From: Sulfurihydrogenibium azorense Az-Fu1
GTDB lineage: Bacteria; Aquificota; Aquificia; Aquificales; Hydrogenothermaceae
DNA length: 64,000 nt
Direction: 5' to 3'
Assembly (NCBI RefSeq): GCF_000021545.1
Contig: NC_012438.1
Coordinates: 1,548,003 to 1,612,002, forward strand
Shown here: one piece after another, positions 1 through 64,000 of the stretch
How the letters are laid out: each line of letters opens with the position of its first letter
Position numbering within the stretch: position 1 is the stretch's first letter
Position numbers and translations under genes: made by a program
Notes under the pieces: generated by a model
What the model was told of the DNA's origin: nothing
The model's database searches: none
What the model saw: only the letters and a program-made list of their open reading frames with translations

Positions 1-216
1 TATGTCTGTAGTGTTTTGAGATACAGTTTGAGAAAGTCTATCTACCCTTGAAGTAAGGTTTGTAATTGCTTCTGTGTTTGACCTTGTCTGGTCTTTTAAC
101 TCGTTTAAGTCCTGTCTTATACTTAAAATCTCCCTTTGAAGAGAAACTATCTTATCTTCAGAAGTACAGGAAGATAAAACTAAAGCTGATAAAGCAAATA
201 AATAAAACTTTTTCAT
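1..216 (-). CDS. Partial lipoprotein with coiled-coil stretch
   Basis: The open frame runs off the left edge of the window, so only the first 72 codons are visible. It starts at ATG 216 behind a strong AGGGGG ribosome-binding site. The N-terminus is a lipoprotein signal with lipobox LSSC near residues 14-17, followed by a polar heptad-like stretch (LNELKDQTRSNTEAI and on) typical of an envelope coiled coil. This resembles the N-terminal part of YbgF/CpoB-like or Lpp-like envelope proteins, but family assignment is inference because the C-terminus is missing. It lies 12 bp downstream of the small membrane gene at 229-426 in the same direction, so the two are probably co-transcribed. Confidence 0.6.
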   Translation of the reverse strand, partial: MKKFYLFALSALVLSSCTSEDKIVSLQREILSIRQDLNELKDQTRSNTEAITNLTSRVDRLSQTVSQNTTDI

Positions 217-228
217 CTTATACCCCCT

Positions 229-426
229 TTATTTTTTAAAGAAAAACAGAAGAATTATTGTTGCAGAAGTTATACCCATAGTTATTATACTAAGTTCTGC
301 TAAGAATAAAACAGGTTCACTTAGTTTTAAGAGGTACTTATCCATAAGAAAAACTAAAAAAGGCAACCCCATTAAAGATGTTAGAAAAACAATTATAAAA
401 ACCGGGTTTTTATATAACTTCTTCAT
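229..426 (-). CDS. Small two-helix membrane protein
   Basis: Predicted protein of 65 residues beginning MKKLYKN. It has two hydrophobic segments, about residues 9-28 and 39-62, and ends FFFKK. I chose ATG 426 because a GGAG motif lies just upstream; a TTG nine bases further upstream would overlap that motif. I do not recognise a family. It sits directly before the lipoprotein gene and divergently from asd, so it could share a promoter region with asd. Function unknown; an envelope role alongside the lipoprotein is only a guess. Confidence 0.5.
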   Translation of the reverse strand: MKKLYKNPVFIIVFLTSLMGLPFLVFLMDKYLLKLSEPVLFLAELSIITMGITSATIILLFFFKK

Positions 427-451
427 TTTCTCCAATTTGTTAATTAAAGTA

Positions 452-469
452 TTGTAAAATATTTTACAA
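452..469. promoter_or_regulatory. Perfect 18-bp palindrome upstream of asd
   Basis: TTGTAAAATATTTTACAA is a perfect palindrome lying 22 bp before the asd start codon and between two divergent transcription units. The half-site TTGTAAA recurs in the inverted repeat at 20222-20245 before soxX, though with a spacer two bases longer. It could be an operator; its AT-richness means chance is possible. Confidence 0.35.
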
Positions 470-491
470 CAAAACTTTTTTAGGAGGCACT

Positions 492-1505
492 ATGAAGTCT
501 TATAACGTAGCTATCTTAGGTGCAACAGGTGCAGTTGGTCAAACTATGATTAAAGTTTTAGAAGAGAGAAACTTTCCTATAAATGAAATTAGATTTTTAG
601 CATCAGAAAGGTCAGCCGGAAAAGAAGTTGAGTATATGGGAGTTAAGTATAAAGTTGAAGCTGTAAGTGAAGATTCTTTTAAAGGTATTGATATAGCATT
701 ATTTTCTGCAGGTGGGGAAAGAAGTAAAAAATGGGCTCCTATTGCTGCAAGTAAGGGAGCTGTTGTTATAGATAACAGTTCTGCTTTTAGAATGGACCCA
801 GATGTTCCATTGGTAGTACCAGAGGTAAACCCTGAAGATGTAAAATGGCATAAAGGAATAATAGCAAATCCAAACTGTTCTACCATCCAGATGGTAGTTG
901 CTTTATACCCTATCCACAAAGTTAAAAAAATAAAAAGGATAATTGTTGCAACATACCAAGCTGTATCCGGAGCAGGAGCTACAGCAATTGCTGACTTAGA
1001 AAATGAAACAAAAGCGGTAATGGAAGGCAGATACTACTACCCTCAAGCTTTACCTCACCACATAGCCTTTAACGTTATTCCAAGGATAGATAACTTTGAG
1101 CCAAATGGTTATACAAAAGAAGAGATGAAGATGATAAACGAAACAAGAAAAATAATGCATGAGCCGGATATAAAAGTCTCTCCAACCTGTGTAAGAGTTC
1201 CTGTTTACGTAGGACATAGTGAAGCCGTTACAATAGAGACACAGCTCCCTATCACAGCAGAAGAAGCAAGGGAGATTCTTATGAAAGCTCCCGGAGTGAT
1301 AGTTGAAGATGACCCTATAAACAACGTTTACCCTGTACCTATAGAAGTAGCAGGAAAAGACGATGTATTTGTAGGAAGAATAAGAAAAGATGCAGGGTTT
1401 GAAAATGGCTTATCTATGTGGATAGTAGGAGATAACCTTAGAAAAGGAGCTGCAACAAACGCAGTTCAAATAGCAGAGCTTTTAATAAAATATGAGCTGA
1501 TATGA
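492..1505 (+). CDS. asd: Aspartate-semialdehyde dehydrogenase
   Basis: Converts aspartyl phosphate to aspartate semialdehyde with NADPH, the branch step to lysine/diaminopimelate, threonine and methionine in the cytoplasm. The 337-residue length is normal for the family. The N-terminal Rossmann motif GATGAVGQTM is at residues 10-19, the catalytic cysteine is Cys129 in NPNCST, and the typical SGAGA segment follows. AGGAGG lies a few bases before the ATG. It overlaps the next gene by ATGA at 1502-1505, indicating translational coupling. thrC at 7943 and dapD at 54883 use its product downstream. Confidence 0.95.
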   Translation: MKSYNVAILGATGAVGQTMIKVLEERNFPINEIRFLASERSAGKEVEYMGVKYKVEAVSEDSFKGIDIALFSAGGERSKKWAPIAASKGAVVIDNSSAFRMDPDVPLVVPEVNPEDVKWHKGIIANPNCSTIQMVVALYPIHKVKKIKRIIVATYQAVSGAGATAIADLENETKAVMEGRYYYPQALPHHIAFNVIPRIDNFEPNGYTKEEMKMINETRKIMHEPDIKVSPTCVRVPVYVGHSEAVTIETQLPITAEEAREILMKAPGVIVEDDPINNVYPVPIEVAGKDDVFVGRIRKDAGFENGLSMWIVGDNLRKGAATNAVQIAELLIKYELI

Positions 1506-2533
1506 ACATACGCCAAAGTTTAGAAGAGTTTGAGATAAAGTATTTACATCCTTCGGCTGCTAAAAGTCTCTATGCAAGTAGAGATATAGAAGAACCAGAG
1601 TGTAGTGTAAGGACAAAATTCCAAAGGGATAGGGACAGAATACTCCACTCTAAAGCCTTTAGAAGACTAAAACACAAAACCCAAGTATTTTTATCTCCAG
1701 AAGGTGACCATTACAGGACAAGATTAACCCATACCTTAGAAGTATCTCAGATATCAAGGACTATAGCAAGGGCTCTAAGACTTAACGAAGATTTAGTAGA
1801 AGCTATATGTTATGGACACGATTTAGGACATACACCCTTTGGACATGCAGGAGAGTTTATACTAAAAGAAAGCGGAAGTTATCACCATGCAAAACACAGT
1901 TTAAGAGTTGTGGAAAAGTTAGAAAATGAAGGAAAAGGTTTAAACCTTACAAAAGAGACAAGAGATGGCATACTAAAACATAGTAAAGGCAAATCACCTT
2001 TAATAACAGAAGGAAACATGCCAAAAACATTAGAAGGTCAGATAGTAAGAATAGCAGATAAAATAGCCTACATAAATCATGATTTGGAAGATGCAATAAG
2101 AGCTGGACTGATAAAAGAGTCTGATATTCCTGAAGATGTAGTAAAAATCTTAGGCAATACAAAATCTAAAAGGATATCAACCCTTGTTATGAGTGTTATA
2201 AACTCTACCGTAGAAAATGATTACAGGTATATAGTTATGGATGAAAAGATTTACAATGCTATGTATAAACTGAGAGACTTTTTATACGAAAAAGTTTACT
2301 TTGCAGACCCTGTAAAAAGGGAACTTGATAAAGCAAAAGGAATACTACAGGCTCTTTTTGAATACTATGAAAAACATTACTATGAAATTCCATTCTATGA
2401 AAAGTACTTAAACCTGTGGGGAAGTTATGACCCAAAACAAGCAGCTGTTGACTATATAGCAGGAATGACAGATAGGTATGCCATAAAGACTTATGAAAAA
2501 ATATTTATTCCAAAAAGCTGGCATGTGGTTTAA
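1502..2533 (+). CDS. dgt: Deoxyguanosinetriphosphate triphosphohydrolase-like HD protein
   Basis: HD-superfamily metal-dependent dNTP triphosphohydrolase, cleaving dNTP to nucleoside and tripolyphosphate. The HD signature is complete: His77 in LTHTLEVSQ, His106-Asp107 in GHDLGHTPFGH, and a later metal-binding Asp in IADKIAYINHD. Length 343 fits the short bacterial dGTPase-like subfamily. It overlaps asd by four bases. The last 30 or so codons occur again about 1050 bp downstream at 3485-3588 with a slightly different ending (IPKSWHVV here, IPRGWNVV in the second copy). So the present 3' end may have been acquired together with the inserted Rpn gene. Confidence 0.88.
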   Translation: MNIRQSLEEFEIKYLHPSAAKSLYASRDIEEPECSVRTKFQRDRDRILHSKAFRRLKHKTQVFLSPEGDHYRTRLTHTLEVSQISRTIARALRLNEDLVEAICYGHDLGHTPFGHAGEFILKESGSYHHAKHSLRVVEKLENEGKGLNLTKETRDGILKHSKGKSPLITEGNMPKTLEGQIVRIADKIAYINHDLEDAIRAGLIKESDIPEDVVKILGNTKSKRISTLVMSVINSTVENDYRYIVMDEKIYNAMYKLRDFLYEKVYFADPVKRELDKAKGILQALFEYYEKHYYEIPFYEKYLNLWGSYDPKQAAVDYIAGMTDRYAIKTYEKIFIPKSWHVV

Positions 2534-2538
2534 GAGAA
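2435..2538 (+). repeat. Direct repeat copy 1: 3' end of the dGTPase gene
   Basis: About 104 bp covering the last codons and stop of the dGTPase gene, repeated in the same orientation at 3485-3588 (offset 1050). The first 70 bp differ at only one or two positions. Most changes cluster in the last eight codons. The two copies bracket the Rpn-type gene. Confidence 0.9.
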
Positions 2539-2554
2539 GTAGGAGTATAAAGTA

Positions 2555-3434
2555 TTGGAAAAAATAAAAACTGACCTATTACTTAAACATCTGTTTAAAA
2601 ACCCAGCTACAAAACTCATAGAGATAATCCTTGGTAAAAAAATAAACTGGCAACTCCTTCAAGACACAGACCTTAAAATCGTTAAAAACAGAGAAGCTGA
2701 CTTAGTCGTAAAATTGGAAGATAATACCATTTTACACATTGAAATCCAAAGCACCAACGACCCTTCTATGCCATACAGAATGTTTGAGTATTTTTATCTT
2801 ATCACTGACAAATACAAACCAAAAGACTTAATTCAAGTATGTATATACCTAGGAAAAGAGCCGTTAAAAATGTCAGACAAAATCCAGTTTTCAGACTGGA
2901 CTTACAGGTATAGACTGATAGATATGAAAGATGTACCTTGCAGAGAATTAGCAAAAAGTCCAAACATTACAGACAAACTACTTGCAGGACTGTGTAAGAT
3001 AGAAGACCCTAAATTTTATGTAGAAAATGTGATAAAAGAGATAAAGAAAGCAAATCCAAAAGATAGGAAAGAGTTATTTACACTGTTTCTTGAAATAAGT
3101 AAAATTAAGGAATAATATAGAGGAAGAGATAAGAAGTTATATAACACAGGAGGATTTTGAGATGCCAATAACGATAGAGTGGACATGGGAAGAGCTAGAG
3201 AGCTATCCAGGGATAGGAAAGGCTTTAAAAACAGGTAAAGAAAAGTTTATAAAAGAGGGACTACAGCAAGGGCTACAGCAAGGACTAAAAGATTCAATCC
3301 TTGAAATACTTGAGTTAAAGTTTGGAGTTTTACCCGAAGATGTAAAGGCTAAAATAAACTCAACTGATGATATAGAGGTTTTGAAGGAAATGAGGAAAAA
3401 GGCAATTTTGATACAATCTTTAGATGAGTTTTAA
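2555..3434 (+). pseudogene. Rpn-family (PD-(D/E)XK) recombination-promoting nuclease, frameshifted
   Basis: Two frames, 2555-3115 (186 aa, TTG start) and 3162-3434, together make one Rpn/YhgA-like transposase_31 protein. The first part carries the nuclease core with Asp in EADLVVKL and the Glu-Ile-Gln of LHIEIQS. The second carries the usual C-terminal tail with repeated LQQGLQQGL. Removing one A from the four-A run at 3101-3104 restores a continuous frame reading SKLRNNIEEEIRSYITQEDF into the second part, so a single-base insertion explains the break. The E. coli Rpn proteins are known to be sequence-non-specific nucleases promoting RecA-independent recombination. The gene lies between two direct repeats of the dGTPase 3' end, so it looks like recent cargo. 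Confidence 0.8.
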
Positions 3435-3484
3435 TCTAATTTCTAAAAATCGTTTTTTAACTTCAGTAATGTTTTACGAAATAG

Positions 3485-3588
3485 AAACAAGCAGCTGTTG
3501 ACTATATAGCAGGAATGACAGATAGGTATGCAATAAAGACTTATGAAAAAATATTTATACCGCGAGGTTGGAATGTGGTTTGAGAGAG
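3485..3588 (+). repeat. Direct repeat copy 2: displaced dGTPase 3' end
   Basis: Second copy of the dGTPase tail. The dGTPase reading frame stays open through it to a TGA stop at 3580-3582, ending IPRGWNVV. The downstream glycosyltransferase start at 3573 overlaps this stop, the same compact arrangement seen elsewhere in this genome. This suggests copy 2 is the original 3' end and copy 1 arrived with the inserted segment. Confidence 0.85.
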
Positions 3589-4940
3589 AAAAAATTATTC
3601 TTATTTTAATTCTTTTTGCCATACTGTCTTTATTTCCAAACCTTGATGTTTTAGAGTTTAGGGGAGAAGAATCTCTTAGAACGTTAATTGCATACGAAAT
3701 GTTTAAAGAAAAGAATTTTTTACAACCTACAGTACTAGGAGAAAATTACTACTTAAAACCTCCTTTATTTAACTGGCTAATTATCTTATACTCTTTTATT
3801 TTTGGATGGAGTGAGTTAACAGGAAGATTTTTAACTATAACCTTTTTAGTTTTAAATGCAATACTTGTATATATCTTCTCTTTTACTCTTTTCAAAAATA
3901 AAATTTTTAGTCTTATTTCATCTCTTATATTTTTAACATTTTTTGATGTGATATTTTGGTACGGTTATTTAGCCGAGATAGATATTACATACACATTTTT
4001 TATCTTTTTAATGATAACTTTTCTATATACAGGTTTTTATGAAAATAAAAATATCTTCTTATTCTTTGCTGGAATTATTTTAGGTATTTCTTTTTTATTG
4101 AAAGGCTTTCCATCTATAGCTTTTTTTACCTTTACTCTTCTTGGTTTAATAGTTTATTTTAAAAATCTGAAAATTGTTCTTAATCCTAGTCTGTTAACAG
4201 GTTTACTCTTTGCTCTTTTTATTTCTTTTTTATGGATAATAAATACAGCTAATCCTGAAAAATATTTATACTTTCTTTTCTATGAAAGCTTGTCAAGAGT
4301 GGATGTAAATAATAATTTTGATTTAATAAACCGTCTAACTAATGTTCTATTTTTCCCGATATTAAACCTCAAACAACTTTTACCAGCAAGTTTTGTTGTT
4401 TTGCTAATTTTTATATCGTACTATAAAACAGAGAAAAAAATTAATATAGACACTAGAATAAAAACTTTAATTTTAGTAGTTATAATTAACTACCTACCTT
4501 TTCTTATCTCAAAGAGTGCTGGAAGATACATTCTTCCTTTATTTCCTCTCATTGCTATAATTTTTGCTTACTTTATAGTAAACATTGGTAAGGATAAATG
4601 GATAAAAGTTTTTATAACTATTAGTGCTTTTATAATCCTTTTAAGATTTTTAGCAGGTTTTATTGGTATTCCTATATATATGGGAAAAAAGATATCAAGA
4701 AAAGCAATAGCAGAAGATATTTATACCACTATAAACAAATCTAAAAATGTAGCCTTTGATTGTTATGACGAAAAAGTTTTCGCTTTATACTTAGATTTAA
4801 AGCTGAATAAAGTAATAAAAAAATCAAGTTTATCAGATGACTGGTATTACCTTATTGATTGTAGGAATAAAGAAAATTTGAAACTTCTAAAAGAGTACGA
4901 TCTAAAAAATAGCAAAATATTTATCTACGAAAGATTTTAA
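3573..4940 (+). CDS. GT39/ArnT-like membrane glycosyltransferase
   Basis: A 455-residue polytopic protein of the dolichyl-phosphate-mannose mannosyltransferase / ArnT superfamily. These enzymes transfer a sugar from a polyprenyl-phosphate donor to lipid or protein at the periplasmic face. Seen here: an acidic pair in the first periplasmic loop (FRGEES), the family motif KPPLFNW near residue 70, about ten hydrophobic helices and a short soluble C-terminus. I chose ATG 3573 rather than ATG 3543 because the first ten codons of the longer frame lie in the duplicated dGTPase tail, and GAGGT precedes 3573. A second member of the family follows after 4 bp, so the pair is likely one operon for envelope glycan modification. 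Confidence 0.75.
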
Positions 4941-4944
4941 AATT

Positions 4945-6405
4945 ATGCTAAAAAAAGTTTTGATTTTTCACGTAGTTGTTTTAATTTTAAGAGTCTTTTA
5001 TGTCTTGTTTAGAGATATAGATTTGTCTCCGGAAGAAGCACAGTACTGGCTTTGGTCTAAGTTTTTAGACTTATCTTACTACTCAAAACCACCTTTGATA
5101 GCATACTTAAACTTCTTATCAACAGCTGTTTTAGGAGACACAGAGATAGGAGTCAGAATTAACGCAATAATTCTTGGATTTTTGATAGCTTTAACAACTT
5201 ACCTATTTTCACTGTACTTGTTCAAAGATGAAAAATTAGCCTTTTTCAACTCAGTTTTTATATACTTTATTCCTGCTTACGATATAGCTTCTATTTTATT
5301 CCTAACAGACACACCACTAGCTTTCTTTTATCTATCTTTGTGTTATCTTTTTTACGTAGCAGTTAAAGAAAATAAACCAATAATCTGGATTTTAACAGGT
5401 ATATCTGCAGGGTTAGGGTTTTTATCAAAATATTCTATCGTGTTTTTCTTTCCTGTGATGATTGTATACCTTACAATCTTTTCAAGGAAAACTTTTAAGG
5501 AAAAGTGGTTTTATATAAGTATTTTTATAGCTGGAGTGTTTACTTTACCTGTACTTTACTGGAATTTTAGTCATGATTTTGTAAGTTTTAAGCATGTAGG
5601 AAAACTGTCTGGGGCAGAGCAAGGGTTTAGTTTAAACTTTAAACACTTTGGAGATTACATCTTAGGACAGATAGGAATTAACTCTTTATTTTTACTGCCA
5701 TTTTTTGTGTACTCAATTTACAAAGCCTTTAAAGAAAGAGATGAAAAATTGATATATCTATCTCTATCACCGTTGGTGGTTTTCTTCTTTTTTGGATTTA
5801 TGGCTTTAAAGAAAAATGTTGAGGCAAACTGGCCAGCTTTTGGATACTCTACTTTGTATATTTTAACAGGTTATTTTATTTATAAAAGATTTTTAAAGTT
5901 AGCATTACCACCAATGGCTTTATCTTTACTATCTATCATTATCCTTTTTTACACACCAATCTTAGATAAGGTTGGTCTTACAAACATTCTACCACCTAAA
6001 ATAGACCCAACAAAAAGACTTGTAGGCTGGCAAGAGATGGGAGGGTTTGTTAGTGCATTAAAAAAAGACTATCATAGAAGTTTTGTTTTTTCAGACTCTT
6101 ATCATATATCATCAGAGCTTAGTTTTTATATGGAAGGAAAACCTTTTGTTTATTGTATAAGAGTTGATAGAAGGATGAACCAGTGGGATTTGTGGGAAGG
6201 ACTGAAAAAGTATGAAAATAAAGGATACTGGGGAATATACGTTGCAGACCATCCTATAACAGAAAAAGTTAAATCTGGATTTGAATCTGTAGAATTTCAG
6301 ACTACCTATGATGTAAAATATAGAGGAGTCAAAGTTAAAAAATACTACATTTACATACTTAAAAACTACAAAAAAATAGAAGAAGACCCTATAACAACGT
6401 ATTAA
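4945..6405 (+). CDS. GT39/ArnT-like membrane glycosyltransferase
   Basis: A 486-residue polytopic membrane protein of the PMT/ArnT superfamily. The N-terminal signature SPEEAQYWLW (acidic pair, catalytic in the family) is near residues 27-36, and YYSKPPL follows. Around eleven hydrophobic helices precede a periplasmic C-terminal domain of about 130 residues. It begins 4 bp after the preceding glycosyltransferase and ends 12 bp before mtnC, so the three genes are probably co-transcribed. The acceptor is unknown; lipid A or another envelope glycan is an inference from the family only. Confidence 0.75.
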   Translation: MLKKVLIFHVVVLILRVFYVLFRDIDLSPEEAQYWLWSKFLDLSYYSKPPLIAYLNFLSTAVLGDTEIGVRINAIILGFLIALTTYLFSLYLFKDEKLAFFNSVFIYFIPAYDIASILFLTDTPLAFFYLSLCYLFYVAVKENKPIIWILTGISAGLGFLSKYSIVFFFPVMIVYLTIFSRKTFKEKWFYISIFIAGVFTLPVLYWNFSHDFVSFKHVGKLSGAEQGFSLNFKHFGDYILGQIGINSLFLLPFFVYSIYKAFKERDEKLIYLSLSPLVVFFFFGFMALKKNVEANWPAFGYSTLYILTGYFIYKRFLKLALPPMALSLLSIIILFYTPILDKVGLTNILPPKIDPTKRLVGWQEMGGFVSALKKDYHRSFVFSDSYHISSELSFYMEGKPFVYCIRVDRRMNQWDLWEGLKKYENKGYWGIYVADHPITEKVKSGFESVEFQTTYDVKYRGVKVKKYYIYILKNYKKIEEDPITTY

Positions 6406-6417
6406 AAGGAGCAATAG

Positions 6418-7107
6418 ATGGTTAAAGCTGTTTTAACTGATATAGAAGGAACTACAACTCCTATCTCTTTTGTAAAAGATGTTTTATTCCCTTACTCTTA
6501 TGAAAACATTCAAGATTTTATTCTAAAAAACAAAGACAACCCTTTAATAATAAAAATATTAGAAGATGTTAAAAAAGTGGAAGGAAAGGAGTTATCCTTA
6601 GAAGAGATAATTCAAACTCTAAAGAAATGGATAGAAGAAGATAGGAAGATAACACCTCTTAAAGAAATTCAAGGTCTTATATGGGAAGAAGGTTATAAAT
6701 CTGGAAAGTTAAAAGGTTATGTTTATCCTGATGCCTATGAAAAGTTAAAACAGTGGTATGAAAATGCGATAAAGTTATACGTTTACTCTTCTGGGTCTGT
6801 AAAAGCACAAAAACTTCTTTTTTCAAACACAAACTTTGGAGATTTAAATTACCTGTTTTCAGGCTACTTTGATACAAACATTGGAAACAAAAAAGAACCT
6901 ATCTCTTACACGAAAATAGCCCAAAGTATAGGCTTAAATCCTGATGAAATACTTTTCTTATCAGACAACCCTGATGAGATACTGGCAGCTGCCAAAGCAG
7001 GAATGAAGGTTGTTAGATTGGTAAGACCGAATGATGCAGAGTATATAAAAGATTTTCCTTATCCTCAGGTAGAAAGTTTTATTCAGATAGATCTGACAGT
7101 GTTATAA
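6418..7107 (+). CDS. mtnC: Enolase-phosphatase E1 (methionine salvage)
   Basis: A HAD-superfamily bifunctional enolase/phosphatase acting on 2,3-diketo-5-methylthiopentyl-1-phosphate in methionine salvage. The family-specific motif I reads LTDIEGTTTPISFVKD at residues 6-21, with the DxE arrangement of this subfamily. Motif II is VYSSGS near residue 123, and the acidic motif LSDNPDEI is near residue 180. Length 229 is normal. AAAGGAG lies nine bases before the ATG. No other methionine salvage gene is visible in the window. Confidence 0.88.
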   Translation: MVKAVLTDIEGTTTPISFVKDVLFPYSYENIQDFILKNKDNPLIIKILEDVKKVEGKELSLEEIIQTLKKWIEEDRKITPLKEIQGLIWEEGYKSGKLKGYVYPDAYEKLKQWYENAIKLYVYSSGSVKAQKLLFSNTNFGDLNYLFSGYFDTNIGNKKEPISYTKIAQSIGLNPDEILFLSDNPDEILAAAKAGMKVVRLVRPNDAEYIKDFPYPQVESFIQIDLTVL

Positions 7108-7138
7108 TTTTTATACTTTAAAAAAACGAGGAATTAGT

Positions 7139-7927
7139 TTGAGTATTAAGATAAAAGTTGAGAACTTAGTAAAAGCTTTTGGTAAGAAAGAAGTTTTAAA
7201 AAATGTTAGTTTTGAAGTAAAAGAGAGAGAAGTTTTTGTATTAATGGGAGGAAGTGGTAGCGGTAAAAGTACAGTCATAAAACATATAATCGGACTCCTT
7301 AAACCTACATCAGGAAAGATTTACATTGATGGAGTAGATATAACAACATTAAAAGATTTTGAGCTTATAGAGTTTAGAAAGAAGATTGGCTATCTTTTCC
7401 AAGAAGGAGCTTTGTTTGACAGTTTAAAAGTATGGGAAAATGTAGGATTTTACTACCTTGAAAACACGAAAATGCCCCAAGATGAGATTAGAAAGCTTGC
7501 AACACAAAAGTTAGCTTTAGTAGGATTAAAAGATATAGAAGACCTCTACCCTTCCCAGCTTTCTGGAGGTATGAGAAAAAGAGTCTCTTTAGCAAGGGCT
7601 ATATCTTACAATCCTGAAATCATACTTTACGATGAACCCACATCTGGATTAGACCCTGTAACCTCTGCAATGATAGACAACCTTATACTAAAGTTAAGAG
7701 ATGAGCTTGGAGTCACTTCTATAGTTGTTACCCACGATTTAGAGAGTGCCTTTAATATAGCAGATAGGATAGCAATGATACACAAGGGTGTTATCTACGC
7801 AATAGGAACACCTCAAGAGATTAAAAACCATCCCGACCCTGTCGTCCAACAGTTTATAAACAGAAGACCAGAAGGACCAATAACAGAAGAACTTATGAAA
7901 GAACTTCAAAAATCTAATAATACATAA
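7139..7927 (+). CDS. ABC transporter ATPase, Mla/Ttg2 lipid-transport type
   Basis: ATP-binding subunit of the MlaF/Ttg2A class, which energises phospholipid movement across the envelope in diderms. Walker A GGSGSGKST is at residues 37-45, the signature LSGGMRKR near 140, Walker B EIILYDEP near 160, and the switch His in VVTHD near 195. LFQEGALFDSLKVWENV is the characteristic Q-loop of this subfamily. It uses a TTG start behind ACGAGGA. The permease (MlaE) and MCE-protein (MlaD) genes are not adjacent, so its partners must be encoded elsewhere. Function from family knowledge. Confidence 0.8.
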   Translation: MSIKIKVENLVKAFGKKEVLKNVSFEVKEREVFVLMGGSGSGKSTVIKHIIGLLKPTSGKIYIDGVDITTLKDFELIEFRKKIGYLFQEGALFDSLKVWENVGFYYLENTKMPQDEIRKLATQKLALVGLKDIEDLYPSQLSGGMRKRVSLARAISYNPEIILYDEPTSGLDPVTSAMIDNLILKLRDELGVTSIVVTHDLESAFNIADRIAMIHKGVIYAIGTPQEIKNHPDPVVQQFINRRPEGPITEELMKELQKSNNT

Positions 7928-7942
7928 AGGAGGCATTTTTTC

Positions 7943-9013
7943 TTGGGCTGTAAATGGAAAGGAATAATTGAAGCTTACAGAGAATACTTACCAGTAAGTG
8001 ATAAAACACCGATTATAACTCTCCACGAAGGGAACACACCCCTTATAAAAGCAGATAACCTGTCAAAAGAGATAGCCCCTGATAAAAATCTTACAATCTA
8101 TTTAAAGTATGAAGGATTAAACCCTACAGGGTCTTTCAAAGACCGTGGTATGACTATGGCTATATCAAAAGCAAAGGAATCAGGTAAAGAAGCTGTAATA
8201 TGTGCATCAACAGGAAATACTTCAGCGTCTGCAGCTGCCTATGCAGCAAGAGCTGGAATGAGAGCCTACGTCTTACTTCCCAAAGGTGCCGTTGCCATAG
8301 GAAAACTATCTCAGGCTATGGTCTACGGAGCTAAAATTATAGCTGTTATGGGAAATTTTGATGATGCACTTGAGATTGTTAGAGAGATAGGAGAGAAGTA
8401 TCCTGTTGAAGTTGTAAACTCTGTTAACCCTTATAGATTAGAAGGTCAAAAAACGGCAGCCTTTGAAGTATGTGACTATCTGGAAGAAGCTCCGGACTTT
8501 CACTTTTTACCTGTAGGGAATGCAGGAAACATCACAGCTTACTGGAAAGGCTACAAAGAGTACTATCAACTTGGTAAAGTGAAAAAAACACCAAGGATGA
8601 TAGGATGGCAAGCAGAAGGAGCTGCACCTATCGTAAAAGGTTTTCCTATAAAAAATCCACAAACGATAGCAACAGCAATAAGAATAGGAAATCCTTACAG
8701 CTGGCAACCAGCTTTACAAGCAGCAAAAGAAAGTAATGGCTTTATAGATGCAGTATCAGACGAAGAAATACTACAGGCATACAAATTAGTAGCATCAACA
8801 GAAGGCGTTTTCTGTGAACCTGCTTCTGCAGCTTCTATTGCAGGAGTTATAAAAGCCTATAAAAAAGGTGTTTTCAAAGGTGGAGAAACTATTGTGTGTA
8901 CTTTAACAGGAAACGGTTTAAAAGACCCTGATACTGTAATCAAAGCCAGTGAAAAGCCAGTAGAACTACCACCAGATTTAGATGAAATAGCAAAGTTTTT
9001 AGAGTTAAAATGA
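7943..9013 (+). CDS. thrC: Threonine synthase
   Basis: PLP enzyme converting O-phosphohomoserine to threonine. The PLP lysine is Lys66 in [11 protein letters not shown], the phosphate-binding loop is [16 protein letters not shown], and the C-terminal [12 protein letters not shown] is typical. Length 356 matches the short class. It starts at a TTG behind AAAGGAGG. Its stop overlaps the ATG of panE (9010-9013), so the two are translationally coupled. Confidence 0.93.
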
Positions 9014-9945
9014 AAAACATCCTTATCGTAGGACTTGGTGCAGTAGGTACAGTTTTTGCAGTATTTTTAAAAAAAGCAGGTCATAAAGTTTATGGACTTG
9101 TTAGAGATAAAAGTAAGTATAAGTGCGAAACTTTAAAAGTTGACGGTATATGGGGAGTCCACGAGGCAAAGTTAGACGCCGTAGTAGATAAAGTAGAAGA
9201 CTTAAATACAAATTTTGACCTAATAATAGTTGCAGTAAAATCTTTTGATACAGAAGAAGTTGTAAAATCGATAAAAGATTTAGTTAAAGAAAAAACTTTT
9301 GTTTTACTAACTCAAAACGGTTATGGAAACTATGAAACAGCTATAAACCATATAAAAAAAGAGAAAGTTTTACTTGGTAGAGTTATATTTGGAAGTAAGA
9401 TAAACCAGCCCTGTTATGCAACAGTTACGGTAAACGCCGATGATGTACGAATAGGACATCCAGAGAACCTGGCTACAGATAAAGATGTTATTGACGTTGT
9501 ATGTACTATAAAACATTCTGGCATTCCAGCTTCTTTTTCAAAAGAAGTATACAAGATTTTATGGGATAAAATACTCTACAACAGTGCTTTAAACCCCTTA
9601 GGTGCAATACTAAAGAAAAGATACGGAGAACTTGCAGAAAATCCTTACACAAGAGAATTGATGAATGAGATTATAAGAGAAATTTTTGAAGTCTGTAGAT
9701 TAAACAATATACAGCTAAACTTTAAATCACCAGAAGATTATATAGAATTTTTCTACTCAAAACTAATCCCGCCTACAAAAGACCACTACCCTTCAATGTA
9801 CTACGATTTAATATCCGGAAACAAAACAGAGATAGATGCCTTAAACGGAGCAATAGTAAAGTTAGGAGAAAAAATTGGATACATACCAAAAGTAAATAAA
9901 ACTATTGTAAATCTTGTAAAGAGCTTTAGCTTACAAACCTTTTAA
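9010..9945 (+). CDS. panE: 2-dehydropantoate 2-reductase
   Basis: NADPH-dependent ketopantoate reductase of the pantothenate pathway (also called ApbA). The Rossmann motif [10 protein letters not shown] is at residues 8-17. The catalytic lysine lies in the conserved segment [16 protein letters not shown], and the C-terminal helical domain ends normally. Length 311 is typical. Start codon overlaps the thrC stop. coaX (51091) and coaE (52532) in this window belong to the same route to coenzyme A. Confidence 0.9.
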
Positions 9946-10099
9946 AAAAACCAACTTCTGCAAAATCCCACAAAATAAACGCCTTTATAAGGTATTTCGA
10001 ACAAAGTTTACATTATGACATACACCATAGCTATTACCTTCAATATCTTTAATTTTAAAGATAACTAAACTTTTATTTTTAGGCAAATAGGTAAATTCA

Positions 10100-11884
10100 A
10101 TGAAACATTATTTTTTATTTATAATTTTAGTTCTTGTCTTAGGATGTTCAACGGCCAATGAGATAAAATGGCTTGACTTTGAAGAAGGATTAAAGAGGGC
10201 AAAAAAAGAAAATAAATTAATTCTTTTAGATATATCAGCTAAATGGTGTCATTACTGTAATCTTATGGAAACCACAACATACTCTGATAAAGAAGTAATT
10301 AAGATAATTAACAAGAAATTTATACCAGTTAAAGTTGACGCAGACTTAAGAAAAGATATTAATAAAAAATACAATCAAGGAGGGCTACCAACAACAGCAA
10401 TACTAACTCCAGATGGAACATTAATCTATGGCAATCTATACCTTCCTCCAGAAGATCTGAAAAAAGTCTTACTTTACTTTTCTTCACTCTCAAAAGAAGA
10501 AATAGAAAAGATAAAAACTGAGAAAGAATTAAAAAGTCAGTTACCATTTTCATTAAAAGAAACTAAGATAGATAAATCTGTCTTTAATTTGGTAAACACT
10601 AACATATTAGGAATGATAGACAAAGAATACGGTGGATACTATGATGAAGTTAAATTTCCTATTGATAATATTGTTTACTACCTAATCTTAAAATACCTAG
10701 AAAATCCAAACAACTTGAGTTTATTGAAAAAAACCCTGCAAGGATACGAAAAACTCATAGATAAGGAAGAAGGTGGAATTTTCAGGTATGCAACTAAAAG
10801 AGATTGGACACAACCTCATTATGAAAAACTTTTAAGAGACCAAGCCAGTATTGCATTAGCATTTTTTAACGCATACTCTGTTTTAAAGGATAAAAGCTTG
10901 CTTGATGATGCAAATCTGATTTTAGATTTTTCCAAAAAAACTTTGTACAATCAAAAAGAAAAATATTTTTATGGCAGTCAAGGAGCTGACATAGTTGACG
11001 ATGAAGGAAAAATTTTAGTATCTGGAGAGGTTTACTTTTCAAAAAACAAACAGGACAGAAGATTTTTAGAAAATGTTTACAGAAGAAAACTTCCTCTTGA
11101 TGATAACTTCTACTTTGGTGAAAATGCTTTAATGGTAAAAACCTTAGCCTATTCTTATCTTTTTAATAAAAATAATAACGATTTAAAAATTGCTGAAAAT
11201 TTAATGAATAAAATAATAAAGGAAGGGTTTAAACAAAACGGAATTATTCACACTCCAAAAGTAAATAAATACTTTTTAGACAATCAAATAAACACTTTAG
11301 ATGCATTATTTACACTTTATCAAATTACAGGAAAAGATTTATATTTAAAAAATTTCAAAAATTTGTTAGATGTAGTCTTAAAAATTTATTACTCACAAAA
11401 AATCGGGTTATTTACAGATTACGAAGATACAGGATTAAACTTAAATCGGATAAGTTATGTTGACAGTATTGTATCTCTTAACTTTAAGTTAGCAAAGATA
11501 ATATACCAGTATCAGTTATTAGATGATAATAAAAATCTTGAAAATATAAAAAACAGTATTTTAAACAAACTTACTAACTTTAATACTGTAGAAACAGCAT
11601 TAGGTCTATACCTTTACTTTAAGCCTCCGATATTTAGCATTTATGTAAATAAAGAAAAAGTGTTTAATAATAAGGTCTATGAATTTTTTCCTTTCTGGAA
11701 TATTGGTCTATCTTTCACACCAGAAGATAATAATTTTAGAAAATTAGGTTATCCTTATGAAGGCTTTCCAATAGTTTATATCTGCTCTTTAAGAATGTGC
11801 TTTGAAAAGATAAAGTATTCTGATATTGAAAATTATGACTTTAAAATTTTCTTTAAAAAATACTTAAACCAAGATACTATGTAA
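10100..11884 (+). CDS. Thioredoxin-fold lipoprotein, YyaL/DUF255-like
   Basis: A 594-residue protein with a lipoprotein signal (lipobox LVLGC, Cys16). A thioredoxin-like domain of about residues 25-140 carries the redox motif CHYC in SAKWCHYCNLME, and a long alpha-helical region follows that resembles the (alpha/alpha)6 part of YyaL/SPATA20 proteins. The CHYC motif matches the separate SoxW-like thioredoxin at 20831, so a periplasmic thiol-redox role linked to sulfur oxidation is possible. It stands alone, about 150 bp after panE. Substrate unknown. Confidence 0.6.
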   Translation: MKHYFLFIILVLVLGCSTANEIKWLDFEEGLKRAKKENKLILLDISAKWCHYCNLMETTTYSDKEVIKIINKKFIPVKVDADLRKDINKKYNQGGLPTTAILTPDGTLIYGNLYLPPEDLKKVLLYFSSLSKEEIEKIKTEKELKSQLPFSLKETKIDKSVFNLVNTNILGMIDKEYGGYYDEVKFPIDNIVYYLILKYLENPNNLSLLKKTLQGYEKLIDKEEGGIFRYATKRDWTQPHYEKLLRDQASIALAFFNAYSVLKDKSLLDDANLILDFSKKTLYNQKEKYFYGSQGADIVDDEGKILVSGEVYFSKNKQDRRFLENVYRRKLPLDDNFYFGENALMVKTLAYSYLFNKNNNDLKIAENLMNKIIKEGFKQNGIIHTPKVNKYFLDNQINTLDALFTLYQITGKDLYLKNFKNLLDVVLKIYYSQKIGLFTDYEDTGLNLNRISYVDSIVSLNFKLAKIIYQYQLLDDNKNLENIKNSILNKLTNFNTVETALGLYLYFKPPIFSIYVNKEKVFNNKVYEFFPFWNIGLSFTPEDNNFRKLGYPYEGFPIVYICSLRMCFEKIKYSDIENYDFKIFFKKYLNQDTM

Positions 11885-11923
11885 GTATTTGCTAACTCAA
11901 TGTTTTTGTAATATATTATCTTT

Positions 11924-12733
11924 ATGCTAAAAAAGGTGTTAATTTTATTACTTCTTTTTGTTTCGGTATCTTTTGCACAAGAAAAGTTAATATTTGCCGT
12001 CTTATCTTACGGAGACCCTATAAAAGAGTATAAAAGGTACAGTGTTTTTGCAAGGTACCTATCAGAAAAAATAAAAAAAGATGTTGACGTAGTAATAGTA
12101 GAGGATATAGAAAAACTCTTTCAAATGTTTAAAAAGAAAGAAGCTCATATGGCAGTAGGATGTTCTGTTGTTTATTTTGAATTAAAAAGACAGTATAACG
12201 TAGAAGCTGTTGCTGTTATGAAAATCAACGGTAAAGCTGTAGAAAACGGTGTTTTAATAGCAAGAAAAGACAGTCCTATAAACAGTATAGAAGATGTAAA
12301 AGGTAAAAGGATAACCTTGGGAAGTCCTATATGTATGAGCAACTGTGTTATGCCCCTTTACATGCTTGCAAACGCAGGAATAACTCAACATGACGTTATT
12401 AACATATGGAGCTCTGGAACAGACAAAGGAGCTATACTTGCCTTGATTTCATCTATAGCAGATGTAGCGGGAGTAAAAGAAGAGAGTATAAAAGATTATC
12501 AGCAGTATGTTAAAGTTATAGCAAAATCACCTTCATTTCCAAGACATATAATTATGGTTTCAAAAAATATTGATAAAAAAGTTTACAAAGAGATAGAGTA
12601 TGCTATTTTTTCCGCAGATGAGAACACTTTAAAACAAATGGAAGTTGATGGATTTGTAAAACCCCAACCTAAGATGTTTGAAATTATAAAGAATTACAGA
12701 AAAGTCCTTGAACTGTTTCCTGTCTTAAAATGA
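11924..12733 (+). CDS. PhnD-like periplasmic substrate-binding protein
   Basis: A 269-residue protein with a cleavable signal peptide (VSVSFAQ) and a PhnD/SBP_bac-type fold. It has the family phrases FAVLSYGDP near the mature N-terminus, the GCSVVYFELKR segment, and EDVKGKRITLGSP near residue 126. No permease or ATPase gene follows. Instead its stop overlaps the ATG of a sensor kinase by four bases. A binding protein coupled to a two-component system usually acts as the periplasmic sensor of an anion such as a phosphonate, sulfite or thiosulfate; the ligand here is not known. A pair of cysteines (PICMSNCVMP, near residues 131-136) is unusual and could bind a thiol or metal. Confidence 0.75.
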   Translation: MLKKVLILLLLFVSVSFAQEKLIFAVLSYGDPIKEYKRYSVFARYLSEKIKKDVDVVIVEDIEKLFQMFKKKEAHMAVGCSVVYFELKRQYNVEAVAVMKINGKAVENGVLIARKDSPINSIEDVKGKRITLGSPICMSNCVMPLYMLANAGITQHDVINIWSSGTDKGAILALISSIADVAGVKEESIKDYQQYVKVIAKSPSFPRHIIMVSKNIDKKVYKEIEYAIFSADENTLKQMEVDGFVKPQPKMFEIIKNYRKVLELFPVLK

Positions 12734-14298
12734 AGAGTTTAAGAAATCTGTCTATAAAGTTAAAAACATCTTTATCAATCTCCGTTTATATTTTAGCAGT
12801 CCTTGTAGGGTCTATACTGTTTACAGTGTATAACTTTCAGGAAAGACTCTTAGAAGACAGGATAAAATCATTAGAAGAAAATGTTAAAAACCTGTCAGAG
12901 AGCTACAAAGATAAAATCATAGTAAAAAACCTTGAAAAGATAGATGAGTTAGTAGGATTTTTAAAAAGTATAAAATCTGTTAAAAATGTGTTTATCTTAG
13001 ATAAAAATGAAACGGTAATAGGAAGTACAGATTTAGAGTATTTAGGTAAACTTGAGTCTAACTTTCCAAAAAAAGACTTACAAAAGATAGAGTATAACCT
13101 CTCTGTTGATGGAGAACCTGTCGGAAAAGTTGTTGTTCTGTATGATATTAAAGAGATAAAGCAGGATATTATCAACGATATAAAGAAAATAATCTATCCT
13201 CTTTCTTTAATAGTAGGATTTATAATAGTGGCATCTTTTTTAGGAACTTTCTTTATCTCAACTGTTTTAGTAAATCCACTTATAAAACTAAAAGAAAGCA
13301 TACTAAACCTTTTTTGGACTGGATTTTACAATCTTAAAGAAGCTGTAGAGTTTAAACCAAAAACTAAATCTGATGTAATCTGTGTGAAAGGAATTACTGA
13401 AAAGTGTTGGCTTGGCTCAAAAAATGGTAAGGAGATACTTTTTTCTTTAGGTGAAAAGTCTATAAAAGAATGTCCAAAGTGTGAAGTTTTTTCAAAGTTA
13501 TCAGGAGATGAAATAGACAATCTTACTTACAGTTTTTATATGATGCTTTCTTCTTTAAACGATTATATAAATAAACTTGAAGAGGCATACAAAGAAAGAG
13601 AAACCCTAAGCTGTATGGCTGCAATGGGAGAGATGAGTGCAAAGATTGCCCACGAGATAAAAAACGCCCTTTACTCAATCTCAAACGCTGCCAACTACAT
13701 AAAAAACAACGCAAACGATGAGATTATAAAAGAGTTTGGTAAAATCATAAAAGAAGAAAGCTACAGATTAAACGATATGACTGTTTCATTTTTAAACTTC
13801 TCAAAATTGATAGAACCAAAGTTTTCCCAAGAAGATTTAAACGAGGTTATAAAAAACTCCATAGGACTGCTTATATATGACTGTGAAGATTACGGCATTA
13901 AGGTAGATTTAAAACTTGATAACAACCTTCCAAAAACCTTTATAGACCAAAATTTAATTAAACAAGTTTTAGTTAACCTCATATTAAACTCAATAGATGC
14001 AATAAGAGAAAAAAATACAGAAAACCCAATTATAAAAATATCCACAGAGTACTTGAGAAATAAAGACAAAATAAGATTAACTGTAGAAGATAACGGAATA
14101 GGAATAAAAGAAGAAAACAAAGGAAAAATATTTAAGCCGTTTTTCACAACAAAACCAAAGGGAACAGGACTTGGACTTCCTATGGTTTATAAGATAATCT
14201 TTCTACACGGTGGAACTGTAAACGTTGAATCTGTGTATGGAAAATACACTAAATTTATTATAGAAATACCAGTAGACAGGAGTGGTAAAGATGTTTAA
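12730..14298 (+). CDS. Sensor histidine kinase with four-cysteine linker
   Basis: A 522-residue membrane kinase. Helix 1 is about residues 13-34, a periplasmic sensor domain lies at 35-155, helix 2 is about 157-180, and a HAMP-like segment follows. Next comes a linker with Cys218, Cys226, Cys248 and Cys251 (last two in CPKC). HisKA has His308 in AKIAHEIKNAL, and an HATPase domain has the N box VNLILNSIDAI and G boxes DNGIGIK and GTGLGLPM. It overlaps both neighbours, so it forms one operon with the binding protein and the sigma-54 regulator. The cysteine pattern suggests an Fe-S, metal or redox/sulfur sensing site; that is inference. Confidence 0.88.
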   Translation: MKSLRNLSIKLKTSLSISVYILAVLVGSILFTVYNFQERLLEDRIKSLEENVKNLSESYKDKIIVKNLEKIDELVGFLKSIKSVKNVFILDKNETVIGSTDLEYLGKLESNFPKKDLQKIEYNLSVDGEPVGKVVVLYDIKEIKQDIINDIKKIIYPLSLIVGFIIVASFLGTFFISTVLVNPLIKLKESILNLFWTGFYNLKEAVEFKPKTKSDVICVKGITEKCWLGSKNGKEILFSLGEKSIKECPKCEVFSKLSGDEIDNLTYSFYMMLSSLNDYINKLEEAYKERETLSCMAAMGEMSAKIAHEIKNALYSISNAANYIKNNANDEIIKEFGKIIKEESYRLNDMTVSFLNFSKLIEPKFSQEDLNEVIKNSIGLLIYDCEDYGIKVDLKLDNNLPKTFIDQNLIKQVLVNLILNSIDAIREKNTENPIIKISTEYLRNKDKIRLTVEDNGIGIKEENKGKIFKPFFTTKPKGTGLGLPMVYKIIFLHGGTVNVESVYGKYTKFIIEIPVDRSGKDV

Positions 14299-15604
14299 AG
14301 TTTTGTTGATAGACGATGAAGAGAGTATTTTAAAAATTATTAAAACAGTCCTTACAAAAGAAGGCTATGAAGTTGATACCGCAAAAAGTAAGTCTGAAGC
14401 ACTAACAAAGTTAACCACAAACATTTATAATCTAATCTTGTCTGACTATTTGCTGGAAGATGGGACTGGAATAGAGATTTTAGAAGATTTTAGGAAGAAA
14501 GACAGTATAACGCCTTTTATAATCATCACTGCATACGGGTCTATAAATGGAGCTGTAGAAGCTGTAAAAAAAGGAGCTAATCATTACATACCAAAACCTA
14601 TAGATACAGACAACCTTATAAAGCTTATTCAGTTTTACAAAGAAAAACAATCAAACCCATTTGAAGTAGAAGAGTTTGAGGGTATTATCGGAAAAAGTAA
14701 AAAAATGAAAGAGTTATTCAACGAAATAGAAATAGTTAGTAAAAGTGAGTCTTATATTTTGATAGAGGGAGAGAGTGGAACAGGAAAAGAGCTTGTGGCA
14801 AAAGCTATCCACAAAAGGTCAAGAAGGGCAAACAATCCTTTTGTACCTATCAACTGTTCTGCGATACCATCAGAACTTTTTGAAAATGAACTGTTTGGAC
14901 ACGAAAAAGGAGCTTATACAGGAGCTGCAAGTAGAGAGATAGGAAAAATAGAGTTAGCGGGAGAAGGAACTTTATTTTTAGATGAGATAGGAGAAATGCC
15001 TCTTTTTATGCAGGCAAAACTTCTGAGAGTACTTCAAGAAAAAGAGTTTTACAGAGTAGGCGGGACTTCTTTAATAAAGATGAGATGTAGAGTTATATCA
15101 GCAACCAACAGAAACCTTGAACAGATGGTAGAAAATAAAGAATTTAGAGAAGACCTATTTTATAGGATAAATGTAATTCACTTAAAAATCCCACCTTTAA
15201 GGGAAAGGAAAGAAGACATTCCTCTACTTGTAAAAAGATTTATAGAGAAATTTAGTAAAATAAACAATAAAAATATATACGATATAGATAACGAAGCTCT
15301 GGAAATTCTTATGGAATACGACTGGCCCGGAAATGTAAGACAACTTGAAAACATAATAGAAAGGACTGTAGTTCTTTGCCAAGGAGAGATAATAACCTCT
15401 CAACATTTACCTCAAAGAATAAAAGAAAAGCCTTTAGTATCCAAGATAAACTTAGAAAAAAGTTTAAACCTTTATGAAATAGAAAAAAACATAATACTAA
15501 AAGTTTTACAAGAAGAGAACTTTAACCAAACAAAAGCAGCTCAAAGACTTGGAATATCAAGAAAACAACTTAGAACAAAGATGAAAAACTTCGGTCTTTT
15601 ATAA
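14291..15604 (+). CDS. Sigma-54-dependent response regulator, NtrC family
   Basis: A 437-residue enhancer-binding protein. The receiver domain has the phospho-acceptor Asp in LILSDYLL near residue 52. The AAA+ domain has Walker A GESGTGKE, the sigma-54 contact loop GAYTGA and Walker B LFLDEIGEM, and a Fis-type HTH ends the protein (TKAAQRLGISRKQLRTKM). I chose ATG 14291 because the GTG at 14282 is part of the AGGAGTG ribosome-binding site. It overlaps the kinase gene by 8 bp. The only good sigma-54 promoter I see in the window is before soxX (20245-20261), with two dyads 40 to 80 bp upstream, so control of the sox genes is the natural hypothesis. Confidence 0.92.
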   Translation: MFKVLLIDDEESILKIIKTVLTKEGYEVDTAKSKSEALTKLTTNIYNLILSDYLLEDGTGIEILEDFRKKDSITPFIIITAYGSINGAVEAVKKGANHYIPKPIDTDNLIKLIQFYKEKQSNPFEVEEFEGIIGKSKKMKELFNEIEIVSKSESYILIEGESGTGKELVAKAIHKRSRRANNPFVPINCSAIPSELFENELFGHEKGAYTGAASREIGKIELAGEGTLFLDEIGEMPLFMQAKLLRVLQEKEFYRVGGTSLIKMRCRVISATNRNLEQMVENKEFREDLFYRINVIHLKIPPLRERKEDIPLLVKRFIEKFSKINNKNIYDIDNEALEILMEYDWPGNVRQLENIIERTVVLCQGEIITSQHLPQRIKEKPLVSKINLEKSLNLYEIEKNIILKVLQEENFNQTKAAQRLGISRKQLRTKMKNFGLL

Positions 15605-15667
15605 GTATTCTAAACTTTGAATATCCTAATATTAACATATAAAAATAACTATAAAAAAAATATGTAT

Positions 15668-15697
15668 TTGACAAAGATTTAGAAAAAAAAATAAAAT
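15668..15697 (+). promoter_or_regulatory. Sigma-70-type promoter before truncated porin
   Basis: TTGACA at 15668-15673 and TAAAAT at 15692-15697 with an 18-bp spacer. It lies in a very A-rich stretch between the regulator stop and the AGGAGG site of the next gene. Confidence 0.55.
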
Positions 15698-15738
15698 CTT
15701 TTAAGAATTTTTAACAATAACTTTAGGAGGTTGGTATT

Positions 15739-16425
15739 ATGAGAAAAGTGAAAAGTCTCATGGCAGCAGGATTGCTGACAGTAGCTGCAGCAGGCATCTA
15801 CAACGATGCCAAAGCAGAGATACAAACATTTATAGGAGAGCTCAAGCCAGAGCTTGAAATCAGACCAAGATTTGACTGGACAAGTAAAAATGCTACATCC
15901 GGAGCTATAGAAGATGCAACAGCACTTACAACAAGAATAAGATTAGGAGCACACATAGATAAGATATTTAACATACCGTTATTAAAAGCATACTTAGAGC
16001 TAAACGATGTTTCTGATCTAATAGATAAAAAGAGAACTTACGGTGAGACGAATCAATATGCTTTCATAGCAGACCCTTCAATAACAAGATTAACAGAAGC
16101 AAAAGTATCATACACATGGGGTAAAACAACTTTACTATTTGGTAGAACTAGAGTAAACCTTGACGATCAAAGATTTATATCTGACGCAAACTGGAGACAA
16201 ACACCTCAAACTTTCGGTGTTTTAGCTTTACACACTAAAGAAATACCCAACCTTGACCTTTTAATGGCTATGATTTATGAGAGAAAATGGTGGGCAAGAA
16301 ATGATTTAGTAGGCACTATGAATAATAAAAAATTTGTAGACTTTACAAGAACATCATCTTTAGATTGGTCACCTGACAAAGCACCTCTTGTTGCCCTCCA
16401 TATCAAAGGAGGGCTTTTTTATTAA
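15739..16425 (+). pseudogene. Outer-membrane porin-like protein, 3' truncated
   Basis: A 228-residue frame with a clear signal peptide (cleavage after NDAKA) and beta-barrel-like alternation (RIRLGAHIDK, AKVSYTWGKTTLLFGRTRVN) resembling alginate-export or phosphate-selective porins. These usually exceed 400 residues, and the intact porin at 25373 here has 426. The last codons (VALHIKGGLFY) are encoded by the terminator hairpin itself at 16393-16420, so the frame runs through what should be non-coding sequence. A deletion joining the middle of the gene to its terminator would explain this. A short functional product cannot be excluded. Confidence 0.6.
16393..16420 (+). terminator. Rho-independent terminator
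   Basis: GCCCTCC pairs with GGAGGGC (16408-16414) around an eight-base loop and is followed by six T. It overlaps the end of the truncated porin frame. Confidence 0.85.
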
Positions 16426-16472
16426 AAACGAGGTATAATCTTATGAAATACATAGTAAAGGAGGTATTTAGT

Positions 16473-16772
16473 ATGAAAAGATTTATTTTAGCGGGTTTAA
16501 CAGCAGGAATCTTAGGAATGTGGATTCCTTCCCATGCAGTAGAGAGTGCAAAAGTTATAGCAGCTACATGTTTTGGTTGTCATGGTCCAAACGGCAAAAC
16601 AGTAAATAAAAATGGTTACTCTATAGTAGGTAAACCAGCAGCAGTTATTGAAAAAACATTACTACAGTATAAAGAAGACAAACTAAAAGGAACTATAATG
16701 AATAGATTAGCAAAGGGATACACAGATGAAGAGATTAAAAAAGTGGCAGAGTATTTAGCAACTTTAAAGTAA
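16473..16772 (+). CDS. Periplasmic c-type cytochrome (FCSD cytochrome-like subunit)
   Basis: A 99-residue single-haem class I cytochrome. Signal peptide residues 1-22, haem motif CFGCH at residues 33-37, and a likely axial Met in GTIMNRLAKGY. I chose ATG 16473 because AAGGAGGT lies a few bases upstream; the longer frame from 16443 starts before that site. It is followed after 19 bp by a sulfide-dehydrogenase flavoprotein, the arrangement of flavocytochrome c sulfide dehydrogenase (FccA/FccB, also SoxE/SoxF). It probably accepts electrons from that flavoprotein in the periplasm. Confidence 0.85.
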   Translation: MKRFILAGLTAGILGMWIPSHAVESAKVIAATCFGCHGPNGKTVNKNGYSIVGKPAAVIEKTLLQYKEDKLKGTIMNRLAKGYTDEEIKKVAEYLATLK

Positions 16773-16791
16773 ACATAAAAGGAGGAGTAAG

Positions 16792-18096
16792 ATGATAAAC
16801 AGAAGAGATTTACTAAAACTAACAGGTTTAGCAGGAGTTTCAACATTACTTGGTGGTAAAGCTTTTGCAATGTCTTCTAAAGTTGATGAATCTGCAGTAA
16901 AAGGTAAAGCTCATGTTGTAGTAATAGGTGGGGGATTTGGTGGTGCTACTGCTGCAAAATACATAAAAGTTTTTGACAAAGATATATCTGTTACGTTAGT
17001 TGAACCAAGTACAAAGTACTACACATGTCCATTTAGTAATACCGTTATAGGTGGATTTAAAAAGTTAGAAGATATAGAAGTAGATTTTTCTAAACTTAAG
17101 GATTTGTACGGTGTAAATATAGTCCATCAAACTGTAGTAGAAATAGATGCTGCAGGTAAAACGGTAACTTTAGATAATGGTAAAAAGTTAAAGTATGACA
17201 AGTTAGTTGTATCTCCGGGAATTAGCTTTAACTACTCTGCTGTAGAAGGTGCAAAACCTGAAATGGCAGAAACATTACCTCACGCATGGAAAGCAGGACC
17301 TCAGACAGTACTACTTAGAAAACAACTTGAGGCTATGCCAGACGGTGGAACATTTGTTATGGTAATACCCCCAAACCCTTACAGATGTCCACCCGGTCCA
17401 TACGAAAGAGCTTCTTTAGTTGCTTGGTACCTTAAAAACAACAAACCAAAATCTAAAGTTTTACTACTTGACGCTAAAAACGAGTTTGCAAAACAAAAAC
17501 TGTTTATGGAAGGTTGGCAGGCACTTTACGGAAATATGGTTGAGTGGGTACAGGCAGATTTAGGTGGTAAAGTAGTAAAAGTAGACCCTAAAGAAAAGAT
17601 TGTTTACACTTCTTCCGGAGAAAAGATAAAAGGAGACGTTATTAACTTTATACCTCATCAGAAAGCTGGAGAGTTAGTATTAAAGTTTGGTCTTGCAGAT
17701 GATAAAGGCTGGGCTCAAATAAATCCAAAAACATTTGAGTCAAAAAATGTAAAAGATATCTATGTAATAGGAGACTCAGCTGCTACAATTATGCCTAAAT
17801 CTGGTTTCTCTGCAAACAGTCATGGAAAAGCTGCAGCAGCTGCAATAGTGGCATCTATAAACGGTAAAAATCCAGAAGACATAACTATAGTCAACATTTG
17901 CTACAGTCTCGTATCACCTGACTATGGAATATCTGTAGCAGCTGTTTACAACGTCAACGAAAAAGGAATAACAGCAGTTCAAGGTGCAGGTGGAGTATCT
18001 CCTGCAGGAATGGACGAAAAATTCAGAAAGAAAGAAGCAATTTACGCTCAGGTTTGGTATGACAACATCGTCGCAGACACTTGGGGAAAAGTGTAA
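16792..18096 (+). CDS. fccB: Sulfide dehydrogenase flavoprotein subunit (FccB/SoxF-like)
   Basis: FAD protein that oxidises sulfide and passes electrons to its cytochrome partner. A Tat signal (NRRDLLKLTG, residues 3-12) indicates export folded. The FAD-binding motif is VIGGGFGGATAA near residue 44. All three functional cysteines of FCSD are present: Cys79 in YTCPFSN (site of covalent FAD in the family), Cys199 in YRCPPGPYERA and Cys370 in NICYSL (the redox disulfide pair). Length 434 is typical. AGGAGG precedes the ATG. A terminator at 18143 separates it from the Rieske/flavoprotein pair. Confidence 0.9.
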   Translation: MINRRDLLKLTGLAGVSTLLGGKAFAMSSKVDESAVKGKAHVVVIGGGFGGATAAKYIKVFDKDISVTLVEPSTKYYTCPFSNTVIGGFKKLEDIEVDFSKLKDLYGVNIVHQTVVEIDAAGKTVTLDNGKKLKYDKLVVSPGISFNYSAVEGAKPEMAETLPHAWKAGPQTVLLRKQLEAMPDGGTFVMVIPPNPYRCPPGPYERASLVAWYLKNNKPKSKVLLLDAKNEFAKQKLFMEGWQALYGNMVEWVQADLGGKVVKVDPKEKIVYTSSGEKIKGDVINFIPHQKAGELVLKFGLADDKGWAQINPKTFESKNVKDIYVIGDSAATIMPKSGFSANSHGKAAAAAIVASINGKNPEDITIVNICYSLVSPDYGISVAAVYNVNEKGITAVQGAGGVSPAGMDEKFRKKEAIYAQVWYDNIVADTWGKV

Positions 18097-18142
18097 TTTA
18101 AGATTGTCTTGTAGAAAAGAAATTATAACAAATATACGAAAG

Positions 18143-18168
18143 AGGGGCTTTAAAGCCCCTTTTTTTAT
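18143..18168 (+). terminator. Rho-independent terminator
   Basis: AGGGGCTTT pairs with AAAGCCCCT (18143-18160) and is followed by a run of eight T. It ends the cytochrome/fccB transcript. Confidence 0.9.
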
Positions 18169-18205
18169 TTTATAATAGTTTAGAGTAAAAAGTAGGAGGT
18201 AAGTG

Positions 18206-18922
18206 ATGAATAGAAGAGATCTTATAAAAACTTGCTCTCTCATGGCAGTTGGAAGTATGTTCTCAAAAGGTTTTTTTGACTCTATTTTAGCTTCAGAAAA
18301 AGAAACCTATAAAGCTTACCAAAAAGCACTTTTAGTGAAAGAAGATTTAACTCCATTTACAGTAAAAGATATAAGTCCAAATACCGCTCTCTTATTCTAC
18401 TACCCTTACAGGTCAACTCCTTGTTATATTATAAACACTGGTGAAGAGGTTAAACCTACAAAAGTAAAACTTTCAAACGGTAAAGAGTATGAGTTCAAAG
18501 GAGGCATAGGACAGAAAAAAAGTATCGTGGCTTACAGCGCAATATGTCCCCACCAATGGAGTTATCCAAGCAAAGACTTTTCATTAATAAATTACTACCC
18601 TTCTAACGAAAAATCACAAACTACAGGAAAAAGCGGTGTAATCCAGTGTTGTGCTCATATATCCGTATTTGATCCAAAAAGTGGAGGGCAAGTATTAGAA
18701 GGTCCAGCTGAAGTACCTCTTGCATGTATAGAACTTATAGAAGAAGAAGGAAAAATATACGCTACTGGTGTCTTAGGTATAAATCAGTTTGAAGAGTTTT
18801 TTGATATGTATAAATCTGATCTTATAGATCAGTATGGTGGTTTAGAAAAAGCAAAAGAACAGTTAGATAAAACCGTCGTTATGGAGGTAGGGAAGTATGT
18901 TAAAGAACAAATTAAATGTTAA
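18206..18922 (+). CDS. Tat-exported Rieske iron-sulfur protein
   Basis: A 238-residue protein. Twin-arginine leader MNRRDLIK; Rieske [2Fe-2S] ligands Cys114-x-His116 (ICPHQW) and Cys148-x2-His151 (QCCAHISVF). The insert between the two ligand loops is long, and the disulfide partner pattern of bc1 Rieske proteins is only partly visible. No cytochrome b gene is near. I chose ATG 18206 because AGGAGGT lies at 18194-18200; a GTG three bases upstream is in the same frame. It overlaps the following flavoprotein by 26 bp. A role as electron acceptor of that flavoprotein is inferred from this coupling. Confidence 0.8.
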   Translation: MNRRDLIKTCSLMAVGSMFSKGFFDSILASEKETYKAYQKALLVKEDLTPFTVKDISPNTALLFYYPYRSTPCYIINTGEEVKPTKVKLSNGKEYEFKGGIGQKKSIVAYSAICPHQWSYPSKDFSLINYYPSNEKSQTTGKSGVIQCCAHISVFDPKSGGQVLEGPAEVPLACIELIEEEGKIYATGVLGINQFEEFFDMYKSDLIDQYGGLEKAKEQLDKTVVMEVGKYVKEQIKC

Positions 18923-20165
18923 CAGAAGACAGTTTTTAGCCGGTAGTGTTGCACTGGCAGCAACTAACCTTATACCTGATGTGTCCCTTGCAAAGGAAGA
19001 AGCCGCTAAATCTACAAAATCGGCAAAAGTAGTTATAGTAGGTGGAGGATACGGTGGAGTATCTACAGCAAGACAGCTAAGAAAACTACTACCTGACATA
19101 TCTATCACACTAATAGACAAAAACCCTTTCTTTGTATCCTGTCCTATGAGTAATCTTTACTTGGGAGACTTTTACGAGTTTGGCAACTTGTGTTTTCCAT
19201 ACGAACCTTTAAAGGCTAAATATAACATAGACTTTATAAACACTAAAGTAATGGATATAGACTTAGACAAAAAGGTAGTTATAACTCCTTACGATAGGAT
19301 ATCTTACGATTTCTTAGTTTTATCTCCCGGAATATCCTACGATATAGACAAATCTCAAAAAGATTTCTTTATAAAGTATCCACCTGCATTTAAACCCGGT
19401 GGAGAACATCTTTACTTAAAAAGATTGTTAGAAGGCTTTGATGGTGGTGATATCGTTATTACAGTCCCATCTTACCCTTACAGATGTCCTCCAGCTCCTT
19501 ACGAAAGAGCTGCACTAATACTAAACTACATAACAAAAAGAAAACTCAAAGCCCATCTCTACTTTATAGATGCAAACGAAAGACCTGTCATTAACTCAGA
19601 AGGGTTTATGAAAGCTTACTACGAACTTTACCAAGGATACGCAGATTACATTACAGGAACAACGGTTAAGGAGATAGATACTGTAAACAATGTTGTAAAA
19701 ACAACGAACGGAGACTTTAAGTTTAAGCTGGCCAACATAATCCCTCCTATGAAAGCATCAAAACTCTTAGAAAAAATAGGACTTTTAGAAAACAATCAAA
19801 GATGGGTAGAAGTTGAAACATTTACATTTGAGACGAAAGTTCCAAACGTTTTCGTTATAGGAGACTCTGCAAGAACATTCTTACCAAAGTCTGGTTTTGG
19901 TGCAAATATGCAAGGTAAGATAGTAGCAAACATCATAACGGAAAGAATAACAGGTAAAAAATTAAAACAAGAAGAGCTTTTAATGGTACTTTGCTACTCT
20001 ATGGTTAGTGATAAAGAAGCTATAATGTCAGAGACAAGCTTCAAGATAAACAGAGAAAAAAATATAATTACACCTATTCACAGAGAAGACAATACTAGAA
20101 GAGAGTCCACAGTTAAAAGATATCACGAATGGGCAAAAGGACTATGGAGAGAGATGTTTGGTTAA
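18897..20165 (+). CDS. Second sulfide dehydrogenase-type flavoprotein
   Basis: A 422-residue paralogue of the protein at 16792. Tat signal VNRRQFLAG at residues 8-16, FAD motif IVGGGYGGVSTA near residue 47, Cys82 in VSCPMSN, and the redox cysteines in YRCPPAPYERA and VLCYSM. Conservation of all three cysteines argues for activity on sulfide or a related sulfane substrate. The start at 18897 is behind GGAGGT and lies inside the Rieske gene, so expression is coupled to it. Unlike fccB, its cytochrome partner is replaced by a Rieske protein. The stop lies at the first of the upstream dyads of soxX. Confidence 0.85.
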   Translation: MLKNKLNVNRRQFLAGSVALAATNLIPDVSLAKEEAAKSTKSAKVVIVGGGYGGVSTARQLRKLLPDISITLIDKNPFFVSCPMSNLYLGDFYEFGNLCFPYEPLKAKYNIDFINTKVMDIDLDKKVVITPYDRISYDFLVLSPGISYDIDKSQKDFFIKYPPAFKPGGEHLYLKRLLEGFDGGDIVITVPSYPYRCPPAPYERAALILNYITKRKLKAHLYFIDANERPVINSEGFMKAYYELYQGYADYITGTTVKEIDTVNNVVKTTNGDFKFKLANIIPPMKASKLLEKIGLLENNQRWVEVETFTFETKVPNVFVIGDSARTFLPKSGFGANMQGKIVANIITERITGKKLKQEELLMVLCYSMVSDKEAIMSETSFKINREKNIITPIHREDNTRRESTVKRYHEWAKGLWREMFG

Positions 20166-20204
20166 ACTGTTCCATTTGGGACAGTTTCTGTCCTTTTATG
20201 GACA
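20164..20204 (+). promoter_or_regulatory. Two tandem 16-bp dyads, candidate upstream activator sites
   Basis: TGTTCCATTTGGGACA (20168-20183) and TGTCCTTTTATGGACA (20189-20204) share the pattern TGTyC...GGACA and begin exactly 21 bp apart, two helical turns. They end about 40 bp before the sigma-54 promoter at 20245. The first extends to AAACTGTTCC/GGGACAGTTT. An alternative reading, GGACAG-TTT-CTGTCC at 20179-20193, is a terminator-like hairpin with a weak T run. Confidence 0.6.
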
Positions 20205-20221
20205 TGTTAAGAGATTTTAAC

Positions 20222-20245
20222 AATTGTAAATACATGTTTACAATT
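20222..20245 (+). promoter_or_regulatory. Inverted repeat abutting the sigma-54 promoter
   Basis: AATTGTAAA (20222-20230) and TTTACAATT (20237-20245) form a perfect 9-bp inverted repeat with a six-base spacer. Its right arm touches the -24 element of the soxX promoter, so a bound protein could block or help polymerase. The half-site matches the asd palindrome. Confidence 0.45.
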
Positions 20246-20261
20246 TGGCATGGAAGTTGCA
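20245..20261 (+). promoter_or_regulatory. Sigma-54 promoter of the sox operon
   Basis: TTGGCATGGAAGTTGCA fits the sigma-54 consensus with GG at -24 and GC at -12 in correct spacing (GG 20247-20248, GC 20259-20260). The predicted start site is near 20272, and the soxX TTG is at 20299 behind AGGAGG. Confidence 0.85.
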
Positions 20262-20298
20262 TAAGTACAATACAAAATACTTATGCAGGAGGATTAAG

Positions 20299-20826
20299 TT
20301 GAAACTAAAAAAAGTAATACTAACAACGGTAGCTACGATAACTGGAATTTCTGCTTTAGCCTTTGCTTTGACTCTTCAAGATGCTGGTATAGAAAATCCA
20401 GAAGCAAAAAGTATTATGCTAAAAGATGTGCCTCCTGAACCAAGGTTATACGCTATAGACTCTTCTTGTAACTTGTCAGATAAAGAAAGTATTAAAAAGT
20501 TAGCTGAAAAAGGTAAGAAAGTATTTATGGAAGTAAGTAAAGGGAACTGTGTCGCCTGCCACTGTGCCCCTGAAGCAAAAGGTTGTGGAAACATAGGACC
20601 AGACCTTACAGGCTATAAAAATGGACTGTTTAAAGCTCCAGATTACAGAGGAGAGCCAAAGACAGTTGACTGGCTTCATCAAAAGATAGCAGACGGAAGA
20701 ATTTTAATCCCAAAAGAACTTCAAAGTGTACCATACTACAACATAATGACAGTTCAACTTACAACAGGACAGTTAACAGCCGAAGAAGTATGTCAGTTAA
20801 CTGCTTACATTTTAAGTTTGGAGTGA
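20299..20826 (+). CDS. soxX: SoxX c-type cytochrome
   Basis: Small subunit of the SoxAX complex, which links thiosulfate to the SoxY carrier in the periplasm. The 175-residue protein has a signal peptide, haem motif CVACH at residues 84-88, the SoxX-type continuation GNIGPDLTGY, and the axial Met in YYNIMTVQL. I chose TTG 20299 because CAGGAGGAT precedes it and the longer frame from 20245 would begin inside the sigma-54 promoter. A thioredoxin gene follows within 5 bp, then soxY and soxZ. soxA lies after a terminator at 22164. Confidence 0.93.
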   Translation: MKLKKVILTTVATITGISALAFALTLQDAGIENPEAKSIMLKDVPPEPRLYAIDSSCNLSDKESIKKLAEKGKKVFMEVSKGNCVACHCAPEAKGCGNIGPDLTGYKNGLFKAPDYRGEPKTVDWLHQKIADGRILIPKELQSVPYYNIMTVQLTTGQLTAEEVCQLTAYILSLE

Positions 20827-20830
20827 TAAG

Positions 20831-21268
20831 TTGAAAAAGGTTATACTTGCTTTACTTGTGTTAATAGGTTTTTCAAATGCCCAGATAAACTGGGTTCCTT
20901 ACAACCAAGCCTTTGAGAAGGCAAAGAAGGAAAATAAAATAGTATTTATCTACATCTACTCTCCTTCCTGCCATTATTGTGATATTATGGATTTTAATGT
21001 ATTTGAAAGCAAAAGAGTCGAAGAACTGCTTAACAAACATTTTATACCTGTAAAGCTTAGAAAGTGTAGCAACGAAGGAATAGAAGTAAGAAAGAAGTAT
21101 GGCTTTGTAGGAACTCCAATGTTTTACTTTTTAAATCCAGATGGAAGTAAGATAAAAACAATTTTTGGTGCATGGGAAGAGAAAGACTTTGTTAAAATAC
21201 TTAACTACTTCGCATCTGGAAGTTATAAAGAGATGACAATGGATGAATATTTTATGAAACAAAAATAG
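20831..21268 (+). CDS. soxW: SoxW-like periplasmic thioredoxin
   Basis: A 145-residue secreted thioredoxin-fold protein. Signal peptide ends near FSNAQ; the redox motif is Cys47-His-Tyr-Cys50 in YSPSCHYCD; the cis-Pro loop is VGTPMFYF. In Sox clusters such proteins keep the SoxY carrier cysteine reduced. It starts with TTG and lies between soxX and soxY. Its active site closely matches the larger lipoprotein at 10100. Confidence 0.8.
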   Translation: MKKVILALLVLIGFSNAQINWVPYNQAFEKAKKENKIVFIYIYSPSCHYCDIMDFNVFESKRVEELLNKHFIPVKLRKCSNEGIEVRKKYGFVGTPMFYFLNPDGSKIKTIFGAWEEKDFVKILNYFASGSYKEMTMDEYFMKQK

Positions 21269-21278
21269 GAGGTATTTT

Positions 21279-21749
21279 ATGAACAGAAGAGAGTTTTTAA
21301 AAACAACATCGTTAGCAGCTGTATCAACAGCTTTACTAGGAAGTGGTGTCTTTACAGACGTAAAAGCTGCGGAGTTAGTGGACAACCCTCCACCTAAGAA
21401 GCCTTTTGATGAGGCTCTAAAAGAGATAACAGGTGGAAAAGCTGTATCAGACTCAGACAAAGTTAAACTCGTAGCTCCTGAGATTGCAGAAAACGGAGCA
21501 GTTGTACCTGTTACTGTAGAAGTAGAACTACCTATAGAACAAGTAAAAGCCATACACATTCTCGCAGACAAAAACCACAATGCAAGAACTATGAGTGTTT
21601 ACTTTACACCTGCAAACGGTAAAGCTTACATATCTACCAGAATAAGACTGGCAGAAACTATGAACGTAGTTGCAGTAGCTCAACTTGCAGATGGTAGCTT
21701 TATAAAAACACAAAAACCGGTTAAAGTCACAATCGGTGGATGTGGATAA
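21279..21749 (+). CDS. soxY: SoxY sulfur carrier protein
   Basis: Carrier subunit of SoxYZ that holds sulfur intermediates on a C-terminal cysteine. The 156-residue protein has a Tat leader (NRREFLKTTS, residues 2-11), a beta-sandwich body and the exact carrier tail GGCG with Cys155. soxZ follows after 22 bp. Start behind AGGAGG. Confidence 0.96.
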   Translation: MNRREFLKTTSLAAVSTALLGSGVFTDVKAAELVDNPPPKKPFDEALKEITGGKAVSDSDKVKLVAPEIAENGAVVPVTVEVELPIEQVKAIHILADKNHNARTMSVYFTPANGKAYISTRIRLAETMNVVAVAQLADGSFIKTQKPVKVTIGGCG

Positions 21750-21771
21750 TAAAAAAAAGGAGGATTAAACA

Positions 21772-22101
21772 ATGGCAAGACAAGCTTTAGTAAAGATAAA
21801 CCCAAAAGAGTATAAAAAGGGAGATTTGATTAGAATAGACTCTGTAATAATGCATCCTATGGACACTGGACTGGTAAAAGATAAAGAATCTGGGAAGTAC
21901 ATTGCAGCACATTACATCACAAGTGTAGAAGTTTACTATGGGGATGAGAAGATAACATGGATGGAAGTATCCGCATCAGTAAGTGCAAACCCATTTATCT
22001 CATTCTATGTAAAAGCTACAAAATCAGCTCCTTTAAAAATCGTTTGGAAAGACAACAAAGGTGAAGTAACAGAAAAAGTAATAGATATAAAAGTAGATTA
22101 A
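21772..22101 (+). CDS. soxZ: SoxZ, partner of SoxY
   Basis: A 109-residue beta-sandwich protein without a signal peptide, exported in complex with Tat-dependent SoxY. Conserved phrases IMHPMDTG near residue 25 and YYGDEKI are diagnostic. AGGAGG precedes the ATG. A terminator hairpin lies 8 bp after the stop. Confidence 0.95.
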   Translation: MARQALVKINPKEYKKGDLIRIDSVIMHPMDTGLVKDKESGKYIAAHYITSVEVYYGDEKITWMEVSASVSANPFISFYVKATKSAPLKIVWKDNKGEVTEKVIDIKVD

Positions 22102-22109
22102 TCTCTTTT

Positions 22110-22131
22110 GAGGGCTTAAAAGCCCTCTTTT
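22110..22131 (+). terminator. Terminator between soxZ and soxA
   Basis: GAGGGCTT pairs with AAGCCCTC around AA and is followed by four T. It may end the soxXWYZ transcript or attenuate read-through into soxAB. I see no clear separate promoter in the 30 bp before soxA. Confidence 0.8.
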
Positions 22132-22163
22132 CTCAAATCTTCTAAAAAGGAGGAATACCAGCT

Positions 22164-22970
22164 ATGAAATTAAAGGGAAAAGTCTTGCTTTTTGGACTTG
22201 CAGTAGCATTAACAACTTACGGCGTAAATAAATCAATATCTCAAGAAGCAGGACAGGCAATATCAGAAGAAGACTTGGCACTTTATAAATCAGGTATAAA
22301 CCCGGGAGAGGTTTTTGCCCAAGAAGTAGGTGGAGCACTGTTTAACAAACCTATGGGAACTTCCAACAAATCTTGTGCTTCTTGCCACAGTGAAGAAAAG
22401 TTAAAAAAGGCTGTAGGAACTTATCCTAAGTACGAACCAAAGTTAAACACAGTAATATCCCTACAACAGAGAATACAGATGTGTCAAAAATTAAACCAAG
22501 GGGTAGATAAACCTTTTCCTCTAAACAGTCAAGAAAACACAGCTTTATTAACATATCTTAAATACATAGCTTCCGGCGAAAAAATAAACGTAGATACATC
22601 ATCTAACCCTGTAGTAAAAGAATACTACGAGTATGGTAAATACGTATTTGATCTTAAAAGAGGAAAAAGAAACCTATCTTGCCAAACCTGTCATGAGTTT
22701 GCAGCTGGTATGGTACTAAGAATGCAAAGATTAACTCCTTTAGGAGCTGAATACAACGGAATAAAGGGAACAAACGCCGCAGCTCACTGGCCAGGTTATA
22801 GAATGACTCAAAGTAAGGTAGTTACTATAGAACAAAGATTTCAACAGTGTATGTCTCAAGCCGGTATGAAGATTTTACCTCTTGGATCAAAAGAGATGGT
22901 AGCTTTAGAGCTTTATGTTACATCTTTAGCAAACGGTGCAACAATAGAAGCACCGGGATTAGTAAGATGA
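22164..22970 (+). CDS. soxA: SoxA dihaem cytochrome
   Basis: Large catalytic subunit of SoxAX, forming the disulfide between thiosulfate and SoxY. The 268-residue protein has a signal peptide, haem motifs CASCH (residues 71-75) and CQTCH (173-177), and the active-site cysteine Cys229 in RFQQCMSQ. Both haem sites are present, so this is the dihaem type. It is followed after 17 bp by soxB. Confidence 0.95.
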   Translation: MKLKGKVLLFGLAVALTTYGVNKSISQEAGQAISEEDLALYKSGINPGEVFAQEVGGALFNKPMGTSNKSCASCHSEEKLKKAVGTYPKYEPKLNTVISLQQRIQMCQKLNQGVDKPFPLNSQENTALLTYLKYIASGEKINVDTSSNPVVKEYYEYGKYVFDLKRGKRNLSCQTCHEFAAGMVLRMQRLTPLGAEYNGIKGTNAAAHWPGYRMTQSKVVTIEQRFQQCMSQAGMKILPLGSKEMVALELYVTSLANGATIEAPGLVR

Positions 22971-22987
22971 CAGGAGGATAAACAGCA

Positions 22988-24721
22988 ATGAACATCTCAA
23001 GAAGAGACCTTTTCCACCTTGCGGCTATATCCGGACTATCATTAACATCAACTGATGTATTTGCAAAGTTAAACGAAGTAAAACCAGAAAGCTTTTTTGA
23101 GTTTAAAGGCGTTGGCAACGTTACACTTTTACATATATGTGACCTTCATGCCCATTTAAAACCACTTTACTGGAGAGAACCATCTACTTTAATCTCTGCA
23201 AAAGAACTTATAGGAACTCCGGGATTTTTATGTGGAAAGGCTTTTATGCAGTATTACGGAATAAAGCCAAATACTATCAGAGCCTACTTTGACACATACA
23301 TAGGTTTTGAAGAACTGGCTAAAAAATATGGAAAAATGGGTGGTGTAGCCTACATAAAAGCTCTTGTAAACCGTATAAAAGCAGAAAGGGGAGCTGACAA
23401 AGTCTTATTTATGGACTCTGGAGACACTTGGCAAGGAACTGCAGTAGGTCTTTTCACACAAGGAAAAGCTATAGTAGATGCTCAAAACGCCCTTGGTATA
23501 GACATAATGGTAGGACACTGGGAGTTTACCTACGGTAAAGACAGAGTTTTAGAGCTTGTAAATAAACATCTAAAGGCAGAGTTTATATCCCAAAACGTAG
23601 CAGATGAAATGTGGGGAGACCTTATATTCAAGCCTTACACAATAAGAGAGGTTGGTGGAGTAAAAGTAGCAGTTATAGGAAACTCTTTCCCTTACACGCC
23701 TATTGCAAACCCGAAAGAGTTTACAGAAGGCTGGACTTTTGGTATTCAAGCAGAAAGACTACAAAAATTTGTAGATGAAGTTAGAAGTAAAGGAGCTGAT
23801 GTTGTAGTACTACTATCCCACGATGGATTTACGTTAGACCAAGCTTTAGCTAAGATGGTAAAAGGAATAGATGTTATACTTTCAGGACACACCCACGACC
23901 CAGCTCCAAAACCTGTAATAGTTGGCAACACAATAATAGTAATAGCTGGAAGCCACGGTAAATACCTTGGAAGACTTGACTTAGAAGTCAAAAATAAAAA
24001 GATAACAAACTTTGCCTTTAAACTCTATCCTGTTGCATCTAACTTTATAAAACCAGACCCTGAAGTTGAAAAATTCGTTGAAGAAGTTTATAAACCATAT
24101 GAAAGCCAGCTCTCTCAAGTAATAGGTAAAACCCAAACTATACTTTACAAGAGAGACACATTCTACTCAACCTTTGACAGAGTAATAATGGACGCTATAA
24201 AAGAAGAGACAGACTGTGAAATAGTGTTTAACCCCGGTTATAGATGGGGAACTACCGTTCTTCCTGGAGGAGATATTACAGTTGATGATGTTTACAGCAT
24301 GACTGCTATAACCTATCCTGACGTTTACAGATTTGAACTTACAGGTCAGCAGATTAAAAACCTCTTAGAAGATATAGCGGACAACGTGTTTAACTCTAAC
24401 CCTCTCTATCAGCAAGGGGGAGATATGAGTAGAACTTTAGGCCTTGACTACGAGATTAAAATATCAGCTCCTACAGGCCAAAGAATATCAAATATCAAAG
24501 TAAACGGAAAAGACCTTGACCCAAATAGAAGTTATGTAGTTGCATCTTGGGGTGGTAATTTATATAGAGCAGGTAAAAATGCAAAGAAATTCAGACCAGT
24601 TTATGATATTACGATTGATTACATCAAAAGAGTTAAAGTCGTAAATCCACCTTTAAAGTCAAACGTAAAAATACTTGACGTTGGTTGTGGATGTCCTACA
24701 AGTGAGGGTAAATGTCTATGA
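22988..24721 (+). CDS. soxB: SoxB thiosulfohydrolase
   Basis: Di-manganese hydrolase of the 5'-nucleotidase superfamily that releases sulfate from the SoxY-bound intermediate. A Tat leader (SRRDLFHLAA) is present, then metal-binding motif CDLHAHLKPLYWREPS near residue 50, MDSGDTWQG, the SoxB-type GHWEFTYG and GHTHDPAP. Length 577 is typical. Its stop TGA overlaps the ATG of the next lipoprotein gene. Confidence 0.96.
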   Translation: MNISRRDLFHLAAISGLSLTSTDVFAKLNEVKPESFFEFKGVGNVTLLHICDLHAHLKPLYWREPSTLISAKELIGTPGFLCGKAFMQYYGIKPNTIRAYFDTYIGFEELAKKYGKMGGVAYIKALVNRIKAERGADKVLFMDSGDTWQGTAVGLFTQGKAIVDAQNALGIDIMVGHWEFTYGKDRVLELVNKHLKAEFISQNVADEMWGDLIFKPYTIREVGGVKVAVIGNSFPYTPIANPKEFTEGWTFGIQAERLQKFVDEVRSKGADVVVLLSHDGFTLDQALAKMVKGIDVILSGHTHDPAPKPVIVGNTIIVIAGSHGKYLGRLDLEVKNKKITNFAFKLYPVASNFIKPDPEVEKFVEEVYKPYESQLSQVIGKTQTILYKRDTFYSTFDRVIMDAIKEETDCEIVFNPGYRWGTTVLPGGDITVDDVYSMTAITYPDVYRFELTGQQIKNLLEDIADNVFNSNPLYQQGGDMSRTLGLDYEIKISAPTGQRISNIKVNGKDLDPNRSYVVASWGGNLYRAGKNAKKFRPVYDITIDYIKRVKVVNPPLKSNVKILDVGCGCPTSEGKCL

Positions 24722-25347
24722 AAAAGTTTATTTTAGCTTTAGGTAGTGTGTTTCTTTTTTCCTGTGGAGGAATGATAAAAGATGTATCCTTTGAAACAGG
24801 AGACTATTTAGGAACGGGATACGATGAAAAACCTCAAAAAAAGATTACCATTCAAAAAGAAAGTAAAGAAAAACAACAAACAGAGAAAAAATCTTTTCTT
24901 TCTGCACTGTCTTCTGCCGTTGTATCAGATAGTGATGACGATGAAGATATGTCAGATATCTACGAAAGGTCAACAAATATGTCCTACCAAGAACTTGATT
25001 TACTCCTTAGGACTGAGCTTGAAAACGCAAACTTTAAAATAGTCCACGTTCTAAATATAACAAACGGAGTAGAAGAACAAGGAGTTAAAGACTTTTGGAA
25101 ACATATGCACATATACTTAGTCTGTAAACTTTCAGAATGCTCCAAAATACTAAAACACAACCCACAACTTGCATCTCAATTCCCCATAAGAGTCTATACC
25201 TACGAGAAAGATGGAAGGTTAATTGTAGGGGTTTTTAAACCTTCAATGGCCATAAAGTACATGGGGAACCTTGACGCAGAAGGCATAAAAGCCCTAAAGA
25301 CGCTAGACAGAGAAATAAAAAAAGTAATAGACAGTGTAACCAAATAA
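24718..25347 (+). CDS. DUF302-domain lipoprotein
   Basis: A 209-residue protein with lipobox FLFSCGG (Cys near residue 16), a charged linker of about 80 residues with an acidic run (SDDDEDMSD), and a C-terminal DUF302-like domain. That domain contains the typical patterns ELENANFKIVHVLNI, VCKLSECSKI and RVYTYEKDGRLIVGVFKPS. I prefer ATG 24718 because it forms the usual ATGA overlap with soxB; ATG 24712 is the alternative. DUF302 proteins often accompany Sox or sulfur-dehydrogenase clusters, and a second one lies at 28666. Function unknown; a sulfur or haem ligand-binding role is a guess. Confidence 0.65.
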   Translation: MKKFILALGSVFLFSCGGMIKDVSFETGDYLGTGYDEKPQKKITIQKESKEKQQTEKKSFLSALSSAVVSDSDDDEDMSDIYERSTNMSYQELDLLLRTELENANFKIVHVLNITNGVEEQGVKDFWKHMHIYLVCKLSECSKILKHNPQLASQFPIRVYTYEKDGRLIVGVFKPSMAIKYMGNLDAEGIKALKTLDREIKKVIDSVTK

Positions 25348-25372
25348 ATCACTTTAAAGGAGGTTAGTTATC

Positions 25373-26653
25373 ATGAGAAAAGTAGTTCTCTCAGCAGCTT
25401 TAGGATTAGCTGCAACAGCTTTACTATCAAACCCATCTCAAGCAGCTCCTAAGTTTTACTTTGGAGATGGAAAAGAGTTAGAAATCTTCTTCATGAACCA
25501 GCTCTGGGGTGTTTACACGATGGACAGAGTTGAAGGAACTACCAAGTACGATAACAGAATGGACTTTTTCCTAAGAAGGTCAAGGGTTGGATTCCAAGGA
25601 AAGATAACTGAAGATTTGTCTTGGAGAGTATGGTTTGCCTATGACAACGTTGGTTTAGACCCACACACAGCATTAGCTAAGAATAGTAATATAGGTTTAG
25701 TATCACTTAATTCAGGTAACAAAGAATTTTATCTTTGGGATGCATTTTTCACTTATGCACTACACAAAAACTGGGCTAACATTACGGTAGGTTACTTTAG
25801 ACCACAAGTAGGTAGAGAAAACATTACAGCCGGATTTGAAGTTTCATCTTTTGAAAAAGCACTTACAAACTTTTATCCAAGACAGCACCTAGTTGGTACA
25901 GGTCCGGGTCGTGAAACAGGTATAAACATCGGCGGTCTTTACAACGATGAAAAAGCAAAATGGGGTATAAACTATAACTTTGGAGTATTTAACACTGACA
26001 AATTCAATAGTGGCTCTGGAGGAGATAACCTACTTTATACAGCAAGAGTTGCTTTATCACTTGGAGACCCAGAGATGAAGAAGTACTCTATGGGATATAA
26101 AGTTAACTACTTTGGAAAAAGAAATGGTATAACTTTTGCCGTTAACTACGCTTACCAAGGTAGAGGATGGGATACAAACCAATTCCCTTTAGCTGATACG
26201 ACTATATGGGCAGGTAAACTTGATGCTAACAACAAACCAAAAATCTCTTTTAAAAACAACCAACTTTTAGGATTTGATATACTGGCAAACTACAAAGACT
26301 TTACTTTTAACGTAGAGTATGACGAGTTAAAAAGAAACTTTGACAACTCAGCTTTAAACTACAAAGATAAGGTATGGCATGTTAGAGCAGGATACAACTT
26401 TACACTACCAAACAAAACAATACTGGAGCCTGCTATAACATACTCTGAATGGGAAGGGGATAAAGCAAGTTTAAACGGAAATGGTAAATACAAAGTAACA
26501 GATATTGGTTTAAACTGGTACATAAAACAAAATAATATTAAACTAAACCTTCACTACGTCAACCAAGATGGAACTAAAAAATCAGCATATACCACAAACG
26601 GAACAGATAAAGCGGGAGATTACATAGGTGTTGGATTACAATTAATATTCTAA
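25373..26653 (+). CDS. Outer-membrane porin
   Basis: A 426-residue beta-barrel protein of the OprO/P or alginate-export porin type. The signal peptide ends at SQAAP. Repeated aromatic/hydrophobic beta strands follow, and the final residue is phenylalanine (VGLQLIF), as required for BAM insertion. AGGAGG precedes the ATG. It ends the soxAB transcript, followed by a strong terminator. It probably provides anion entry (thiosulfate, sulfate) for the periplasmic Sox enzymes, an inference from context. Confidence 0.8.
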   Translation: MRKVVLSAALGLAATALLSNPSQAAPKFYFGDGKELEIFFMNQLWGVYTMDRVEGTTKYDNRMDFFLRRSRVGFQGKITEDLSWRVWFAYDNVGLDPHTALAKNSNIGLVSLNSGNKEFYLWDAFFTYALHKNWANITVGYFRPQVGRENITAGFEVSSFEKALTNFYPRQHLVGTGPGRETGINIGGLYNDEKAKWGINYNFGVFNTDKFNSGSGGDNLLYTARVALSLGDPEMKKYSMGYKVNYFGKRNGITFAVNYAYQGRGWDTNQFPLADTTIWAGKLDANNKPKISFKNNQLLGFDILANYKDFTFNVEYDELKRNFDNSALNYKDKVWHVRAGYNFTLPNKTILEPAITYSEWEGDKASLNGNGKYKVTDIGLNWYIKQNNIKLNLHYVNQDGTKKSAYTTNGTDKAGDYIGVGLQLIF

Positions 26654-26665
26654 AGATTTAGCTAT

Positions 26666-26690
26666 CCCTTCCCAAAGGGAAGGGTTTTTT
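26666..26690 (+). terminator. Rho-independent terminator
   Basis: CCCTTCCC-AAA-GGGAAGGG followed by six T, directly after the porin. Confidence 0.95.
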
Positions 26691-26708
26691 ATTTGTAGGA
26701 GGTCTACC

Positions 26709-27212
26709 ATGAAAAAAGTTTTTGTGCTTTTTGTAGTTTTACTTTTTTATCTAAAATCTTTTTCTCAAGAAAAACCACAGTTTGACTCTACGCTTCCAGA
26801 TAAAATAAAAGCTGTTTTTGATTGGACTTTTGAAAACCCTTCAGACAGTGTTATGGCTACAAACTTCATATCTAACTTTATCAAAGCCTACGATGAGTTT
26901 AACCCAATGGGAGAGTACAAGTTAGCAGTAGTAAGTCATGGTGCAGAAGTTTTAATATTTGCAAAGAAGAACTACGAAAAGCACAAAGAAGTGATAGATA
27001 GACTAAAGTCAATGACCCAAAGCTACGGACTCAAAATATACGTGTGTAGAAACACTTTGAGATTCTTTGGTTTAAAAGAAGAAGATATGCAACCTTTTGT
27101 TATAATTGTACCTGCAGGTGTTGTAGAGCTTGCAAAATTACAAGAAGAAGGCTATAAATTAATACCAGCAGTAGTCCACGATTTAAATAAAGTTAAAGAG
27201 AATTATAAGTAA
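26709..27212 (+). CDS. Secreted DsrE-family protein
   Basis: A 167-residue protein with a signal peptide (cleavage near SFSQ) and a DsrE/F-like fold. It has the phrases YKLAVVSHGAEVLIFAKK, IYVCRNTLRFFG with a single conserved cysteine, and FVIIVPAGVVELAKLQEEGY at the C-terminus. In the cytoplasm DsrE proteins carry persulfide sulfur on such a cysteine. Here the protein is exported, so a periplasmic sulfur-carrier or thiol-sensing role is plausible. A related protein lies at 28160, with a metallo-hydrolase between them. Confidence 0.75.
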   Translation: MKKVFVLFVVLLFYLKSFSQEKPQFDSTLPDKIKAVFDWTFENPSDSVMATNFISNFIKAYDEFNPMGEYKLAVVSHGAEVLIFAKKNYEKHKEVIDRLKSMTQSYGLKIYVCRNTLRFFGLKEEDMQPFVIIVPAGVVELAKLQEEGYKLIPAVVHDLNKVKENYK

Positions 27213-27225
27213 AAAAGGAGGCACC

Positions 27226-28146
27226 ATGAAAAAAATTTTCTTTGTTGTTTTACTTCTAATAGTGTCAAACACATTCGCAATGGATTTAAAACAGTTTTAC
27301 AAAAATATGTATATGGTTCGTGGTGTTGATGCTATGCCATCTGTAGAAAACAGAGGTTTTATGTCAAACGCTTACGCAATCTTAACAAAAGAAGGTTGGA
27401 TAGTGATAGACAGTCTATCAACACCAGAACTTTCAAAAGAGTTTTATGATGAGCTGATGAAAGTAAAAAAAGCACCTCTAAAATACCTTATCATTACCCA
27501 CTATCACCCAGACCATTGGTATGGAGCTTCTACATTTAAGCAAGCTGGTGCAACGGTTATAGCTCACAAAAAACTTAACGAATTTTATAATTCACCTGAG
27601 GCAAAAATGACTCTGGAAGCTTCCAATCAAAGATTTGGAGGATTATACAAAAACGTAAAACTAATTCCTGCTGATGTTGAAGTGTCAGACAAAAAAGATT
27701 TAAAAGTGGGAGAGTATGAGATATCTATTATCTCTATGACTCCAGCCCATACAAATAACGACATAGTAGTTTTTGTAAAAAATGAGAAAGTCCTTTTTGC
27801 AGGAGACTTAGTATATATAAACAGAATACCATTTGCAGGAGATAGAGGAGCTTCTTCCAAAAACTGGCTTAAAGTTTTAAACGAGATGAAAAACCTAAAC
27901 CCTAAGATAATACTTGGTGGACACAACGAACCTATGGACATAAAAGCCATAGACTTTACATACAACTACTTAGAATACACTCGCAGTACAGTTAAAAAAC
28001 TAAAAGAACAAGGCAAGTCCTTAGATGAGATAAAAGCTTACATAAACCAAAACTCTCCTTATAAAAATTATGTTATGTGTGATGTATTTAACGATGCAAA
28101 CGTTTATAAAATATACAACGATTTAGATTTAGAAGACTTTGAATAA
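27226..28146 (+). CDS. Periplasmic metallo-beta-lactamase-fold hydrolase (SoxH-like)
   Basis: A 306-residue exported MBL-fold protein. Signal peptide ends near SNTFA; zinc motif HYHPDH at residues 92-97; second metal sites in PAHTNNDIVVF, LFAGDLVY and GGHNEP. This matches the SoxH / quinoprotein-relay subfamily rather than a beta-lactamase. Sandwiched between two DsrE genes, it may hydrolyse a thioester or persulfide intermediate bound to those proteins, an inference from order alone. Start behind AGGAGG; the stop lies 14 bp before the next ATG. Confidence 0.8.
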   Translation: MKKIFFVVLLLIVSNTFAMDLKQFYKNMYMVRGVDAMPSVENRGFMSNAYAILTKEGWIVIDSLSTPELSKEFYDELMKVKKAPLKYLIITHYHPDHWYGASTFKQAGATVIAHKKLNEFYNSPEAKMTLEASNQRFGGLYKNVKLIPADVEVSDKKDLKVGEYEISIISMTPAHTNNDIVVFVKNEKVLFAGDLVYINRIPFAGDRGASSKNWLKVLNEMKNLNPKIILGGHNEPMDIKAIDFTYNYLEYTRSTVKKLKEQGKSLDEIKAYINQNSPYKNYVMCDVFNDANVYKIYNDLDLEDFE

Positions 28147-28159
28147 AGGAGTTGTGGCC

Positions 28160-28621
28160 ATGAAAAAGTTTTTAGCTGTTATCCTTCTTTTTGTAGGTTT
28201 TTCCTTTGCACAGGACAATCCAAAAGCAGTTATTAACCTCACCACAGGAGACTTAAACAGATTTAAAATGTACCTTTTAAGTGGTGTAGCAAACTCTGCA
28301 GAATATTACAAAAACAACCTTAAAGATTTAAAAGTAGTAGTTATAATACATGGAGACGCTTACAAATTTTTTATAAAAGACCTTCAAAACTCTCCTTACA
28401 AAGACGATAAAACATTAATAGAAGCTCAAAAAGAATTACAAGCAAAGTTAGAGTACCTTCATAAAAACTACGGTGTAAGATTTCAAATGTGTGAACAAGG
28501 AATGAAAGGGAAAAAAATTGACCCCAAAACCTTATACCCATTCGTAGAACTTATTCATAACGCTTTTATAGGTCTTGTTAACTGGCAAAACGAAGGATAC
28601 GCTTATATCCCACTACACTAA
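28160..28621 (+). CDS. Secreted DsrE-family protein, second copy
   Basis: A 153-residue secreted protein (signal peptide ending FSFAQ) related to the one at 26709. It shows KVVVIIHGDAYKFF in place of the VSHGAEVLIFAKK segment, a single cysteine in FQMCEQG, and the C-terminal helix FIGLVNWQNEGYAYIPLH. ATG 28160 is preceded by AAAGGAG; the upstream TTG at 28139 lacks such a site. The pairing of two non-identical DsrE proteins suggests a heteromer, as in cytosolic DsrEFH, but this is untested. Confidence 0.75.
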   Translation: MKKFLAVILLFVGFSFAQDNPKAVINLTTGDLNRFKMYLLSGVANSAEYYKNNLKDLKVVVIIHGDAYKFFIKDLQNSPYKDDKTLIEAQKELQAKLEYLHKNYGVRFQMCEQGMKGKKIDPKTLYPFVELIHNAFIGLVNWQNEGYAYIPLH

Positions 28622-28665
28622 AATAATTTGATATAATTTTATAAAAAGATATAGGAGGTATATTT

Positions 28666-29208
28666 ATGCTAAGATTTCTTTTAGCACTTTTACTAATTAC
28701 AACAGTATCCATATCTTACGCAAAAGATAAAAAACAGACTAAACCCCAACAACAATCAACCACTACACAAAGTAAAACTGAAGGCTCAGACTCTGGAAAG
28801 GGACTGGTTGTTTACAAAGTTGACGGAGACCCCGGAGACGTTATGATAGCCTTAAAAGGTAATTTAGAAGCTGCTCAAATAATAGTAGTTACAACAACAG
28901 ACCCAGTAGCTCCCCTTGCAAACAACGTAAAACTCTTTCCTGATTACAAAAAGTTGAAAGTTGACTATATGCAAAACTTTTTAGTTACAAGTATGGCAAC
29001 CCTTTATAAAATCGTAACCAACGACCCAAACGCTATAGCTTTATCTCCATTTGTCATAACAATATACCAGTATGAAGGAGATGATAAAACATACATAGTC
29101 AGAACAAGACCATCTCTACTTTTAGATGGAACAAAGTATCCACAGGCTAAAGAAGCTGTTGAAGAGTTAGAAAAAAGAATAGATAACGCTATCAAATCTC
29201 TTATGTAA
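28666..29208 (+). CDS. Secreted DUF302-domain protein
   Basis: A 180-residue protein with a signal peptide (ISYAKDKK), a Gln/Thr/Ser-rich linker (about residues 22-45) and a DUF302-like domain (VVYKVDGDPGDVMIALKGN, then the hydrophobic strands). It is related in plan to the lipoprotein at 24718. AGGAGG precedes the ATG, and AT-rich sequence with TATAAT-like hexamers lies in the 45-bp gap before it. Function unknown; it is the last gene of the sulfur region. Confidence 0.6.
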   Translation: MLRFLLALLLITTVSISYAKDKKQTKPQQQSTTTQSKTEGSDSGKGLVVYKVDGDPGDVMIALKGNLEAAQIIVVTTTDPVAPLANNVKLFPDYKKLKVDYMQNFLVTSMATLYKIVTNDPNAIALSPFVITIYQYEGDDKTYIVRTRPSLLLDGTKYPQAKEAVEELEKRIDNAIKSLM

Positions 29209-29216
29209 ATCTCCAA

Positions 29217-29238
29217 AAGGTGGCTTTTAGGCCACCTT
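29217..29238. terminator. Hairpin after DUF302 gene
   Basis: AAGGTGGC pairs with GCCACCTT around six bases. The plus strand lacks a T run after it, while the minus strand has four T, so it is a weak or reverse-oriented terminator. Confidence 0.5.
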
Positions 29239-29262
29239 CACAATCATGTTATAATATTTCCC

Positions 29263-29787
29263 ATGTTAGAAGAGAAAGCTAAGAAAGTAAAATGGTTTGT
29301 TTTTGATGTAGATGGTATTCTAACAGATGGTAAAATCATCTACGATAGTGAAGGTAGAGAGATTAAAAACTTCTGTGTAAAAGACGGAATAGGTATACAC
29401 ATGCTCCATCTATCAGGTATAAAAACAGCCATAATAACAGGAAGAAACTCCGAAGTTGTAAACAAAAGAGCCATTGAGCTTGGTATAAGTGAAGTTTTCC
29501 AAAACTCTTCAAATAAACTTCAGCATTATAAATACCTAAAAGAAAAATACTCCCTACAAGATGAAGAGATTTTATACATGGGAGATGATATAGTTGATAT
29601 TCCGGTTTTAAAAAGAGTAGGTTTTCCTGCAACAGTCCCTTCAGCGCCAGAAGAAGTTAAAAAACTTTGTATATACATAACACAGCAAGAAGGTGGAAAC
29701 GGAGCTGTAAGAGAAGTAATAGACCTTGTTTTAAAAATACAAGGCAAATACGAAAACATAATAAAAAAGTACTGTGATTTAGAATGA
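29263..29787 (+). CDS. kdsC: 3-deoxy-D-manno-octulosonate 8-phosphate phosphatase
   Basis: HAD-type phosphatase of Kdo/LPS inner-core synthesis. Motif I FDVDGILTDG is at residues 13-22, motif II IITGRNS near 57, and motif III YMGDDIVDIPVL near 105. Length 174 and the absence of a cap domain fit KdsC. TATAAT lies 13 bp before the ATG. Its stop overlaps the next gene by four bases. gmhB at 51974 is another LPS-core phosphatase here. Confidence 0.9.
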   Translation: MLEEKAKKVKWFVFDVDGILTDGKIIYDSEGREIKNFCVKDGIGIHMLHLSGIKTAIITGRNSEVVNKRAIELGISEVFQNSSNKLQHYKYLKEKYSLQDEEILYMGDDIVDIPVLKRVGFPATVPSAPEEVKKLCIYITQQEGGNGAVREVIDLVLKIQGKYENIIKKYCDLE

Positions 29788-30338
29788 ACGATAAAGATAG
29801 AGAAAGATGGAACAAAAAGTACCTTGAAGGTTTCTTACCAAAAGAAGAACCTTCTACAATACTAAAAGATTTTATTCATTTAGCAAACAAAGGAAAAGCC
29901 CTTGATATAGCAGCTGGACTTGGAAGAAATGCTTTATTTTTAGCTCAAAATGGTTTTACGGTTGACGCAGTAGATATATCCGATGTTGCAATAGAAAAAC
30001 TTAAAAATCTTCATCCCAACATAAACCCTATCCATGCAGACTTAAAAGAGTACAGACCCCCCGAAAACACTTACGACTTGATTGTAAATGTAAACTTTTT
30101 AGAAAGATCTTTGTTTCCTTACATAAAAGAAGCTCTAAAAGAAGGTGGAGTTTTAATTTTTGAGACTTTTTTGGAAGGTTCTCCAAGTAAAACTACTAAA
30201 GACTTTTTACTTAGAAAAAACGAGCTTTTACACTCATTTTTATCCTTACATGTTGTATTTTACCAAGAAAAGCAAGTTATAACTTGTAATCAGGAAACTG
30301 CATACAAGGCTTATTTAGTTGCGATTAAAAAATGCTGA
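29784..30338 (+). CDS. SAM-dependent methyltransferase (TehB-like)
   Basis: A 184-residue class I methyltransferase. The SAM-binding motif LDIAAGLGRNALFLA is at about residues 38-52, VDAVDISDVAIEKL follows, and NFLERSLFPYIKEALKEGGVLIFETF is the TehB-like segment. Substrate unknown. It is coupled to both kdsC (ATGA) and the MATE gene (7-bp overlap). Confidence 0.75.
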   Translation: MNDKDRERWNKKYLEGFLPKEEPSTILKDFIHLANKGKALDIAAGLGRNALFLAQNGFTVDAVDISDVAIEKLKNLHPNINPIHADLKEYRPPENTYDLIVNVNFLERSLFPYIKEALKEGGVLIFETFLEGSPSKTTKDFLLRKNELLHSFLSLHVVFYQEKQVITCNQETAYKAYLVAIKKC

Positions 30339-31657
30339 GTGAAACCAATAAAAAGATACTCTCTTTAGCTGTCCCAGCTGCTTTTAGTAATCTTTTTGAT
30401 ATGATTCAAGTTATTGTAGATATGATTATGCTTGGTAGAGTCTCTCCAGTTGCAATTGCAGCTGCCGGCATATCTATGCAGTTTTTAGGGCTTTTATACG
30501 CATTTATGGCTTCTTTTTCCGTAGGTAATTCTGCAGTTGTATCAAGGTTTGTAGGTGCCAAAGAGCTTGATGAAGCAAGTAAAACAACTTTTACATCTTC
30601 TGTTATAGCTTTTTTAATATCCATACCTTTTACCATCTTTGGAGTCTTTTTTTCTAAGTATGTTTTTATATTTATGGGTTCTTCTGAAGAAGTGGTAAAA
30701 GCAGGAGAAACTTACTTATCTATCATATCTTTAACTTTTCCAGTTATATTTATAGAGTTTGCTCTATACTCATCTTTAAACGCATCAGGAGACACAAAAA
30801 CTCCTTTAAAAATCGTTGTTGTTGCAAACGTTATAAACACAGTTTTAGCTTATACTTTAATATTTGGTAAATTTGGTTTTCCAGCACTTGGAATAAAAGG
30901 AGCTGCAATAGCCACAGCTATAAGTTATTATATTAGCTTTGTGTTATACCTTTATGTATTTTTGACTAAAAAGTCTATAGTGTCCTTTTATCCCCTGTTT
31001 GTAAAAGATTACGCTAAAAGAGTTTTAGGCATAGGTATTCCTGCAGGAGTTGAAAGGGTTATAACTTACTTTTCTTTTTTACTGTTTGTTAAGATGATTG
31101 CAGAGTATGGCACTTACACATTGGCAGGTTATCAGGTAGGACTTAGGATAGAAGGACTTGCATTTATGCCCGGGTTTGGTTTTACTATAGCAGCTATGAC
31201 TTTAGTAGGTCAAAGTATAGGAGCAAAAAATTACGAAGAAGCCCAAAAGTTAGGCTGGCAAACTGCAAAGATAGCATCAGTTTTTATGGGTTTTATGGGT
31301 GTTTTGATGTTTTTATTTCCACAGTATTTTGCTATGATATTTACAAACGACGAAAAAGTAATTCAGGAAGCTATTTTATACTTAAAAGTTGTAGGACTTA
31401 CACAGGTTCCCCTTGCAATAGGTTTTGTTTTAAGTGGAGCATTAAGAGGAGCCGGCTCAACTAAACTAACACTTCTAATAAACACAGCTTCTTTATGGTT
31501 TTTTAGAATAATACCTGCTTATGTGCTTTCTAAGATGTTTGGAAATGTGTTGTATATTTACTATGCGATGTTTGTAGAGACGTTTTTAAAAGCTGGGATA
31601 CTATATTACATGTTTAAAAAAGGATACTGGAAGAGGCAAGTAAAATGGAAAACTTAG
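30332..31657 (+). CDS. MATE family efflux transporter
   Basis: A 441-residue protein with twelve predicted membrane helices, in two homologous halves. MATE-type features are PAAFSNLFDMIQVIVDMIMLG early, and ALRGAGSTKLT in the second half. It probably exports cationic compounds using H+ or Na+. The last codons overlap a small membrane gene starting at 31645. Confidence 0.85.
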   Translation: MLSETNKKILSLAVPAAFSNLFDMIQVIVDMIMLGRVSPVAIAAAGISMQFLGLLYAFMASFSVGNSAVVSRFVGAKELDEASKTTFTSSVIAFLISIPFTIFGVFFSKYVFIFMGSSEEVVKAGETYLSIISLTFPVIFIEFALYSSLNASGDTKTPLKIVVVANVINTVLAYTLIFGKFGFPALGIKGAAIATAISYYISFVLYLYVFLTKKSIVSFYPLFVKDYAKRVLGIGIPAGVERVITYFSFLLFVKMIAEYGTYTLAGYQVGLRIEGLAFMPGFGFTIAAMTLVGQSIGAKNYEEAQKLGWQTAKIASVFMGFMGVLMFLFPQYFAMIFTNDEKVIQEAILYLKVVGLTQVPLAIGFVLSGALRGAGSTKLTLLINTASLWFFRIIPAYVLSKMFGNVLYIYYAMFVETFLKAGILYYMFKKGYWKRQVKWKT

Positions 31658-31797
31658 ACTTAGTTAAGCTGGTGATTGTTTTGATAGTTTCTTTTGTGAT
31701 TATGAAGATGGTAGGATTTGCAATTAGGATGATAGTAAAAATTCTCGTGCTTATAGGTATTGCTTACTTTATTTTTCAATACTTTGTTAGTAAATAG
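31645..31797 (+). CDS. 50-residue membrane protein
   Basis: A short frame starting at ATG 31645, overlapping the MATE gene by 13 bp, with GAGGC upstream. The product has a hydrophobic segment LVKLVIVLIVSFVIMKMVGF (about residues 6-25) and a second (ILVLIGIAYFIFQYF), ending in VSK. I do not recognise it. Coupling to the transporter gene and the clean two-helix pattern support it as real. Confidence 0.5.
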   Translation: MENLDLVKLVIVLIVSFVIMKMVGFAIRMIVKILVLIGIAYFIFQYFVSK

Positions 31798-31847
31798 AGT
31801 AAAAATCGAGTTGCCGTCGTCGTCCTATCGAAAATGGTAGTTTTTAA

Positions 31848-31947
31848 GTCTCAATTAGAATGGGTTAATTGAGACTGATTAAGTTAAATAATTGAAAAAT
31901 AATCACTGTCGATCTCCAGTGATTTTTGCAGGATCAAAGGTCGACAG
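31848..31947 (+). other. Cluster of perfect inverted repeats upstream of the CRISPR array
   Basis: Three perfect inverted repeats lie in 100 bp. GTCTCAATT (31848-31856) pairs with AATTGAGAC (31867-31875). AATCACTG (31901-31908) pairs with CAGTGATT (31917-31924), followed by TTT. CTGTCGA (31906-31912) pairs with TCGACAG (31941-31947); it cannot form together with the second. The region may be a small structured RNA, a terminator for the MATE operon, or part of the array leader. No open frame covers it. Confidence 0.5.
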
Positions 31948-31964
31948 GAAAAAATATATTCCGG

Positions 31965-31993
31965 TTGCATTTTTTAGAAAAGTGTATTATAAT
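31965..31993 (+). promoter_or_regulatory. CRISPR leader promoter
   Basis: TTGCAT (31965-31970), 17-bp spacer and a consensus TATAAT (31988-31993). The predicted start site is about 50 bp before the first repeat, consistent with transcription of the array on the plus strand. Confidence 0.75.
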
Positions 31994-32051
31994 ATCTAAC
32001 AGTTGATAATAAACGATTTGAACCTTGACAACCGAATAAGGTAAAAGAAGG

Positions 32052-32759
32052 GTTTTTCTCCCGACTATGAGGGAATTGAAACACCTTTTCCGATGATGTT
32101 TGAATGAGTGTACCAGTGTGTTTTTCTCCCGACTATGAGGGAATTGAAACCTCTTCTTTGGACTAAAACTTTACCAACCATGTTGCGTTTTTCTCCCGAC
32201 TATGAGGGAATTGAAACTCAACTTGTACTAAACCTGGTGATACATAGACCACCAGGTTTTTCTCCCGACTATGAGGGAATTGAAACTATAGACTCTCGTA
32301 AAAATTGAATATTTTCATTTCAGTTTTTCTCCCGACTATGAGGGAATTGAAACATAGCTTTGCAAGCATTTTGTCATGATTTGCTTGAATGTTTTTCTCC
32401 CGACTATGAGGGAATTGAAACTAACATGATTGAAGCTATAGTTGATGTTGATGTTGGTTTTTCTCCCGACTATGAGGGAATTGAAACTACTCTTCAAAGT
32501 TTTATGAAAGCATGACTATACTTGGTTTTTCTCCCGACTATGAGGGAATTGAAACTCTCGAAACTCGAGATAAAACTTATCACTACCGCCCGTTTTTCTC
32601 CCGACTATGAGGGAATTGAAACCTAATTGGATATACACATTATCTCTTTCAGTGAATATCGTTTTTCTCCCGACTATGAGGGAATTGAAACTTAATTAAC
32701 TGAAAGTATACATCATCTTTTTCCTTGAGTTTTTCTCCCGACTATGAGGGAATTGAAAC
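32052..32759 (+). CRISPR. CRISPR array, 11 repeats and 10 spacers
   Basis: Eleven identical 31-bp repeats begin GTTTTTCTCCCGACT and end GGAATTGAAAC. Repeat starts: 32052, 32120, 32187, 32256, 32323, 32391, 32457, 32525, 32592, 32661, 32729. Spacers are 35 to 38 bp and all differ. The internal CTCCC...GGGA gives a short stem, and the ATTGAAAC 3' end is typical of type I and III systems whose 8-nt handle begins there. The AT-rich leader and promoter lie upstream, so the spacer at 32083 is expected to be the newest. No cas gene is in the window, so cas proteins must act in trans. No degenerate last repeat is seen. Confidence 0.98.
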
Positions 32760-32864
32760 TATAAAATCATGCCGACTTTTACATAAGCTAATTTTGTCAA
32801 GTCTTTAGCCTGTCTATGAAGAGTTTAGAGATGTTGGTTTAAGCTATAATTGATTTATCGTTGT

Positions 32865-34580
32865 TTAATCCAAGAAAATAACTCTATCATCATTTTTCAA
32901 GAAATACTCCCTACCATTTATCACTAAATACGGCTCTACCCACTTTTTAAATCTAACATCATCTACATTTACCTGATAAGTGTAGGTTATAATCCTATCA
33001 AAATTTAAAACAAAATCATCTGAAAACTTTTCAGTATTTTCCGTTAAAAGATAACTTACCCTACAACCTTCCTTCCTCAAAAGGTTTAAAGCCATCCTAT
33101 ACTCAAAATCCGTAAAAAGATAACACTTTCCTTCCCTTGCTACAAACACAACAGGATAAACCTTAGTCTTGATAGTATAAATCTTAGGCCTTAAATCACT
33201 TTTACTCAAAAACAGAAAAACAACAAAAGCAAAACAACTAACCAAAACCTTTTCAACAGGTCTAATCTTCAATAAAAAAACAGTTAAAATTACAACAAAA
33301 TACAGCCCAACAACCCACAAAGACGGACTAAATCCGGTGTAGTAAAAACCCAAACTTGAGAAAAACTTAACTACCTCAATAAAAATCATTCCAAAAAAGT
33401 CCATAAACTTAACCAAAAAATCAACATTAAACCCAGTAAAAATATTAAAAACCGAAAGAGTTAAAAGAGGATACAAAGGCAAAGAAGCTATAGGAGTTGC
33501 TATTATACCCGTTGGAGAAAAGTTATAAAAGTAGTACAAAACTATAGGAGCTGTAAATAATGTTGCAAATAAAGACACACCTAATAATTTAACAAAATTA
33601 TTGTAATCCTTAAAAACCTCAATACCAAGTATTATTCCAAGCACAGCCATAAAAGAAAGTTGAAAAGACATAGAAAATAAAGAGTCTGGACTTATAAGTA
33701 GAAAAACAAAAGCAGTAAAAAACAAGATGTTTAAAGAATTACTTTTTAAGTAAAAAAATTTAGAGAATATAAAAAACAAAGCCATAAAAACAGACCTTAC
33801 AACAGGAATACCAAAACCGGTAAAAACTGCATAAAAAGGAAGAATAAAAGCTATAACACTGTACCTAACCCTCTCATTTAAGAAAAACAAAATAAAGTTT
33901 AAAGAGAAAAACAGTATAGCAATGTGAGACCCAGATATTGCTATTAGATGAGCAAGACCTGTTTCTAAAAAAGGTTTATAGATACTATAATCAATATACC
34001 TTCTCTCACCAAATATCAAAGCAGTTCCAGTAGCAAAAGTCTCATTGTTTAGTCTGTGAAGTCCGTAATTTTTAATGAGATTATCTTTTAGCTTAAAAAA
34101 TGAGTATAGAGGATTATCAGAGTTATCTACTATAACAAAATTTTTTATAGTGCTGACTTTTACTTCTCCATCTTCAACCTTTCCTTTACCAAAAAAAGCC
34201 AATCTTGTAAAAAAGTATATATCTTCTTCCTTTGAATAAACTTTTATACTCTTTCCTTTCAACTGCTGGTAATCAGAAGATATAACTTTACAATCAAAAG
34301 ATTTAGAAGTTTTATATTCATTTGGGAATGATACAACTCTACACTCAAAAAAAGAAGGATTTTTTATCTCAAAACTATCTATCTTCTCTTTATAACTTAC
34401 AGAAAAAGCCAGCAGAAAAACACCAACATTTAAAACTATATACCTTAGATAACCCTTAAAAACAACAGACAATAAAAAGACTAAAACAGGAACAACTAAA
34501 GATACACTTAAGTTAAGTTTTTGGTTTAAAAGTATCCCTAAAACAAATGTTATAAGTGTAAATAACCACGGGTAAATCAC
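32865..34580 (-). CDS. comEC: ComEC/Rec2-type DNA uptake channel
   Basis: A 571-residue polytopic protein of the ComEC family, the inner-membrane channel for natural transformation. N-terminal helices, an OB-like periplasmic domain (about residues 60-150) and the competence domain with the hallmark GLAHLIAISGSHIAIL near residue 210 are clear. The usual C-terminal metallo-beta-lactamase nuclease domain is not recognisable; only a short soluble tail follows. It overlaps the upstream dedA gene by four bases. About 105 bp without a gene separate its stop from the CRISPR array. Confidence 0.85.
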   Translation of the reverse strand: MIYPWLFTLITFVLGILLNQKLNLSVSLVVPVLVFLLSVVFKGYLRYIVLNVGVFLLAFSVSYKEKIDSFEIKNPSFFECRVVSFPNEYKTSKSFDCKVISSDYQQLKGKSIKVYSKEEDIYFFTRLAFFGKGKVEDGEVKVSTIKNFVIVDNSDNPLYSFFKLKDNLIKNYGLHRLNNETFATGTALIFGERRYIDYSIYKPFLETGLAHLIAISGSHIAILFFSLNFILFFLNERVRYSVIAFILPFYAVFTGFGIPVVRSVFMALFFIFSKFFYLKSNSLNILFFTAFVFLLISPDSLFSMSFQLSFMAVLGIILGIEVFKDYNNFVKLLGVSLFATLFTAPIVLYYFYNFSPTGIIATPIASLPLYPLLTLSVFNIFTGFNVDFLVKFMDFFGMIFIEVVKFFSSLGFYYTGFSPSLWVVGLYFVVILTVFLLKIRPVEKVLVSCFAFVVFLFLSKSDLRPKIYTIKTKVYPVVFVAREGKCYLFTDFEYRMALNLLRKEGCRVSYLLTENTEKFSDDFVLNFDRIITYTYQVNVDDVRFKKWVEPYLVINGREYFLKNDDRVIFLD

Positions 34581-35185
34581 TTTTTAATAGCTTTTATAAC
34601 CATTGGTAAAAATGATAAGATTATAATAGCATAAATAAAGTGTGTTATGTTTTCCTTAACAAAAGGAATGTTTCCTGTAAAGTAGCCAAGTAGTAAAAAT
34701 AAAGTTATCCAAGAAAAACCACCTATAAAGTTGTAAAACATAAACTTGTGGGTATCCATTTTTCCTATGCCTGCTACAAACGGAACAAATGTTCTAAATA
34801 TAGGTAAGAATCTTGATATTATTACAGCTTTTCCACCGTGCTTTTGAAAAAATTCCTCTGTTTGCTGTATATACTCTTTCTTTACTAACTTTCCGTTTCT
34901 AAGTATCTTCTCTCCAAAGTAGTAGCCTATAAAAAAATTGACAGTGTTTCCAAGTATAGCAGCTGTCAGTAGTAAAGGGTATAAAATCTTAATATCTAAA
35001 AGATTTACGGCAGAGAAAGCTCCTAACACAAACAAAAGAGAGTCCCCGGGTAAAAAAGGAGTTATTACAAATCCGGTTTCAGAAAAGATTATAAAAAAAA
35101 GAATTAGATAAACGAGGGTTCCGTAATTCTCTATCAAAATTGCTAAATATTTGTCAATGTGAAGAATAAAGTTTAAAATTTCCAT
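34577..35185 (-). CDS. DedA/SNARE-associated family membrane protein
   Basis: A 202-residue DedA family protein, a class linked to undecaprenyl-phosphate or phospholipid recycling across the inner membrane. Seen are ETGFVITPFLPGDSLLFVLGA, the reentrant-loop segment GYYFGEK and ISRFLPIFRTFVPFVAGIG. It is the first gene of a pair with comEC. The groEL terminator lies just upstream. Confidence 0.88.
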   Translation of the reverse strand: MEILNFILHIDKYLAILIENYGTLVYLILFFIIFSETGFVITPFLPGDSLLFVLGAFSAVNLLDIKILYPLLLTAAILGNTVNFFIGYYFGEKILRNGKLVKKEYIQQTEEFFQKHGGKAVIISRFLPIFRTFVPFVAGIGKMDTHKFMFYNFIGGFSWITLFLLLGYFTGNIPFVKENITHFIYAIIILSFLPMVIKAIKK

Positions 35186-35218
35186 ACATAATCCTTTTTA
35201 CTCTATTTTACCATAAAA

Positions 35219-35245
35219 ATAAAAAAGCCCCCGTAAAGGGGGCTT
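35219..35245 (-). terminator. groEL terminator
   Basis: GCCCCC (35227-35232) pairs with GGGGGC (35238-35243). Reading on the minus strand, the stem is followed by a T-rich run. It ends the groES-groEL transcript. Confidence 0.9.
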
Positions 35246-35267
35246 GTTAAAGTAGGTAAATCCTTTA

Positions 35268-36899
<1,632 letters not shown>

Positions 36900-36918
36900 C
36901 TATACCACCTCCTATTTT

Positions 36919-37215
36919 TTAGTTTTCAATAATTGCTAAAATATCATCTTCTCTTAAGATGATAAGTTCTTCACCGTCAACTTTAACTTCGTTTCCTGCA
37001 TACTTGCTAAAGTAAACTTTATCACCAACTTTTACCTTTAATGGCAATATGTTACCATTCTCTAAAACCCTTCCCTCACCTACAGCAATTACTTCTCCAA
37101 TTTGAGGTTTTTCTTTAGCTGTATCTGGAATAATAATACCAGCAGGTGTCTTTGCAACTTCTTCTTCCACCCTCTTAACAACAACTCTGTCATAAAGAGG
37201 TTTTAATTTTGCCAT
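36919..37215 (-). CDS. groES: Co-chaperonin GroES
   Basis: A 98-residue lid of the GroEL chamber, with the mobile loop [18 protein letters not shown] chose ATG 37215 (MAKLKPLYD) because TAGGAGGTA lies just before it; a longer frame to 37290 runs into the promoter. Confidence 0.98.
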
Positions 37216-37255
37216 TTTGCTACCTCCTACTTTAAATTTATTTATTCTATTTTTT

Positions 37256-37284
37256 ATTATAATCTCTTTTCTGAGTTTTGTCAA
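37256..37284 (-). promoter_or_regulatory. Consensus sigma-70 promoter of groES-groEL
   Basis: On the minus strand TTGACA (37284-37279), exactly 17 bp, then TATAAT (37261-37256), a perfect consensus 41 bp before the groES ATG. No CIRCE element is visible, so heat control by HrcA is not indicated. Confidence 0.9.
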
Positions 37285-37415
37285 GACCATTGATTTTATT
37301 TTTATAATATAATTTATGTATAGTAGACTAAAATTAGTTTAAAACTATAGTAAAATTTAAACGTAAAATTAAGATTATCAAGATAAAAAACCAAATGAAG
37401 AAGGAGGATAAAAAT

Positions 37416-37670
37416 ATGGAAAAATTAATTACGATGACTGATAACCTTATAACAGGTGTTGAAGAGATGGATAAGGAACATTTGGAACTGATTGAAATAA
37501 TTAATCATGTAGCATCTTTGATCAAAGAAGGTAAGAAAGAAGAAGTCAAGGAATTTTTTATTAATAAGTTTTCTGCCTATATAGAAACACATTTAAAAGA
37601 TGAAGAAAAATTTATGGAATCTATAGGATATCCAGAATTGGAGACTCATAAGAAAGTTCACAATATATAG
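37416..37670 (+). pseudogene. Hemerythrin-like protein, 3' truncated
   Basis: An 84-residue frame with iron-ligand pattern His22, His59-x3-Glu63, His78-x3-His82 of bacteriohemerythrins. The chain stops two residues after HKKVH, so the last helix carrying the final His-x4-Asp ligands is missing. Family members are usually around 130 residues. I chose ATG 37416 behind AAGGAGGA. The stop is 30 bp from the convergent radical-SAM gene. A deletion that removed the 3' end is likely; a partial protein with an incomplete di-iron site is the alternative. Confidence 0.65.
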
Positions 37671-37700
37671 CTAAAATAAATTTTTTCATACAAATCTCCC

Positions 37701-38621
37701 TTACACAAGGACTTTTAAATTTTTAGTTGCATTTCTCAATTTAAACTCTTCTTCTATTGCTTTTAAAACTTCCATTTTGTACTTTGGAGAGCACCAGTAA
37801 GGAGCTATAAGCTCATCTTCTGAAGCTTCTCCTGTTATTCTGTGGACGATTATATCTTTTGGGAGGTGAGATAAAAAGTCTACTGCTAACTTTGCATACT
37901 CTTTTAAATCAAGTTCTTTAATCTCACCTTTGTAATATTGTTTTTCCATAGCTGTATGTTTTACTATATGGAGTGGATGTATTTTTATACCATCTATAGG
38001 AAGAGCTGCTATTAATTTTGCCGTTTCCATCATATCTTCGTAATCTTCACCGGGAAGTCCAAGTATTACGTGGGCACATATCTTTATACCACTTCTTTTT
38101 TTTGTTCTTAAAACTGCGTCTACAAAGTCCGATACACCGTGAGCTCTGTTTATGTTTCTAAGGGTTCTAAAATGGGCTGTCTGTAAACCATACTCCACCC
38201 ACACTTCTGGCTTTTCAACTGTGTAAGATGCTATTAAATCTAACACTTCTTCCGGTACACAGTCAGGTCTAGTTCCAATAGACATACCTATAACTTCCGG
38301 ATAACTCATAGCTTGGTCGTAAACTTCTTTCAGTTTTTCAACTGGGGCATAAGTATTTGTAAAAGCTTGAAAGTACGCTAAAAATCCTTTTACGTTTTTA
38401 AACTTATTTTTATAAAATTCCATACTTTTTTCTATCTGATCTTTTACGGTTTGTTTTGTCATTGCATAAGGGCTAAAAGATTGGTTATTACAAAATGTAC
38501 AGCCTCCAGCTGCTTTACTTCCATCTCTGTTTGGACATGTAAAACCTGCGTCTATTGCTATTTTTTGTACCCTTCCACCGTACTTTTCTTTTAAATAATC
38601 GTTAAACTTTCTGTAGTACAT
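37701..38621 (-). CDS. Radical SAM protein, TIGR01212/YhcC type
   Basis: A 306-residue radical SAM enzyme. Cluster cysteines lie in FTCPNRDG and GGCTFCNNQSF (residues 28-47). Further conserved segments are YFQAFTNTYAP, IGTRPDC and VEYGLQTAH, diagnostic of the YhcC family. The exact reaction is not established for the family; tRNA modification or a metabolic role has been suggested. It converges with the truncated hemerythrin gene and diverges from serA. Confidence 0.85.
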   Translation of the reverse strand: MYYRKFNDYLKEKYGGRVQKIAIDAGFTCPNRDGSKAAGGCTFCNNQSFSPYAMTKQTVKDQIEKSMEFYKNKFKNVKGFLAYFQAFTNTYAPVEKLKEVYDQAMSYPEVIGMSIGTRPDCVPEEVLDLIASYTVEKPEVWVEYGLQTAHFRTLRNINRAHGVSDFVDAVLRTKKRSGIKICAHVILGLPGEDYEDMMETAKLIAALPIDGIKIHPLHIVKHTAMEKQYYKGEIKELDLKEYAKLAVDFLSHLPKDIIVHRITGEASEDELIAPYWCSPKYKMEVLKAIEEEFKLRNATKNLKVLV

Positions 38622-38695
38622 TCTTTACCTCTTTTTAATTAACTTCCTGATATAATAATATCTCTAAATTATTTTTTCAAGGAGGAAAACTTTAA

Positions 38696-40285
38696 ATGTA
38701 TAAAGTTTTAGTTACAGATGATATATCTCCTAAAGGATTAGAAATCCTCAACAACGATGAAATGATAGACCTTGATTACCAACCCGAAATAAAGTTTAAC
38801 GAACTTTTAGAGATAGTTAAAGACTACGACGCAATAATAACAAGAAGTAGAACACCAGTTACTAAAGAGCTACTAGAAAGAGCTGAAAAATTGAAAGTAG
38901 TAGGAAGAGCTGGAGTTGGTGTAGATAATGTAGATTTAGAAGAAGCTTCAAGAAGGGGTATTTTAGTTATAAACACTCCCGGAGCAAATACAATAGGTGC
39001 AGCTGAGATTACAATGGCTCACCTTTACGCAGTTTTAAGAAAACTTCACTTAGCCCATAAGTCTATGCTTGAAGGTCAGTGGGATAGAAAAAGATTTATG
39101 GGAGAAGAGCTTGACGGCAAAGTAGTAGGTATAATAGGACTTGGAAACGTTGGGTCTCAGGTTGCTATAAGATGTAAAGCAGCCGGAGCAAAAGTTATAG
39201 CTTACGACCCATACATACCAAGGGAAAAAGGAGAAAGACTTGGAGTTGAACTTATTGATAATCTCCATGATTTAATAAAGATGTCAGATATAATTACACT
39301 TCATTGCCCTTTAACGGAAGAAACAAGAAATATGATAGGTAAAAAAGAGTTTGATTTAATGAAAAAAGGTGTTTACTTTATAAACTGTGCAAGAGGGGGA
39401 ATAGTTGACGAAGATGCTCTATATGAAGCTGTAAAGGAAGGTAAGATAGCAGGTCTTGGTCTAGACGTTTTCTCAAAAGAGCCACCAGACGATAGGATAA
39501 GAAGACTTTTTGAGTTTCCAAACATCAGTCTATCTCCACACATTGGAGCAAACACTTATGAGTCTCAAGATAACGTTGCAATCAAGATAGCTCAGTATGT
39601 TATAGCAGCGTTAAAAGGACAGTTTGTAGAGGTTGCTGTAAACGCACCATTTACAATAACAGAAGGATTTGAGAATATAAAAGCTTACCTTGAACTTGCA
39701 GAAAAGTTAGGAAGCTTCTTAACCCAGTATGCAGGAGGACACTTTACCGAGATAAACATAGAGGTAAGAGGAACTATCAGAGACCATATAGAGCCTATAG
39801 TTGCATTTTTCTTAAAAGGATACTTATCTCCTGTTTTAGACACTCCAGTAAATATAATAAATGCACCATTTATAGCTAAAGAAAGAGGTATAAACATAAT
39901 AAAATCAACAAGAGAAGCTGGATTAAACTTTAAAGAGTTTATTAAAATAACAGCAAAAGCTCAAGATAAAGAAGTAGTTGTAGGTGGAACAGCATTCTAC
40001 GATAAACTACCAAGAATTATGCTTGTAGATAACTACTGGATAGACATAGAACCCAGCGGTGTAATTTTAATGTTTGAAAACAAAGACGTTCCGGGAGTAA
40101 TAGGAAAACTTGGAACAATCCTTGCAAGACATAACATAAACATAGCAGGATTTAGACTTGGAAGACTTGAGAAAGGGAAAATAGCCCTTGGAGCTCTACA
40201 ACTTGACGATAAGTTAAATGAAGCTGTTTTAGAAGAGATTCACCAAATCCCTGAAATAATAAAAGCAAAACAAGTTATACTATAA
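38696..40285 (+). CDS. serA: D-3-phosphoglycerate dehydrogenase
   Basis: First enzyme of serine synthesis, oxidising 3-phosphoglycerate with NAD. The 529-residue long form has the NAD motif [13 protein letters not shown] near residue 145, and catalytic Arg ([10 protein letters not shown]), Glu and His (LSPHIGANT). An allosteric substrate-binding domain and a C-terminal ACT domain ([22 protein letters not shown]) follow. AAGGAGG lies before the ATG, and a TATAAT-like hexamer lies about 45 bp upstream. Confidence 0.97.
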
Positions 40286-40299
40286 AAAGGAGGAAAAAG

Positions 40300-41406
40300 T
40301 TGTCTAAAAAAATAAGAGTTGCTATAGCTGGAGTTGGGAACTGTGCAAGCTCTTTAATTCAAGGTATTTACTACTATAAGGAAAAACAAAATATTGAAGC
40401 AAGTGGATTAATGCATGAAGATATTGGGGGTTATAAACCTTGGGATATAGAGATAGTAGCAGCGTGGGATATAGACGCAAGGAAGGTAGGTTTTGATGTA
40501 AGTCAGGCTATATTTGCACCTCCAAACTGTACCACAGTTTTTAAAAGAGATATTCCCCATATGGGTGTTAAAGTAAGAATGGGGAAAGTCTTAGATGGAT
40601 ATCCTGAGCACATGAAAAACTACCCACCAGAAAATGCTTTTGTCCTTGCAGATGCAAAAGAAGACAGTTTAGAAACAGTTGTCAAAGTCCTAATAGAATC
40701 AAAAGCAGACGTTTTAGTAAACTATGTCCCAGTAGGAGCTGAGAAAGCAGCAAGATTTTACGCTCAAGCATGTTTAGAAGCAGGTGTATCCTTTATAAAC
40801 TGTATGCCTACTTTTATAGTGTCTGATGACGAATGGGCTAAAAAGTTTGAAGATGCAGGTATTCCAGTAATAGGTGATGATATAAAATCTCAAGTTGGAG
40901 CAACTATAACCCATAGAGTATTAACACAGCTTCTACTAGAGAGAGGAGTTAAAATAGACAGGACTTATCAACTTAACGTAGGAGGAAACACAGACTTTTT
41001 AAATATGCTTGAAAGAAGTAGGTTAGAAACAAAGAAAAAATCAAAAACACAAGCAGTTACCTCTTTAATACCTTACGGAATAGACCCAAGGAACGTTCAT
41101 ATAGGACCTTCTGATTACGTTCCGTGGCTAAAGGATAAAAAACTTGCATTTATAAGAATAGAAGGAAGATTATTTGGTGATGTTCCTATGAATATAGAAC
41201 TTAGACTAGAAGTTGAGGACTCTCCCAACAGTGCAGGAGTTGCAATAGATGCAATAAGATGTGCAAAACTTGCCCAAGACAGAGGAATAGGAGGACCTTT
41301 ATACTCAATCTCAGCTTACACAATGAAACATCCACCAATCCAGTATAAAGACTGGCAAGCAAGACAGATGGTAGAAGAGTTTATAGCAGGTATAAGAGAA
41401 AGATAA
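40300..41406 (+). CDS. Inositol-3-phosphate synthase
   Basis: A 368-residue NAD-dependent enzyme that isomerises glucose-6-phosphate to myo-inositol-1-phosphate. The N-terminal [16 protein letters not shown], the segment [17 protein letters not shown] and [13 protein letters not shown] are diagnostic. It starts with TTG behind AAAGGAGG, 14 bp after serA. The product could feed di-myo-inositol phosphate, a compatible solute of hyperthermophiles, or inositol lipids. The next step genes are not in this window. Confidence 0.93.
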
Positions 41407-41408
41407 AC

Positions 41409-41627
41409 TTGAGGATAAAAGTAAAAGTAAAACCCGGCTCAAGTAAAAACGAAGTAAAGAAGATAGAGGAAAATTTTTACGAAGTAAGGTGTACTACAAT
41501 TCCAGAAAAAGGTAAAGCAAACGACAAAGTAATAGAGTTAATGTCTGAGTATTTGGATGTACCAAAATCAAGGATAAAGATTATAAAAGGACACTCTTCC
41601 CGGGAAAAAGAGATAGAGATAGAATAA
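41409..41627 (+). CDS. DUF167 (YggU-like) protein
   Basis: A 72-residue protein with the conserved core VKVKPGSSKNEVKK, EKGKANDKVIELMSEYLDVPKSRIKIIKGHSSREK. The family fold is known, the function is not. It starts at a TTG only 2 bp after the preceding stop, so it is translated by coupling. A hairpin follows the stop. Confidence 0.85.
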   Translation: MRIKVKVKPGSSKNEVKKIEENFYEVRCTTIPEKGKANDKVIELMSEYLDVPKSRIKIIKGHSSREKEIEIE

Positions 41628-41628
41628 A

Positions 41629-41655
41629 GGAGCCGTAAGAAGGCTCCGAAAATAT
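41629..41655 (+). terminator. Hairpin terminator
   Basis: GGAGCC (41629-41634) pairs with GGCTCC (41642-41647). It is followed by an AT-rich stretch with TATTTTAG rather than a clean T run. Confidence 0.6.
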
Positions 41656-41734
41656 TTTAGAAATTTGTTAAAAACTCCTTTCCAATTTAGATAATTTTAA
41701 AACAAGCCAAGATTTTGGTTTTAGAAATAAATGT

Positions 41735-42026
41735 TTATTTTTTAAATAATTTTTTCCTTTCTTGAATATATCCTTTTTCCTCCATACATTTTTTAATTAA
41801 AGATTCTCTTAATTGTTCTATTGCAATCTGTTCAGAATAATCATAATTGTATATTGGTATACAGTTAACGTTGTATTCTGTATAAGCACCATAATTATAG
41901 CTTGATCCAGAATAAGAACCATAATTATAACTTGATCCAGAACATTTATATCCAACTATTATTTTTTTTTGGTGGAGGGATTAGTGCATCTGGATAACGA
42001 CTTTTTGCTAATTCTTTACACTGATT
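41735..42026 (-). pseudogene. Remnant of a Tyr/Ser/Gly-repeat protein next to an insertion sequence
   Basis: Reading on the minus strand gives CKELAKSRYPDALIPPP, a frame break at the nine-base A run (T run 41962-41970), then KKIIVGYKCSGSS with two GSSYNYG repeats, CIPIYNYDY, and a charged C-terminus ending LFKK at 41735. Eight bases instead of nine would join the frames. The 5' end is cut by the insertion sequence at 42027. The repeated 27-bp unit is visible as two near-identical copies at about 41887-41943. No family recognised; the cysteines and repeats suggest a secreted protein. Confidence 0.45.
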
Positions 42027-43127
42027 TGTATGAGTTCTATACATCGTGAACACCTTCACCTAAAAATTTTATCATACTCCATAAACAATGTCTGCTGGTC
42101 TTTTGTATCCTAAAGAATGATGTGGCCTTATAAAATTGTACTTCCTTACATACTTCCTTAACTTCTTATTCATCTCCTCTAATGTGTAATCTAATCCCTC
42201 TATCAACCATAACTCCTCTTCTATTGTCCTTATCAATCTTTCTACAACACCATTAGTCTTTGGACTCCTTGGATAGCTAAAGTAATGCTCCACTCCTATA
42301 TCCGTTAAATACTTGTTAAACTCCCCTAAAAACTCACTCCCGTTATCTGTTTGTACCCTCTTTATCTCAAATTCAAAATACTCATTTAACTCAATATAAA
42401 ATTCTTTTGTTTTCTTTGAATTTTTACTTTCATATACCCGTGCAAAACAAAATCTGCTATACTTATCTATAGCTGTGAATTGGTAATATGTTGCACCTGC
42501 GATGTTCAGGTGTTTTACGTCTATTTGTACTACATCCCCTGGGGCTTGTGCTTGCAAGCCTCTTTTTGTCCTTTTCTTCTTTATACTCTTTTTTCTTTTG
42601 TTTTGTATTTTAATTGATTTTGTTCTCTCTATTAATCCTTCTTCTTTTAATACTTTATACACTGTAGATGGTGATACTTTTATGTTTTTTTCTTCTTGTA
42701 GATATGCCGATATTTTTTCTTTGCTCCAAGTTGGGTTTTGTTTCCTGACTTTTATTATTTGTTCTCTGTACTGATTTCTTATAGTTGGTTTTCTTGTGTT
42801 TTTTGGTGTTTTAGGTCTATCAAGAAGTCCTTCAAGTCCGTCTTTTTTGTATCTTTCAAACCATTTATAGAAGGTAGTTCTTGATATTCCGAAGTATCTG
42901 CAGGTTTTGGATATATTTTTTGTATCTTGGTAGTGCTGTATCCATTTTAGTCTTTTTTTGGCTTCTTTTGTTAAAGGAATGTCTTTAATCTTGTTTGATA
43001 GTTTTTTAGGAAAGAGTGTTGTCATATACATAGGGGTTCCTATAATACCTTTCATATAACCTACCTCCTGTTTTTGTTGAAATTATTTTAAAGGGGTAGG
43101 TGTTCACTGTGTATTGAAACTTATACA
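42027..43127 (-). mobile_element. IS481-family insertion sequence
   Basis: About 1.1 kb with imperfect terminal inverted repeats of roughly 36 bp. The left end begins TGTATGAGTTCTATACAT and the right end, read inward, begins TGTATAAGTTTCAATACA. Both continue GTGAACACCT. They bracket one transposase gene. TGT/ACA termini and gene type fit IS481. I could not identify a target-site duplication, and the precise ends are inferred from the inverted repeat. Confidence 0.8.
42072..43055 (-). CDS. IS481-type transposase
   Basis: A 327-residue DDE transposase. N-terminal helix-turn-helix modules (TCRYFGISRTTFYKWFERY, about residues 51-69) are followed by a basic linker and an rve integrase core. That core has Asp179 (VQIDVKHL), Asp237 (QTDNGSEF) and Glu272 (NGVVERLIRT), then the C-terminal HHSLGYKRPAD. 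The frame is complete and the catalytic triad intact, so the element could still be active. AGGAGG precedes the start. Confidence 0.95.
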   Translation of the reverse strand: MKGIIGTPMYMTTLFPKKLSNKIKDIPLTKEAKKRLKWIQHYQDTKNISKTCRYFGISRTTFYKWFERYKKDGLEGLLDRPKTPKNTRKPTIRNQYREQIIKVRKQNPTWSKEKISAYLQEEKNIKVSPSTVYKVLKEEGLIERTKSIKIQNKRKKSIKKKRTKRGLQAQAPGDVVQIDVKHLNIAGATYYQFTAIDKYSRFCFARVYESKNSKKTKEFYIELNEYFEFEIKRVQTDNGSEFLGEFNKYLTDIGVEHYFSYPRSPKTNGVVERLIRTIEEELWLIEGLDYTLEEMNKKLRKYVRKYNFIRPHHSLGYKRPADIVYGV

Positions 43128-43143
43128 GAGGGGAGGTTAAAGC

Positions 43144-43172
43144 TTGACATTTCCCAGGTTTGATAGTAAGAT
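43144..43172 (+). promoter_or_regulatory. Promoter of the TPR gene
   Basis: TTGACA (43144-43149), 17-bp spacer, TAAGAT (43167-43172). It lies only 17 bp outside the inferred right end of the insertion sequence. Confidence 0.65.
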
Positions 43173-43202
43173 GAAACTAAATTTATTTTGAGGAAGGAAG
43201 GC

Positions 43203-44087
43203 ATGAAGAAGGTTCTTGCATCACTTCTTATTTCATCGGGCTTGGTTCTTGCGAATCCGGTTTATAACTGCTTCACTTTCTTAAACGCCGGAGACTTAAA
43301 AAGAGCCTTAGAGGAAGGAAAAAAGGCTGTGAAACTTTATCCTGCAGATCCTTATGCTCACTCTTGCCTCGGAAAGGCTTACTATGAATCCGGACTCTTT
43401 GACCAAGCCCTTGAGAGTTTAAAAAGAGCAGAGAAACTCGCAACTCAAGAGGAAGACCTTATGTATATCTATAACTGGATAGGTGGGGTCCTTGAGAAGA
43501 AAGGAGACTACGACGATGCACTTGAGTATTACATGAGAAGCCTTTCAGTAGCAAAGAGAAAAGGAAATAGAAAAGCGCAGGCAGCCCGCCTTAATAATAT
43601 AGGAGGGATCTACCGTAATAAAGGTGATCTTGACAGAGCACTCTCTTACTATATGGAGTCTTTGGAGCTTACAGAAAAAGAAGAAGATAAGGCTACTACA
43701 TACAACAACATAGCTGTTATTTACTCTGAAAAAGGTGATTATTCTAAAGCGGTAGAGTATTTAAAAAAGGCTATTGAGATCGATGAAAGGTTTGGAAATT
43801 ATCATGGAGCCGCTCAACGGATGCTCAATCTTGGGGCTACTTATATAATGATGAAAGATTACAATAATGCTACCTACTATCTTAAAGAAGGTTTAACGAG
43901 GATACAAAAAGTTGGAGACAAATACTTGGAAGCGTATGCATATGGATATTTAGGTTGGCTCTACGAAGATTTAGGTAAAATAGATCTTGCAAGAGATTAT
44001 TTTAAAAAAGCATATAACCTCTTTAGCTCCATTGGTGCAAAAGCTGATGCAGAAGTTGTATATTCAGAACTTTCAAAACTTAAATAA
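43203..44087 (+). CDS. Secreted tetratricopeptide-repeat protein
   Basis: A 294-residue protein with a signal peptide (GLVLANPV) and about six TPR units, for example PYAHSCLGKAYYESGLFDQALESL, and KATTYNNIAVIYSEKGDYSKAVEYL. TPR proteins mediate protein contacts; the partner is unknown. ATG 43203 follows GAGGAAGGAAGG. The 5' half uses more GC-rich codons (for example CTC, GCC, CGG) than surrounding genes and it lies next to an insertion sequence, so recent transfer is possible. Confidence 0.75.
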   Translation: MKKVLASLLISSGLVLANPVYNCFTFLNAGDLKRALEEGKKAVKLYPADPYAHSCLGKAYYESGLFDQALESLKRAEKLATQEEDLMYIYNWIGGVLEKKGDYDDALEYYMRSLSVAKRKGNRKAQAARLNNIGGIYRNKGDLDRALSYYMESLELTEKEEDKATTYNNIAVIYSEKGDYSKAVEYLKKAIEIDERFGNYHGAAQRMLNLGATYIMMKDYNNATYYLKEGLTRIQKVGDKYLEAYAYGYLGWLYEDLGKIDLARDYFKKAYNLFSSIGAKADAEVVYSELSKLK

Positions 44088-44403
44088 TGATAAATGATAA
44101 AAGTAAAATTTTAATAAGATAAGTTATTTTCCAATTTTTTAATATTCCATATTTTATGTGTTGAATCATTAACCCTAATTTCAAATTCAAGAAGTGGTAT
44201 TATATTTAAAAACGACTGCTGGAAGTTATATTTTAGAATTAAGATAAACTTTTTTATTTCGGCTTTAAATTTTGCTACTTCCCTTGGTTTGTTTTAAAAT
44301 TATTTAAATTGGAAATTAGAGTTTAAAGTTTAAACATTAAAGTTTATATCTGTATATTCCAAAAATGCTAAAATATATATCTAAAATCTCAACGAGGTAA
44401 AGT
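44088..44403. other. AT-rich intergenic stretch before carB
   Basis: About 315 bp without a supported gene. It contains A/T runs and several TATAAT-like hexamers (for instance near 44368). The likely carB promoter lies within the last 60 bp. I see no strong hairpin or repeat. Confidence 0.5.
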
Positions 44404-46083
44404 ATGCCAAAAAGGACTGATATTGAGACAATCCTTCTAATCGGATCCGGACCTATCATAATCGGGCAAGCTGCAGAGTTTGATTACTCCGGAACCCAAG
44501 GTGCAAAAGCCCTAAAAGAAGAAGGTTATCGTGTAATCCTTGTAAACTCAAACCCCGCAACCATAATGACAGACCCAAACATAGCAGACAGAACCTACAT
44601 AGAACCCCTAATAACCCCTGTTTTAGAAAAAATCATAGAAAAAGAAAGACCTGACGCAATCTTGCCTACACTTGGTGGACAAACAGCTTTAAACCTTGCA
44701 ATAGAGCTATATGAGAAAGGTATATTAGACAAGTACAACGTTGAGCTTATCGGTGCAAAGTACGAAGTCATAAAAAAAGCAGAAGACAGAGACCTTTTTA
44801 AAAAGGCAATGGAAAATATTGGTTTATCAATGCCTAAAAGTGCAGTCGTAAAATCCATCGCAGAAGCAGAAGAAGTTATAGACTGGATAGGATTTCCAGT
44901 TATTATAAGACCATCCTTTACCCTTGGTGGAACAGGAGGAAGTATAGCATACAACAGAGAAGAGTTTTACCCTAAAGTAAAAGCAGGATTAGATGCTTCT
45001 CCTATTCACGAAGTACTCCTTGAAGAGTCTGTTATAGGATGGAAAGAGTTTGAGATGGAAGTAATGAGAGATAAAAATGATAACTGCGTTATTATATGCT
45101 CCATAGAAAACCTTGACCCAATGGGAGTTCATACAGGAGACAGTATAACTATAGCTCCTGCAATGACCCTTTCAGACAGAGAGTATCAAATACTAAGAAA
45201 CTACTCAATAGCAGTAATGAGAGAAATTGGAGTAGAGACAGGAGGGTCAAACGTACAGTTTTCTCAAAACCCAAAAACAGGAGAGTTTTACGTTATAGAG
45301 ATGAACCCAAGGGTTTCAAGGTCTTCAGCATTAGCATCAAAAGCTACAGGCTTTCCAATAGCAAAAATAGCAGCAAAACTTGCAGTAGGATACACGTTAG
45401 ACGAACTTCCTAACGATATCACTAAAAAAACACCAGCATCTTTCGAACCTACCATAGACTATGTAGTTGTAAAAATACCTCGATTTGATTTTGCAAAATT
45501 CCCAGAAGCTGACAAAACTCTAACTACCATGATGAAATCAGTTGGTGAAGTTATGGCAATTGGAAGAACATTTAAAGAAAGCCTTCAAAAAGCCTTAAGA
45601 AGTTTAGAGTTAGGTAGGTATGGATTTTATATGGGACTGGAGAATATAGATGAAAACACATTAAAAGAAAATATAATAAAACCTAACCCAGATAGATTGT
45701 GGTATATAGCTGAAGCTTTTAGAAGAGGCTATACAGTAGAAGAAGTAAACCAGCTATCCCACATAGACAAATGGTTTTTAAACCAGATAAAAGAGATTAT
45801 AGACTACGAGATTTACCTATCAACTAAAACTATAGAAACTATTACAGACCAAGAGTTAGAAAAAGCTAAACAGTGGGGATTCTCAGACAGAGAACTTGCA
45901 AGACTACTTAAAACAACAGAAGAGGAAGTAAGAAAAAGAAGAGTAGCAGTATCCTACAAGGTAGTAGACACTTGTGCAGCTGAGTTTGAGGCATTTACAC
46001 CCTACTACTACTCATCTTACGAATCTTTATCAGGAAAAGTAGAAGAAGATGGAAGTATAATCTATTATAGAGACACAGAGTAA
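44404..46083 (+). CDS. carB: Carbamoyl-phosphate synthase large chain, N-terminal half (split gene)
   Basis: Only the first ATP-grasp half of CarB (carboxy-phosphate domain plus oligomerisation domain) is encoded. It begins [20 protein letters not shown], contains [12 protein letters not shown] and [18 protein letters not shown], and stops at 559 residues, where E. coli CarB continues to over 1000. The C-terminal half is not downstream; leuS begins 10 bp later. Split carB is known in Aquifex and some archaea, so this is a lineage feature rather than a broken gene. The partner must lie outside the window. Confidence 0.93.
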
Positions 46084-46093
46084 GGAGAAAAAG

Positions 46094-47917
46094 ATGGAGT
46101 ACAGATTTGAAGAAATAGAAAGACAATATTTAGAAAAATGGGAAGAAGAAAAAATTTTTAAATCTGTAGAAAATAACGACAAACAAAACAAGTACTATGT
46201 CCTTGAGATGTTTCCTTACCCTTCCGGAAAAATACATATGGGACATGTAAGAAACTATGCAATAGGGGACGTTATCAATAGATACTATAGAATGACAGGT
46301 AAAAACACACTACACCCCATGGGATGGGACGCTTTTGGAATGCCTGCAGAAAACGCAGCAATAAAGAGTGGCATCCACCCAGCTAAATGGACCTACGAAA
46401 ACATAGACTACATGAAATCCCAGTTAAAAAGACTTGGTTTTTCTTACGACTGGGATAGAGAAATAGCAACATGTAATCCAGACTACTACAAATGGAATCA
46501 GTGGCTATTTTTAAAGATGTTTGAAAAGGGTATAGCTTACAGAAAATCAGCCCTTGTTAACTGGTGTCCCCACGACCTTACAGTTTTGGCAAACGAACAA
46601 GTAATAGATGGTAAATGCTGGAGATGTGGTACTCAGGTAGTCCAAAAAGAAATCCCATCATGGTACTTAAAAATAACAGATTACGCAGAAAAGTTGCTCC
46701 AAGACTTAGAAAAGCTAAAAGGTAAATGGCCTTCTCAAGTTTTAACAATGCAAGAAAACTGGATAGGAAAATCTATAGGTGCTACTATTAAATTTAAAAT
46801 AAAAGATAGTGACGAATACTTAGAAGTATTTACAACAAGACCGGATACTTTATACGGAGTAACTTTTATGGCAGTTGCTCCTGAAAATCCTATCGTTTTA
46901 AAATTATCAGAAAACACACCATACCAAGAGGAAGTTAAAAAATTCGTTGAAAAAATAAAATCTCTATCTACAAAAGAAAGGTCTATCGTAGAAGAAAAAG
47001 AAGGTGTATTTACAGGAAGATACGCTATAAATCCTCTAACTGGAGAAGAAGTTCCCATTTACGCAGCAAACTACATACTGTGGGGTTATGCAGCAGGTGC
47101 TATAATGGCAGTACCTGCCCATGACCAGAGAGACTACGAATTTGCTAAAAAGTATAACCTACCTATAAAACAAGTTATAAAACCTGTAGATAAAGACTGG
47201 GACTTTGAAAAGGGAGCATACGAAGAAGAAGGAATACTTATAAACTCAGGGGAGTTTTCAGGGTTAACCTCATCTCAAGCAAAAGAAAAAATAACACAAC
47301 TGTTAGAGGAAAAAGGTATAGGCAAAAAAACTGTAAACTACAAACTTAGAGACTGGAACATATCCAGACAAAGATACTGGGGAACACCTATTCCTATTAT
47401 TTACTGTGAATCCTGTGGGATAGTACCTGTACCAGAAAAAGACCTGCCAGTAGTACTACCTCAAAATGTAGAGTTTACAGGTATGGGAGGTAATCCTTTA
47501 TCAAAGGTTGAAGAGTTTGTAAATACAACTTGTCCAAAATGTGGTAAACCTGCAAAAAGAGAAACAGACACTATGGATACATTTGTAGACAGCTCTTGGT
47601 ACTTTTTAAGGTACTGTGACCCTAAAAATGAAGAAAAACCTTTTGATAAAGAAAAGGTGAACTACTGGATGCCAGTAGATATATACATAGGAGGCATAGA
47701 ACACGCCGTCTTACACCTTCTTTACTCAAGATTTTTTACAAAGTTTTTAAAAGATATAGGTTTAGTGGACTTTGATGAACCATTTGAAAAACTCTTAACT
47801 CAAGGAATGGTACTTAAAAAGTGGATAAGTATAGAAAAATTCTTAGAGATTTTAGGATTAAACGAAGAATCTACAGTAGAAGAGTTAAAAGAAAAAATAA
47901 AACAATTTAAGCAATGA
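46094..47917 (+). CDS. leuS: Leucyl-tRNA synthetase alpha subunit (split gene)
   Basis: A 607-residue N-terminal part of LeuRS. The class I signature HMGH is at residues 48-51. The zinc-type cysteine sites CPHD...CWRCG and CESCG...CPKCG, the CP1 editing domain with [18 protein letters not shown] and the [17 protein letters not shown] site are present. The chain ends soon after [10 protein letters not shown], before the KMSKS motif, which must be in a separate beta subunit. This matches the heterodimeric LeuRS known in Aquifex aeolicus. It overlaps the next gene by four bases. Confidence 0.95.
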
Positions 47918-49044
47918 TATACTTTGATAATGCTGCAACCTCTCCGGTTCTACCGGAGATTTTAGACTCTTTAAAAACTCTTTACGAAGAGTACTACGCA
48001 AATCCAAGTTCCATACACAAAGAAGGACAGAAAGCCAGAAACCTAATAGAAAAAAGTAGGTACGGAATATCTCAGTATATAGGTTGTAATGCTGATGAGA
48101 TAATCTTCACATCTTGTGCCACAGAAAGTAATAACCTAGCCATCATAGGACTTGCAGAGAGCTATCCAGAAAAAGACCACATTATTACAACCCCCATAGA
48201 ACACAAATCAGTTTTAATGCCCCTTAAACACCTATCGTCAAAAGGCTACAAAGTAGACTTTGTTAAAGTAGATAAAAACGGCATTGTAGACTTAGACCAC
48301 TTAAAAAGTCTAATAAACAACAAAACACTACTGGTTTGTGTTATCCATGGGAATAACGAGACAGGTGTATTACAAGACTTAGAGAATATAGGGAAAGTAT
48401 GTAAAGAAAAAGATGTTTTCTTTTTCACCGATGTAGTTCAGTCATTCTGTAAAGAAGATATACCTCTACAGTATATAGACATGTTCTCTATATCCGGTCA
48501 TAAAATAAACGCACCAAAATCTATAGGAATGTTGTATAAAAAAGAAGGTATAAAACTAACTCCTATCATTTTCGGAGGAGGTCAAGAAAGAGGTTTAAGG
48601 TCAGGAACAGAAAGTCCTCAGCTGATACACTCACTCTTTATAGCCATAGAGTACTGGAACAAAAACAAAGATAGATTAGTAAACCATTTAAAGAGCATAA
48701 AAGACTTATTTGAAGAAAAGTTAACTCAAAGTGTAGAAGAAATTGAAATAGTAAGTAAAGACATTAAAAGACTTCCCAACATATCAAACATTATCTTTCC
48801 AAAGATAGACGCCCAAAGTCTAATAATGGCTTTAGATACGGAAGGTGTAGCTGTTTCATCAGGGTCGGCTTGCTCGTCAGGAACTCCTACTCCTTCCCAC
48901 GTTTTAAAGGCTTACGGGTATACTGACAAACAAGCCTTATCTTCAATTAGATTTTCATTTGGTATTTTTAACACAGTCCAAGAAGTAGAAGTTACAGTAG
49001 AAAAAATAACAAACATTTACAGAGACTTAAGGTCTTTCTTTTAA
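47914..49044 (+). CDS. Cysteine desulfurase (NifS/IscS-like)
   Basis: A 376-residue PLP enzyme that takes sulfur from cysteine as persulfide for Fe-S or thio-tRNA synthesis. The PLP lysine lies in [14 protein letters not shown] near residue 195; the catalytic cysteine in [11 protein letters not shown] near residue 315. Its start overlaps the leuS stop (ATGA). The 3' end overlaps a convergent FlgM-like gene by 18 bp. Confidence 0.92.
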
Positions 49045-49209
49045 CTTTTTAAGGATTTTCTCAACTAACTCTTCAACAGGGACATCGTACTTCCCTTCGG
49101 CAATTAAACGTTTAATTTCCTCAATTCTTTCCTGTCTCATTTCTTTCTCCTGATCTAAAAAATCTTTCAACCTTTCTATAGCCTCATTTAAATCTTCTTC
49201 GTTGCGCAT
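49027..49209 (-). CDS. FlgM-like anti-sigma-28 factor, short
   Basis: A 60-residue protein whose C-terminal half, IEEIKRLIAEGKYDVPVEEL followed by VEKILKKL, matches the sigma-28-binding region of FlgM. FlgM proteins are usually 90-100 residues, so the disordered N-terminus is shortened. ATG 49209 is preceded by AAAGGA. It stands alone on the minus strand between convergent and divergent genes. Assignment rests on the C-terminal pattern only; regulation of flagellar genes is the implied role. Confidence 0.6.
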   Translation of the reverse strand: MRNEEDLNEAIERLKDFLDQEKEMRQERIEEIKRLIAEGKYDVPVEELVEKILKKLKERP

Positions 49210-49276
49210 ATCCTTTACCAGTTTTAAGTTTAATAAATTTTCGGTATAATTTTTAAAAACTTTAAAAGGGTTGATA

Positions 49277-49858
49277 TTGTATTTAAGTATAGATACTTTT
49301 TCAGATAACTTTGGAATTGCGGTTATTGACGAAGAAAAAGTTTACGGTTATGTAGATTACCTAAAACCTAAACCATTTTCTGAGATTCTGATAATAGAGA
49401 TAGACAATCTATTTAAAACCCTTCAAATAGAAAAACAAAATATAAAGGGAGTAATTGTTAACATAGGTTTAGGCTCTAACACAGGACTTAGAGTAGGAGT
49501 TATTACAGCCAAGACAATTTCTTACAGTTTGAATATCCCAATGTATACATATAAGACCTTAGACGTTATGATACATAAATACAGACATTTTTGTGGAAAC
49601 GTTATAGCAGCTATAAACATTGGAAAATCAAGGGTTGCTTATAAATTAAAAGGCGAAGAAGGATACAACATAAAAACCTTTGAAGACTTTAAAGAGTATA
49701 TTCAGACTTTAGAGAATACCTTCGTTATAACTAAAAATCTGGATTTAAAAGGTTCTGTAAAACTTCTTACCTCTTTATGTATAGAAGGTGGTTTTTACTG
49801 TTTAGAAAATAAAAAAGAAGAAAACCCATTTTTTATCGAACCTCTTTATCATGATTAA
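49277..49858 (+). CDS. tsaB: tRNA threonylcarbamoyladenosine protein TsaB
   Basis: A 193-residue ASKHA-fold scaffold of the t6A37 tRNA modification complex. The N-terminus YLSIDTFSDNFGIAVID and the GVIVNIGLGSNTGLRVGVITAK segment are diagnostic of TsaB/YeaZ. I prefer TTG 49277 because AAAAGGG ends at 49270; TTG 49271 would leave no spacing. The second half is divergent, as often in this family. Confidence 0.78.
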   Translation: MYLSIDTFSDNFGIAVIDEEKVYGYVDYLKPKPFSEILIIEIDNLFKTLQIEKQNIKGVIVNIGLGSNTGLRVGVITAKTISYSLNIPMYTYKTLDVMIHKYRHFCGNVIAAINIGKSRVAYKLKGEEGYNIKTFEDFKEYIQTLENTFVITKNLDLKGSVKLLTSLCIEGGFYCLENKKEENPFFIEPLYHD

Positions 49859-49900
49859 ACATTTAAAAAAATTTACCGAAAAGTAATAAAGGGGTATAAA

Positions 49901-51094
49901 ATGGTTAGATTTTTGTTAATGTTGTTAATCTTCATTATAAGTTTTTCTTTTGGATTTGAAATCAGAACTGGAGAGTATGAAGACAAAGTAAGAATAGTCT
50001 TAGATGGAGTTAAAAATGCTGATATTGTAACTGTGTCTAATAATCTAATACTAAAAGTTTCGGAAAAGTATAAAAATTCAAATTTTAAATTAAACAACTC
50101 GTCAATAAAAGAAATTGAAATCTATACAAACGAAGAGAAAAACTCTTCTTTAATTTACATTACACTTCAAGAAGGTTTGTCTTATAAATATTTTTCTCTA
50201 TCAAATCCCGACAGGTTTGTTATTGATATAATGAAAGTATCTACAGTAAAAAATCAGATTCAAAAAACGGAAAAAAAAGATTATCAAGCTGATGTACTTG
50301 ATACAATCTTAAAAAATTTAGAAAATCAAACGAAAAATACATCACTATCATCTTTTGAAATAGAAGTTCCTAAAAACTTTTCTGGTAAAAAGAAGGTTAT
50401 AGTAATAGACCCGGGACATGGAGGACACGATCCGGGAGCTATGGCAAATGGCCTGAAAGAAAAAGATATAAACTTAAAGGTAGCTTTAAAGCTTAAGAAT
50501 TACCTTGAAAAAGACGGCAGGTTTAAAGTTTATCTTACTAGAGATGACGATTACTTTGTACCTTTATACGATAGGACTTTAATAGCTTTAGAGAAAAAGG
50601 CCGACCTTTTTATAAGTATACATACTAACGCTTCTGAGAATCCTAACCTCTCTGGAACTTACGTATATACACTAAATTTAAAAGGTGCTACCTCTAAACT
50701 TGCAAAGATGGTAGAAGAAAGAGAGAACAAAACAGTTTTAAATGTAGTAAAAGTTAGTACAAATCCAAATGTAAATAAAATAGTTGCGGATATGGCTATT
50801 AGCCATACGATGACAGAAGGTTTAAACTTTGCAAAATTTATTGAAGTAAACGCTAAAAACCTACTACCTGATACAGAGTTTAAAAGAATAGAATCAGCTA
50901 ACTTTGCAGTTTTAAAAACTCCTTCCATCCCGGCAGTGTTAGTAGAGACTGCTTTTATAACAAATGAAAAAGATGCAAAACTCTTAGCAAATGATAAGTT
51001 TTTAGACAACTTAGCAAAAGTTCTGTATAAATCTATAGTAGATTACTTTTTCAAATATAAAAATTTAGTTTTTAAAGGTAAAGCAGAAAGTTGA
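49901..51094 (+). CDS. N-acetylmuramoyl-L-alanine amidase (AmiC-like)
   Basis: A 397-residue secreted zinc amidase cleaving peptidoglycan stem peptides during cell separation. It has a signal peptide, an N-terminal AMIN-like beta domain (about residues 20-110), a polar linker, and an Amidase_3 domain. That domain begins VIDPGHGGHDPGAMANG near residue 168 with zinc ligand His, and has SIHTNAS and the C-terminal VETAFITNEKD with catalytic Glu. Its stop overlaps the TTG start of coaX. Confidence 0.88.
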   Translation: MVRFLLMLLIFIISFSFGFEIRTGEYEDKVRIVLDGVKNADIVTVSNNLILKVSEKYKNSNFKLNNSSIKEIEIYTNEEKNSSLIYITLQEGLSYKYFSLSNPDRFVIDIMKVSTVKNQIQKTEKKDYQADVLDTILKNLENQTKNTSLSSFEIEVPKNFSGKKKVIVIDPGHGGHDPGAMANGLKEKDINLKVALKLKNYLEKDGRFKVYLTRDDDYFVPLYDRTLIALEKKADLFISIHTNASENPNLSGTYVYTLNLKGATSKLAKMVEERENKTVLNVVKVSTNPNVNKIVADMAISHTMTEGLNFAKFIEVNAKNLLPDTEFKRIESANFAVLKTPSIPAVLVETAFITNEKDAKLLANDKFLDNLAKVLYKSIVDYFFKYKNLVFKGKAES

Positions 51095-51855
51095 TACTAG
51101 GAATTGATATAGGTAATACGACAGTAGAATTTGGACTTATTGAAAGCTTAGATGAAATACACAGTATGAAGTTTTCCACAGACTTAGATAAAACCCCTGA
51201 TGACTGGATTTTAAATGTAGATTTTTTCATTAAATACTTTTCAGTTGATTTAAAAAGTATAAAAAACATACTCATATCATCTGTAGTACCTCATATAGAG
51301 ACAAAAATCAGGGTTGCTATACTTAAATATTTTAACAAAAGCCCTTTATTTATTGGCAGAGATTTAAATATCCCAATAAAGGTAAACTACGATGACCCAT
51401 CCCAAGTAGGTGTAGATAGACTGTTAAACAGTTATGCATCTTTTCACATTACAAAACCTCCCATACTCTGTATAGATTTTGGTACGGCCATCACCTTTGA
51501 TGTAGTAAGTAAAAAAGGTGAGTATGAAGGCGGATTAATATTTCCTGGGATGGAGACATCTTTAAAATGTCTGTTCTCAAAAACAGCAAAACTTCCCAAA
51601 GTTAGCTTAGAAAAGCCAGATTATATAGTAGGTAAAAACACAGTAAAAAGTATACAATCTGGAATATACTACGGTTATCTTTCCTTGGTAGAAGGAATAA
51701 TTAAAAAGGTTGAAGAAAGTTATAAAGAAAAGTTTAATATTGTACTAACTGGAGGAAATGCTGATATCATAGCAATAAACTTGAAAAGAAAATTTATTTT
51801 TGAGCCTAAACTTCCAATGAAAGGTATTTTTTATCTTGCAAATTCTCTAATGTAG
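51091..51855 (+). CDS. coaX: Type III pantothenate kinase
   Basis: First step of coenzyme A synthesis, a CoaX-type kinase. GIDIGNTTVEFGL at residues 4-16 is the phosphate loop, GVDRLLNSYASF is the catalytic/substrate site, and CIDFGTAITFDVV follows. Length 254 is typical. TTG start overlapping the amidase stop (TTGA). A tRNA-Ser gene follows 23 bp later. Confidence 0.92.
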   Translation: MILGIDIGNTTVEFGLIESLDEIHSMKFSTDLDKTPDDWILNVDFFIKYFSVDLKSIKNILISSVVPHIETKIRVAILKYFNKSPLFIGRDLNIPIKVNYDDPSQVGVDRLLNSYASFHITKPPILCIDFGTAITFDVVSKKGEYEGGLIFPGMETSLKCLFSKTAKLPKVSLEKPDYIVGKNTVKSIQSGIYYGYLSLVEGIIKKVEESYKEKFNIVLTGGNADIIAINLKRKFIFEPKLPMKGIFYLANSLM

Positions 51856-51878
51856 TAATATAATATATTCTCTCTCAT

Positions 51879-51969
51879 GGAGAGGTGGCTGAGTGGTCGA
51901 AAGCGGCTTCCTGCTAAGAAGTTGTGCGGGGTAAAACCTGCACCGCGGGTTCGAATCCCGCCCTCTCCG
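51879..51969 (+). tRNA. tRNA-Ser (anticodon GCT)
   Basis: A complete class II cloverleaf. Acceptor GGAGAGG (51879-51885) pairs with CCTCTCC (51962-51968). Anticodon loop CTGCTAA has GCT at 51913-51915 and stem CTTC/GAAG. A long variable arm (GTGCGGG...CCTGCAC) and T loop GGTTCGAATCC follow. Discriminator base G; CCA is not encoded. Confidence 0.98.
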
Positions 51970-51973
51970 CTTT

Positions 51974-52522
51974 CTAATGTTTTAATATAAAGTTCTCTAC
52001 CACATCTAAAATATCTTCTCCTATAAAATCAGCTGTAGTGTTTTCTATATACTTTAAACCTTGTCCAGTTTTTACCAATGCAGCCTTTATTCCTTCTTTG
52101 TGAGCTGCTAAAATATCGTTTTCCTTATCTCCTATTAAAAATGATTTAGAAGGGTCAACACTAAACTCTTTTATAGCTTGTCTTATCATACCACTTTCTG
52201 GCTTTCTACAATCACATTTAATAGAGTACTTTTCAACAGTACCGTTTTCATGGTGCGGACAGTAGTAAACTTTTTCTATTTTTATTCCATGTTTTTCAAA
52301 CTCTTTAAGCATGTAGTCTGTGAGTTTTAAAAAGTCTTCTTCTGTGTAATAACCAACAGCTATTCCAGATTGATTTGTTACAATAAAAAGCTTAAAGCCA
52401 TTATCTTGGAGTTTTTTTAAAGCTTCAAAAACGTTAGGATAAAACTCAAAATCTTCAATTTTATGGACATAGCCTTTATCTACATTAATAACTCCGTCTC
52501 TGTCTAAGAAAACCGCCTTCAT
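51974..52522 (-). CDS. gmhB: D-glycero-D-manno-heptose 1,7-bisphosphate 7-phosphatase
   Basis: A 182-residue HAD phosphatase of LPS-heptose synthesis. Motif I FLDRDGVINVDKGYV is at residues 5-19, TNQSGIA near 49, and the zinc-type loop CPHHENG...CDCRKPESGM with GDKENDI follow. It begins 9 bp after coaE in the same direction. Convergent with the tRNA gene. Confidence 0.9.
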   Translation of the reverse strand: MKAVFLDRDGVINVDKGYVHKIEDFEFYPNVFEALKKLQDNGFKLFIVTNQSGIAVGYYTEEDFLKLTDYMLKEFEKHGIKIEKVYYCPHHENGTVEKYSIKCDCRKPESGMIRQAIKEFSVDPSKSFLIGDKENDILAAHKEGIKAALVKTGQGLKYIENTTADFIGEDILDVVENFILKH

Positions 52523-52531
52523 TACACCTCC

Positions 52532-53122
52532 TTAACAATCTTTAAGCAGTTTTTTATACAGGTCTTCTAACTTTTTTTTAAATTCTTCTATCGACCCTGT
52601 GTTTTCTACAATGTAAGTTGCGTACTCTTTCTTTTCTTCTATATCCATCTGAGCGTTTATTCTACTTAGAGCTTCTTCTTTAGTAAAGCCTTTTTTCAGT
52701 AATCTTTCAAGTTGGAGTTCCTTTGGAGCGTATATAAGGATTACTTTTTCATAATTTTTATAACTACCAGTTTCAATCATCAAAGGAACAGACACTATAG
52801 CTATAGCATCTGGATTTTTTTCTTTAACTTCTTTTAACCATTCTTTTATCCTTTGATCTACCTTTGGATGTATTATACTTTCAAGGATTTTCCTTTTTTC
52901 AGGATTACTAAATATTATGTTAGCCAGCTTCTTTTTATCTAACTTATCTTCTTCAAAAGCCTCAGGAAAGTGATTTTTCACCTCTTCTAAAACCTTTTTA
53001 TCTTCGTAGAGAGAGTGAACGACCTTATCAGCATCTATAACAAAACATCCAAGGTCCTGTAGTATCTTCTCAGCTGTAGATTTACCTGTAGCAATACCAC
53101 CTGTAAGTCCTATTACTTTCAT
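52532..53122 (-). CDS. coaE: Dephospho-CoA kinase
   Basis: Final step of CoA synthesis, phosphorylating dephospho-CoA. P-loop GLTGGIATGKSTAEKI at residues 5-20, DADKVVHSLY, and HPKVDQRIKEW are diagnostic. The 196-residue length is typical. It lies 2 bp after the mechanosensitive-channel gene. Confidence 0.93.
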   Translation of the reverse strand: MKVIGLTGGIATGKSTAEKILQDLGCFVIDADKVVHSLYEDKKVLEEVKNHFPEAFEEDKLDKKKLANIIFSNPEKRKILESIIHPKVDQRIKEWLKEVKEKNPDAIAIVSVPLMIETGSYKNYEKVILIYAPKELQLERLLKKGFTKEEALSRINAQMDIEEKKEYATYIVENTGSIEEFKKKLEDLYKKLLKDC

Positions 53123-53124
53123 TT

Positions 53125-54141
53125 TTACTGCCTCTTTAGATGAACATCAAGTTGTGGATAAGGTATTTCTATATTTTCAGCTTTTAACCTTTTAAATATC
53201 CTCTTTCTAAGCTCACTTTGGACTGCAAAACCACTTTCATAGTCAGAAACAGATACATACAAAGTAAAGTTTAGGGAGCTGTCTCCAAAACCGGGAATAA
53301 ACCTAAAGGCTGGTTTAGGGTCTAAAAGTAATCTATCATCCTCTTTTGAATACTTTTCAACTTCATCTAACACAACTTTTTCTAATTTATCTATGTCTGT
53401 GTTGTAAGAAACTGGAATTTCAATAGATATCTTTGTTATATTTACAGGTTTTGCGTAGTTTAGGACTATACTTTGAGCCAGCTTCTCATTTGGGATTATT
53501 ACTGTATCGTTTGTTAAAGTTTTTAAAGTAGTTGTTCTCCAGTTTATGTTTACTACATAACCTCTTCTCCCGTTTTCAAGTTCTATTAAATCCCCTATAT
53601 TTATTCTTTTTTCAAGGAGAATGTACAAACCTGAAAATATGTTTGAGAGAGTGTCCTTCAAAGCCAAACCTACAGCCAAACCACCAACTCCCAATGTAGT
53701 TATTATAGGAGTTATAGATATGTTTAAATTAGACAGAATAATTAAAACACCTACAGTATATATAATGGTATTTATCAAGATAAATATTAAGGAAGCTCCG
53801 GCTGTAGGTAAGCTCTTTTCTTCTAGATAAACTTTTAATGCTTTTGTAGATAAATGTGCTAAAAATATTGTTATTGATAAAATAAGTAAAGTATTTATCA
53901 TTTTTGTTAAGAGATGGTAATGTTTCTCTGGAATATCTAAAAAGGTCAACGTTACATGTACTGATATTATAACTATCCAAAGTAGAGATGGTAGTTTGAT
54001 TGCTTTATAAATAACATCATCTAACTTTGTTGTAGTCTTTTTAGCTAATTTCTTAAGAAATTCAATTATTAAAACACGTACAACGTATAAAATTCCGAAA
54101 GAAACAGAAAAAATAATGATTATTTTATAGTCCTTTAACAT
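53125..54141 (-). CDS. MscS-family mechanosensitive channel
   Basis: A 338-residue small-conductance channel that releases solutes under hypo-osmotic stress. Four to five N-terminal helices precede the pore helix GVGGLAVGLALKDTLSNIFSG (near residue 155). The beta domain begins INIGDLIELENGRRGYVVNI, and the C-terminal alpha/beta domain follows. It directly follows a Yip1-type gene with no gap. Confidence 0.9.
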   Translation of the reverse strand: MLKDYKIIIIFSVSFGILYVVRVLIIEFLKKLAKKTTTKLDDVIYKAIKLPSLLWIVIISVHVTLTFLDIPEKHYHLLTKMINTLLILSITIFLAHLSTKALKVYLEEKSLPTAGASLIFILINTIIYTVGVLIILSNLNISITPIITTLGVGGLAVGLALKDTLSNIFSGLYILLEKRINIGDLIELENGRRGYVVNINWRTTTLKTLTNDTVIIPNEKLAQSIVLNYAKPVNITKISIEIPVSYNTDIDKLEKVVLDEVEKYSKEDDRLLLDPKPAFRFIPGFGDSSLNFTLYVSVSDYESGFAVQSELRKRIFKRLKAENIEIPYPQLDVHLKRQ

Positions 54142-54810
54142 CTAAAGCAGACTCTTGATTAAGTTAGTTTGGAGCATACCTATTATTCCACTTAAAATCA
54201 CGTAAAAGATAACTATCACGATTATAAACTGGAAATTCTTTGAGTTTTCAGAAGGTACATTTAAAACCTTCTCTGAACCAATAAATATAAGATAGAACAT
54301 ATAAAAACTTGATAAAAACATTAAAAAAGCGTTAACAGGAGAGTTTACCATATAACTTAACCCGGCAACCCAAACTGGAATGATAGATACACCTACAAGG
54401 TTAAAAACCTTCAAAGGATCCTCTTCTCCTCCAAAAGATTTACCAAAGAAAAAAACTAATGCGGATAAAAAGACCGGCTTAAAAATCTCAAATAACCACA
54501 CTATCCCTAAAAATATAAACATCTTTGAGTAATCAGAAGATTGTAGCATATTTAAAATTTTATTCATGTACTCAATAGTGGAAGGGTCTGCTTTTGGGTC
54601 AGCTTTTAACAGGTCTATAAATTGATTTATGGAAGATATGTAATTAGACCTTAAAACCGTAAAACCTATTAAATAACCTATAACAGGAAAAAGAGAGAAA
54701 GGTATTAATAGTAGGATTAAACTACTGTAAGACAGTGGCTTTTCTTTAATTTGTTTCAAATTTTCTTTTGGATTTAGATATATCTTTAATAAACTTTCCA
54801 ACTTCCACAC
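54142..54810 (-). CDS. Yip1-domain membrane protein
   Basis: A 222-residue protein with five predicted helices. The N-terminal amphipathic stretch LLKIYLNPKENLKQIKEKP and the layout fit the Yip1/DUF1282 family of bacterial membrane proteins of unknown function. It starts the mscS-coaE-gmhB operon and is divergent from dapD. Confidence 0.65.
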   Translation of the reverse strand: MWKLESLLKIYLNPKENLKQIKEKPLSYSSLILLLIPFSLFPVIGYLIGFTVLRSNYISSINQFIDLLKADPKADPSTIEYMNKILNMLQSSDYSKMFIFLGIVWLFEIFKPVFLSALVFFFGKSFGGEEDPLKVFNLVGVSIIPVWVAGLSYMVNSPVNAFLMFLSSFYMFYLIFIGSEKVLNVPSENSKNFQFIIVIVIFYVILSGIIGMLQTNLIKSLL

Positions 54811-54882
54811 CTCTTAATGTTTTGTTTATAATTATAACTTAAATTTTGATATAATTTATCAAAAATTTTCAGGAGGAAAACC

Positions 54883-55698
54883 TTGGAAGAACTAAAAAAA
54901 CTTATAGTTGAAGCTTGGGATAATAGAGATTTATTAAAAGATAACAAGTATAAAGAAGCTGTAAGGGAGACTATAGACCTTCTTGATAAAGGGAAGATAA
55001 GGGTTGCTGAAAAGGTAAACGGTGAGTGGATTGTAAACGAGTGGGTAAAGCAGGCTATACTCCTTTACTTTCCTATCCAAGATATGCAGGTTATGGAAGT
55101 TGGACCTTTTGAATATTATGATAAGATACCTTTAAAGAAAAACTGGAAAGAAAGGGGAGTTAGAGTTGTTCCTCCGGCTACTGCAAGGTATGGAAGTTAT
55201 ATAGAGCCGGGAGCCATACTTATGCCTTCTTATGTAAATATAGGTGCGTACGTTGGAAGCGGAACTATGGTTGATACGTGGGCTACTGTTGGGTCTTGCG
55301 CTCAAGTTGGTAAAAATGTTCACTTGTCAGGTGGTGTAGGACTTGGTGGAGTTTTAGAGCCTCCTTCTGCAAGACCTGTTATTATAGAAGACAACTGTTT
55401 TATAGGTTCAAGATGTATCATCGTTGAAGGTGTAATAGTAGAAGAGGAGGCAGTCTTAGGTGCAAACGTTGTTATAACTGCATCTACAAGGATAATAGAC
55501 GTATCTGGAGATGAACCTATAGAGTATAGAGGTAGAGTCCCTGCAAGAAGTGTAGTTGTCCCGGGTACTATAACTAAAAAATTTCCAGCTGGAGAGTACG
55601 GAGTTCAGTGTGCATTAATAATTGGAAAGAGAAAAGAGTCAACAGATAAAAAGACTTCCTTAAATGAAGCTCTAAGAGAGTTTAACGTTTCTGTTTAG
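54883..55698 (+). CDS. dapD: Tetrahydrodipicolinate N-succinyltransferase
   Basis: A 271-residue left-handed beta-helix enzyme of the diaminopimelate pathway. Hexapeptide repeats run from about residue 105 to 210 (GAYVGSGTMVDTWATVGSCA, GGVLEPPSARPVIIEDNCFI). It starts with TTG behind CAGGAGG. A TATAAT-like -10 lies about 35 bp before. Its 3' end overlaps the convergent FlhB-like gene by 17 bp. Confidence 0.93.
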   Translation: MEELKKLIVEAWDNRDLLKDNKYKEAVRETIDLLDKGKIRVAEKVNGEWIVNEWVKQAILLYFPIQDMQVMEVGPFEYYDKIPLKKNWKERGVRVVPPATARYGSYIEPGAILMPSYVNIGAYVGSGTMVDTWATVGSCAQVGKNVHLSGGVGLGGVLEPPSARPVIIEDNCFIGSRCIIVEGVIVEEEAVLGANVVITASTRIIDVSGDEPIEYRGRVPARSVVVPGTITKKFPAGEYGVQCALIIGKRKESTDKKTSLNEALREFNVSV

Positions 55699-55945
55699 TT
55701 TTGTAAATAAAAGCCAGCAATTCTGCTACTACTTTGTAGAGGTCTTCTGGTATCTCCTGATACAAATCTAAACCAGACAAGACCTCTACTAAATCTTTAT
55801 CCTCTTTTATATAAACCCCATACTGCCTTGCAACTTCTATTATCTTTTGTGCAATTTCTCCTTTTCCTTTTGCAACAACTTTTGGAGCTGTATCTTTATA
55901 TCTCTCATACTTTAAAGCTACTGCTTTTTTATCCTCAGTAGACAT
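55682..55945 (-). CDS. FlhB C-terminal-domain-like protein (FlhX/YlqH type)
   Basis: An 87-residue protein matching the cytoplasmic domain of the flagellar export switch FlhB after the NPTH cleavage site: AVALKYERYKDTAPKVVAKG, then IAQKIIEVARQYGVYI and IPEDLYKVVAELLAFIY. The membrane part and NPTH site are absent. Such stand-alone paralogues can substitute for the FlhB C-terminal half. It overlaps the upstream FliK-like gene by 11 bp. Confidence 0.85.
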   Translation of the reverse strand: MSTEDKKAVALKYERYKDTAPKVVAKGKGEIAQKIIEVARQYGVYIKEDKDLVEVLSGLDLYQEIPEDLYKVVAELLAFIYKTKQKR

Positions 55946-56984
55946 CGAAACTAACTACCTTTACTCCTTGCTGATTTAAAGATTTAAAAAGATCGTTTTT
56001 ATAAATTTTTAATTTTTCTTTTAATTCCTCATTCTCTGGTCTTATTGAGATAAAGTAGCCATCTTTAAACCTTGCCACTAAAAAATCAACTTTTCCATCA
56101 TCAAAGTCAAGACTCCCTTTAAAGTAAAAGACATCTTCATCGTTGACTTTAGACTTTTTTATCTCAAAGTATCCAAATTTTACATTTGGTAAGTTAAAGT
56201 TAAAAATACCGTAAACAGCATTACCAAGAAATGATGCAATCTGAAGATTTTTTACAGCTTCTAACGTTTTAGGGTCTTGGGTTGTAAACTTTAAGTCTTC
56301 TTTTATAGAGTCTATAACATTTTCTAACTGCTGTAATTTGTGTAAAGTAGCGTTATCTTCTATTTTCTCTTTTAACTCATTTATCTTTTCCTTGTAGTTT
56401 TGAGTGTTTAAGTCTTTTAAAATTGATTTTAAGGATTCTTCTTTTATGTTTTCTTGTAAATCAGTTATAACCTTAAAAAAGTTATAAACCTTGTTTTCGT
56501 AAAATGTCCCTGAGTTTTCTATGGAATTTTTTACGAAAGCTGTGTTTATCTCTGGCGTTTTATCAAATTTTGAGTTTTCAATAGAGATTTGAGAACTTTC
56601 TAACAAGTTTTTCACTATTTGGGTTTTAAGCTCTTCAGGTAGATTTTTAAGTGTTTCAAAGTTTTCTATTAAATCAGAATAAAAAGCATCAATTTTAACT
56701 TCAGGGGTTTTTAAAGGCTTTCCGTTTAAAGAGATTAACTCAAGCTGTAATTTATTATCTTTTGGTGGAAGAACTTTTAAAAGCAGTTCATGACCTTTTT
56801 CAAGGTTTACTTTGGAGTTGACCGTAAGATAACTATCCTTTAAACTTAAAACTACAGCTCCTGACGACAAAATATCAACAACTTTTGCTTTTACAGTCTC
56901 CCCTACAGTAAGAGGAATATCTTTACCGATAGGTTTTGAAAGTAAAAACCTCTCTAAAGCTAAACTGGATTTCAAGTCAATCAT
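55935..56984 (-). CDS. FliK-like hook-length control protein
   Basis: A 349-residue protein. The N-terminal 75 residues form a beta-rich segment (VGETVKAKVVDILSSGAVVL). A helical Glu/Asn/Lys-rich middle follows, and the C-terminal domain (FGYFEIKKSKVNDEDVFYFK, FISIRPENEELKEKL) fits FliK-type flagellar hook-length proteins. Location next to the FlhB-like gene supports this, since FliK acts through the FlhB C-terminal domain. Sequence identity to known FliK is low, so the name is tentative. Confidence 0.6.
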   Translation of the reverse strand: MIDLKSSLALERFLLSKPIGKDIPLTVGETVKAKVVDILSSGAVVLSLKDSYLTVNSKVNLEKGHELLLKVLPPKDNKLQLELISLNGKPLKTPEVKIDAFYSDLIENFETLKNLPEELKTQIVKNLLESSQISIENSKFDKTPEINTAFVKNSIENSGTFYENKVYNFFKVITDLQENIKEESLKSILKDLNTQNYKEKINELKEKIEDNATLHKLQQLENVIDSIKEDLKFTTQDPKTLEAVKNLQIASFLGNAVYGIFNFNLPNVKFGYFEIKKSKVNDEDVFYFKGSLDFDDGKVDFLVARFKDGYFISIRPENEELKEKLKIYKNDLFKSLNQQGVKVVSFDVY

Positions 56985-57001
56985 AGAAAAAAAATATAAG
57001 A

Positions 57002-57301
57002 TTAACTTAGACGGTATGCAAGTTGTTGTAAAGTTGGGACTAAGAACTTTTGAAGAAATATTATTATTAGGATAACAATAAAAGGGGCAAAATCTACGTT
57101 GTAAACAACGGTAGGAATGTATCTTCTAATAAATCTATAAACAGGTTCTGTAGAAGCTCTTAAAAACTTGATTACCGGGTTGTAAGGGTCTGGATTAACG
57201 AAAGATACTAACGCCGAGATTATAACTATCCATTTATAGATTTCAAGGGCAATGTCCAAAGTGTAGGACACTGCCAAAAGGAAGTTTGATAGGATAAACA
57301 T
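57002..57301 (-). CDS. YggT family membrane protein
   Basis: A 99-residue protein with two hydrophobic segments and the YggT core ISALVSFVNPDPYNPVIKFL, with STEPVYRFIRRYIP. The family occurs beside division and cell-wall genes, with no settled function. Its ATG is at the rplQ stop, so it is the distal gene of the ribosomal operon. Confidence 0.85.
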   Translation of the reverse strand: MFILSNFLLAVSYTLDIALEIYKWIVIISALVSFVNPDPYNPVIKFLRASTEPVYRFIRRYIPTVVYNVDFAPFIVILIIIFLQKFLVPTLQQLAYRLS

Positions 57302-57672
57302 TATCCTTGTTCAGGATATTCTACAAATTCTATAATAGCTTGCTCGCCACCATCACCTATTCTTCTTTTTTCTAACTTGTATATTCTCGTGTATCCACCG
57401 TTTCTTTCTTTAAATAACGGTGCTATTTCACTGTATAACTTTCTTGCAACTTTTTGGTCTTTTAACCTTTGAGAAAGCAATCTTTTTGCGTGTATAGAAT
57501 CTTCTTTTGCTAAAGTTACTAACTTTTCAACAAAAGACCTTAAAGCCTTTGCCTTTGGTAAAGTGGTTGTTATTCTACCGTTTAATATAAGGGCTTTTGC
57601 TAAATTTATAAACAGAGCTTCCCTCTGTTCTTTTCTTCTGTGAAAACTTTTAGTTTTAACTCTATGACGCAT
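57301..57672 (-). CDS. rplQ: Ribosomal protein L17
   Basis: A 123-residue protein beginning [20 protein letters not shown] with [12 protein letters not shown]-like segment [13 protein letters not shown]. Standard last gene of the alpha operon, 18 bp after rpoA. Confidence 0.98.
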
Positions 57673-57690
57673 CTTTTATTCCTCCTTTAA

Positions 57691-58671
57691 TTACTCTGTT
57701 GTTGATTTAGATGGTGCAAGCTCTAAACCCATATCTGCCAACGCATCTTTTATCTCTTTTAAAGATTTTCTTCCAATACTTTTAGCTTCTTTTAAATCAT
57801 CTTCCGATAGTTTTACTAAATCTCCAATTGTGTTTATTCCTAGTTTTCTTAATGTGTTTATAGCTCTTGAAGATATTTCAAGCTCATCAATTGCTAAGGA
57901 CAACTTGTCTTCTTCTATTTTTAACTCTTCTGTTTTTGGTGCAACAGTTTTCTTAATAACCTGTGCCTTCCTTACTGTAGGCTTTTGAAGGAGTGTAAAG
58001 TGTTCTATTAGTATGTTTGCAGACTTTTCGAGAGCTTCATCTGGAGTAATAGTTCCATCTGTTTCAATCTCAAGTATAAGCCTGTCATAATCTGTTTTAT
58101 CTCCAACTCTAACAGGTTCTACAAAGAAAGTACATCTTTTTATTGGAGAAAAAGACGTGTCTATTAATATCCAACCAATCTCATTTATATCTTCTAATTC
58201 CTCTACTGTTTTATACCCTCTTCCTCTTTCTATTCTAAATTCCATTTGAAGTTTTACATTTTCAGAAAGAGTACATATGTACTCATCAGGATTTACAATC
58301 TCTATTCCTGGTGGAGCTTTAATGTCTTTTGCAAAAACTTTACCAGGGCCTTCAACTTCTAATATAGCAAAATCTCTTTCTATATTTTCATCTATCTTTA
58401 ACCTAATTTGTTTTAAATTTAAGATAATTTCACTTACATCTTCTATTACACCTTTTACTGTTGTAAACTCGTGAGGCACTCCTACTATTTTAACAGCTGT
58501 AATAGCACCACTTGGTAACGATGAAAGTAAAACTCTTCTCAAAGCATTACCAAGTGTTATACCATACCCTCTCTCTAAAGGCTCTACGTATAACTTACCA
58601 AAATTTTCTGTTTTTGTTGACTCATCCCAATATATTTTTGAAGGCATTACAAAATCTAACAAAGATGGCAT
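57691..58671 (-). CDS. rpoA: RNA polymerase alpha subunit
   Basis: A 326-residue alpha subunit. N-terminal assembly domain: YVEPLERGYGITLGNALRRV; C-terminal helix-hairpin-helix domain near residues 255-320: ISSRAINTLRKLGINTIGDL, EAKSIGRKSLKEIKDAL. I chose ATG 58671 because AAGGAG lies 8 bp before it; GTG 58680 overlaps that site. The 99-bp gap from rpsD is filled by a structured RNA element (58683-58779), so translation of rpoA may be controlled by it. Confidence 0.98.
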   Translation of the reverse strand: MPSLLDFVMPSKIYWDESTKTENFGKLYVEPLERGYGITLGNALRRVLLSSLPSGAITAVKIVGVPHEFTTVKGVIEDVSEIILNLKQIRLKIDENIERDFAILEVEGPGKVFAKDIKAPPGIEIVNPDEYICTLSENVKLQMEFRIERGRGYKTVEELEDINEIGWILIDTSFSPIKRCTFFVEPVRVGDKTDYDRLILEIETDGTITPDEALEKSANILIEHFTLLQKPTVRKAQVIKKTVAPKTEELKIEEDKLSLAIDELEISSRAINTLRKLGINTIGDLVKLSEDDLKEAKSIGRKSLKEIKDALADMGLELAPSKSTTE

Positions 58672-58682
58672 CTTTACCACTC

Positions 58683-58779
58683 CTTACCGGATTTTTTCCG
58701 GTACCGGGGTATTTATTACCGCCTTTAAATAAAAGTGCTCCTTGCCCCGGCAGGCGGTTTTGGAGCACTTGAGGTTTTA
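58683..58779 (-). ncRNA. Structured RNA element A in the rpoA leader
   Basis: On the minus strand, three helices cross in the order 3-2-1-3'-2'-1'. They are GGAGCACTT/AAGTGCTCC (58762-58770 with 58733-58741), GGCGG/CCGCC (58753-58757 with 58719-58723) and CCCCGG/CCGGGG (58745-58750 with 58704-58709). A hairpin TACCGGA/TCCGGTA (58685-58703) then sits directly before the rpoA AGGAG site. The same order occurs at 60216-60283 and 62461-62529 with different but complementary bases in helices 1 and 3. It starts right after the rpsD stop, and no tnpB remnant is attached here. The strand is inferred from the operon direction. Confidence 0.7.
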
Positions 58780-59394
58780 TTACATAGAGTAGAACTCAAT
58801 TATATACTGAACATTTACAGGGATTTCTAACTCTATCTCTTCTGGGATTTCGACAACCTTTCCTCTCATATTTTCTTTGTCTAATTCGAGCCACTTTGGT
58901 ATAGATCTTGGATCTCTATTTTCTAAATTTTCTTTGAAAATAGCCAACTTTTTACTTTTTTCTCTAACTTCTATAATATCACCTGCATCTACCCTGTATG
59001 ATGGTATATCAACTTTTTTACCGTTTACTGTAAAATGGCCATGTTTTACAAGCTGCCTTGCCTGCTGTCTTGTTTTTGCAAAACCTAATCTGTATACCAC
59101 ATTATCTAATCTTCTTTCTAGTAACTGTAGTAAAACTACACCTGTGTTACCTGCTTTTTTAGATGCTTCTTCGAAGTATCTTCTGAATTGACTCTCTCTT
59201 AAACCGCCATATAAGAACTTTAACTTTTGTTTTTCTTGTAATCTAACTCCATAATCGGATAGTTTTTTTCTACCTTGAGTTCTTCCGTGTTGTCCCGGTG
59301 GAAAATTTCTCTTTTGAAAAGACTCTAAATCACCACCTATAAATACGCCTAATCTCCTACTTACTTTTGTTAAAGGTCCTATATATCTACCCAT
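58780..59394 (-). CDS. rpsD: Ribosomal protein S4
   Basis: A 204-residue protein: MGRYIGPLTKVSRRLG, FPPGQHG, the S4 domain RLDNVVYRLGFAKTRQQARQ and VNGKKVDIPSYRVDAGD. In E. coli S4 is the translational repressor of the alpha operon through an mRNA pseudoknot, which makes the RNA elements in this operon notable. Confidence 0.98.
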   Translation of the reverse strand: MGRYIGPLTKVSRRLGVFIGGDLESFQKRNFPPGQHGRTQGRKKLSDYGVRLQEKQKLKFLYGGLRESQFRRYFEEASKKAGNTGVVLLQLLERRLDNVVYRLGFAKTRQQARQLVKHGHFTVNGKKVDIPSYRVDAGDIIEVREKSKKLAIFKENLENRDPRSIPKWLELDKENMRGKVVEIPEEIELEIPVNVQYIIEFYSM

Positions 59395-59397
59395 CTG

Positions 59398-59790
59398 TTA
59401 AACCCTCCTTTTACTTGGTGGACGACAACCGTTATGAGGTATAGGTGTAACATCTCTTATAGCTGTAATAGTTAAACCTGAAGCTGCTAATGTTCTTATT
59501 GCTGGTTCTCTACCAGCTCCAGGTCCTTTTACCCAAACTTCAACCTCTTTCAATCCATACTCATCCATAGCTTTTTTAGCAGCTTTTTGAGCAGCAAGTT
59601 GTGCTGCGTAAGGAGTATTTTTTCTTGTTCCTTTAAATCCTACTGTTCCTCCAGATGCCCATGAAAGGGTGTTTCCTTCTTTGTCAGTTATAGTAACTAT
59701 AGTATTATTGAATGTTGATTGTATATGGGCTATTCCTGAAGTTACTGTCCTTTTTACTTTTTTAGTAGTAGATTTTCTTTTTTTTGCCAT
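59398..59790 (-). CDS. rpsK: Ribosomal protein S11
   Basis: A 130-residue protein with [32 protein letters not shown] and the C-terminal [16 protein letters not shown]. It lies 3 bp before rpsD. Confidence 0.98.
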
Positions 59791-59815
59791 TTTTTACACC
59801 TCATTCTTATTTAAA

Positions 59816-60166
59816 TTACTTTTTTCTTTTTCCTCTTCTCGTTTTTGCATTTGTTTTTGTTCTTTGACCTCTCACTGGAAGACCAAGTCTATGTCTTACA
59901 CCTCTGTAACAACCCATATCAACCAATCTTTTGATAGCAACAGCAACTTCTCTTCTGAGGTCACCTTCCACTTTATAATTTTGCTCAATAAACTTTCTTA
60001 TTGTATTAAGCTCTTCTGGAGTTAACTCTCCAACTCTCTTCATTCCGTCTATTCCTGTTTTTTCCAATATCTCTTTTGCTCTAGTCTTACCTATACCATA
60101 GATGTAGGTAAGAGCTATCTCCAATCTTTTTCTATCGGGTAAGTCTACACCTGCAATACGTGCCAT
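59816..60166 (-). CDS. rpsM: Ribosomal protein S13
   Basis: A 116-residue protein: [34 protein letters not shown] and [18 protein letters not shown]. The usual upstream neighbour rpmJ is separated from it by about 470 bp holding a decayed transposon end. No strong ribosome-binding site precedes the ATG (only AGG within CCAGGCTG), and the transposon hairpin ends about 20 bp upstream. Confidence 0.98.
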
Positions 60167-60175
60167 ATTTTACAG

Positions 60176-60540
60176 CCTGGTTAACCAAAGTGTATAAAGT
60201 TAGCTACACTCTGGACTGGGGTATTTCTATTCCGCCTTTTTCAGATGCAAGCAATCCCCAGCAGGCGGTATTTTGCTTGCATCATAGTCCCTGTCCCAAG
60301 AAACAGGAACTAACCCTACTGCTACCCTATCCCAATCCCTATCTACCAGTATTGGCTTCAAGGGTGATAAGTCCCTGCTAATAGACTTATCCAGAATAGG
60401 TATAGCAAGGGCTACCTTTACAATTTGCCATAGTTTCTAGCTTGCATAACGCAAGCCCTTCACCTGTGCCTTCCATCGGTTGACAGGCTCTTGGGTCTAT
60501 GGCTCACTGTAAAGGCTTTGTATTATCCTTATTCACTTAC
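60176..60540 (-). pseudogene. Element B: decayed 3' end of the TnpB-related element, with RNA core
   Basis: About 365 bp closely similar to the 3' end of the TnpB-related gene at 62427-62840, but with in-frame stops and no rest of the gene. The RNA pairings persist: CTGGGG/CCCCAG (60216-60221, 60256-60261), CCGCC/GGCGG (60232-60236, 60264-60268), GATGCAAGC/GCTTGCATC (60244-60252, 60275-60283), CCTGT/ACAGG (60290-60294, 60303-60307) and GCTTGC/GCAAGC (60440-60445, 60451-60456). The last two differ in sequence from the intact copy but still pair. A terminal hairpin AGTGTA/TACACT lies next to rpsM. The 56-bp hairpin insert of the intact copy is absent here. Confidence 0.85.
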
Positions 60541-60639
60541 ATTTACCAAGTTAAAGTTTTTATTATTTAATAACTTTTGTTCCGTAAAATATTCTTATAA
60601 AGTTTTTAATAGTTTTTGCTAACCGTTTTATACCTCTTT

Positions 60640-60753
60640 TTAGCCTTGTTTTTGTTTATGTTTCGGATTCTCACATATTACCATTACTCTTCCGTTTCTT
60701 CTTATTATTCTACACTTCTCACATCTTGGTTTTACTGAGGCTCTTACTTTCAT
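60640..60753 (-). CDS. rpmJ: Ribosomal protein L36
   Basis: A 37-residue protein with the zinc-binding pattern [14 protein letters not shown] and CENPKHKQ. It starts at ATG 60753 behind AGGAGG, 15 bp after infA. Between its stop and the element at 60540 lie about 100 AT-rich bases with no gene. Confidence 0.97.
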
Positions 60754-60768
60754 TCTTTTTCCTCCTAA

Positions 60769-61005
60769 TTAAACTCTAAAAATAATTCTTCCTCTTGATA
60801 AATCGTAAGGAGATAACTCAACCTTAACCTTATCTCCAGGCAGTATTTTTATAAAGTGCATTCTCATTTTTCCAGACACATGAGCTAAAACTTCATGCCC
60901 TGTTTCAAGCTGAACTTTAAACATAGCGTTAGGTAGAGCTTCTAAAACAGTTCCCTCTAAAACTATACCTTTTTCTTTTTGTGGTTCGTCTTTCTTTTTT
61001 GCCAT
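60769..61005 (-). CDS. infA: Translation initiation factor IF-1
   Basis: A 78-residue OB-fold factor: [36 protein letters not shown], and [14 protein letters not shown]. The short Lys-rich N-terminus is slightly longer than in E. coli. Confidence 0.97.
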
Positions 61006-61016
61006 CTTTCTCTACC

Positions 61017-61769
61017 TTAATCTAATTTTGATAAAACTATAGGACCATTTTCCGTAACTGCAACACTATGTTCAAAGTGTGCAGCATGACTTTTATCTGT
61101 AGTTACAACCGTCCAACCATCTTTTAAAACTCTTATTTTACCTTTTCCTAAGTATGCCATAGGTTCTATAGCTAACACCATTCCTTCCTTTAGCACTACA
61201 TTTTCTGCGTTTTCAACACAGTTTGTAACATGTGGTGGTTCGTGAGGTTTTCTGCCTATTCCGTGTCCACCATAAGTACAAACCGGTGTAAGTTTGTAAT
61301 CTAATAAAGTCTTTTGTATAACGTAAGCTACCTCTTTCAAATTTCTACCGGGATAACAAAGCTTAATAGCTTCTTCTAAAGATTTTTCTACACCTTCTAT
61401 AAGCCTTTTTTTCCTATCACTTACTTCTCCAACGGCTACCGTAATAGCTGCGTCTCCAAACCAACCTTCGTATTCAACTCCAAAATCTAAACTTACTATA
61501 TCACCTTCTTTTATAACTTTCTCCTTCTTAGGAATTCCGTGTACAACTTCCTCGTTTATTGAAACACATAAAGAAGCTGGAAACCCATATAATCCTAAAA
61601 AAGCCGGTTTAACACCTCTTTTCTTACATTCTTCATAGGCCATCTGATCCAGTTCGTATGCAGACACACCCGGCTTAACGTATTCTTTTAACAAATACAA
61701 AATCTCAATAACGTGCCTATTTGCTATCTTTAACTTTTCAATATCTTCTTTAGATTTAAGCTCAATCAT
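61017..61769 (-). CDS. map: Methionine aminopeptidase
   Basis: A 250-residue type I enzyme removing N-terminal Met. Metal ligands lie in SLDFGVEYEGWFGDAAIT (two Asp), GHGIGRKPHEPP (His) and AIEPMAY, with a final Glu near the C-terminus. It sits 14 bp downstream of adk, as in many bacterial spc operons. Confidence 0.96.
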   Translation of the reverse strand: MIELKSKEDIEKLKIANRHVIEILYLLKEYVKPGVSAYELDQMAYEECKKRGVKPAFLGLYGFPASLCVSINEEVVHGIPKKEKVIKEGDIVSLDFGVEYEGWFGDAAITVAVGEVSDRKKRLIEGVEKSLEEAIKLCYPGRNLKEVAYVIQKTLLDYKLTPVCTYGGHGIGRKPHEPPHVTNCVENAENVVLKEGMVLAIEPMAYLGKGKIRVLKDGWTVVTTDKSHAAHFEHSVAVTENGPIVLSKLD

Positions 61770-61782
61770 AGGTAAATATTAA

Positions 61783-62760
<978 letters not shown>

Positions 62761-64000
62761 CTGTTCCTTCCTTAGGTTGACAGTATCTTGGGTCTGTGGC
62801 TCACTGTAAAGGCTTTGGATTATCCTTATCTGTTTACTTAAATCGTTTATATTTTTTATTATTGGTTTTCTTTTATACTGATTGTTTTCTGTTTTTAACT
62901 TCTCTTGTGTTTTTTGTTTTTCTTCTTGTAGTCTATCTTGTGCAAAGTTTAAATACTCTCTGTCTGTTATTAGTTTTTCGTAATTCTTAGGTAGTTTTTC
63001 TTTAAATCCTAATGCTTTTCTTCCTATTACAAATGCTCCTGCTATATCTTTGTCTAAACTATACTGTGGTGCATACTTTAATGACCCTACAATAGATGTG
63101 TATGCTGGATTTACTTGTATTACTTGTATTCTCTTTCTTTTGGCAAGTATTTTTATCTTGTCTAACAAGCCTTTGTATATCCATTGTTGTTTTATTTTTC
63201 TCAGTTTCTTACTCCCATCTCCTTTACTACCTTTTGGTATGTCTTTTAAGTTTTCTATTGCTATTGCCTTATTCTTTTCTTTAGCAATGTCTGTTATTTG
63301 GTGTGCTATTTGCCAAGATATGTATTCTCTTTGGTTTTTTGTCTTGTTTAAAAGATTGTGTAAATATAATTTCTCTATATTTTCTAAATTGCCATCTTTC
63401 TTTACAAAAGCCATTGCTATGTGAAATGGATTTGCGTTTATGTCTATCCCTATTACTCCGTTGTCTTTTGTTATTATTGGTTCTTCTGTCTTTATTTCTT
63501 CGTAGTTTATAAATGCGTAGAAATCGTTGTTTATCTTTCTTATCTCTACTGAGTATGGGAAATACTGGTTTGTTTGGTTTGCTTGTATTAGGTCTGCTAT
63601 GAAGTTAGTCCATTTATCGTTTTGTCTGTTTACTGCTCTTTTTATGTTTGCTTTTATCCAGTTTCTTTCTCCTGTGTTTATTCTTAATATTATTTTATCT
63701 TTCTCAAATTCTATTCTTGTATTTAGGTTTCCTTTTTTAGATTTATCTCCTCTTGAGTATAGGCAGTGTTTTCTTCTATCTTGCCATTTTTGTTTTAGTT
63801 TTTCTCTATCTTTTCCGTTTATGTGTTTGTTTTTAAGGAGTTGAAATAGTCTTTTACCTCCAAATATAACTTTTTTAGGATTTTGTTCTCTTTCTATACA
63901 GCTGTTTATTAGCCACTTTGCTTTGAATATTGCATCGTCTACGTATCTTGAGTTTATGTTAAACATTTTTTGTAAATCTTTTTTAAGGTCTTTTCTTGAG

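Follow-up and report, generated by a model that had tools for sequence, protein, structure and literature searches.

What is the structured element that occupies the gap between rpsD and rpoA in the thermophilic bacterium Sulfurihydrogenibium azorense Az-Fu1: a regulatory leader, a domesticated transposon end or a solo omega-RNA acting as a guide? These three possibilities were raised in a preliminary description of the locus, and we addressed them by analysis of the 64,000-nucleotide stretch that contains it (the window), which is part of a complete 1,640,877-bp genome (G000), and of related genomes.

A double pseudoknot between rpsD and rpoA

Both genes are encoded on the minus strand, with the stop codon of rpsD (58780–59394) ending at position 58780 and rpoA (57691–58671) lying downstream. 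The 97-base gap between them is filled by element A (58685–58770, minus strand), the hairpin of which directly abuts the Shine-Dalgarno (SD) sequence AGGAG of rpoA (58680–58684, minus strand). The sequence bears out this arrangement as well as the composition described earlier, a pseudoknot core and a hairpin without a tnpB remnant, at unchanged coordinates. The ORF caller places the start of rpoA at a GTG at 58680, inside the SD; the ATG at 58669–58671 is the likelier start codon.

In the transcript sense, the gap reads AAGTGCTCC AAA ACCGCC TG CCGGGG CAA GGAGCACTT ... GGCGGT AATAAATA CCCCGG TACCGG-AAAAAAT-CCGGTA AGGAGT...ATG. The helix strands follow one another in the order 5'-S1, a, b, S1, a, b-3' (1-2-3-1-2-3), which corresponds to two interlocked H-type pseudoknots, and the double pseudoknot is followed by the hairpin. 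All parts are on the minus strand: helix S1 pairs AAGTGCTCC (58762–58770) with GGAGCACTT (58733–58741) and differs in sequence among species, with compensation; helix a pairs ACCGCC (58753–58758) with GGCGGT (58718–58723), its CCGCC/GGCGG segment being nearly invariant in all copies of the RNA; and helix b pairs CCGGGG (58745–58750) with CCCCGG (58704–58709). The A-rich loop 3 (AATAAATA, 58710–58717) crosses helix a, and the terminal hairpin (TACCGG-AAAAAAT-CCGGTA, 58685–58703) retains an ACCGG/CCGGT stem in all nine orthologues. When element A is folded alone by RNAfold, with the pseudoknots left out, z = −2.7. A blastn search with a 141-bp element A query recovered no second match in the same genome besides the query itself.

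Element A is present in the rpsD-rpoA gap of all seven genomes of genus g1 and both genomes of the sister genus g6. It is missing from this gap in G104 and every other relative examined, where only a short SD-bearing spacer is found, and is absent in most Hydrogenothermaceae and Aquificaceae. The carriers form one clade in a concatenated-protein tree (support 0.90), so that a single gain suffices. Within this clade, S1 ranges from 9–10 bp down to 4–6 bp and is wholly changed in sequence, helix b occurs as TGCCGGG/CCCGGTA, TGCCGGG/CCCGGCA, TACTGGG/CCCAGTA and TGCTGGG/CCCAGCA, and the fold is retained with compensatory changes in all nine orthologues. Conservation in species without tnpB copies, which had been proposed earlier as a way to recognize a regulatory leader, was examined and favors a leader: three carriers (G098, G078 and G079) have no detectable TnpB. 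Element A is inherited vertically and appears to be kept by selection on its fold.

An IS607-family element at Shine-Dalgarno sites

The core of element A is also the right end of every intact copy examined of one TnpB family (560 aa; TIGR01765/TIGR01766), in which it overlaps the 3' end of tnpB. This TnpB family is common to many genomes of the order, with five copies in G000, and TnpB-linked right ends are found in Aquificota, thermophilic Bacillota and one genome of the Nitrospirota set. Directly upstream of tnpB, an IS607 TnpA (NF033518) is encoded in Bacillota relatives and in G083, a genome from the family to which the window belongs (the matches in G083 and G764 have E values of 1e-66 and 1e-70). 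An IS200/IS605 element of the Y1 type was rejected as the parent: no Y1 transposase is present in G000, and IS607 TnpA adjoins the relatives. A PDB sequence search with TnpB found nothing.

Two further copies in the window, B and C, share the core of element A but differ from it in the sequences of S1 and b. Copy B (60176–60632, minus strand) is a decayed IS607-type element located between the SD and the start codon of rpsM; tnpB has been lost, and what is left is the left end and an reRNA of about 330 nt. Its left flank is AAAAAGAGG, with the original rpsM SD (AGAGG, 60633–60637, minus strand) as the target left of the left end, and its pseudoknot core and right end (60176–60283, minus strand) terminate in AACCAGG. 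In copy C, which is located upstream of adk, the core and right end (62421–62529, minus strand) coincide with the 3' end of a tnpB-like gene; the copy ends with TTTACCAGG, followed by TAGGA and the TTG start of adk. The window covers the C-terminal 508 of the 560 aa of its TnpB (62440–63966, minus strand; TIGR01765, TIGR01766), the rest lying beyond the window edge, and the 3' end of tnpB extends into the reRNA. Upstream of the core, B and C have in common a scaffold of about 230 nt that is lacking in A. Both copies are found only in G000, and its nearest relative, G102, has precise empty sites, AAAAAGGAGG^CTGTAAAATATGG for B and TTTTTAAGGAGG^TAGTATTGAAAAC for C; B and C are recent insertions confined to one genome.

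Several additional observations concern the window and its surroundings. The ~330-nt reRNA is complete in copy B, where it shows compensatory changes against that of C (for example, GCCATAG/CTATGGC versus GCCACAG/CTGTGGC), although tnpB is gone, and it could serve as a trans guide for the TnpB of other copies, aimed at the empty rpsM site. A third decayed right-end (RE) copy lies a short way beyond the window, before rpsN (S14) of the same ribosomal cluster (L112, G000:C1:1616347-1616417, minus strand), which brings three RE-type copies and one solo copy within about 10 kb. Elsewhere in the window, there is a CRISPR-like array (32052–32787) of 11 repeats GTTTTTCTCCCGACTATGAGGGAATTGAAAC with 66–69 nt spacing, and a direct repeat of 103 nt (2435–2537 and 3485–3587; 91% identical, 1,050 bp apart).

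In all resolved cases, namely nine intact copies and copy B, and two more besides, the left flank of the element is a host SD. The junctions include AAGGAGG|TTTTAAAC, CAGGAGG|TTAAAAAC, TAGGAGG|TTAAAAAC, AAGAGG|CTAAAAAC, AAAGGTGG|ATAAAAAC, GAGGAGG|TAAAAAAC, AAGGAGG|TTAAAAAC, AAAGGAGG|TAAACA and GAGGAGG|TAAGCA, among others. At the opposite side, the element ends in ...TTNACCAGG or GGTTGACCAGG, and in nearly all RE-type copies a start codon follows 4–11 nt on, so that the terminal CCAGG would restore an SD for the downstream gene. GG termini, a GG target without duplication and an AGGAG-like TAM in the left flank are found in B, C and other copies; the left end of A is gone. The TAM in these genomes thus appears to be the ribosome binding site itself, which is replaced by the element end. 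Our literature search found no paper linking IS607 or TnpB insertion to the SD sequence.

A structured RNA family in front of core genes

A pattern search recovered the core in 65 of the 112 genomes of the order, and the reversed pattern, used as a control, had no matches in any genome listed. A covariance model built from 88 aligned copies (cut-off E ≤ 1e-4) yields about 311 copies in 81 of the 112 genomes, with 35 in G051, 20 in G101 and 18 in G018. Beyond the order, the model has matches in the Nitrospirota group (4 of 296 genomes) and in one Bacillota group (21 of 398 genomes, of which the best four were examined and are TnpB right ends), which rules out a family restricted to Aquificota. 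In viral contigs, a loose pattern gave apparent chance matches only and a stricter one none, and no TnpB relatives were found.

The proposed pairing is supported by covariation across the 88 aligned copies. The score of the named structure is 0.295, compared to 0.138 for shuffled alignments (0 of 500 reach the observed value) and no more than 0.158 with slid partners; 88.4% of the cells are paired (78.1% in shuffles), and 217 are changed on both sides (83 in shuffles). Column pair 27-72 is CG in 45 copies and UA in 43, with zero exceptions, and 99.2% of the helix b cells are paired. In a set of 119 copies, the central Y-R pair of helix b, for which the search pattern permitted all four combinations, covaries perfectly (67 T-A, 52 C-G, 0 mismatches). 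S1 reaches at least 7 bp in 96% of copies, as opposed to 7% when the flanks are shuffled and 24% when they are exchanged among copies. The spacer from GGCGG to CCC measures 11 nt in 114 of the 119 copies (consensus GATAYAAATAS), and the conservation of loop 3 and of the AAAA/AAATA linker goes far beyond what base-pairing requires. The covariation and the reversed-pattern controls rule out a chance or low-complexity repeat. These RNAs match no Rfam family, and the RAGATH-18 covariance model has no match at the gathering score or at E values of up to 1-5. We found no prior description of this RNA in the main text, as available to us, of the Aquificales ncRNA survey (Lechner 2014, PMC4227106). 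The RNA family and the mode of exaptation are novel, built of known parts (IS607, TnpB reRNA and 5'-UTR leaders).

Nearly every copy examined is followed by a same-strand start codon 30–50 nt past the core, and an ORF of at least 100 aa starts within 68 nt of 82% of copies versus 22% of random positions. According to NCBIfam and Pfam, the downstream genes include those for ribosomal proteins (S18, S20, S21, L9, L17, L21, L25, L32), translation and RNA factors (EF-G, IF-2, IF-3, HPF, Era, Rho, Hfq), protease and stress proteins (FtsH, Lon, HtpX, Hsp20, GrpE), and FtsZ, MreB, AcpP, GlyA, IlvC, MetE, MetF, Ndk, NapA, FolE, TrxB and aconitase. In G051, 5 of the 17 solo copies are followed by a ribosomal protein gene (P about 2e-4 with 54 of 1,600 genes taken as the background), an enrichment that may simply mirror strong SDs as the insertion target. 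Within a clade, solo leaders are found repeatedly in front of one gene (htpX, acpP, hsp20, napA, rpoA), and the same gene types are hit in different species (rho in G050, G051 and G058; metE in G000, G031 and G051; hfq in G051, G063 and G064). A −10-like (TATAAT-like) box is located 3–10 nt upstream of S1, most commonly at 6–8 nt, in 41% of solo copies (11% in the control) and in 3% of RE-type copies; where it is present in solo copies, S1 would be the 5' end of the mRNA. A T5 run precedes the start codon in only 2 of 86 solo leaders, which argues against an intrinsic terminator or attenuator.

Some copies stand out by their context. Four genomes of the Nitrospirota group carry orthologous solo leaders (L392-L395) before an uncharacterized protein of ~71 aa with conserved Cys residues (MH..K.SVDM..L.AYLPEIV.C.H.PS...C..C.FK.EC), for which the one sequence tested had no Pfam match. 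RE-type insertions before aconitase-family genes in two families of the order (L373 in G000 and L407 in G106) are a case of recurrent targeting of one gene's SD. In genus g18, G051 has 35 leader copies, and the pattern finds zero in G052-G057, which carry other TnpBs.

Taken together, the copies make up a graded series, from intact elements through the 330-nt reRNA of copy B and solo cores ending in (T)AACCAGG to solo cores with only the hairpin and SD, such as A. TnpB (TIGR01766) was not detected in six genomes that nevertheless contain copies: G018 (18), G079 (5), G058 (3), G078 (2), G098 (1) and G080 (1). TnpB-linked copies occur in three phyla, and the solo copies recovered are confined to Aquificota and a few Nitrospirota, with Bacillota covered only unsystematically in this respect, so that a transposon origin is the simpler direction; the same distribution disfavors the reverse, capture of a host leader by the transposon. 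We infer descent from transposon end to leader. The earlier suggestion of a domesticated transposon end is strongly supported by the identity of the core with the right end of the IS607-type TnpB element and by the vertical retention of A, with compensatory changes, in a single clade, and element A is best regarded as an exapted transposon end.

Probable function of the leader and relation to known systems

At the level of sequence comparison, the family, fold, position, origin and vertical retention of element A are established. With a probability that we put at about 0.55, A is a cis-acting leader of rpoA that derives from the IS607 right end, that is, the 3' domain of the TnpB guide RNA, and acts as a constitutive structural leader. 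Its likeliest role, at roughly even odds, would be constitutive support of translation initiation or of mRNA stability. According to the scenario that we favor, the transposon would exchange at the GG within an AGGAGG of the host that precedes a start codon, the terminal ...ACCAGG of the element would become the new SD of the downstream gene, and loss of tnpB would leave a solo leader composed of two interlocked H-type pseudoknots, the hairpin, the SD and the start codon. Such a leader would have been fixed before rpoA in the ancestor of g1 and g6, and selection on the fold would have maintained it since. Situated just upstream of the 30S footprint, the compact, heat-stable pseudoknot and hairpin may hold the stretch from the SD to the AUG single-stranded and, where the RNA is the 5' end of the mRNA, may shield the transcript from 5'-end decay; between rpsD and rpoA, the leader would give rpoA its own initiation site within the operon. 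Operon copies, A included, are not at the transcript 5' end, and 5'-end protection would therefore need internal processing.

That helix a, loop 3 and the linker are so strongly conserved could point to a bound ligand or protein instead of a passive structure, and the extreme conservation of loop 3 and the linker makes a common trans-acting factor the main rival. All copies would then bind one factor, be it a small molecule, a ribosomal or RNA-binding protein or a global regulator, and the transposon would have seeded a set of co-regulated genes. We entertain this possibility tentatively. Besides the conservation beyond pairing need, it would account for the many translation, RNA and stress genes among the targets and for the recurrence of rho, metE and hfq across species; however, any argument from the gene set is confounded by the preference of the transposon for SDs, since SD-targeted insertion could itself produce a broad gene list, and the pseudoknot itself also needs conserved loops. 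Furthermore, no alternative fold or SD sequestration is evident, the SD follows the hairpin, and intrinsic terminators are few. Neither a second structure nor a terminator was seen, and a riboswitch, like a shared ligand or binding protein, is the less probable but still possible reading. In the broadest version, possible but rather speculative, an SD-targeting transposon would have seeded a phylum-wide regulon, with the guide-RNA end as the common sensor or binding site and the genes, rpoA among them, responding together to one signal; if true, this would be a bacterial counterpart of the eukaryotic networks wired by transposable elements.

It is improbable that A survives as a neutral remnant of an old insertion. 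The transposon origin, and the fact that many other genes do without such a leader, would be compatible with a relic, but the fold is kept by compensation in nine species in which the sequence of S1 has wholly changed, and solo leaders are kept at the same gene across the species of a clade.

Quite improbable, too, is an autoregulatory site for S4, the rpsD product, equivalent to the alpha-operon pseudoknot of E. coli. The pseudoknot does adjoin rpsD, and Rfam Alpha_RBS (RF00140) has a sub-threshold match at the junction of copy B and rpsM (60134–60217, minus strand; 25 bits against a threshold of 38, E = 0.0099), but this match rests largely on the rpsM coding start, and B and C are recent insertions of a single genome. 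Dozens of genes that have nothing to do with S4 are preceded by this RNA as well, and the gap lacks A in most Hydrogenothermaceae and Aquificaceae, which makes S4-specific autoregulation unlikely. The regulatory leader of the preliminary description is hence supported in the general sense, but not in its S4-specific form.

That A serves in trans as a solo guide RNA (omega/reRNA) for a TnpB encoded elsewhere is very improbable: although the right-end core is shared, five TnpB copies of the family are present in G000 and copy B retains its whole reRNA, compensatory changes included, with tnpB gone, A lacks the upstream scaffold of about 230 nt found in B and C and survives in TnpB-less genomes (G018 even has its 18 copies without TnpB), its 'guide' position is its own ribosome binding site and start codon, and the orthologues conserve the fold and the SD, with nothing to suggest selection on a foreign guide.

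The reading of A as a leader derived from a transposon end links three things that were not previously connected in the papers we found: an SD-targeting IS607 TnpB, a guide-RNA domain as a leader and a new RNA family. First, the AGGAG target motif of IS607 TnpB would be the SD, with the element landing between the SD and the start codon and its own end restoring the SD. Second, the 3' domain of the TnpB guide RNA appears to live on as an mRNA leader where TnpB has been lost. Third, there is a structured RNA family that Rfam lacks; it numbers about 311 copies in a single order and stands before core genes. If the leaders act, they would be a natural portable 5' UTR module for high temperature, and gene regulation seeded by a transposon would have a bacterial example.

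The accessible part of PMC11061315 describes the RAGATH-18-derived reRNA of IS607 TnpB as a pseudoknotted RNA at and beyond the tnpB 3' end, next to the right end, with 64% of RAGATH-18 RNAs adjoining TnpB and AGGAG as the TAM in 18 of 22 strains tested; mRNA leaders are not discussed for these RNAs in that part. The RNA described here resembles that reRNA in the pseudoknots at the right end, the SD-like AGGAG left of the element and the adjacent IS607 TnpA in relatives, but differs from RAGATH-18 in having no Rfam match and in that its right-end domain also occurs alone as an mRNA leader in TnpB-less genomes. IS607 transposons have GG termini and insert at a GG target without target duplication, and the tested IS607 prefers (G)GG with no further sequence relationship among its targets (PMC6188088). 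The configuration AGG|...CCAGG| with precise empty sites agrees with this mode of insertion, whereas the location at SD sequences and the orientation of the right end, which faces the start codon, set the present elements apart from the one tested. With the S4 pseudoknot of the alpha operon (RF00140), element A has in common that it is a pseudoknot leader in the rpsM-rpsK-rpsD-rpoA operon; it differs in fold, sequence and position, has no RF00140 match in the Rfam search, and belongs to an RNA common to many S4-unrelated genes. ERIC, Correia and BOX are transposon-derived bacterial mRNA elements, short structures carried in mRNAs. Unlike them, the RNA studied here has an IS607 guide-RNA domain as its parent, the SD as its insertion point and an element end that supplies the new SD. 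Finally, TldR is, according to the accessible part of PMC13418256, a domesticated TnpB in which both the protein and the guide RNA are kept and act in trans; parts of a TnpB system are likewise exapted for host gene control here, but, as far as that part of the source allows the comparison, it is only the RNA end that is kept, in cis and without the protein.
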